From positions 1-34,069 of the forward strand of contig JAGWMX010000022.1 in NCBI GenBank assembly GCA_028871525.1: a DNA stretch of 34,069 bases. The letters run 5' to 3'. This stretch comes from Gammaproteobacteria bacterium (lineage in GTDB: Bacteria > Pseudomonadota > Gammaproteobacteria > Nevskiales > Nevskiaceae). Under the pieces are notes generated by a model. The model worked only from the letters and a program-made list of their open reading frames with translations, was not told the DNA's origin and did no database searches. The translations under genes and the position numbers were made by a program. Positions 1 to 34,069 of this stretch are shown in pieces. How positions within the stretch are numbered: the stretch's first letter is position 1; the number at the start of each line of letters is the position of its first letter.

Positions 1-103
1 ACCACCAAGGCCGGCGGCCTCCGCCTTGCCTGGCGCGATTTGGACCACAACGCGGCGGTCGAACAATTGTCAACAGACCCTAAGCCCCGCCGGCGTTGGG
101 TAC

Positions 104-124
104 GGCGTGACGAGATTTCACGCC
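104..124 (-). terminator. hairpin overlapping the rplI stop codon
   Basis: Seven-base perfect inverted repeat GGCGTGA / TCACGCC (104-110 and 118-124) with a 7-base loop. It includes the rplI stop codon and lies at the end of the rpsF-rpsR-rplI operon. No T-run follows it on the minus strand, so it is at best a weak or Rho-assisted terminator or an mRNA-stabilising stem. Nothing else is visible in bases 1-117. Confidence 0.3.
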
Positions 125-570
125 TTTTCTTCCTCGACCACCACGCCGAAGCCCACCGTCACCTCGGAGTGCAACTGCACGGCGACGGTATAGCTGCCGA
201 TCGAGCGGATCGGCCCCGCAGGCATATCGATCTCGCTCTTTCTGATTTCGAGCCCGGCGGCGGCGGCGGCATGGACGATCTCGGCCGGGCCGACCGAGCC
301 ATACAAGCGCCCTTCCTCGGCCGCCAGCGCGCGCACGGTGACGCTCTTGCCGGCAATCTGCTCGGCGCGTATCCGCGCGGCGTTCAGCGACGCCTCCGAT
401 TTGCGCACCAGCTCGCTCCTGCGCTGTTCGAAAATGTTGCGATTGCCCGGCGTGGCCGGCAGCGCCAGACCACGCGGCAACAGGTAGTTGCGGCCGTAGC
501 CGGAGCGCACTTTGACGGTATCGCCAAGATCGCCAAGGTTTTTCACTTTCTGCAATAAAATCACATCCAT
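118..570 (-). CDS. rplI: 50S ribosomal protein L9
   Basis: Structural protein of the large ribosomal subunit; L9 binds 23S rRNA near the L1 stalk base and influences frame maintenance. The 150-residue product has the family N-terminus MDVILLQKVKNLGDLGD and the loop GYGRNYLLPRGLA, followed by the long central helix (EQRRSELVRKSEASLNAARIRAEQIAG) and a C-terminal rRNA-binding domain. Length is normal for the family. It is the last gene of an rpsF-rpsR-rplI operon, 13 bases after rpsR. The priB gene that some enterobacteria carry between rpsF and rpsR is absent, and the dnaB often found downstream is not seen in the 117 bases available. Confidence 0.98.
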   Translation of the reverse strand: MDVILLQKVKNLGDLGDTVKVRSGYGRNYLLPRGLALPATPGNRNIFEQRRSELVRKSEASLNAARIRAEQIAGKSVTVRALAAEEGRLYGSVGPAEIVHAAAAAGLEIRKSEIDMPAGPIRSIGSYTVAVQLHSEVTVGFGVVVEEEKA

Positions 571-583
571 CGCGCTCTCCGGA

Positions 584-811
584 TCACTCGTGCCGATCGG
601 TGTACGGCAGCAGCGCCATGTAGCGCGCGCGCTTGACCGCCGTCGCCAACTGGCGCTGATAGCGCGCGCGGGTGCCGGTGATGCGGCTGGGAATGATCTT
701 CCCGTTCTCGCCCACGTATTGTTTTAGCGTCGCCAGATCCTTGTAATCGATCTCGATGACGCCCTCGGCGGTAAAGCGGCAAGACTTGCGTTTACGAAAA
801 TAGCGCGCCAT
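584..811 (-). CDS. rpsR: 30S ribosomal protein S18
   Basis: Small-subunit protein S18, which forms a heterodimer with S6 on the platform of the 30S subunit. The 75-residue product begins [18 protein letters not shown], contains the [17 protein letters not shown]-binding segment, and ends LLPYTDRHE, nearly identical in layout to the E. coli protein. It starts 3 bases after the rpsF stop codon, so translation of the two partners is probably coupled. Confidence 0.98.
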
Positions 812-814
812 GGC

Positions 815-1276
815 TTATTTCTCCGCGGCGGTGTCGCCTTCGGCCGCCGGAATAGCCTCGGCGATCTCGGCGGACTCGCCGGATTCATCATCGGGCTCAT
901 CGGGCTCATCAGCGTTGCCCCCGCGCACACCGCTGCGTGCCTCCTTGCGGTCGTCGTCAGGCGCCTTATACAGCGGCGAGGGGCCGGTATCGGCGTGATC
1001 CTTGCGGACCACGAGCCGGCGCAGCACCGCGTCGTTGAAGCGGAAGGCCCCTTCCAACTCCTCCAGCACCTTCTCGCCGCACTCGATATTCATCAGCACG
1101 TAGTGCGCCTTGTGCAGCCCGGCCACCGAGTAGGCGAGCTGGCGGCGGCCACAATCCTCCAGACGATGCACGATGCCACCGTCGGCTTCGACCATGCTGC
1201 GGTAACGTTCGACCATGGCCGGCACCTGTTCGCTCTGATCCGGGTGCACCATGATCATGATTTCATAGTGACGCAT
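815..1276 (-). CDS. rpsF: 30S ribosomal protein S6
   Basis: Small-subunit protein S6, partner of S18. The start at 1276 was chosen because [19 protein letters not shown] is the family N-terminus and GAGGAGGTG lies immediately upstream; longer in-frame extensions would cross the leader. The product is 153 residues: a ferredoxin-like core (about 1-100, with [16 protein letters not shown] at its end) and a long acidic C-terminal tail rich in Asp and Glu, somewhat longer than the E. coli tail. In E. coli the tail is polyglutamylated by RimK; whether that occurs here cannot be seen. It is the first gene of the operon and is preceded by its own promoter. Confidence 0.97.
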
Positions 1277-1361
1277 GACACCTCCTCGTGGATGCCGGCG
1301 ACGGACGCCGCCGCGACAGTCCCCCGCGGGGTCACGCAGTGGGACAAGGCAAGAGGTGCGG

Positions 1362-1390
1362 ATTCTAGGCGATCGCCGCCTCGTCCGCAA
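1362..1390 (-). promoter_or_regulatory. sigma70-type promoter of rpsF-rpsR-rplI
   Basis: Reading the minus strand, TTGCGG (1385-1390) is followed after 17 bases by TAGAAT (1362-1367), a good match to sigma70 -35 and -10 hexamers with ideal spacing. Transcription should start near 1356, giving an rpsF leader of about 80 bases. The first leader bases (CACCTCTT, 1351-1358) are complementary to the rpsF Shine-Dalgarno region. Confidence 0.65.
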
Positions 1391-1417
1391 AGCCCGGACA
1401 GATTTCCGGCGCTTCTT

Positions 1418-1624
1418 TCAGCAGTGGATCTTCGCGGGCAGGCTTTCGCCCATCAACTCGTGCTCTTCACGGATGCGCAGGAAAATTTCTTCACGATGTA
1501 CCGAAATATCGCGCGGGGCTTTGACCCCGAGCCGAATCTGGTTGCCCTTGACGCCCAGTACCGTAACCGTGACTTCATCGCCGATCATCACCGCTTCGCC
1601 GATTCGCCTTGTCAAAATTAGCAT
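1418..1624 (-). CDS. csrA: carbon storage regulator CsrA
   Basis: Post-transcriptional regulator; a small dimeric RNA-binding protein that binds GGA motifs in leaders and controls central carbon metabolism, motility and biofilm genes. The start at 1624 gives [16 protein letters not shown], the universal CsrA N-terminus, with GGAGGA six bases upstream. The product is 68 residues, with [23 protein letters not shown] covering the core strands and the functional RNA-binding Arg near position 44. It lies 118 bases downstream of lysC in the widespread alaS-lysC-csrA order. The leader's GGAGGA contains a GGA, the usual target for CsrA autorepression, but one site alone proves nothing. Confidence 0.98.
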
Positions 1625-1742
1625 CCGAATCCTCCGTGACCTTGGCACGGATGATCGGTACCGTCGGATGCGGGCGCCAGTCGGTAAAACAGACTACGCC
1701 GTCTTTGAACCTGCTCATAAGTGACTGAACAAGCTAGAAAGA

Positions 1743-2972
1743 TCACGTAGACGTCGACGCAGCTTCAAGACCGAAAGCCTTGTGCAACGTGCGCACCGCC
1801 AGCTCGAGGTATTTATCCTGGATCACCACCGAAATCTTGATCTCGGAAGTCGAAATCATGCGGATGTTGATGCCCTCGGCCGCCAGCGCAGTAAACATTT
1901 TCGAGGCAATGCCGGCATGGCTGCGCATGCCGACGCCAACCAAGGATACTTTGACGATATCGGTGGCGCTGCGCACGCCTTTGGCCCGGAGTTCGGCGGC
2001 GATGCGCTGGGCGACTTCGCAGGCGCGCTCGTGGTCGTTGCGGTGGACGGTGAAGGTGAAGTCGGTGGTCGAGTCGGCGGCGACGTTCTGTACGATCATG
2101 TCGACCTCGATGTTGGCCTCGCCGATCGGTCCCAGAATCGCGGCGGCGATGCCGGGGCGGTCGGGTACACCGGCCACTGTCAGCTGCGACTCGTCGCGAT
2201 TGAAAGCGATGCCGGAAATCAGCGCGTCTTCCACGGACTCTTCCTCGAACGTGATCAGCGTGCCCGGGCCTTCGACGAAAGTCGACAGCACACGCAGGGG
2301 AACCTTGTACTTGCCGGCGAACTCCACCGAGCGGATTTGCAGCACCTTGGAACCCAGGCTGGCCAGCTCCAGCATCTCTTCGAAGGTGATGCGGTCCAGC
2401 CGCCGCGCCCGCGGCTCCACGCGCGGATCGGTAGTGTAAACGCCATCGACATCGGTGTAGATCTGGCATTCGTCGGCGTGCAGCGCCGCCGCCAGAGCCA
2501 CGCCGCTGGTATCCGAGCCGCCGCGCCCCAGCGTGGTGATGTTACCGTCCGGATCGATGCCCTGGAAACCTGCGACCACCGGCACCCTGGCCGCGGCGCA
2601 GTCGGCCAGCAGACGCTCGGTATCGATCGCCTGAATGCGCGCTTTGTTGAACGCGTCGTCGGTGTGAATAGCGACCTGTCCACCCAGGTACGAACGCGCC
2701 GGTACGTCGCATTTGCGCAGCGCCATCGCCAGCAGGGCGATGCTGACCTGTTCGCCGCTGGACAGCAGCTGATCCATTTCACGCGGGTCCGGCCGCAAGT
2801 CGATCGCGCGGGCAAGCTTCAACAGGCGATCGGTTTCGCCGGCCATCGCCGACACCACCACCACGATCCGGTGACCGCGGCTGCGCGCGGCGGCGATCTT
2901 ATCGGCGACGTGCTCGATGCGTTCGACGCTGCCCACCGAGGTACCACCGTACTTCTGCACCAACAGCGCCAT
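1743..2972 (-). CDS. lysC: aspartate kinase (monofunctional)
   Basis: Catalyses ATP-dependent phosphorylation of L-aspartate, the committed step of Lys/Thr/Met and diaminopimelate synthesis, in the cytoplasm. The 409-residue product starts MALLVQKYGGTSVGS (the KxGGTS substrate motif), has the amino-acid-kinase fold to about residue 250 (including GRGGSDTSGVALAAAL and DVDGVYTTDPR), and ends with two ACT domains (FNRDESQLTVAGVPDRPGIAA and VSLVGVGMRSHAGIASKMF) that usually bind the feedback inhibitor. Length fits monofunctional alpha-subunit aspartokinases rather than kinase-dehydrogenase fusions. It follows alaS by 63 bases and is probably co-transcribed with it. Confidence 0.96.
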   Translation of the reverse strand: MALLVQKYGGTSVGSVERIEHVADKIAAARSRGHRIVVVVSAMAGETDRLLKLARAIDLRPDPREMDQLLSSGEQVSIALLAMALRKCDVPARSYLGGQVAIHTDDAFNKARIQAIDTERLLADCAAARVPVVAGFQGIDPDGNITTLGRGGSDTSGVALAAALHADECQIYTDVDGVYTTDPRVEPRARRLDRITFEEMLELASLGSKVLQIRSVEFAGKYKVPLRVLSTFVEGPGTLITFEEESVEDALISGIAFNRDESQLTVAGVPDRPGIAAAILGPIGEANIEVDMIVQNVAADSTTDFTFTVHRNDHERACEVAQRIAAELRAKGVRSATDIVKVSLVGVGMRSHAGIASKMFTALAAEGINIRMISTSEIKISVVIQDKYLELAVRTLHKAFGLEAASTST

Positions 2973-3035
2973 GTCTTTCTCGATAGCCCGCGATTGAATC
3001 TTTTGAACTTTTCGCTACAGCCGGAAACGCTTGTC

Positions 3036-5705
<2,670 letters not shown>

Positions 5706-5731
5706 GGCGCGGTGCGCGGGCAAAGTTTTGA

Positions 5732-5761
5732 ATGATAGCGGCGCCGCAGGCGGCGCGGCAA
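5732..5761 (-). promoter_or_regulatory. possible alaS promoter
   Basis: In the 73-base recX-alaS gap the minus strand reads TTGCCG (5756-5761), 18 bases, TATCAT (5732-5737), a fair sigma70-type pair ending 26 bases before the alaS start codon. The spacer contains a GC-rich hairpin (GCGCCG CCTG CGGCGC), so read-through from recX may be attenuated here. Eye-based assignment only. Confidence 0.4.
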
Positions 5762-5778
5762 AACCAACCAACCGGGCG

Positions 5779-6262
5779 TTATGGCTCTATATCTTTCGGA
5801 GCACTATCTTTCGGAGCACTGCGCAGCGCGGCACTGGCCTGCTCGGCGGAAAAGCCGCGCTGGACCAGAAAACGATACTGGCGCTGCCAGTCGGCGGCGC
5901 ACCGTGGCGGTGCGCCGAAGCGTCTGGCCCGCAGCTCGGCGGCGCGCTGTACCCAGTCGGTCTCGGTAACCGCCAGTGCCCGCCGGATCAGCGGGGTCGC
6001 CACATCGGCAGCTGCCAACTCGGCAGCTATACGCAGCGGCCCATAGCTCTGCATCGTTCGTTGGCGGAGCATGGCTTCGGCATAGCGCGCATCGCTCTGC
6101 CAACCGTGCTCGGTGCACTCGCGTACGGCCTGATCGGCCAGCGGCGCGGGCACTCCGCGTGCAATCAAGCGTCGCCGCAGTTCGGCGGCGCTGTGCTCGC
6201 GCCGGGCAAGCGCACGCACCGCGCGCACGCGCGCGCCGGAAGGGCTGTCGGTCGGTGGCTGG

Positions 6263-6279
<17 letters not shown>
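5779..6279 (-). CDS. recX: recombination regulator RecX
   Basis: Binds RecA filaments and inhibits their extension and ATPase activity. The 166-residue product shows the tandem three-helix RecX pattern: [24 protein letters not shown], then the second repeat around [24 protein letters not shown], then a third around [22 protein letters not shown]. Its start overlaps the last 17 bases of recA, the common recA-recX arrangement that gives low coupled expression. The C-terminus is a lineage-specific tail containing [10 protein letters not shown], encoded by a perfect 15-base tandem duplication (5791-5805 and 5806-5820). Confidence 0.93.
5791..5820. repeat. 15-bp perfect tandem duplication in the recX tail
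   Basis: ATCTTTCGGAGCACT occurs twice in direct succession (5791-5805, 5806-5820). The length is a multiple of three, so it adds five residues (SAPKD) without shifting the frame. Because it sits in the extreme C-terminal tail after the last conserved repeat, it is probably neutral. Confidence 0.9.
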
Positions 6280-7282
<1,003 letters not shown>

Positions 7283-7311
7283 CGCCACCCCCGAAGAATT
7301 CTTGGCCATGT

Positions 7312-7881
7312 TTATTTGCCCACTCTGGCGAGGTATTCACCGCTGCGCGTATCGACGCGGATCACCTCCCCTTGTTGCACAAACAGCGGCACGCGCACCA
7401 CCGCCGCGGTCTCCAGCTTCGCCGGCTTGCCGCCGCCGCCGGAAGTATCGCCGCGCACGCCGGGATCGGTCTCGACGATCCGCAACTCGACGAAGTTCGG
7501 CGGTGCCACCGACAACGGCACTTCGTTCCAAAGCAATACCTTGCAGGTCTCCTGACCCTTGATCCACTGTGCGGCGTCGGCAACGGCGTGCTTGTCGGCG
7601 GTCAACTGCTCGAAGCTGGTGGGATCCATGAAATGCCAGAACTCGCCATCGTTGTAGAGGTACTGCATTTCGACCTCGACGACGTCGGCCGCCTCGGCAG
7701 AATCGCCGGACTTCCAGGTCCGCTCGATGACGCGACCGTTCTTCAGATTGCGCACTCTGACGCGGTTGAACGCCTGGCCTTTGCCGGGCTTGACGTATTC
7801 GTTTTCGAGAATCGCATACGGATCGCCGTCGATCAGGATCTTGACCCCCGGCTTGAATTCGTTGGTGCTGTAAGTCGCCAT
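7312..7881 (-). CDS. efp: translation elongation factor P
   Basis: Relieves ribosome stalling at polyproline stretches. The start at 7881 ([22 protein letters not shown]) is the family N-terminus; an upstream in-frame ATG at 7974 adds unrelated residues. The product is 189 residues with three beta-barrel domains. Lys34 lies in [12 protein letters not shown], the lysine that EpmA/EpmB beta-lysylate in E. coli, so this EF-P is of the lysylated type rather than the Arg32-rhamnosylated type. The C-terminal [28 protein letters not shown] is typical. It is divergent from tRNA-Ala and directly upstream of recA on the same strand. Several products here (the subtilase and PepSY-like N-termini) are proline-rich and could depend on it. 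Confidence 0.96.
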
Positions 7882-7966
7882 TTCAGTCGGTTCGAAAAAC
7901 CTGAGCGGAGGCTGCGCGCCGGTGATGGGCGAGTTTAACCCAAGCCCGGGGCCGGCTGCGCCCCGG

Positions 7967-7996
7967 TTGAGCACGAATAGGGCCAGCCCCTATACT
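7967..7996 (+). promoter_or_regulatory. promoter of tRNA-Ala
   Basis: TTGAGC (7967-7972), 18-base spacer, TATACT (7991-7996), with the predicted start about 10 bases before the tRNA. An inverted repeat ATAGGG/CCCTAT (7977-7982, 7988-7993) overlaps the -10 box. The divergent efp promoter must lie in the same 130-base region. Confidence 0.6.
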
Positions 7997-8013
7997 GTCC
8001 AACCTGAGTCTGT

Positions 8014-8089
<76 letters not shown>

Positions 8090-8099
8090 TATGGATCTG

Positions 8100-8220
8100 G
8101 CCAAGTCTCGCGCAGCCATTCTTAGCGCAGCGTCGGCGGTTTCGAAAAACCCACGCTCGCCATCCATGGCTCGCGGACTTGGCAAGCGCGAACGCCCGAC
8201 ACGCGTTCGCGCTTGCCAAG
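8100..8220 (+). repeat. structured spacer between two tRNAs, with competing hairpins
   Basis: The spacer holds a perfect 18-base inverted repeat with a 7-base loop (8178-8195 and 8203-8220). Its 3' arm ends on the first base of tRNA-Glu. A second fold pairs GCCAAGTC (8100-8107) with GACTTGGC (8176-8183) and GCCAT with ATGGC inside it, and contains smaller stems (AGCGT/ACGCT, GGTTT/AAACC). The two folds share bases 8178-8183, so they exclude each other. No gene is apparent here. Confidence 0.8.
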
Positions 8221-8295
8221 TCCCCATCGTCTAGAGGCCCAGGACATCGCCCTTTCACGGCGGTAACGGGGGTTCGAATCCCCCTGGGGACGCCA
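8220..8295 (+). tRNA. tRNA-Glu (anticodon TTC)
   Basis: 76 bases including CCA. The acceptor stem is GTCCCCA/TGGGGAC with discriminator G, followed by an encoded CCA. The anticodon loop CTTTCAC has TTC at positions 34-36, closed by TCGCC/GGCGG, and the T-arm is GGGGGTTCGAATCCCCC. Probably co-transcribed with tRNA-Ala from the promoter at 7967. A GGCCACC/GGTGGCC inverted repeat (8306-8312, 8334-8340) follows and may end the transcript. Confidence 0.97.
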
Positions 8296-8385
8296 TCTCC
8301 GCCGCGGCCACCGACTCCGGCTGCGCGCGCCGCGGTGGCCGGCTCGGCTATGCTGGTGGTTGTACTCGAACGGATTCCTCACCAC

Positions 8386-8751
8386 ATGAGTTCCCGGCGA
8401 TCACTGGCGCTCGTAGCGCGGCGGCGATCCGCTTGGCTCGCGACCGTGATGCTGGCCGTTGGCTGCACCAGTTGTGCCGGTAACGCGGCGCGAAGCTGTC
8501 AAGTATTGGCCGGCCCCGGCTGGGATCGCACCGCGGCGCCCGCTGACGCCACGGCCCTGATGGCGCTCGACGGCCTGCAGGAGGACGGCAAATTGATCTG
8601 GCTGCAGAAAGGCGAGGATCAACTGATGGCCTGCCGCTACGGCGGGCCGCTGGTGTCTCCCGGCTGCCAGACCTCGCACGCCTATGCGTTCAAGCGCAGC
8701 AACGGAGCCTGGCACGCTAATGGCGAGCTGCTCGACACCTGCGGTGATTAA
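8386..8751 (+). CDS. small predicted lipoprotein, possibly STY0301-like
   Basis: 121-residue product (start at 8386). It begins with an Arg-rich n-region and a hydrophobic stretch ending LAVGC (Cys at residue 26), a plausible lipobox, followed by TSCAG; if lipidated, the mature protein is under 100 residues. The mature part has conserved-looking features: GWDRT, the WLQKGEDQLMACRYGG core, and three further cysteines (Cys-Gln after SPG, and a terminal DTCGD). The CRYGG and Gly-Trp pattern reminds me of STY0301-type small periplasmic proteins, but I cannot confirm this. It stands alone between the tRNA-Glu gene and the TetR gene, 41 bases upstream of the latter. A later start at the Met of VMLAVGC would remove most of the signal peptide and is less likely. 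Confidence 0.6.
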   Translation: MSSRRSLALVARRRSAWLATVMLAVGCTSCAGNAARSCQVLAGPGWDRTAAPADATALMALDGLQEDGKLIWLQKGEDQLMACRYGGPLVSPGCQTSHAYAFKRSNGAWHANGELLDTCGD

Positions 8752-8792
8752 TTCATCGATACCGCCTCCGCGCAACGAATACCTATAGCCGA

Positions 8793-9485
8793 ATGCCCCG
8801 CAAAACCGCACCTCCGCCGTTCGACGCGCTGAGCGCGCTGCGCGAGTGCGCTTTCGAGTTGTTCGGTCGCTACGGCCACGACGGTGTGTCGATCGGCGAC
8901 ATCGCCGGTGCCGCGGGCTTGTCCAAAGGTGCGTTGTACTGGCACTACCGCGGCAAGGAAGCGCTGTACCTGGAATGTCTGCAAAGGCTGCACACCCTCT
9001 TCGACCAATACATATTCGCACCGATGCGGGCGCAGAACGATCCGGTGCGCGCGGTCCTGCAGCTGTTCGCCGGCCTGCATCGGTTGCAGCAGGATCCGCT
9101 GGTGGGAAAAGGCATCGCCGGCTATTGGCTGATTCCGAAAAATCCACAGAGCAGCGCGCTGACCCAGGCCCAAACCAGATTCGAGGCCGACTCGCGCGCG
9201 GTGATCGAGCAGACACTCGCCCGCGGTGCGGCGGCCGGAGCATTCGATCTGCACGACGACCTGGAAGAGTTTTCGCGCGCCGTGATCTGTCTGGTTGAAG
9301 CGGTGGTATTGCCGCTGCGACGGCAGAGCGCGGACGAGGTCGGCCGCATGCTGGCGGTGCTGGCACGCACCCTGTTTCGCGCCTACGCGCGAGATCCCGC
9401 TACCGCCCGGACGCTGGTCGGAAACATCGCCGACACCGCTTCAATCCACACTCGCCCGCTCGAGCGTCAATCGGCACCGGACTGA
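8793..9485 (+). CDS. TetR/AcrR-family transcriptional regulator
   Basis: 230-residue regulator. The N-terminal TetR helix-turn-helix is clear at about residues 10-57 (ALRECAFELFGRYGHDGVSIGDIAGAAGLSKGALYWHYRGKEALY). The rest is an all-helical ligand-binding/dimerisation domain with no diagnostic residues. TetR proteins usually repress a neighbouring transport or catabolic operon, relieved by a small hydrophobic ligand. The natural target here is the RND transporter and DUF1329 genes downstream, in the same orientation but separated by the MITE-like element. The start at 8793 has only a weak ribosome site; no closer in-frame ATG precedes the HTH. Confidence 0.88.
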   Translation: MPRKTAPPPFDALSALRECAFELFGRYGHDGVSIGDIAGAAGLSKGALYWHYRGKEALYLECLQRLHTLFDQYIFAPMRAQNDPVRAVLQLFAGLHRLQQDPLVGKGIAGYWLIPKNPQSSALTQAQTRFEADSRAVIEQTLARGAAAGAFDLHDDLEEFSRAVICLVEAVVLPLRRQSADEVGRMLAVLARTLFRAYARDPATARTLVGNIADTASIHTRPLERQSAPD

Positions 9486-9502
9486 ATCCTGCGCGGCGCA
9501 AA

Positions 9503-9787
9503 CTGGGGTCTGTTAACGCCATGGCGACACACCGCGGCGGCGGTCATTTTCGTCCAGGCGCAATGGCGAGGAGCACCCATAGTGGTTCTATGGGTGCGAC
9601 GAACGAAGCCGCGATGGACGCCAATATCAATAATGGGGACCCCGCCCCTGCCGGTTGCGGCCAAAATCTCGCTCGGCGGCGTTGCGCGGCTTGCCCATAG
9701 AACCACTATGGGCTGCGCCACGCGCCTGGCCTGGCGGGATTCTGGACTCGCAACGCGATGCGCCGGCATGGCGTTAACAAGCCCTAG
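9503..9787. mobile_element. MITE-like non-coding element with terminal and internal inverted repeats
   Basis: 285-bp element between the TetR and RND genes. The two ends are inverted copies (9503-9523 and 9767-9787), both containing CATGGCGTTAACA, with weaker similarity extending to about 33 bases. Inside, the 19-base palindrome-like CCCATAGTGGTTCTATGGG (9574-9592 region) recurs as its exact reverse complement CCCATAGAACCACTATGGG (9696-9714 region). Each copy can fold on its own, and they can also pair with each other. No convincing reading frame lies inside and no target-site duplication is evident. A truncated third copy of one end is at 18941-18984. This is typical of a miniature inverted-repeat element mobilised in trans; the parent transposase is unknown. 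Confidence 0.8.
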
Positions 9788-9823
9788 AATAGCCGCTGCA
9801 TCCAGCTGGCGCGGAGGAGCGGT

Positions 9824-12184
9824 TTGCGGCTGAACGCCGAGGCGGTGCTGCGGATCGTGGTGCCGCTGGTCTACGCGCGGCGCCGGTTGACCTTCGCCCT
9901 GCTGCTGCTGGCCACCGTGCTGCTGGGTTGGCAGGCCGCGCAGATCCGCACCAGCGCCGGCTTCGACAAGCAGATTCCATACGATCATCCCTACATGAAG
10001 GTGTTCGAGCGTTACCGCGACACCTTCGGCGGCGCCGACCTGATCGCCGTTGCGCTGATCAACCACCGTGGCGACATCTATAACGCGCGCTTCCTGCAGC
10101 GGCTCAAGCAGGTGACGGACGCGGTGTTTTTCGTACCCGGAGTCGATCGCACGCGCGTCACCAGCCTGTTCACGCCGGGCGTGCGCTACGTGGCCATCGT
10201 CAACGGCGGTTTCGAAAGCGGCGACGTGGTGCCGCGCAACTACCATTCGTCGCCGCAGGAATTCGCCCGCATCCGCCGCAACGTCGCCGCTGCTCATCTG
10301 GTCGGGCGTCTGGTCGGCGACGATCAGCGCGGCGCGCTGGTGGTCGCCGAACTGCTCGACCACGATCCGGTTACCGGCAAACCGCTGGACTACCGGCGAG
10401 TGACCGATCAGCTCGAACAAATCCGCCGGCGCTTCGAAGGCGGCGGCATCAGCGTCCACATCATTGGCTTCGCCAAGATGGTTGGCGACGTCATCGACGC
10501 CGATACTCAGGTTGCTGGATTTTTCCTCGTCGCCGTGGTGCTGATCGGTGCGCTGCTGTGGCTATTCTGCGGCGCGCTGCGCTTGGCGCTGCTGGTGCTG
10601 TCGGCGGGGCTGGTCGCAGTGATCTGGGAATTCGGATTGATGCGCCTGGCCGGCCTGGGCCTGGACCCGTTTGCGATCCTGGTGCCGTTCCTGATCCTCA
10701 GCCTGGGTGTCTCCCACGGTGTCCAGTACATCAACGCCTGGGGACACGAAGTGGCGGTCAACGGCCGCGACAGCTGCCAGGCCTCGCTGCATACGTTCCG
10801 CCGGCTGGCGATTCCCGGCACCGTGGCCATCCTCACCGACGTCATCGGTTTCGCTACCGTGGCGCTGATCCATATCCGCATCGTCCAGGAGCTTGCGCTA
10901 AACGCCGCGCTGGGCATGGCGGCGATCATCGTCACCAACAAGGCGATGCTGCCGATCGTGCTGTCCTGGGTCCGACTGGGCGATACCGACGCTTTCCGGC
11001 ACCGTCAGGAACGCCGGCGGCGGCTCGGCGACGCCTGCTGGTGCCGACTGGCGAACCTGACCAGCGCACGCCCGGCGCTGGCTTTGCTGACGATCTGCAC
11101 ACTGGCGCTGGCGTGGGGCATTCACGAATATCCGCGCCTGACCGTCGGCGACACCCGTCCCGGAGTACCGGAACTGCGACCGGGTTCGACCTACAATCGC
11201 GACGCGCGGGCGATCGCACGGCATTTCTCCATCGGCGTTGACCTGCTGCAGGTGATCGCCGAAACCGAATCGTATGGATGCGTGGATTATCCGGCGATGG
11301 CGGCCATCGATCGCTTCGCCTGGATGCTGCAGAACACGCCGGGCGTAGTCTCGGTGCAATCGCTGCCGCATCTGGCGAAGGTCGCCTGGCAGGCGCAGAA
11401 CGAGGGCGAGCCGAAGTGGCAGTCTCTGCCGCGGCGCAAGGCTGGACTGGCGGCGTCGGCCGGCTCGATCCCGTCGTCGCTGGGGCTGGCCAACGCCGAT
11501 TGCAGCGCGATGCCGGTGCGCACCTACCTCTCCGATCATCGCGCCGACACCATCGCCGGCGTGATCCGCACCATCGATGGCTACGTCGCCGCCCATCCGG
11601 ACCCGGCGGTGCACTTCGCCCTGGCCTCGGGCAACATCGGCGTGATGGCCGCCACCAACCAGGAAATCGAGCGCCGCGAGATCGTCGTCGTCGTCTGGGT
11701 CTACGCGGTGCTGCTGCTGACGTTCATCGTCTCGTTCCGCTCCTGGCAGTCGATCGTCTCCGTGATCGGTCCGCTGGCCTGGAGTTCGGTGCTGACCTAC
11801 GGCTTCATGGCGCTGACCGGAATCGGCGAGAAGCCGGCGACGCTCCCGGTGGTGGCCTTTGGCGTCGGCATCGGCGTCGACGACGGCATCTACCTTTGGG
11901 GCGTGCTGGTCCATTATCTGCGACAGGGCCGCGCATTGCGCGAGGCCTATCTGGGCGCTCTCCGGCACACCGGCAAAGCTACCGTCTTCACCTCGCTGGC
12001 ATTGATCGTCAGCGTCGCCACCTGGCTGTTTTCCGGCCTGCAATTCCAGGCCGATATGGGCCTGCTGCTGCTGTTCATGTTCACGGCCAACCTGTTCGGG
12101 GCGATCCTGATGTTGCCGGCGCTGGCCTGGGCCTGCGACCGCATCCGGCCGTTGAAACCCGGAGGCGGACTGGTGATCGAATAA
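9824..12184 (+). CDS. RND-superfamily (MMPL/HAE3-type) transporter
   Basis: 786-residue inner-membrane transporter, probably exporting lipids or other hydrophobic compounds by proton antiport. The start is TTG at 9824 with GGAGGAG five bases upstream; no nearby ATG fits. Two similar halves each have one transmembrane helix, a large periplasmic domain, and a 5-helix bundle. TM1 is at about residues 20-38; the first bundle is about 228-390 and includes LSLGVSHGVQYINAWGHEV; the second half has FGVGIGVDDGIYLWGVLVHYL and ends with a helix at about 750-775. The size (under 800 residues) fits single-polypeptide MMPL-like RND proteins, not AcrB-type pumps. The next gene, 48 bases on, encodes a DUF1329 protein, the usual companion. 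No membrane-fusion protein or outer-membrane channel gene is adjacent. Confidence 0.88.
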   Translation: MRLNAEAVLRIVVPLVYARRRLTFALLLLATVLLGWQAAQIRTSAGFDKQIPYDHPYMKVFERYRDTFGGADLIAVALINHRGDIYNARFLQRLKQVTDAVFFVPGVDRTRVTSLFTPGVRYVAIVNGGFESGDVVPRNYHSSPQEFARIRRNVAAAHLVGRLVGDDQRGALVVAELLDHDPVTGKPLDYRRVTDQLEQIRRRFEGGGISVHIIGFAKMVGDVIDADTQVAGFFLVAVVLIGALLWLFCGALRLALLVLSAGLVAVIWEFGLMRLAGLGLDPFAILVPFLILSLGVSHGVQYINAWGHEVAVNGRDSCQASLHTFRRLAIPGTVAILTDVIGFATVALIHIRIVQELALNAALGMAAIIVTNKAMLPIVLSWVRLGDTDAFRHRQERRRRLGDACWCRLANLTSARPALALLTICTLALAWGIHEYPRLTVGDTRPGVPELRPGSTYNRDARAIARHFSIGVDLLQVIAETESYGCVDYPAMAAIDRFAWMLQNTPGVVSVQSLPHLAKVAWQAQNEGEPKWQSLPRRKAGLAASAGSIPSSLGLANADCSAMPVRTYLSDHRADTIAGVIRTIDGYVAAHPDPAVHFALASGNIGVMAATNQEIERREIVVVVWVYAVLLLTFIVSFRSWQSIVSVIGPLAWSSVLTYGFMALTGIGEKPATLPVVAFGVGIGVDDGIYLWGVLVHYLRQGRALREAYLGALRHTGKATVFTSLALIVSVATWLFSGLQFQADMGLLLLFMFTANLFGAILMLPALAWACDRIRPLKPGGGLVIE

Positions 12185-12232
12185 TCAGACCCCGGCGTAC
12201 AGGCGCGCCGCAACCGATGCGGAGGAAGCCGA

Positions 12233-13582
12233 ATGAAGCGCAGAATTTTTGTGCAGCTGGCGGCGCTGGCCGCCTGGGCACGATCACGGCCGCTGCTGGC
12301 CGCGGCCGGCGCCGGGCAAGCGGCGCAGCTCGGCAGCACACTGACGCCGCTGGGCGCCGAAAAGGCCGGCAACCAGGCCGGCACCATCCCGGCCTGGAAC
12401 GGCGGACTGCCGCAGGGCGCGATGAAACGCGGCGCCGACCCGTTCGCCGCCGACCGGCCGCTGTACGTGATCACCCCCGGCAACGCCGATCAGTACGCCG
12501 GCGTGCTGACCGAGGGCCATAAGGCGCTGCTGGCGACCTTTCCCGACTATAAAATGCCGGTATATCCCAGCCGGCGCAGCGCATCCTATCCGGACTGGTA
12601 CTACCAGGCGACGATCGACAACGCAACGCAGGTGAGCCTGACCGATCACGGCTACGGCTTCACCGGCACCGCACGCGGCGCACCGTTCCCGCTTCCCGCC
12701 AGCGCCACCGAAGCGATGTGGAATCACATCATGCGCTACAACACCGCCGGCTGGCGCGGCTACCTGAATTCGGCGGTGACCCAGCGCGACGGCGGCTACA
12801 CGCTGGGCCGCGCCTACCTCCAATTGACCTACATTTACAACAACCGCAACTATTCCGCCGCGCAACTCGATAACCAGAATCTCTACGCGATGATCAAGAC
12901 CGTGGCGCCACCGGACAAGGCCGGCACCGCGGATCTGCTGCGGGTGCCGATCGACCGCGTCAAGGAAGACACCAAGATCTGGGAGTTCAATACCGCGCTG
13001 CAACGGGTGCGTCGGATCGGCAACGTCGGCTACGACAATCCGCTATTCGACGGCCTGATGACGCAGGATCAGGTCGACATGTTCAACGGCCCGCTGGATC
13101 GCTACACGGTCAAGCTGCTCGGCAAACGGGAAATGCTGGTGCCATACAACGCCTACCGCCTGTACAGCCCCCGGATCAAATATCGGGACATCGTGCACCC
13201 GGGCCATCTCAATCAGGATCTGACCCGCTACGAACTGCACCGGGTGTGGGTGATCCAGGCCGACCTGCGGCCGGGGTTCAGCCACATCTACCGCAAACGC
13301 TATTTCTATCTCGACGAGGATTCCTGGCTGATTCTGCTGGAAGATATTTACGACGACCGACTGCAGTTCTGGCGTACCGCCGAGGCACACGCGATCAACT
13401 ACGGCGACGTGCCGGTGGTGATCGCCGGCGTGCAGGTGCATTACGACCTGCAGTCGCGGCGCTACGTCATTCTCAACATGACCAATGAGGAGAAGGATTT
13501 CGTCGAGTACGACTGGCAACGTCCGCCGTCGTATTTCACGCCGCAACAATTGCAGCGTTTCGCTACCGCCGGCGTCGTCTGA
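12233..13582 (+). CDS. DUF1329 periplasmic protein (LolB/LolA-like fold family)
   Basis: 449-residue exported protein. The start at 12233 has GCGGAGGAAGCC upstream. Residues 1-25 form a signal peptide (MKRRIFVQLAALAAW, then an Ala-rich stretch ending AAAGA). The mature start matches DUF1329 proteins, with LTPLGAEKAGNQAGTIPAWNGGL followed by DPFAADRPLYVITPGNADQY. Later segments such as MEVPYNAYRLYSP-like MLVPYNAYRLYSPRIKY and RYFYLDEDSWLILLEDIYDDR are also typical. DUF1329 genes usually sit with an MMPL-type RND gene and a DUF1302 outer-membrane gene; only the first two are here. By analogy with lipoprotein-carrier folds it may shuttle a hydrophobic cargo across the periplasm for the RND protein. 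The biochemical role is unproven. Confidence 0.85.
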   Translation: MKRRIFVQLAALAAWARSRPLLAAAGAGQAAQLGSTLTPLGAEKAGNQAGTIPAWNGGLPQGAMKRGADPFAADRPLYVITPGNADQYAGVLTEGHKALLATFPDYKMPVYPSRRSASYPDWYYQATIDNATQVSLTDHGYGFTGTARGAPFPLPASATEAMWNHIMRYNTAGWRGYLNSAVTQRDGGYTLGRAYLQLTYIYNNRNYSAAQLDNQNLYAMIKTVAPPDKAGTADLLRVPIDRVKEDTKIWEFNTALQRVRRIGNVGYDNPLFDGLMTQDQVDMFNGPLDRYTVKLLGKREMLVPYNAYRLYSPRIKYRDIVHPGHLNQDLTRYELHRVWVIQADLRPGFSHIYRKRYFYLDEDSWLILLEDIYDDRLQFWRTAEAHAINYGDVPVVIAGVQVHYDLQSRRYVILNMTNEEKDFVEYDWQRPPSYFTPQQLQRFATAGVV

Positions 13583-13724
13583 CGGACTTCGACTTCGGCG
13601 CCGGCGGGTCGCGGGCCCGGCGCCGGCAGCGCTCGATCGGCAGGTCGATCCGGCACCGCCGACGTCGAAGGACGGGGCTGCCGCCCCGACGCGCGCGGGA
13701 ATTACGGCAGCTCCGCCGGATGCG

Positions 13725-13750
13725 CGTCGCAGATGCGACGTGACGTTTTT
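13725..13750 (+). terminator. Rho-independent terminator-like hairpin after the DUF1329 gene
   Basis: CGTCGCA (13725-13731) pairs with TGCGACG (13734-13740), followed five bases later by TTTTT (13746-13750). It lies between convergent genes, with the stop codon of the minus-strand low-complexity gene starting at 13753. The short effective loop makes it moderate evidence. Upstream (13583-13724) are further GC-rich inverted repeats (e.g. CGGGGC TGCC GCCCCG) and no gene. Confidence 0.45.
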
Positions 13751-13752
13751 AT

Positions 13753-14553
13753 CTATTTCCTCTGGCTCGCACTCTGGCGACCGCCACGCCCGCCGCTGGC
13801 CTGCGACTGTTTTGACCTTGAATTGCTTGCGGACCGCGACGCACCGCCGGATCGCGGGGATTCCGCGGACGTGCCGCCGCTGGTGTCGGCGGACGTGCCG
13901 CCGCTGGCGCCGCTCACCGCGCCGACGGCGCCGCTGGCCTGGCTTTGCGCGCTACCCGCCACACTTCCGGCTGCACCGGCAGCGGCACTCGTCCCGGCCG
14001 GGACCGCGGCGGTCACGCCGCCGGGATCCGCGCCCGCACCGGCCGCGCCGCCGCCGCTTGCGCCGACCGATGCGTTGGCTCCACCGGGGCCGCTGGCGCC
14101 CAGCGTGGCGCTGGTGCCGACGTCACCGTCGGCCGCACCCGACAGCGGGCCTGCCTGAGAGTTGAGCGCGCCGCCAGCCGCACCCGTCGCCGCGCCACCC
14201 GCCGTTCCGGCGGCGCCGGTCAATGCGCCCTGGGCCCGTCCCGCGGCTCCCGCCGCAGCGCCGCCCATCGGCGGCAGACCCGTGCTCATGCCGGCCTGAC
14301 CGCCGGCAAAACCGGTGACGCCCGCAGCCGGCGGAAGCGGCATCGGACCGATGCCGCCGCCGAAGCGGCCCACGCCATTGGCCGTCCCCATGCCGGCGGC
14401 ACCGAAGCCGCCGATTCCGCCGCCGACGCCGTTCATCACGCCGCCCGCGGCACCGCCGCCCAGCAGCTGACCGGCCAACACCGGCATCGTCATCGCGGCT
14501 GCGCCGCATAACAAGCCGGCCTGTACCGTTCTGCGAAGAATGATTTTGTTCAT
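13753..14553 (-). CDS. exported Gly/Ala/Ser-rich low-complexity protein, putative ECF target
   Basis: 266 residues from the ATG at 14553, chosen because AAGGAG lies upstream and MNKIILRRTVQAGLLCGAA begins a normal signal peptide ending near MPVLAG. I do not recognise a family. The mature protein is almost wholly low complexity: a Gly-rich part (about residues 25-75, many GG and GF/GV steps), a short Pro-containing patch (PMPLPPAAG), a long Gly/Ala part, then Gly/Ser/Thr repeats (SGGTSADTSGGTSAES). It ends in a basic Ser/Arg/Lys tail (SRSKQSQASGGRGGRQSASQRK). There are no cysteines after the signal peptide. It may form a disordered or fibrous surface or matrix material. The gene is downstream of the ECF sigma and anti-sigma genes on the same strand and has its own copy of the sigma gene's upstream motif. 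A frame artefact is unlikely given the start site and signal peptide. Confidence 0.75.
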   Translation of the reverse strand: MNKIILRRTVQAGLLCGAAAMTMPVLAGQLLGGGAAGGVMNGVGGGIGGFGAAGMGTANGVGRFGGGIGPMPLPPAAGVTGFAGGQAGMSTGLPPMGGAAAGAAGRAQGALTGAAGTAGGAATGAAGGALNSQAGPLSGAADGDVGTSATLGASGPGGANASVGASGGGAAGAGADPGGVTAAVPAGTSAAAGAAGSVAGSAQSQASGAVGAVSGASGGTSADTSGGTSAESPRSGGASRSASNSRSKQSQASGGRGGRQSASQRK

Positions 14554-14625
14554 CGTCGTACTCCTTATCGCGTGTCTTGGGTGTCGTCCGGCAGGCGCAC
14601 TCATCACGCCTGCCGTTTACATCCT

Positions 14626-14654
14626 GACAACGTATGGAGCAGACCTTTTCTTCC
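14626..14654 (-). promoter_or_regulatory. putative ECF-sigma promoter of the Gly/Ala-rich gene
   Basis: Minus strand: GGAAGAAA (14647-14654), then CGTTGTC (14626-14632), 14 bases apart (GGAAG to CGTT spacer 17). The same two boxes precede the sigma gene at 15968-15995. ECF sigma factors commonly use a GGAAC-like -35 and a CGTC-like -10. The start codon is about 70 bases downstream of the box. Confidence 0.6.
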
Positions 14655-14665
14655 AAGCCGCTGCG

Positions 14666-14698
14666 AAAATGTTTATTTTATATTTTATTATCATTAGC
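14666..14698. promoter_or_regulatory. AT-rich patch upstream of the ECF promoter
   Basis: A run of about 33 bases made almost only of A and T lies just upstream of the GGAAG box, between the anti-sigma stop codon and the promoter, in an otherwise strongly GC-rich region. It could act as an UP element for the RNA polymerase alpha subunits, as a binding site for a nucleoid protein, or contain an alternative sigma70 -10 (GATAAT, TATAAA are present). Confidence 0.5.
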
Positions 14699-15436
14699 TT
14701 ACTTGATTCTCCAGCCGTGGGCCCTGGCCGTGCGCTCGCCGGCTGCGTCCAGCGGCGGTCCGGCGATCATGTCCCTGACGACGCCGCGCACCGAATCGGG
14801 CATCGCGCTGCCCGCCGGTCGGTAGGGGGCGTTGGCACCGGATTGCGGCGTCACTCCGGCCAGCACCGCGATGCGCCAGTTGCCGCCCTCATGGCAGGCC
14901 ACCCCCGCCATCGGTGCAGCGCCGGCAGTCTCAAAGCTGCGGCAGTAATGCCCGCTCCTGTCGCGAAAGCTGATGCCGATCCTGGTCTGTGCATCCTGGC
15001 TCTGTCGGGCGGCGAGCTGATCGGTCAGCGCAGCGGCCAGCGGCCCGCGGGCGATCAGATTGCCGCCCCCGGAAACGACGTTGGCGCCGCGCAGACCCGT
15101 CATCAATACACCGATCGTCACGCCGCAGGCCAGCGCAGCGGCGACCGGCAGGCCCGCCCTCAATAGCACGCGTCGCGTGGCGAACCCGCGCCAGGCTTGC
15201 CCGATCCTCCAGCGCAGCGATGGCCGCCGCGTCGCGACCGCCAGCAAGGCGTCCGGCACCGGCGCCCTGAGGATTGCCTCGAATGCATCGCGGACGCCGT
15301 TGCGCAGGGCCCGCTGCTGCTCCACGTAGGCCCACAGATCGGGCCGGGTCGCGATTTCGGCTTCGACCCGGCGTGCTTCCTCTGCGGGCAGTTCGCCGTC
15401 GACGTAGGCCAGCAAAGCCTCGGTGGAAACCGTCAT
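14699..15436 (-). CDS. membrane-bound anti-sigma factor
   Basis: 245 residues. The N-terminal cytoplasmic part, TEALLAYVDGELPAEEARRVEAEIATRPDL, has the anti-sigma-domain pattern (LLAYVDGEL, then a helix ending in RP-hydrophobic) but lacks the HxxxCxxC zinc motif of ZAS proteins. One transmembrane helix is at about residues 91-112 (LLRAGLPVAAALACGVTIGVLM). The C-terminal part (about 113-245) should be periplasmic and contains two cysteines (HYCRSF and VACHEGGNW) that could form a disulfide. Its start codon overlaps the sigma stop codon (ATGA), so the pair is translationally coupled, as expected for sigma/anti-sigma partners. Release of sigma might need proteolysis or a redox or envelope signal in the periplasmic domain; this is inference. 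Confidence 0.85.
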   Translation of the reverse strand: MTVSTEALLAYVDGELPAEEARRVEAEIATRPDLWAYVEQQRALRNGVRDAFEAILRAPVPDALLAVATRRPSLRWRIGQAWRGFATRRVLLRAGLPVAAALACGVTIGVLMTGLRGANVVSGGGNLIARGPLAAALTDQLAARQSQDAQTRIGISFRDRSGHYCRSFETAGAAPMAGVACHEGGNWRIAVLAGVTPQSGANAPYRPAGSAMPDSVRGVVRDMIAGPPLDAAGERTARAHGWRIK

Positions 15437-15951
15437 AGCCCGGTCTCCGGCATTTCCGCGTCCGCTCCGAACACCCGCGCCCGCAATGCCTCCCGCGCCC
15501 GGGCCAGCCGGCTCGTCACCGTGCCGATCGGCACCCGCAGAATCTGCGCCGCCTCGCGGTAGGGCACCCCCTCGATCAGCACCAGGGCGACGACCGCGCG
15601 CTGCTCCTCCGGCAATTCACCCAGCGCGCGGCAGGTGTCGGCGAGCGTCAGCTTTGCGTCCACCGCGCCGGCGCCGTCGAACACGTGCCTGGCTTCCAGT
15701 GCCTCGACCCCGGTCGTCGGCCGCGCACGGCTGGACCTGACGGTGTCGATCCACAGATTCTGCGCAATGCGATACATCCAGCTGTCCAGTCGTGTGCCCC
15801 GCTGCCACCGATGAAGATTCTTCAAGGCGCGCTCGACCGTATCCTGCACCAGATCGTCGGCGTCGCTCAGGTTTCCCGTCAGCGACATCGCAAACCGGCG
15901 CAGCCGCGGCAGCAGCGCGACGATTTGATCACGGATCTCCTGTTCGGCCAT
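15433..15951 (-). CDS. ECF-type RNA polymerase sigma factor
   Basis: 172 residues. Region 2 covers about residues 8-75 (LLPRLRRFAMSLTGNLSDADDLVQDTVERAL, then WMYRIAQNLWIDTVRS) and region 4 about 110-160 (LPEEQRAVVALVLIEGVPYREAAQILRVPIGTVTSRLARAREALR). There are no regions 1.1 or 3, so it is a group 4 (ECF) factor. It is the first gene of a sigma/anti-sigma pair divergent from the protease gene at 16198. Its own start lies 16 bases downstream of a CGTTGTC box, matching the box before the Gly/Ala-rich gene and suggesting positive autoregulation. The exact ECF subgroup cannot be assigned by eye. Confidence 0.94.
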   Translation of the reverse strand: MAEQEIRDQIVALLPRLRRFAMSLTGNLSDADDLVQDTVERALKNLHRWQRGTRLDSWMYRIAQNLWIDTVRSSRARPTTGVEALEARHVFDGAGAVDAKLTLADTCRALGELPEEQRAVVALVLIEGVPYREAAQILRVPIGTVTSRLARAREALRARVFGADAEMPETGL

Positions 15952-15967
15952 GTGGGGCTCGTGCTAC

Positions 15968-15995
15968 GACAACGCTTGTGCCCGCGCTTTCTTCC
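15968..15995 (-). promoter_or_regulatory. putative ECF-sigma promoter of the sigma/anti-sigma operon
   Basis: Minus strand: GGAAGAAA (15988-15995), 13 bases, CGTTGTC (15968-15974); GGAAG-to-CGTT spacer 16. This shares 15 box positions with the element upstream of the Gly/Ala-rich gene while the spacer sequences differ, as expected for promoter elements rather than a duplicated segment. The leader would be only about 10 bases. Confidence 0.6.
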
Positions 15996-16197
15996 GGCAA
16001 CGCATATCGGCTGCTGCCTCCGGCGCGCTCCCGGAGGGCAGCCGTACTGCAGTCTGGAAACATGACAACATAGCGCAGACCGGACGGCGGCGCGACGGCC
16101 GACCGGGCGCTTGACCGCACCGCCGGCACATCGCGATGATCGACGCGATACAGGCGCTCACCGGAGAATCCGCCCCGATTTGGACAGTACCGTAACG

Positions 16198-17541
16198 ATG
16201 ATACCCAGACGGACGGGCGCGAAACTGCATTTGCGAGCGATGCTCGCAGCGGCTTTGTCGATCGCGGCTCCAGCCGTTCCCGCGCAGTTGTTGCCCCCCG
16301 GCGGCGGCTTGCCGTCTCTGCCGGGCGGCCCGATCGTACCCACCCTGCCGCCCGCCACACCTGCGGCACCCGACCTCGGCGGCACGCTGAACCGCACGAT
16401 GCATGCGGTGAACAACGCCTTGCGCGACCCGGTCGGCCGCCCGCCCGACGATGCGCACGCGCTGGCCCGCGACCTCAACGGCGCGCGCGTCGTCCGCGGC
16501 GAAGCCCTGGCCATGGCGCCGACAGAAGATTCCCTGGCGGTGGCCCGCCGGTTGGGATTCACGCTGGTGCGACAGGACCGCCTGCAGCCGCTTGGCCTGT
16601 CGGTGGCCGTGCTGCGGGTGCCGGACGGGATGCGGGTCAGCGAGGCACTGGCGGTGTTGCGCAAAGCCGATCCCGCCGGAACCTACGATTACAACCACAT
16701 TTACGATCCCGGCGGCGGCCTCGATGCCGGTGCACCGGGAACGCGCACGCCGCAAGGCGCGGCCGGAGTCACGCGTATCGGCATGATCGATGCCGGCATC
16801 GATCGCCAGCACCCCGCGCTGGCGCAGGTTCGGATCGAGACGAAGGACTTTGCCGCCGATAGGCCGGGGCCGGCGACGGCCCACGGCACCGCCGTAGCCT
16901 CGCTGCTGGTCGGACAGGACGACGATTTTCACGGCGCATTGCGCGGCGCGGCGCTGTACGCGGCCGATGTCTACGGCGGCCAGGCTTCCGGCGGCAACGC
17001 GGAAGATATCGCCCGCGCGCTCGCCTGGCTGGCCGCCGCCGAAATCCCGGTCACCAATATCAGCCTGAGCGGGCCGCCCAATGCACTGCTGGCGGCGGCG
17101 ACGGCGGCCTTTATCGCACGCGGCCATGTGCTGGTCGCGGCAGTGGGCAACGACGGTCCGGCCGGATCGGTGCGGTATCCCGCCGCCTATCCCGGCGTGG
17201 CCGGCGCCACTTCCGTCGACGCGCAGCTGCGGATACAGATCGACGCCAATCGCGGCCCCGATGTGGCCTTCGCCGCCCGCGGCGTTGACGTCCGGGCCGC
17301 CACCTCCGGAGGCGGCTATCATGACGTCACGGGGACCTCCTTTGCGGCACCGATCGTCGCCGCGCGTTTTGCCGTGCTGATGACCGGCGCCGATTCCGCC
17401 GCCGCGGTCCGTGCCTGGGCGGCGCTGAAGCACGCCGCCGTCGATCTGGGCGTTTCCGGCCGCGATCCGATCTTCGGTTACGGATACCTGGACTCGCCCA
17501 CCGCGGCTGCAGCGGTGGATCAACCCGGCTCGACGAAGTAA
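16198..17541 (+). CDS. exported subtilisin-like serine protease (S8 family)
   Basis: 447 residues from the ATG at 16198; an upstream in-frame start would add an unlikely Arg/Asp-rich stretch before the signal peptide. Residues 1-36 are a signal peptide (RRTGAKLHLRAMLAAALSIAAPAVPA). A Pro/Gly-rich linker (LLPPGGGLPSLPGGPIVPT) and a prodomain-like region to about 185 follow. The subtilase domain has all catalytic residues: Asp198 (GMIDAGID), His229 (AHGTAVASLL), oxyanion Asn318 (AVGNDGP) and Ser381 (GTSFAAPIVAA). It ends with GYGYLDSPTAA and has no autotransporter or C-terminal sorting domain, so it is likely periplasmic or secreted. It is divergent from the ECF sigma operon; the Gly/Ala-rich protein or the anti-sigma periplasmic domain are conceivable substrates, without direct evidence. 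Confidence 0.9.
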   Translation: MIPRRTGAKLHLRAMLAAALSIAAPAVPAQLLPPGGGLPSLPGGPIVPTLPPATPAAPDLGGTLNRTMHAVNNALRDPVGRPPDDAHALARDLNGARVVRGEALAMAPTEDSLAVARRLGFTLVRQDRLQPLGLSVAVLRVPDGMRVSEALAVLRKADPAGTYDYNHIYDPGGGLDAGAPGTRTPQGAAGVTRIGMIDAGIDRQHPALAQVRIETKDFAADRPGPATAHGTAVASLLVGQDDDFHGALRGAALYAADVYGGQASGGNAEDIARALAWLAAAEIPVTNISLSGPPNALLAAATAAFIARGHVLVAAVGNDGPAGSVRYPAAYPGVAGATSVDAQLRIQIDANRGPDVAFAARGVDVRAATSGGGYHDVTGTSFAAPIVAARFAVLMTGADSAAAVRAWAALKHAAVDLGVSGRDPIFGYGYLDSPTAAAAVDQPGSTK

Positions 17542-17701
17542 TTCCAGGCTTTCGGATCTCGCGCACGGCCTCCACCTGCGCCCCGCATCGGGCAGATCGA
17601 CACAGCGGGTACATCCCGCCGCCGCACTCGAAGGATTCAGTGACAATTCAGCTTCGACTGACTAGGCTTGCCGGCAACTGCGGTCAAACCGCGCCGATAA
17701 C

Positions 17702-17715
17702 CGGAATCGATTCCG
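17702..17715. promoter_or_regulatory. 14-bp perfect palindrome upstream of the PepSY-like gene
   Basis: CGGAATCGATTCCG is its own reverse complement and ends 27 bases before the ATG at 17743. A dimeric regulator could bind it. The rest of the 201-base gap after the protease gene shows no gene; I did not find PhoP-type TGTTTA direct repeats in it. Confidence 0.35.
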
Positions 17716-17742
17716 ACCGTGATCGAACCACCGCGCGACCCG

Positions 17743-18258
17743 ATGCTGCCGGCACGCCCGTCCCGGCGTTGCGGTCGCAGCGTGCGTGGCGCCATCAATA
17801 CGCTGGTTCTGCTGCTGGCCGTCGCGGTGGTCACACCGGCGCTGGCCGCGCCGCCGCAGCGGGGACCGGCGCAGGATCGCCGCGGACCGCCGGCCGGCGG
17901 TCCGCCGACGCCCGGAGGTCCCTTCGAGCAGCAGTCGCCGTTGCCGCAGCCGTCGGTGCCGGGACAGCCTGGTCCCAGGCTGTCGATACCGCCGGCACCG
18001 GAAGCGGGTGGCCAGCCGCCGCGCGGCGGATTCTACGGGCTGCAGCCGGGCCCGCCCCCTTCCCGGCAGCCGACGGCACAGGCCGCGCCGCGTCCGCAGC
18101 CGCAACGCCCGTCGATCAATCCCGGCGAAGCGGCGCGGCGTGCGCAGGCGATCAATGGCGGCGGCCGGGTGCTGACGGTAACGCGCAGCGGCGACGGTTA
18201 TCGTGTCAAACTGATCAAACGCGGCGAGGTCCGCGTCGTGTTCGTACCCGGAGGCTGA
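17743..18258 (+). CDS. exported proline-rich protein with a PepSY-like C-terminus
   Basis: 171 residues from the ATG at 17743 (a GTG at 17719 would add eight residues before the signal sequence). The signal peptide is at about residues 12-36 (VRGAINTLVLLLAVAVVTPALA). Next comes a roughly 80-residue linker rich in Pro, Gly and Gln, with many PPxGGP and QPxxP steps, probably unstructured. The C-terminal 45 residues (GEAARRAQAINGGGRVLTVTRSGDGYRVKLIKRGEVRVVFVPGG) match the PepSY half-domain pattern of helix plus strands. Such proteins are often encoded directly upstream of an OmpR/PhoQ-type two-component pair, as here, seven bases before the regulator. It may modulate the sensor's periplasmic domain; that is inference. 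Confidence 0.7.
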   Translation: MLPARPSRRCGRSVRGAINTLVLLLAVAVVTPALAAPPQRGPAQDRRGPPAGGPPTPGGPFEQQSPLPQPSVPGQPGPRLSIPPAPEAGGQPPRGGFYGLQPGPPPSRQPTAQAAPRPQPQRPSINPGEAARRAQAINGGGRVLTVTRSGDGYRVKLIKRGEVRVVFVPGG

Positions 18259-18265
18259 CCCGGCG

Positions 18266-18943
18266 ATGCGCGCCCTGATCATCGAAGACGACCCGCAGTT
18301 ACGCGGGCAGATCAACCGCTTCCTCGCCGACGACGGCTACGCGGTGGACGCCGCCGCCGACGGCGAGCAGGGCCTGTACATGGCGGTCGAGTTTCCGATC
18401 GACATCGCCATCGTCGACCTCGGCCTGCCGAAGACGCCGGGTATCGACATCATCCGTGCCGCGCGCAAAGCCGGCTGCAAATACCCCATCCTGATTCTGA
18501 CCGCGCGCGACGGCTGGCAAAGCAAGGTCGAAGGCCTCGAAGCCGGCGCCGACGATTATCTGGTCAAACCATTTCACAAGCAGGAACTGCTGGCGCGCGC
18601 GCGTGCGCTGCTGCGTCGCAGCGGCGGCTGGAGCTCCTCGCAACTGACGTCCGGACCGCTGTCGATCGATCCCGCTGCCAAGACCGCCGCGCTCGACGGT
18701 CGCCCGGTGGAACTCACCGCCTACGAATTCCGGGTGCTCGAATTCCTGCTGCTGCATGCCGGTGAAGTGGTCTCCAAGACCGCCCTGACCGAACACCTGT
18801 ACAACGAGAACGAAGAGCGCGACAGCAACGTCATCGAGGTGTTCATCCGCCGCCTGCGCGCCAAACTCGATCCGGACGGACAGCTCAACCCCATCATCAC
18901 ACTGCGCGGCGCCGGTTACCGTTGGAATTTGCCGCGAAACTGA
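18266..18943 (+). CDS. OmpR/PhoP-family response regulator
   Basis: 225 residues. The receiver domain (1-120) has acidic residues EDD at 7-9, phosphoacceptor Asp51 (IVDLGLPKTPG), Thr in LILTARDG and Lys in DDYLVKPF. The winged-helix DNA-binding domain (about 128-222) has LTAYEFRVLEFLLLHAGEVVSKTALTEHLY and SNVIEVFIRRLRAKLDP, ending GAGYRWNLPRN. This is the PhoP/QseB/PmrA architecture, and because its partner kinase is PhoQ-like, PhoP is the best guess. The gene follows the PepSY-like gene by seven bases, with GGAGG overlapping that gene's end. Its TGA stop is at the start of a MITE-derived repeat fragment, so the last codons may have been reshaped by the insertion. Confidence 0.93.
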   Translation: MRALIIEDDPQLRGQINRFLADDGYAVDAAADGEQGLYMAVEFPIDIAIVDLGLPKTPGIDIIRAARKAGCKYPILILTARDGWQSKVEGLEAGADDYLVKPFHKQELLARARALLRRSGGWSSSQLTSGPLSIDPAAKTAALDGRPVELTAYEFRVLEFLLLHAGEVVSKTALTEHLYNENEERDSNVIEVFIRRLRAKLDPDGQLNPIITLRGAGYRWNLPRN

Positions 18944-18984
18944 CCGCCGCCGCGGTGCGCCGCCATGGCGTTAACAGGCCCTAG
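18941..18984. repeat. truncated copy of the MITE end between regulator and kinase genes
   Basis: 44 bases closely matching the reverse complement of the left end of the element at 9503-9787 (9503-9546), with about five differences, and sharing CATGGCGTTAACA and CCCTAG with its right end. Similarity seems to reach a few bases into the response-regulator gene (CGAAA before TGACCGCC). Only one end is present, so this is a solo fragment or a remnant after excision. Confidence 0.75.
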
Positions 18985-19017
18985 TCAGCGGTACCAGCCA
19001 GACGTCACACTCGGGCG

Positions 19018-20340
19018 ATGAATTCCTTTCGCGTGCGGCTGCTGCTGGTCGGCTCACTGGTGCTGGCGGTATTCCTGCTGATCTCCGCCGCGGGCATCGA
19101 TCAAGCTTTCGTGCAGAGCGCGCTGCAGTCGCAGCGGGACCGCATGCAGGGGCTGGTCTATGCGCTGATCGGCGCCGCCGAGCCGGGTCCGGCCGACAAC
19201 CTGACCATTAATCCCGACGCCCTGCCCGACCCCCGGTTCAAGCACGTGCAATCCGGCCTGGAGGCGGTCATCTTCGACCAGCGCGGCGACGCCATCTGGC
19301 GTTCGCCGAATCTCGCCGGTGCCTTGCCGCCGATCCAGGCGCCGCCAGTCGGCAGCGCACTGCTGCGTGAGCAGGGCGGCAGTTTTATTTATTCGTTCGG
19401 CATCCGCTGGTTGGGCGAATCCAATCATCCGCGTCGTTTCACCCTGGCGCTGATCGAGAACCGCAGCGCCTACAACGCGCAGATCCAAGCTTTCCGCCGA
19501 ACGCTGTGGACGGATCTCGTTGCCTCCGGTGCGGCGCTGATTCTGGTGCAATTCTTTTTGTTGCGCTGGGGGGTGGCACCGCTGCGCCGGCTGGCCGGCG
19601 AGATCCGCGAGATCGAGGCCGGCGAGCGCGCCAACATAACCAGCCACTATCCGAGCGAGCTGCAGCCGGTGACCGAGAATCTGAACGCGATGATCCGCAG
19701 CGAGCGCCAGCAGTTGCAGCGCTACCGCAACGCCCTGGGCGACCTCGCGCACAGCCTGAAGACGCCGCTGGCGGTGCTACGCGGCGTGGCCGAGGATCCG
19801 GCATTGCCGGTGCCGTGGCGCCAGCAGCTCAACGATCCGCTCGATCGCATGCAGGACATCGCCGAGCACCAGCTGCGCCGCGCCGCAACGGCGGGGCGCC
19901 GCATTCTCGCCGAACCGATGGCGCTGGCGCCGTTGGCCAACAAGGTGATCGCGGCGCTGGCCAAGGTCCATCGTGACAAGAATCTGCGCTTTGCCAACGA
20001 AGTGCCGCCGAAACTGCGCGCGCGCGCCGACGCCGGCGATCTATATGAAATGCTCGGCAATCTGCTCGACAACGCCGCCAAATGGGCTCGCGGCGAAGTG
20101 CGGATCTGCGCCCAGGCCGGCGCCGGCGGGATCACCATCGAGATCGAGGATGATGGGCCGGGCTTCCCGCCGCAGCCCGAAGTGCTGCTGGAACGCGGCG
20201 TTCGCGCCGACAGCCGCGTACCCGGCCAAGGCATCGGCCTGGCGACGGTCGCTGATATCGTGCGCCTGAACGACGGTCGTATCGAATTGGGCGCCAGCAC
20301 CCTCGGCGGCGCCCGCGTGCGGGTGCTGCTGCCGCGTTGA
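19018..20340 (+). CDS. PhoQ-type sensor histidine kinase
   Basis: 440 residues. TM1 is at about residues 7-28 (RLLLVGSLVLAVFLLISAAG), the periplasmic sensor domain at about 29-163, TM2 at about 166-185 (VASGAALILVQFFLLRWG), then a HAMP-like linker. The H-box is DLAHSLKTPLAVLRG with His245, nearly the same as in E. coli PhoQ. N-box: EMLGNLLDNAAKWA; G1: EIEDDGPGFP; then LLERGVRADSRVPGQGIGLA and a C-terminus LGGARVRVLLPR, again like PhoQ. It probably phosphorylates the upstream regulator in response to cations, low pH or antimicrobial peptides. The periplasmic domain lacks an obvious run of acidic residues like PhoQ's acidic patch, so the ligand may differ. The 74-base gap to the regulator carries the MITE fragment. 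Confidence 0.9.
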   Translation: MNSFRVRLLLVGSLVLAVFLLISAAGIDQAFVQSALQSQRDRMQGLVYALIGAAEPGPADNLTINPDALPDPRFKHVQSGLEAVIFDQRGDAIWRSPNLAGALPPIQAPPVGSALLREQGGSFIYSFGIRWLGESNHPRRFTLALIENRSAYNAQIQAFRRTLWTDLVASGAALILVQFFLLRWGVAPLRRLAGEIREIEAGERANITSHYPSELQPVTENLNAMIRSERQQLQRYRNALGDLAHSLKTPLAVLRGVAEDPALPVPWRQQLNDPLDRMQDIAEHQLRRAATAGRRILAEPMALAPLANKVIAALAKVHRDKNLRFANEVPPKLRARADAGDLYEMLGNLLDNAAKWARGEVRICAQAGAGGITIEIEDDGPGFPPQPEVLLERGVRADSRVPGQGIGLATVADIVRLNDGRIELGASTLGGARVRVLLPR

Positions 20341-20353
20341 AAACTTCCTCCGG

Positions 20354-20908
20354 CTACGGCTCTGGCAACCGCAGCAGATACTGCCGGTAATAACCCAGCT
20401 CTGCGATCGAGTCGCGGATGTCGTCGAGCGCCAGATGTCGCGAGGTCTTGTTGAACCCGCCGGCGATCCGTGGCGCCCAGCGCTGGCACAGCTCCTTCAG
20501 CGTGGAGACGTCCAGGTTGCGGTAATGAAAATAAGCCTCCAGCCGTGGCATCCAGCGCGCCAGAAAACGGCGATCCTGGCAGATCGAATTGCCGCACATC
20601 GGCGAGGCGCCGGCTGGTGCCCAGGCGGCCAAAAACGCCAGCGTGCGCGCCTCAGCCTCGGTTTCGTCGATACGGCTGTCGCGCACCCGCTGCGCCAGAC
20701 CGGAGCCGGTGTGCTGGCGGGTGTTCCATTCGTCCATCGCCGCCAGCTCGGCATCGCTCTGGTGGATCGCCAACACCGGACCTTCGGCCAGCACGTTCAG
20801 GCGTGGATCGGTCACCACGGTGGCGATCTCGATGATGCGGTGGCGCTCGGGGATCAATCCGGTCATCTCCAGGTCGATCCAGATCAAGTTTCCGCGCGCT
20901 TCCGGCAT
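20354..20908 (-). CDS. orn: oligoribonuclease
   Basis: 3'-5' exoribonuclease of the DEDDh family that degrades 2-5-nt RNAs and pGpG, the product of c-di-GMP breakdown. The 184-residue protein shows Exo [12 protein letters not shown] (Asp, Glu), Exo II with [10 protein letters not shown], and Exo III with [14 protein letters not shown] (catalytic His and Asp). Length and sequence are standard. It is convergent with the kinase gene (13 bases apart) and divergent from the cystathionine beta-synthase gene. Confidence 0.97.
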
Positions 20909-20915
20909 AGCGTCT

Positions 20916-20950
20916 AGCCTAGCAGGAGCGCTGCCGCAGCGTGTTAGGCT
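20916..20950. promoter_or_regulatory. nested inverted repeat in the orn/CBS divergent gap
   Basis: AGCCTA (20916-20921) pairs with TAGGCT (20945-20950), and inside them CGCTG pairs with CAGCG around a 3-base loop. The 69-base gap holds the promoters of both genes, so the repeat could be an operator or the start of a structured leader. Confidence 0.35.
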
Positions 20951-20977
20951 TTGCGCAAAATCTACCGGGGACGCCCG

Positions 20978-22348
20978 ATGCCGCGCGACGGCTCAATCAT
21001 CAACACCATCGGCGACACGCCGCTGGTGGAACTGAAAAATCTCGACACCGGCGTCTGCCGGCTGTTCGTCAAACTGGAGAACCAGAATCCGACCGGATCG
21101 ATCAAGGACCGCATCGGCCTGTCGATGGTCGAGGCCGCCGAACGCGACGGCAAAATCGAACCCGGCGGCACCTTGATCGAAGCCACCGCCGGCAATACCG
21201 GATTGGGGCTGGCGCTGGTCGCGGCGCAGAAAGGTTACCGGCTGATCCTGGTGATTCCGGACAAGATGGCGCAGGAGAAAATCCTGCACCTGCGCTCGCT
21301 GGGCGCCGAGGTGCGAATCACCCGCAGCGACGTCGGCAAAGGCCACCCCGAATACTACCAGGACATCGCAGCGCACCTGAACCGGGAGCTTCCGGGAAGC
21401 TTCTACGTCGACCAGTTCGCCAATCCTGCCAACCCGCTGGCACACGAAGCCACCACCGGCCCGGAAATCTGGGCGCAGATGGATCACATGCTCGACGCCG
21501 TGGTAGTCGGCGTCGGTTCCGGCGGCACGTTGACCGGGCTGTCGCGCTATTTTGCGCGGGTGGCGCCGCACGTCGAGATGCTGCTGGCTGACCCTCAGGG
21601 CTCGGTGCTGGCCGACGTCGTGCGCACCGGCAAGATTCAGAAAGAAGCCGGTTCCTGGCTGATCGAAGGCATCGGCGAGGATTTCGTTCCGCCTAACTGC
21701 GATCTGTCGCGGGTGCGTACGGCGTACGAAATCAGCGACGCCGAGAGCTTTGCCACCGCGCGCGAAGTGCTGCGCCGCGAGGGTATTCTCGGCGGCTCCT
21801 CCACCGGCACGCTGGTCGCCGCTGCGCTGCGCTACTGCCGCGAGCAGCGCGCGCCCAAGCGAGTGGTGACTTTCGTCTGCGATTCCGGCAACAAATACCT
21901 GACCAAGATGTACAACGACTACTGGATGTTCGAACAAGGCCTGCTCGAACCCCCGCCGCAGGGCAATCTGGTGGATCTGATCGTTCGCCGCTACCGCGAG
22001 GGCGGCGCGGTGACGCTCGGGACCGGGGACAGCCTGCTGCAGGCTTACCGGCGGATGAAGCTGTTCGACGTCAGCCAGGTGCCGGTGATGGAAGGCGACC
22101 GGGTGGTCGGCATCATCGACGAATCGGATCTGCTGCTGCACGTCCACGCCGACCCGGCCCGCTTCGGCGATCCGGTACGCACGGCGATGGTCACCAGCCT
22201 GGAAACGATCGCGCCCGACGCGCCAGTGTCGGCGCTGTTGCCGATTTTCCAGCGTGACCACGTCGCGATCGTCGCCGACAACGCCGGCTTCGTCGGCCTG
22301 ATCACCAAGATCGACCTGATCAACTACCTCCGCAAGCAGCTCGGTTAA
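20978..22348 (+). CDS. cystathionine beta-synthase with C-terminal CBS domains
   Basis: PLP enzyme joining homocysteine and serine into cystathionine, first step of reverse transsulfuration. The start at 20978 has GGGGACG upstream. The 456-residue product begins [17 protein letters not shown]; the PLP lysine is Lys43 ([11 protein letters not shown]). [21 protein letters not shown] and [11 protein letters not shown] complete the fold-type II site. After about residue 325 are two CBS motifs ([25 protein letters not shown] and [23 protein letters not shown]), which bind adenosyl ligands in some homologues. The N-terminal heme domain of animal CBS is absent. The gamma-lyase-type gene follows after five bases, supporting CBS over cysteine synthase. 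Confidence 0.92.
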
Positions 22349-22353
22349 AGTCC

Positions 22354-23532
<1,179 letters not shown>

Positions 23533-23562
23533 CGCCGGCACTGTAATTTGGAGTGAAAAACG

Positions 23563-23898
23563 ATGAGCGAACTCGCCACCAAGCGTTGCCTGCCCTGCGA
23601 GGGCGGCGTTGCGGCACTGTCGCACGCCGACGCCAACCGGCTGATGCACCAACTGAAGCCTCACTGGAAGCTGCTCGACGGCGACCGGAAGCTGCAGGCG
23701 ACGCTTGAATTCAAAAATTACTTCCGCACGCTGGCGTTCGTCAACGCCGCCGCTTATATCGCCATCCGCGAAGACCACCACCCCGACATCAGCTTCGGCT
23801 TCAAGACCGCTACGGTGACCTATTGGACCCACGCCATCGGCGGCCTGTCGGACAACGACTTCATCTGCGCCGCGAAAATCGATGCGCTGACCGACTGA
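23563..23898 (+). CDS. phhB: 4a-hydroxytetrahydrobiopterin dehydratase (PCD/DCoH)
   Basis: Recycles the pterin cofactor after aromatic amino-acid hydroxylation. 111 residues with the family pattern: CLPCEGGVAALSHADANRLMHQL, then FKNYFRTLAFVNAAAYIAIREDHHPDI (catalytic histidines in EDHHPD) and VTYWTHAIGGLSDNDFICAAKID. A ribosome site (GGAG) precedes the ATG at 23563. No phenylalanine hydroxylase gene is nearby, so it may be an orphan with a partner elsewhere or, as reported for some bacterial PCD proteins, serve molybdopterin or other pterin chemistry. It is 30 bases after the gamma-lyase gene and may be co-transcribed with it. Confidence 0.93.
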   Translation: MSELATKRCLPCEGGVAALSHADANRLMHQLKPHWKLLDGDRKLQATLEFKNYFRTLAFVNAAAYIAIREDHHPDISFGFKTATVTYWTHAIGGLSDNDFICAAKIDALTD

Positions 23899-23959
23899 CG
23901 CGGTGCCGGCGGCACCAGACGTTGCGGACGGAAACCGAACGGGGTAAGTGCCGGTTGCC

Positions 23960-24577
23960 CTAAGCCGGCGTGCGGCCGGTGAACGCCCGCGCCAGAGTGC
24001 CGCCGTCGGTGGACTCCAGCTCGCCGCCCAGCGGCACGCCGTAGGCGATCCGCGTCACCGTCGCGCCGTAGCGGCGGCCGAGCTCGCCCAGGTAATAAGC
24101 GGTGGCTTCGCCTTCGACGCTGGGGTTGATGGCGATGATCAACTCGCGCACGCCTGCTCCGGATCCGGGGCTGCCGGTCAGCTCCGACTCCAGCCGATCG
24201 AGGCCGAGCTGCTCCGGGCCGATCCCGTCCAGCGGCGACAGCCGGCCGCCGAGCACGAAATAGCGACCGCGGTAGCCGGTGCTGGATTCGATCGCCAGCA
24301 GATCGGCCGGCGTCTCGACCACGCAGACCTGCCCGCCGGTCTCGCGCGACGGCACGCAGAAGGCGCAACGGCCGTCCTCGCAGTACATGCGGCAGCGCGG
24401 ACAACGCTCGATGCCGGCGAGCGCGGCTGCGAGCGCGTCGCGCAGAAACGCCGCGCCGTCGCGGTCGCGGCCGAGCAGGTGAAACGCCATGCGCTGCGCG
24501 CTCTTGGGACCGACGCCGGGCAACCGCCGCAGCGCTTCCAGCAGCCGGCTAAGGCGCGGACCGTAAGCGCCGCTCAT
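23960..24577 (-). CDS. recR: recombination mediator RecR
   Basis: Works with RecO and RecF to load RecA at single-strand gaps. 205 residues. An N-terminal HhH helix-hairpin-helix motif (LRRLPGVGPKSAQRMAFHLL) is followed by a four-cysteine zinc finger (CPRCRMYCEDGRCAFC) and a TOPRIM domain (VCVVETPADLLAIESS and INPSVEGEATAYYL), with a C-terminal Walker-B-like tail (RIAYGVPLGGELESTDGGTLARAFTGR). It lies nine bases behind ybaB, as in the widespread dnaX-ybaB-recR operon. Confidence 0.97.
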   Translation of the reverse strand: MSGAYGPRLSRLLEALRRLPGVGPKSAQRMAFHLLGRDRDGAAFLRDALAAALAGIERCPRCRMYCEDGRCAFCVPSRETGGQVCVVETPADLLAIESSTGYRGRYFVLGGRLSPLDGIGPEQLGLDRLESELTGSPGSGAGVRELIIAINPSVEGEATAYYLGELGRRYGATVTRIAYGVPLGGELESTDGGTLARAFTGRTPA

Positions 24578-24586
24578 CGATCGGCC

Positions 24587-24910
24587 TCACAGCCCCAGGT
24601 TGATCCCGGGTGGCAGGCTCAGCCCGCCGGTGGCCTGGGACATCTTCTCCTTGGACATCGTCTCCAGACGCTGGCTGGCGTCGTTGATCGCCGCGGCGAT
24701 CAGGTCTTCGAGAAAAGCCTTGTCCTCATCCAGCGCCGCGGCGGCGATCTCCACCCGTTTGGCTTCGTGGCGGCCGTTGAGCGTCACCTTGACCAACCCG
24801 GCGCCGGCACTGCCGGTGATTTCGGCAGCCGCCAGCTCGGCCTGCAGGCGTTTGATCCGTTCCTGCACCTCCTGAGCCTGGCGCATCAGTTGTCCGATCG
24901 CTGCTTTCAT
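24587..24910 (-). CDS. ybaB: YbaB/EbfC nucleoid-associated protein
   Basis: Small dimeric DNA-binding protein that influences nucleoid structure. 107 residues: an N-terminal helix (IGQLMRQAQEVQERIKRLQAELAAAEITGSAGAGLVKVTLNGRHE) followed by strands and a second helix (DEDKAFLEDLIAAAINDASQRLETMSKEKM), ending in a Gly/Leu/Pro-rich tail. Its start codon overlaps the dnaX stop by four bases (ATGA), so translation is probably coupled. Confidence 0.95.
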   Translation of the reverse strand: MKAAIGQLMRQAQEVQERIKRLQAELAAAEITGSAGAGLVKVTLNGRHEAKRVEIAAAALDEDKAFLEDLIAAAINDASQRLETMSKEKMSQATGGLSLPPGINLGL

Positions 24911-26556
24911 CGTGGATCTCCTTGGTTGGCGGTGTCGCCCAGCAGGCGCACCGAGCCGGGCTGGATGGTGGCGCCGAGCCGCTCCTGCAGCGCTCGCACC
25001 GTCGGATCAGCCGCCAGCGCTGCCCCGGCCTGTTGCAATCGCTGCGCTTCGGCGCGATCGGCCAACGCCGCCGGCGTCTCCAGCGGCTGATCGGCGATGC
25101 GGATCGACAGCGCCGGCGCCGGCTGCAGCCGCTGCGCCAGTGCCCGCTGCAGCGCATCGCGGCGTGGCTCGGTCAGTAAATGGCGGGCGCGTGGATCCAG
25201 CAACAGCTCATGGCCACGCTCATCGGTGGCGCCAGGCGTGCAGTTCAGCGCCAGTTGCCTGGTCAGGCCATCCAGACCCAGAGCCTCCACCCGCTGCGCC
25301 CAACCGGCCGCGTCATCCGGCAGCGCCGATCGGCCACCAGACGTTATGTCTGCACTCGTTGTAGCCGCGGCGGGCGCTGCCGGCGCAGCCCCGCCAGGCG
25401 CCGATCGCGCGGCGGCAGCGCGCGGCTTGGCGCCCGTCTGCGAGGCGGCGTTTGATGAATCGGCAACCGGCCCGTCCACGGGCCGGAAAGCGAACATCCG
25501 TAACAGCGTCATCTCGAAACCGAGGCGCGGGTCCGGGGCCCACGGCAGATCGCGGCGGCCGTGAACGGCGATCTCGTAGTAAAGCTGCACCTCTTCGGCC
25601 GGCAGCCGTTGCGCCAGTTCCGGCAGCGCCGGGTCGTCGTCCTCGTCGAGCGCATCGGGCAGGATCTGCAGCACCGCCAAGCGTTGCAGCGTCGCCGCCA
25701 GCCGATCGGACAACGCCGCATAATCGGGCGCCGCACGCTCCAACGCCTTTAGCCCCGCCAGCAGCCGCGCACCGTCGCCGCCCGCCAGCGCCGCGATCAG
25801 TTCGAGCAGTTGCCGCCGACCGACGCCGCCGAGCATCTGTTCGACCATCTCGGCGCTCAGCTCGCCGCCGCCGGCGTAGGCAATACCCTGATCCAGCAAC
25901 GACAGACCGTCGCGCAGCGAACCGTCGGCGGCGCGGGCGAGTTCGGCCAGCGCCGCCGCTTCGGCCGATGCCGCCTCCTGGCGCAGAACATCGGCCAGCG
26001 CCTCGCGGATCACCGGCGTCGGCAGCCGTTTCAGCGAGAACTGCAAGCAGCGCGACAGCACGGTCGCCGGCAGCTTCTGCGGATCGGTCGTCGCCAGAAT
26101 GAACTTCACGTGTGCCGGCGGTTCTTCGAGCGTCTTCAGCAGCGCGTTGAAACTTGAAGTCGACAGCATGTGCACTTCGTCGATCAGGTACACCTTGTAA
26201 CGGCCGCGCACCGGCGCGTAGGCGACGTTGTCCAGCAGGGCGCGGGTGTCGTCCACCTTGGTGCGGCTGGCGGCATCGATCTCGATCAGATCGATGCAAC
26301 GACCGCCGTCGAGCTCGCGGCAGGCGCTGCATTCGCCGCAGGGTTTGCTGCCGACGCCGCGCTCGCAATTCAAACCCTTGGCGATCAGCCGGCCGAGCGT
26401 GGTCTTGCCGACGCCGCGGGTACCGGTCAGCAGCAGCGCCGGATGCAGCCGATCCGCGTCCAGGGCGTGGGCCAGCGCCCGTACCGCGTGCTGCTGCCCG
26501 CGCACGTCCTCGAAACGTTTCGGCCGGTATTTGCGCGCCAGCGCCAGATAGCTCAT
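24907..26556 (-). CDS. dnaX: DNA polymerase III subunit tau (gamma/tau)
   Basis: Clamp-loader ATPase. 549 residues: MSYLALARKYRPKRFEDVRGQQHAVRAL, Walker A (TGTRGVGKTTLGR), a four-Cys zinc module (NCERGVGSKPCGECSACRELDGGRC), Walker B (YLIDEVHML) and the SRC sensor motif (TVLSRCLQF). The conserved AAA+ and collar region runs to about residue 370. An Ala/Pro-rich linker then leads to a C-terminal tau domain (from about 405) that should contact DnaB and the polymerase alpha subunit. No A-run such as AAAAAAG is visible in the coding strand, so E. coli-style frameshifting to a short gamma form is not indicated. It is the first gene of dnaX-ybaB-recR. Confidence 0.97.
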   Translation of the reverse strand: MSYLALARKYRPKRFEDVRGQQHAVRALAHALDADRLHPALLLTGTRGVGKTTLGRLIAKGLNCERGVGSKPCGECSACRELDGGRCIDLIEIDAASRTKVDDTRALLDNVAYAPVRGRYKVYLIDEVHMLSTSSFNALLKTLEEPPAHVKFILATTDPQKLPATVLSRCLQFSLKRLPTPVIREALADVLRQEAASAEAAALAELARAADGSLRDGLSLLDQGIAYAGGGELSAEMVEQMLGGVGRRQLLELIAALAGGDGARLLAGLKALERAAPDYAALSDRLAATLQRLAVLQILPDALDEDDDPALPELAQRLPAEEVQLYYEIAVHGRRDLPWAPDPRLGFEMTLLRMFAFRPVDGPVADSSNAASQTGAKPRAAAARSAPGGAAPAAPAAATTSADITSGGRSALPDDAAGWAQRVEALGLDGLTRQLALNCTPGATDERGHELLLDPRARHLLTEPRRDALQRALAQRLQPAPALSIRIADQPLETPAALADRAEAQRLQQAGAALAADPTVRALQERLGATIQPGSVRLLGDTANQGDPR

Positions 26557-26639
26557 CGCGGATTACGATTCGTCATTGCGGGATGGGATTGTCGCGGATC
26601 AGGGCGGCGCCCCGCCAGTGCACCGTAACTGCCGCTCGC

Positions 26640-26645
26640 TACAAT
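26640..26645 (+). promoter_or_regulatory. possible -10 box of the epimerase operon
   Basis: TACAAT (26640-26645) lies 29 bases before the TTG start at 26675; a weak -35 (CAGTGC, 26616-26621) is 18 bases upstream. This would place any start codon upstream of about 26650 outside the transcript, supporting the TTG start. The 118-base gap also contains CGTCATTGCGGG (26571-26582), resembling the end of the REP-like element at 32032. Confidence 0.4.
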
Positions 26646-26674
26646 TGCCCCCAAACCCGCTGCGGACACCCGGC

Positions 26675-27655
26675 TTGGAACCCCACGCACTCGTTACCGG
26701 CGGCGCCGGTTTCATCGGCAGCCACCTGATCGATCAATTGCTGGCCGAAGGCGCGCGCGTCACCGTGGTCGACAATTTCGATCCGCACTACGACCCGGCG
26801 CTCAAGCGCGCCAACCTGGCGCCGCATCGCGGCCATCCGCGGCTGGCGCTGCACGAGATCGACCTGCGCGACGCCGCGGCGCTGAATCGCCTGCCCGGCG
26901 AATTCGATCTGATCGTGCACCTGGCGGCCAGGGCCGGCGTACGCACCTCGCTGGCCGACCCGGTCGGCTACCAGGCCGCCAACGTGATGGGCACCGTCCA
27001 TCTGCTCGAGTTCGCGCGCCGGCGCGGAATTCGCGGCTTCGTGTTCGGCTCGTCGAGTTCGGTGTACGGCGGCTGCCCGCGGCTGCCGTGGCGCGAAGAC
27101 GACCCGGATCTGACGCCGCTGAACCCGTACGCCAGCTCCAAACTGGCCGGCGAGCACCTGTGCCGGATTTACGCCGAACTGTTCGGTCTGCGCGTCGTCA
27201 GCCTGCGCTTTTTCACCGTGTTCGGCCCGCGCCAGCGCCCGGACCTGGCGATTCACAAATTCGCACGGCTGATGCTCGACGACCAGCCGATCCCGGTCTA
27301 TGGCGACGGCTCGACCGCACGCGACTACACCTACGTCGGCGATATCGTCGCCGGCGTGTGCGCGGCGCTGAGGCGGGTCGAACGCCTGCCGGCCGGCCAT
27401 CACGAGATCTACAACCTCGGCAACAGCCGTACCGTCCGCCTGGACGCGCTGATCGCGGCGCTGGAGGCGGCACTGCGCCGGCACGCGATGATCGAGCGAC
27501 TGCCCGAGCAGCCGGGCGACATGCACCGCACCTGGGCCGACATCGGACGCGCGCGGCGCCAGCTCGGTTTTGCGCCGGCCACCGATCTCGAAACCGGCCT
27601 GGCGCGCTTCGCGGACTGGCTGCACGCCGGTGCCGGCGAAGCGGCGGCGCGGTGA
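26675..27655 (+). CDS. NAD-dependent sugar-nucleotide epimerase (UDP-glucuronate 4-epimerase-like)
   Basis: 326 residues from a TTG at 26675, chosen because the Rossmann motif LVTGGAGFIGSHL must start near residue 6 and no ATG is available; the ribosome site is weak. It is an extended short-chain dehydrogenase with NFDPHYDPALKRANL, LAARAGVRTSLADP, SSSSVYGG and the catalytic YASSK. FTVFGPRQRPDLAIHKFARLM, then PIPVYGDGSTARDYTYV, resembles UDP-glucuronate 4-epimerases more than plain GalE, so the product may be UDP-galacturonate, but this needs assay. Its stop overlaps the next start (GTGA), and it heads the five-gene operon. Confidence 0.85.
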   Translation: MEPHALVTGGAGFIGSHLIDQLLAEGARVTVVDNFDPHYDPALKRANLAPHRGHPRLALHEIDLRDAAALNRLPGEFDLIVHLAARAGVRTSLADPVGYQAANVMGTVHLLEFARRRGIRGFVFGSSSSVYGGCPRLPWREDDPDLTPLNPYASSKLAGEHLCRIYAELFGLRVVSLRFFTVFGPRQRPDLAIHKFARLMLDDQPIPVYGDGSTARDYTYVGDIVAGVCAALRRVERLPAGHHEIYNLGNSRTVRLDALIAALEAALRRHAMIERLPEQPGDMHRTWADIGRARRQLGFAPATDLETGLARFADWLHAGAGEAAAR

Positions 27656-28590
27656 CCGCACGCGCGCGCCGCGTTGCGGCGCTGAATCTGTTGCTGCTGG
27701 CCGCGCTGGCGGCGCTGCTGCAGTGGCAGTGGGGCTGGAACCGGCTGCTGGCGCCGTGGCGCGAGCTGCCGCCGGCATCGGTGGCGCTGGCCGCGGCGGG
27801 ACTGCTGGCCAGCTACGGACTGCGGGCGCTTCGCATCTACTGGGCCGAGCCCGATATTCCACAGGGGCGCTTCGGTACCTGCCTGCGGCTGGTGCTGCTG
27901 AACAACGCCTTCAACTGGCTACTGCCGATGCGCAGCGGGGAAGCCAGTTTCCCGATCCTGATGCGGCGCTGGTTCGAGATCCCCGCCGGCCGTGCCACCG
28001 GCGTCCTGGTATGGCTGCGGTTGCTGGATCTGCACGTTCTGGCGGCGACCGGCGTGGTCTGCATCGCGCGCGGCTGGCTTGGTCGCCCGTTGGACGCGCC
28101 GGCGCAGACGTTGGTCGGGCTGCTGGTCGCGGCACCGATCGCGGTGTTCGCGCTGCGCGCGCCCCTGGCGCGGAAGCTGGCGCCGGGCGGCAGCCGGCCG
28201 TTCCTACTGGCGCGACAGGCGCTGGACGGGCTGCCCAAACATGCAGCCGGACTGGCGCGGGATCTGCTGCTGACCTGGAGCGGCTGGGGCGTCAAACTGG
28301 CGGCGCTGGGCTGGCTGTTGGCGCGCCTGGCCGCGCTGAGTCCGGCGCTCGGTGTGTTGGGGGCGATCGGCGGCGACGCCTCGACGGTGCTGCCGGTGCA
28401 TGCTCCGGGCGGCTTCGGCACCTACGAGGCCGGAGTGCTGGCGGCGCTGGCGCCGGCGCGAGCGCCGACCGCACGCCTGCTCGCCGCCGCCGTCGATCTG
28501 CATCTGTTCGTATTCGGCAGCGCGCTGGTCGCCGGCGCCGCGGCCTGGCTGAGCGGCTGGCGTTTGCTAGACTCCGCCGCAAAGCCTTGA
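27652..28590 (+). CDS. lysylphosphatidylglycerol-synthase-TM-like membrane protein (putative flippase)
   Basis: 312 residues from a GTG at 27652 that overlaps the epimerase stop. The protein is almost wholly hydrophobic with about seven or eight predicted helices (e.g. LNLLLLAALAALLQW, PASVALAAAGLLASYGL, TLVGLLVAAPIAVFAL, VFGSALVAGAAAWLSGW). NNAFNWLLPMRSGEASFPILMRR and STVLPVHAPGGFGTYEAG are the conserved loop motifs of the LPG-synthase transmembrane/AglD-like family. Members are often encoded beside polyprenyl-phosphate glycosyltransferases and are thought to move lipids across membranes. Here it would turn over the lipid-linked sugar made by the next gene. The role is inferred from context. 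Confidence 0.75.
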   Translation: MTARARRVAALNLLLLAALAALLQWQWGWNRLLAPWRELPPASVALAAAGLLASYGLRALRIYWAEPDIPQGRFGTCLRLVLLNNAFNWLLPMRSGEASFPILMRRWFEIPAGRATGVLVWLRLLDLHVLAATGVVCIARGWLGRPLDAPAQTLVGLLVAAPIAVFALRAPLARKLAPGGSRPFLLARQALDGLPKHAAGLARDLLLTWSGWGVKLAALGWLLARLAALSPALGVLGAIGGDASTVLPVHAPGGFGTYEAGVLAALAPARAPTARLLAAAVDLHLFVFGSALVAGAAAWLSGWRLLDSAAKP

Positions 28591-28618
28591 ACGCCTCATC
28601 AGCGCCAGCCAAGCCGCC

Positions 28619-29641
28619 GTGAACCCGACCCCCGCCGCCCGCCGGCCCTCCCTGTCGGTGGTGATCCCGATGTACCGCGAGGCCGACAATGCCGCGCCGA
28701 TGCTCGAGCGCGTGCACGCAGGGCTGGCAGGCTACGGTGGGCGGTGGGAACTGATCTGTATCGACGACGGCAGCGCCGACGCCACCGGCCTGGAGCTGCT
28801 GGCCGGGGCACGTCGCTGGGGCCCGCACGTGCGCATCATCCGCTTCGCCCGCAACCAGGGCCAGACCACCGCGATGCAGGCCGGCATCGACGCCGCCCGC
28901 GGCGAGCTGATCGCCACGCTCGACGGCGACCTGCAAAACGATCCCGCCGACATCCCGCGCATGGTCGATGAATTGTTGCAACGCGACCTGGATCTGCTCA
29001 CCGGCTATCGCGCCAACCGCCAGGACGCCTGGATGTCGCGCAAACTGCCGTCGAAGATCGCCAACCGGCTGATCGGCCGCGTCACCGGCGTACGCATCCG
29101 CGACTATGGCTGCAGCCTCAAAGTTTATCGGGCGACGGTCATCAAGCAGGTGCGGCTGTACGGCGAGATGCACCGTTTCATCCCGGTGTGGGCGGCGATG
29201 GTCACCAGTCCGGCGCGCATCGGCGAAACCGCCGTCGCCCACAATGCGCGCCGGTTCGGCAAGAGCAAGTACGGCATCTCGCGCGCTTTTCGCGTGATCC
29301 TCGACCTGCTGACGGTGTTCTTCTTCCTGCGCTATCGCGCCCGGCCCGGCCATTTCTTCGGCTCGATCGGTCTGGCGATGGGCTTTCTCGGCGGTGCGGC
29401 GATGGCCTGGCTGCTGTGGGTCAAGTTCGTGCTCGGCGACGACATCGGCAACCGGCCGTTGCTGATGGCGGCGATCCTGCTGCTGGTGTTCTCGATCCAG
29501 TTCTTGACCACCGGCGTGCTGGCCGAGATGCTGACGCGGATCTTCTACCAGCATCGCGAGGGTCCGGCGCAGCTGCCGGCGCCTACAGCCGAAGCCGCCG
29601 CCTGGCGCGAACCGGCGGCCGACGCCGACGTGCGTGACTGA
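28619..29641 (+). CDS. GT2 polyprenyl-phosphate glycosyltransferase (ArnC/GtrB/DPM-like)
   Basis: 340 residues from GTG at 28619. The N-terminal GT-A domain has SLSVVIPMYREADNA, ELICIDDGSADATGL, FARNQGQTTAMQAGIDAARGELIATLDGDLQNDP (the DxD-type metal site in DGDLQND) and DYGCSLKVYRATVIK. Two C-terminal transmembrane helices (about 245-270 and 283-305) anchor it in the inner membrane, as in ArnC and GtrB. It should transfer a sugar from a UDP-sugar to undecaprenyl phosphate on the cytoplasmic face. The last 30 residues are Ala/Pro-rich and unlike the family. Its stop overlaps the next start by eight bases. Confidence 0.88.
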   Translation: MNPTPAARRPSLSVVIPMYREADNAAPMLERVHAGLAGYGGRWELICIDDGSADATGLELLAGARRWGPHVRIIRFARNQGQTTAMQAGIDAARGELIATLDGDLQNDPADIPRMVDELLQRDLDLLTGYRANRQDAWMSRKLPSKIANRLIGRVTGVRIRDYGCSLKVYRATVIKQVRLYGEMHRFIPVWAAMVTSPARIGETAVAHNARRFGKSKYGISRAFRVILDLLTVFFFLRYRARPGHFFGSIGLAMGFLGGAAMAWLLWVKFVLGDDIGNRPLLMAAILLLVFSIQFLTTGVLAEMLTRIFYQHREGPAQLPAPTAEAAAWREPAADADVRD

Positions 29642-31202
29642 GGCGAGCATCCCGCGCAGCCACTGGCTGCTGCTGGCCGCCGCCGCGCTGCTCGGCTTCT
29701 TCAGCCAGACCTGGAACACGCCGCTGTTCGATCTCGACGAAGGCGCGTTTTCGGAAGCCACGCTGGAGATGCTGGGTTCCGGCAATTATCTGACCACCAC
29801 CCTGGACGGCGAGGCGCGCTACGACAAGCCGATTCTGATTTACTGGCTGCAGGCCGCCTCGGTGAAGCTGCTCGGCGCCGACGAGTTCGCTTTTCGCCTG
29901 CCGTCAGCGCTATGCGCGACACTGTGGATGTTGGCGACCTTAAGCTTCACGCGGCGTTACGCAGGCGGCGCCCGGTCCGGCCTGTTCGCGGCAATGGCCG
30001 TTGCGCTGGGACTGATGAGCAGCGTCATCGGCCATGCCGCGATCGCCGATGCACTGCTGGATCTACTGCTGGCCTTGACCTGCTTCGACCTCTGGCGACA
30101 CTTGGATTCCGGGCGGCGGCTGCCGCTGTTGCGCTGCTATGCCTGGATCGGCCTCGGCTTTCTGGCCAAGGGACCGGTGGCGATGCTGCTGCCGGCGGCC
30201 ACCAGCGCGCTGTTCTGCGCCTGGCAGCACCGCTGGCGCGACTGGCTGCGCGCCGCCCTCGATCCGCAGGGATGGCTGCTCATGCTGGTGGTGCTATCGG
30301 TCTGGCTGGTGCCGCTGTGGCGCTACGACCACGGCGTTTTCCTCGAGCATTTCCTGATCGCACACAATCTCCACCGTTACGCGGCCACGTTGCAGGGTCA
30401 CGGCGGACAGCCGTGGTACTACCTCGTCTGGCTGCCGCTCGTCGTGCTGCCGTTCAGCGCGCTGCTGCCGCAGGCCCTGGCGCCGGCGTTGTCGCGCAAG
30501 CGCACACCGTTACAGGGCTATCTGCTGATCTGGTTCGGTATCGTGTTCGTGCTGATGTCGGCCTCGGCGACGCAGTTGCCCCACTACCTTCTCTACGGCT
30601 GCCCAGGATTGTTCGTGCTGTTCGGTCAGGTCTGCGAGCGGGCGCCGGCACGCTGGCTGGCGTTGACGCCGGCGCTGCTGCTGGCGGCGCTGCTGGCGGC
30701 GCTGCCGTGGCTGTTGCCGCTGGTCCATCTGTCGCCGCAGCATGAGTTCGAAGCCGGCATTGTGCATCTGGCCGAACGCCGGCTCGGCAACGACTATCGC
30801 TGGCTGGCTTTCGGCAACCTGTTCACCGTACTGGCCCTGATCGCCTGGCCCGGCCTAGCCGCCTGGCGGGCGCTGCTGGCCGCCGCGTTTGCGCAAGGCG
30901 CCATCGTGTGGTTCGGCGTGGTGCCGGCACTGGCTGCGGCGCAACAGCAGCCGGTGAAAACAGCCGCGCTGCGGGCCCGCGACCTGGGTCTGCCGACGGT
31001 GACTTACGACACCTACCTGCCGAGCTTTTCGGTTTACCGTGGCGCGCCGACCCCGCATCGACTGCCGCGGCCGGGCGAACTGGTGTTCCTGCGCCGAGAT
31101 CGCATCGATGCGCTGCAGCGGGCGCTGGGCGGCGTCCGGCTGGCGCGCGAATACCAGTCCGGCGGCATCGTGCTGTACCTGTACCCGGCCAACGTGCGTT
31201 GA
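29634..31202 (+). CDS. ArnT-like GT83 integral-membrane glycosyltransferase
   Basis: 522 residues, GTG start at 29634 overlapping the preceding gene by eight bases. The N-terminal half is the PMT/ArnT fold: TM1 at about 10-26, then the periplasmic motif FDLDEGAFSEATLEMLGSGNYLTT with the conserved Asp-Glu, EARYDKPILIYWLQ, and many helices, followed by a C-terminal periplasmic domain from about residue 390. ArnT-family enzymes move a sugar from undecaprenyl phosphate onto lipid A phosphates. Together with the two preceding genes this supports lipid A or core decoration. No arnA, arnB or arnD homologue is present, so the sugar is probably not aminoarabinose. Confidence 0.87.
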   Translation: MTEASIPRSHWLLLAAAALLGFFSQTWNTPLFDLDEGAFSEATLEMLGSGNYLTTTLDGEARYDKPILIYWLQAASVKLLGADEFAFRLPSALCATLWMLATLSFTRRYAGGARSGLFAAMAVALGLMSSVIGHAAIADALLDLLLALTCFDLWRHLDSGRRLPLLRCYAWIGLGFLAKGPVAMLLPAATSALFCAWQHRWRDWLRAALDPQGWLLMLVVLSVWLVPLWRYDHGVFLEHFLIAHNLHRYAATLQGHGGQPWYYLVWLPLVVLPFSALLPQALAPALSRKRTPLQGYLLIWFGIVFVLMSASATQLPHYLLYGCPGLFVLFGQVCERAPARWLALTPALLLAALLAALPWLLPLVHLSPQHEFEAGIVHLAERRLGNDYRWLAFGNLFTVLALIAWPGLAAWRALLAAAFAQGAIVWFGVVPALAAAQQQPVKTAALRARDLGLPTVTYDTYLPSFSVYRGAPTPHRLPRPGELVFLRRDRIDALQRALGGVRLAREYQSGGIVLYLYPANVR

Positions 31203-32026
31203 TGCGCCGCGCCGAATACATCGCCGGCGAGCTCAACCGCAGACTCCTGAGCTGCCGGCTGCGCCCCGGTGCCGGCAGCGGCATGGTACTCGGCGTCGGC
31301 CTCGGCGCCGCAGCGATCGGGCTGATCGGGCTGCTGCTTGGCGGCTATCACGCGGGCTTTCTGGCCGCCAACCGGCTGCTGGCGATGCTGCCCGCCGACG
31401 CGGTGCAGATCATCACCTACGCCGGCGACAGCCTGGTGGCGCTGACGCTGCTGCTGTATTTCGCGCGGCGGGCACCGACATTGCTCTGGCACGGCACTCT
31501 GGCGGCGGCGCTTGCCGCGCTGATCTCGCAGCTGCTGAAATTCCTGCTCCACACCGCGCGGCCACCGGCGGTGATCCCACATGATGCATTGCGGATCATC
31601 GGCCCGGCTTACACCAGTCATGCGTTTCCGTCGGGCCACGCGACCACCGCATTCACCGCGGCCGCGCTGATCGTCTGGGGTTTGCGCTCGACGCCGGCGC
31701 GCAGCGCCGTGTTCGCCGCCGCAGCGCTGGTCGGTGTCAGCCGAATCGCCGCCGGCGTGCACTGGCCGCTGGACGTCTTGGCCGGCGCGGCGATCGGCTG
31801 CGTGTCGGTGGCGCTGGCGGCGCCGCTGGCACAACGCTGGCGCTGGGGCGTAAGCCTGCGCGGACACCTGCTGCTGGTGATCATCCTGACCGGCTGCGCA
31901 CTCAGCCTGTGGCTGATCCGCATCCCGTATCCGGCCGCGACGCTGCCGGCGCACGCGCTGGCGCTCGGTGCGTTGGGGTTGACGGCATGGGATTACCTTT
32001 GGACACCGCTCGGACGCCGGCGATAG
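31202..32026 (+). CDS. PAP2-family membrane phosphatase
   Basis: 274 residues, ATG at 31202 sharing one base with the previous stop (TGATG). About six helices. All three phosphatase motifs are present: Lys113 to Arg120-Pro121 (KFLLHTARP), PSGH at 143-146, and SRIAAGVHWPLD with His187 and Asp191. Such enzymes remove phosphate from undecaprenyl pyrophosphate, phosphatidylglycerol phosphate or lipid A (PgpB, LpxE, LpxF types). Coming last in a lipid-sugar operon, it could recycle the carrier lipid or prepare lipid A for glycosylation. C-terminal extra helices (IILTGCALSLWLIRIPYP) are not part of the core. Confidence 0.85.
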   Translation: MRRAEYIAGELNRRLLSCRLRPGAGSGMVLGVGLGAAAIGLIGLLLGGYHAGFLAANRLLAMLPADAVQIITYAGDSLVALTLLLYFARRAPTLLWHGTLAAALAALISQLLKFLLHTARPPAVIPHDALRIIGPAYTSHAFPSGHATTAFTAAALIVWGLRSTPARSAVFAAAALVGVSRIAAGVHWPLDVLAGAAIGCVSVALAAPLAQRWRWGVSLRGHLLLVIILTGCALSLWLIRIPYPAATLPAHALALGALGLTAWDYLWTPLGRRR

Positions 32027-32031
32027 CGCTT

Positions 32032-32189
32032 CGTCATTGCGAGGGTCGCGCCAGCGGCCCGTGGCAATCTCGATAAGTTAGCACCTCAGTATCCGACGCC
32101 AAGCCATCGTCACGAGACCGCCGCAGGCGCTGCGCGCCTTCGCGGCGACGCTGTGCGTCGGCTTCGTCGCAACGCGGCTCGCGATGACG
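32032..32189. repeat. REP-like intergenic element with imperfect terminal inverted repeats
   Basis: About 158 bp between the PAP2 gene and ffs, beginning CGTCATTGCGAGGGTCGCG and ending CTCGCGATGACG, ends that are inverted copies with one mismatch over 12 bases. The CGTCATTGCGAG motif followed by GTGGCAATCTCG looks like a widespread intergenic repeat. A related fragment is at 26571-26582. No coding potential. Confidence 0.55.
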
Positions 32190-32200
32190 CTCGTAAAGGC

Positions 32201-32306
<106 letters not shown>

Positions 32307-32313
32307 TGGGCGC

Positions 32314-32342
32314 AGTATCGCCGCCCGCGTGCGCCGGCTCAA
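32314..32342 (-). promoter_or_regulatory. promoter of ffs
   Basis: Minus strand TTGAGC (32337-32342), 17-base spacer, GATACT (32314-32319). This places the start near 32306, matching the 5' end deduced from stem pairing. Confidence 0.6.
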
Positions 32343-32416
32343 GCATAATTCAGCGATGTCCCGGTAAAGGCGATGGAAATAGTCGATCCCAACCGCCGGC
32401 GCGAACCGGTGCGCCG

Positions 32417-33772
32417 ATGAACGAACGCCTGCCCTGTTTCAAGGCCTACGATCTGCGCGGCCGCCTACCCGATGAGCTGAACCCGGATCTGGCCTATCGT
32501 CTCGGGCTGGCCTACGCGCGGGCCTTCGCGCCGCGCCGCGTCGCGCTCGGGCGCGACGTACGCCACTCGAGCCGGCCGTTACAAAACGCGGTGGCCAATG
32601 GGCTGGTCGCCGCCGGCGCCGAGGTGCTGGATCTGGGACTGTGCGGCACCGAGGAGGTCTACTTCGCCGCGTTCCAGCCCGGTGTGGACGGCGGAATCAT
32701 GATCACCGCCAGCCACAACCCAAAAAACTACAACGGCATGAAGCTGGTGCGCGCCGGTGCGGTGCCGCTGTCCGGTGATTCCGGCTTGCGCGAATTGGAG
32801 GCCGCCACCGCCGCCTCGAGCGCGACCGCACCGGACCACCCGGCGCCAGTTACCGCGTGGGACTTGCGGCCGGCCTACATACGGCACCTGCTGAGCTACG
32901 TCGACGTCGATCGGCTCGAGCGGCTGAAGATCGTGGTCAACGCCGGCAACGGCGGCGCCGGACCGGTGATCGACGCGCTGGCGCCGCAGTTACCGTTTCA
33001 CTTCGTGCGCGTGCATCACCAGCCGGACGGCGATTTTCCCCACGGCATCCCCAACCCCCTGCTGGCGGGCAACCGCGCGGATACCGCCCGTGCGGTGATC
33101 GACTCGGGCGCCGACTTCGGTGTCGCCTGGGACGGCGATTTCGACCGCTGTTTCTTGTTCGACGAGCGCGGCGAATTCATCGAAGGCTACTACATCGTCG
33201 GGCTGCTGGCGGCGGCGATGTTGGCGCGCGAACCCGGCGCCAAGATTATTCACGATCCGCGGCTGACCTGGAACACCATCGATCTGGTACGCGCCGCCGG
33301 CGGCGTGCCGGTACAGTCGAAAACCGGTCACGCCTTTATCAAGGAGCGGATGCGCGCCGAAAACGCCGTTTACGGCGGCGAGATGAGCGCCCACCACTAC
33401 TTTCGTGATTTCGCTTACTGCGACAACGGCATGATCCCGTGGCTTTTGGTGGCGCAACTGCTGAGCCGAACGAAGGCGCCGCTGTCGGTGCTGGTCGGCG
33501 AGCGCCAGCGTCGGTTCCCCGCCAGCGGCGAGATCAATCGCCACGTCGTCGACATCGCGGCGACGCTGGCGCGCGTCGAGGCCCGCTACGCCCCCGATGC
33601 GCTGGCGGTCGAACGTATCGACGGGCTCTCCGTCGAATACGCCGACTGGCGTTTCAACCTGCGCGCTTCGAACACCGAACCGATGTTACGGCTCAACGTC
33701 GAAGCGCGCGGCGACGCCGCGCTGATGCGCAGCCGCACCGCCGAACTGGTGGCGTTGATCGACGCCGGCTGA
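32417..33772 (+). CDS. phosphomannomutase/phosphoglucomutase
   Basis: Interconverts mannose or glucose 6- and 1-phosphates, feeding GDP-mannose and UDP-glucose for LPS and exopolysaccharide. The start at 32417 (MNERLPCFKAYDLRGRLPDEL) matches the family; upstream in-frame codons run through ffs. The 451-residue product has the active Ser99 (MITASHNPKNYNGMK), the metal loop Asp239-Gly-Asp-Phe-Asp-Arg (DGDFDRC), the sugar-binding GGEMSAHHYFRDF, and the phosphate-binding RASNTEPMLRLNVE near the C-terminus. Glu in GGEMSAHH is the usual mark of alpha-phosphohexomutases with dual specificity. It resembles CpsG/ManB and AlgC. It lies 390 bases behind the lipid-sugar operon with the REP-like element and ffs between. 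Confidence 0.92.
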   Translation: MNERLPCFKAYDLRGRLPDELNPDLAYRLGLAYARAFAPRRVALGRDVRHSSRPLQNAVANGLVAAGAEVLDLGLCGTEEVYFAAFQPGVDGGIMITASHNPKNYNGMKLVRAGAVPLSGDSGLRELEAATAASSATAPDHPAPVTAWDLRPAYIRHLLSYVDVDRLERLKIVVNAGNGGAGPVIDALAPQLPFHFVRVHHQPDGDFPHGIPNPLLAGNRADTARAVIDSGADFGVAWDGDFDRCFLFDERGEFIEGYYIVGLLAAAMLAREPGAKIIHDPRLTWNTIDLVRAAGGVPVQSKTGHAFIKERMRAENAVYGGEMSAHHYFRDFAYCDNGMIPWLLVAQLLSRTKAPLSVLVGERQRRFPASGEINRHVVDIAATLARVEARYAPDALAVERIDGLSVEYADWRFNLRASNTEPMLRLNVEARGDAALMRSRTAELVALIDAG

Positions 33773-33853
33773 ATCACCGGCTCAGCACCGTCGGCGGTGA
33801 TCCGGTGCAACCGCCGCGTTATCGCATAACCGGCAGTCGAGCAGGAGGCCCGA

Positions 33854-33931
33854 ATGCTCGAGCCGGCCCGCTTCGGTCGTCACCCACGGCCGGTTGATGA
33901 ACGGCGGTCGGTGCCGCAGGTGGAGCTATAA
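33854..33931 (+). CDS. short ORF with a strong ribosome site, possible gene remnant
   Basis: 25-residue ORF (MLEPARFGRHPRPVDERRSVPQVEL) preceded by GCAGGAGGCC six bases before the ATG. I recognise no family. It ends just before the sequence that looks like an insertion-sequence end, so it may be a 5' fragment of a gene truncated by the insertion. It could also be chance. Confidence 0.3.
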   Translation: MLEPARFGRHPRPVDERRSVPQVEL

Positions 33932-33967
33932 CTGAATCTGGTGTATGACCCGGTCTTGAAAAAAGGC

Positions 33968-34026
33968 GGCGTGCCCTGCTGAAATTCGATTGTCGAGATC
34001 TTTTTCAGCAAACAGCGAGGCACGCC
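33968..34026 (+). mobile_element. probable left end of an insertion sequence, with a hairpin before the transposase start
   Basis: GGCGTGCC (33968-33975) pairs with GGCACGCC (34019-34026), and inside them TGCTGAAA (33977-33984) pairs with TTTCAGCA (34003-34010); the ATG follows immediately at 34027. The element's outer end is probably between about 33930 and 33960. A hairpin placed against the start codon would limit transposase translation from outside transcripts, a common insertion-sequence safeguard. The right end lies outside the window. Confidence 0.45.
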
Positions 34027-34069
34027 ATGAGTGACGATACGGTAGTTCGGTTTCCGGTTCCAGGGGTCA
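34027..34069 (+). CDS. 5' end of an unidentified gene, possibly an IS256-type transposase (partial)
   Basis: Only 14 codons before the window ends: MSDDTVVRFPVPGV. Some IS256/mutator-family transposases begin with a similar MxDxT...P.PG segment, and the hairpin-bearing upstream sequence fits a mobile element, but 14 residues are too few to be certain. Confidence 0.4.
   Translation, partial: MSDDTVVRFPVPGV

Follow-up and report, generated by a model that had tools for sequence, protein, structure and literature searches.

A candidate two-box promoter motif with a GGAAG variant of the −35 element at a subtilase-linked, ECF26-like sigma factor locus

The closest described relatives of the system considered here are the ECF26 sigma factors, with consensus −35 GGAATA (PMC6180224) and, in sulfite-responsive members, −10 CGTC (PMC6527743). 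In Sinorhizobium, the ECF26 factor RpoE6 is encoded divergently from the serine protease gene SMa0142 and activates neighbouring genes; the SMa0142 promoter, mapped by 5′ ends, reads GGAATAGACCGACGACTCAGCCGTTCTGACACAa (start in lower case), with the elements GGAATAG...CGTTCT (PMC6180224). The sulfite-response factors RpoE1 and RpoE4 of Sinorhizobium and SigE of Starkeya belong to the same group and use the same type of promoter, with −35 GGAAT and −10 CGTC (PMC3511301, PMC6527743). For C. glutamicum, from a distant Gram-positive group, modelling put Met170 of SigH and Arg185 of SigE in contact with bases −31 and −30 (PMC10012870), and mutating this position altered promoter use (PMC10012870; PMC11588781).

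We analysed a stretch of 34,069 nt (the window) from an uncultured genome; judged by sequence comparison, its ECF locus appears to be a system of known kind, matching ECF26 with RpoE6 as the closest counterpart, and a −35 specificity variant of it. The sigma gene (15433..15951, minus strand) encodes a 172-aa protein with regions 2 and 4 only (Sigma70_r2 and Sigma70_r4_2, PF04542 and PF08281, over cut-off), within the size range of ECF factors (~170-200 aa). The RpoE6 locus of pSymA was recovered in our search for relatives; its sigma factor and that of the window share 47% identity over 85% of the length, the ECF26 likeness of the latter being judged by pairwise similarity to RpoE6 only. As in the RpoE6-EcfR6 system of S. 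meliloti, the sigma gene is followed by a gene for a membrane anti-sigma factor, a subtilase-type protease is encoded divergently, and GGAA.A-N14-CGTT promoters stand before neighbouring genes (PMC6180224). The window's protease (16198..17541, plus strand) is an S8 subtilase with an N-terminal extension (PF00082, E 4.6e-25; motifs GMIDAGID, HGTAVAS and GTSFAAP in the translation), and the divergent arrangement is seen in most subtilase-linked relatives. In contrast to the RpoE1, RpoE4 and SigE systems, no sulfite-oxidising genes were seen adjoining the window's system, and the secreted target differs. Past the subtilase, a small Pro/Gly-rich, signal-peptide-like ORF (17719-18258, plus strand) lies just before a two-component pair (18266-20340, plus strand) whose best NCBIfam scores are to PhoP and PhoQ, both under cut-off.

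The anti-sigma gene (14699..15436, minus strand; 245 aa) overlaps the end of the sigma gene. Its product has the layout of ECF26 anti-sigma factors, an N-terminal anti-sigma domain (zf-HC2 weakly over cut-off), a likely membrane helix and a periplasmic C-terminal domain, with which fold match and predicted structure agree. The predicted structure places the membrane helix at ~96-113 and gives a beta-rich C-terminal domain; confidence is low at ~71-110. The best five fold matches of the predicted N-terminal helices were all anti-sigma domains (RslA, RsiW, MucA, ChrR and DdvA), the best being 3hug_F (Z 7.2, rmsd 3.1, 55 aligned); for the periplasmic domain there was no clear match to a solved structure among those listed, a result that need not imply a new fold. 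Across 35 aligned subtilase-linked relatives, C165, R166, C181 and W187 do not vary, and the cysteine pair is shared with the S. meliloti system. C165 and C181 lie on predicted adjoining strands (164-170 and 176-183) and would face each other if these form a hairpin; thus, a periplasmic disulfide is possible and the pair may act as a sensor.

The preliminary description of this DNA had noted two copies of a pair of boxes, GGAAGAAA and CGTTGTC, separated by dissimilar spacers of 13 and 14 nt, and had read them as ECF promoters. Both copies are on the minus strand exactly where it had placed them: before the sigma/anti-sigma operon at 15988..15995 (−35) and 15968..15974 (−10), with 13 nt from the octamer, and before a gene for a Gly/Ala-rich protein at 14647..14654 (−35) and 14626..14632 (−10), with 14 nt. 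Since both spacers and flanks differ between the sites, recent duplication of the upstream region was rejected. Written in the ECF convention, the core reads GGAAGAA-N14/15-CGTTGT, equivalent to GGAAG-N16/17-CGTT; compared with the ECF26 consensus, GGAATA with CGTT or CGTC, the −10 element and the spacing fit, and the fifth base of the −35 element is G for T. We consider it highly probable that the boxes make up two promoters, each with a −35 and a −10 element, and that the sigma factor reading them is the product of 15433-15951, an ECF26 member or very close relative.

The sigma ATG, at 15951, comes directly after the first pair of boxes. Given the spacing in the mapped SMa0142 promoter of S. 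meliloti (PMC6180224), the sigma transcript would start with the A at 15962, and the transcript of the Gly/Ala-rich gene near 14620, with a leader of ~66 nt. The sigma mRNA leader (15952-15962) would have ~11 nt and carries no Shine-Dalgarno sequence, and the distances from promoter to sigma gene are likewise short in two related loci (L010 and L011), so near-leaderless translation of the sigma factor is possible. Upstream of the second −35 element is an A+T-rich stretch (14655..14714, minus strand; 70% A+T versus 33% locally, in a window of 67% G+C), possibly an UP-element. The window, L010 and L011 plainly show richness in A+T upstream of the target promoter; as a general trait of target promoters, an UP-element was rejected (17 paired loci, p 0.09).

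Comparison with relatives had been named beforehand as a test on which the promoter reading could fail. Relatives of the sigma factor were taken from the genome_contigs collection, whole genomes and plasmids, and upstream of their genes we saw GGAATAA or GGAAGAA, 14 or 15 bases, and CGTT, in most cases at a distance of 40-60 bases from the start codon. With the window excluded, the strict motif GGA(A/T/C)(T/G)A-N14/15-CGT(T/A) preceded the sigma gene in 33 of the 36 loci with a neighbouring subtilase gene and the subtilase gene in 11 of them; reversed controls gave 0 in both positions. A matrix trained without the window found 98 sites above threshold in the loci versus 15 in Markov sequence. 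It scored the window's sites at 25.3 and 22.7 bits, the only ones above 13 within 3.5 kb on each side of the sigma gene; with an earlier matrix, the window's sigma site included, the maximum in 20 Markov windows was 20.7. The boxes are thus kept before orthologous sigma genes, which supports both the promoter reading and the proposal that they form a candidate recognition motif of this sigma factor. Before the window's own subtilase the matrix scans detected no copy of the motif, which is present there in other species and, as a promoter of the protease gene, in the RpoE6 system. As side observations, GGATGAA occurs as a further −35 variant together with GTL(N/T)SRLV helices (L128, L140, L143-L145, L148, L162 and L167), and L128 and L040 have divergent, nearly overlapping copies of the motif between their sigma and subtilase genes.

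The G at the fifth −35 base (GGAAG versus GGAAT) is shared by the window and its nearest relatives, while their other kin have GGAATA. In alignments of the sigma4 helix, factors of GGAAT type have GT.M-SRL and those of GGA.G type GT.(T/S/N)-SRL; in the window, the variable residue is Thr146 (codon 15514..15516, minus strand), which lies in the recognition helix (GTVTSRL) and is expected to point towards base 5 (−31), and RpoE6, with −35 GGAAT, has Met at this position. A cultured relative of the G type is Sphingomonas rhizophila (L040). We counted loci in a search that allowed any nucleotide at base 5, many more distant loci giving no site: with Met at 146 the base was T in 56 of 57 loci and G in one; with Thr, Ser or Asn it was G in 17 of 19, T in one and A in one (a doubtful site); with Arg it was C in all three. 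In a tree from which these columns had been left out, we count no more than three changes of the residue, one of them on well-supported branches. With so few switches (about three), the independence of the covariation is weak, and we rejected the claim of independent, significant covariation. In C. glutamicum the corresponding sigma4 residue has been linked to the fifth −35 base by mutation, Met170 going with GGAAT and Arg185 with GGAAC (PMC10012870); a Thr/Ser/Asn-G pairing is not described in the parts of that paper available to us, and, as a caveat to any rule, SigH with its Met also reads the GGAAGA promoter of rshA (PMC10012870). From the alignments and the analogy it is likely that Thr146 reads the fifth base of the GGAAG-variant −35; a Thr-G rule is plausible, rather than a demonstrated code. 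One could go further and regard residue 146 as a natural specificity switch (Arg-C, Met-T, Thr/Ser/Asn-G), with the window's clade as a third, undescribed ECF26 promoter class orthogonal to the GGAAT type; on this our judgement is evenly balanced.

These data also bear on the question of whether the main reader of the two promoters might be another ECF sigma factor, e.g. an EcfG/ECF15- or RpoE-like one. The −35 elements of ECF type are alike, and the RpoE2 and RpoE6 regulons of Sinorhizobium overlap (PMC6180224); however, the motif accompanies this particular sigma gene across species, its fifth base tracks residue 146 of the product, and promoters of ECF15 type are mostly GGAAC in the mapped Sinorhizobium set (PMC6180224), which makes another main reader unlikely.

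Reading by the locus's own sigma factor would place under its control the gene directly after the anti-sigma gene, coding for a putatively secreted Gly/Ala-rich low-complexity protein (13753..14553, minus strand; 266 aa), with its ATG 72 bases past the boxes. One could suspect that this ORF is an artefact of high G+C content and that the second promoter serves something else: the sequence is of low complexity, has no match in Pfam or NCBIfam, and long ORFs lie opposite on the other strand. Nevertheless, AAGGAG precedes the ATG at 14553, the N terminus is signal-peptide-like, and in L010, L011 and L012 a motif site likewise lies between the anti-sigma gene and a gene for a secreted Gly-rich protein. 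These proteins align with that of the window beyond composition (mature part, z 5.1 to 7.4 versus block shuffles, window against others), and we regard an artefact as very unlikely. Elsewhere the arrangement varies: L024 has two Gly-rich genes with the motif; in L040 and L128 there is one past the subtilase gene; L013, which counts as one of the nearest relatives, carries the motif before its sigma gene and lacks a Gly-rich gene preceded by it; in other loci, secreted proteins of other kinds, often repetitive, follow the extra site. The Gly/Ala-rich gene had been proposed as the first target of this sigma factor; this would hold for the present genome and not for the kind of system, as related ECF26 regulons have been mapped in Sinorhizobium (PMC6180224).

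Within the window, GGAAGAAA-N10-16-CGTTGTC has 2 matches versus 0 in 100 dinucleotide shuffles. The genome scan called for in the preliminary description (2,712,634 bases in 146 contigs, ~92% complete) gave no full match, GGAAGAAA-N13/14-CGTTGTC, besides these two in the 2.7 Mb, with ~0.003 expected per genome. The looser GGAA...CGTTGTC had 9 matches versus 10 for the reversed control, the full −35 octamer being present in two only. GGAAKAA-N12-17-CGTT matched 7 times; the sole further match with the right spacing (C137:3693), also the best of the extra sites and the one that was read in its context, is inside a transporter-like ORF, and a search of the whole genome for further targets through GGAAKAA and GGATGAA variants gave scattered sites, none convincing. 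Chance recurrence of boxes lacking promoter function, for which one could cite that there are two sites only and that single GGAA...CGTTGTC matches elsewhere occur at the control rate, is practically negligible in view of the expected number, the empty shuffles and the recurrence of the boxes at matching positions in other species; this orthologous conservation refutes it in practice. The regulon looks very small. Unlike the window's system, that of RpoE6 has no motif upstream of rpoE6 itself, and overexpression raises ~40 genes. In five other loci (L042, L044, L045, L135 and L136) close divergent or tandem copies of the motif were seen at +1246 to +2824 from the sigma start, preceding repetitive and other secreted proteins; this suggests a larger local regulon in those species.

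At E ≤ 1e-28 the sigma factor was matched in 11 of the 58 genomes of the window's family, with no match in the one other genome of its genus. The closest matches found in the genome_contigs search were in MAGs labelled Alphaproteobacteria. The assembly contains no 16S; the absence of a GcrA match in the window's genome and a match to DnaX tau domain V suggest that the host belongs to Gammaproteobacteria. With the closest matches in alphaproteobacterial MAGs, horizontal transfer of the system is likely, though not proven.

In the mechanism that we propose, the membrane anti-sigma factor would hold the sigma factor until a signal is sensed by the periplasmic domain, perhaps involving its invariant cysteine pair, and the sigma factor is released. 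One promoter would then drive the sigma/anti-sigma operon (autoregulation), and the other the gene for the secreted Gly/Ala-rich protein just downstream; the subtilase may also take part in the system.

Beyond the preliminary description, the analysis adds the covariation of the GGAAG variant with residue 146, the invariant periplasmic cysteines of the anti-sigma factor and the divergent subtilase. For an uncultured genome, the locus offers a complete testable unit of sigma factor, anti-sigma factor, promoter and putative target. It also links, over more than 70 natural promoters, the identity of one −35 base to that of a single sigma residue, which could help to predict regulons from sequence and to design orthogonal ECF switches. 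Finally, the conserved secreted Gly-rich protein and the invariant cysteines of the anti-sigma factor provide leads to what subtilase-linked ECF26 systems sense and do.
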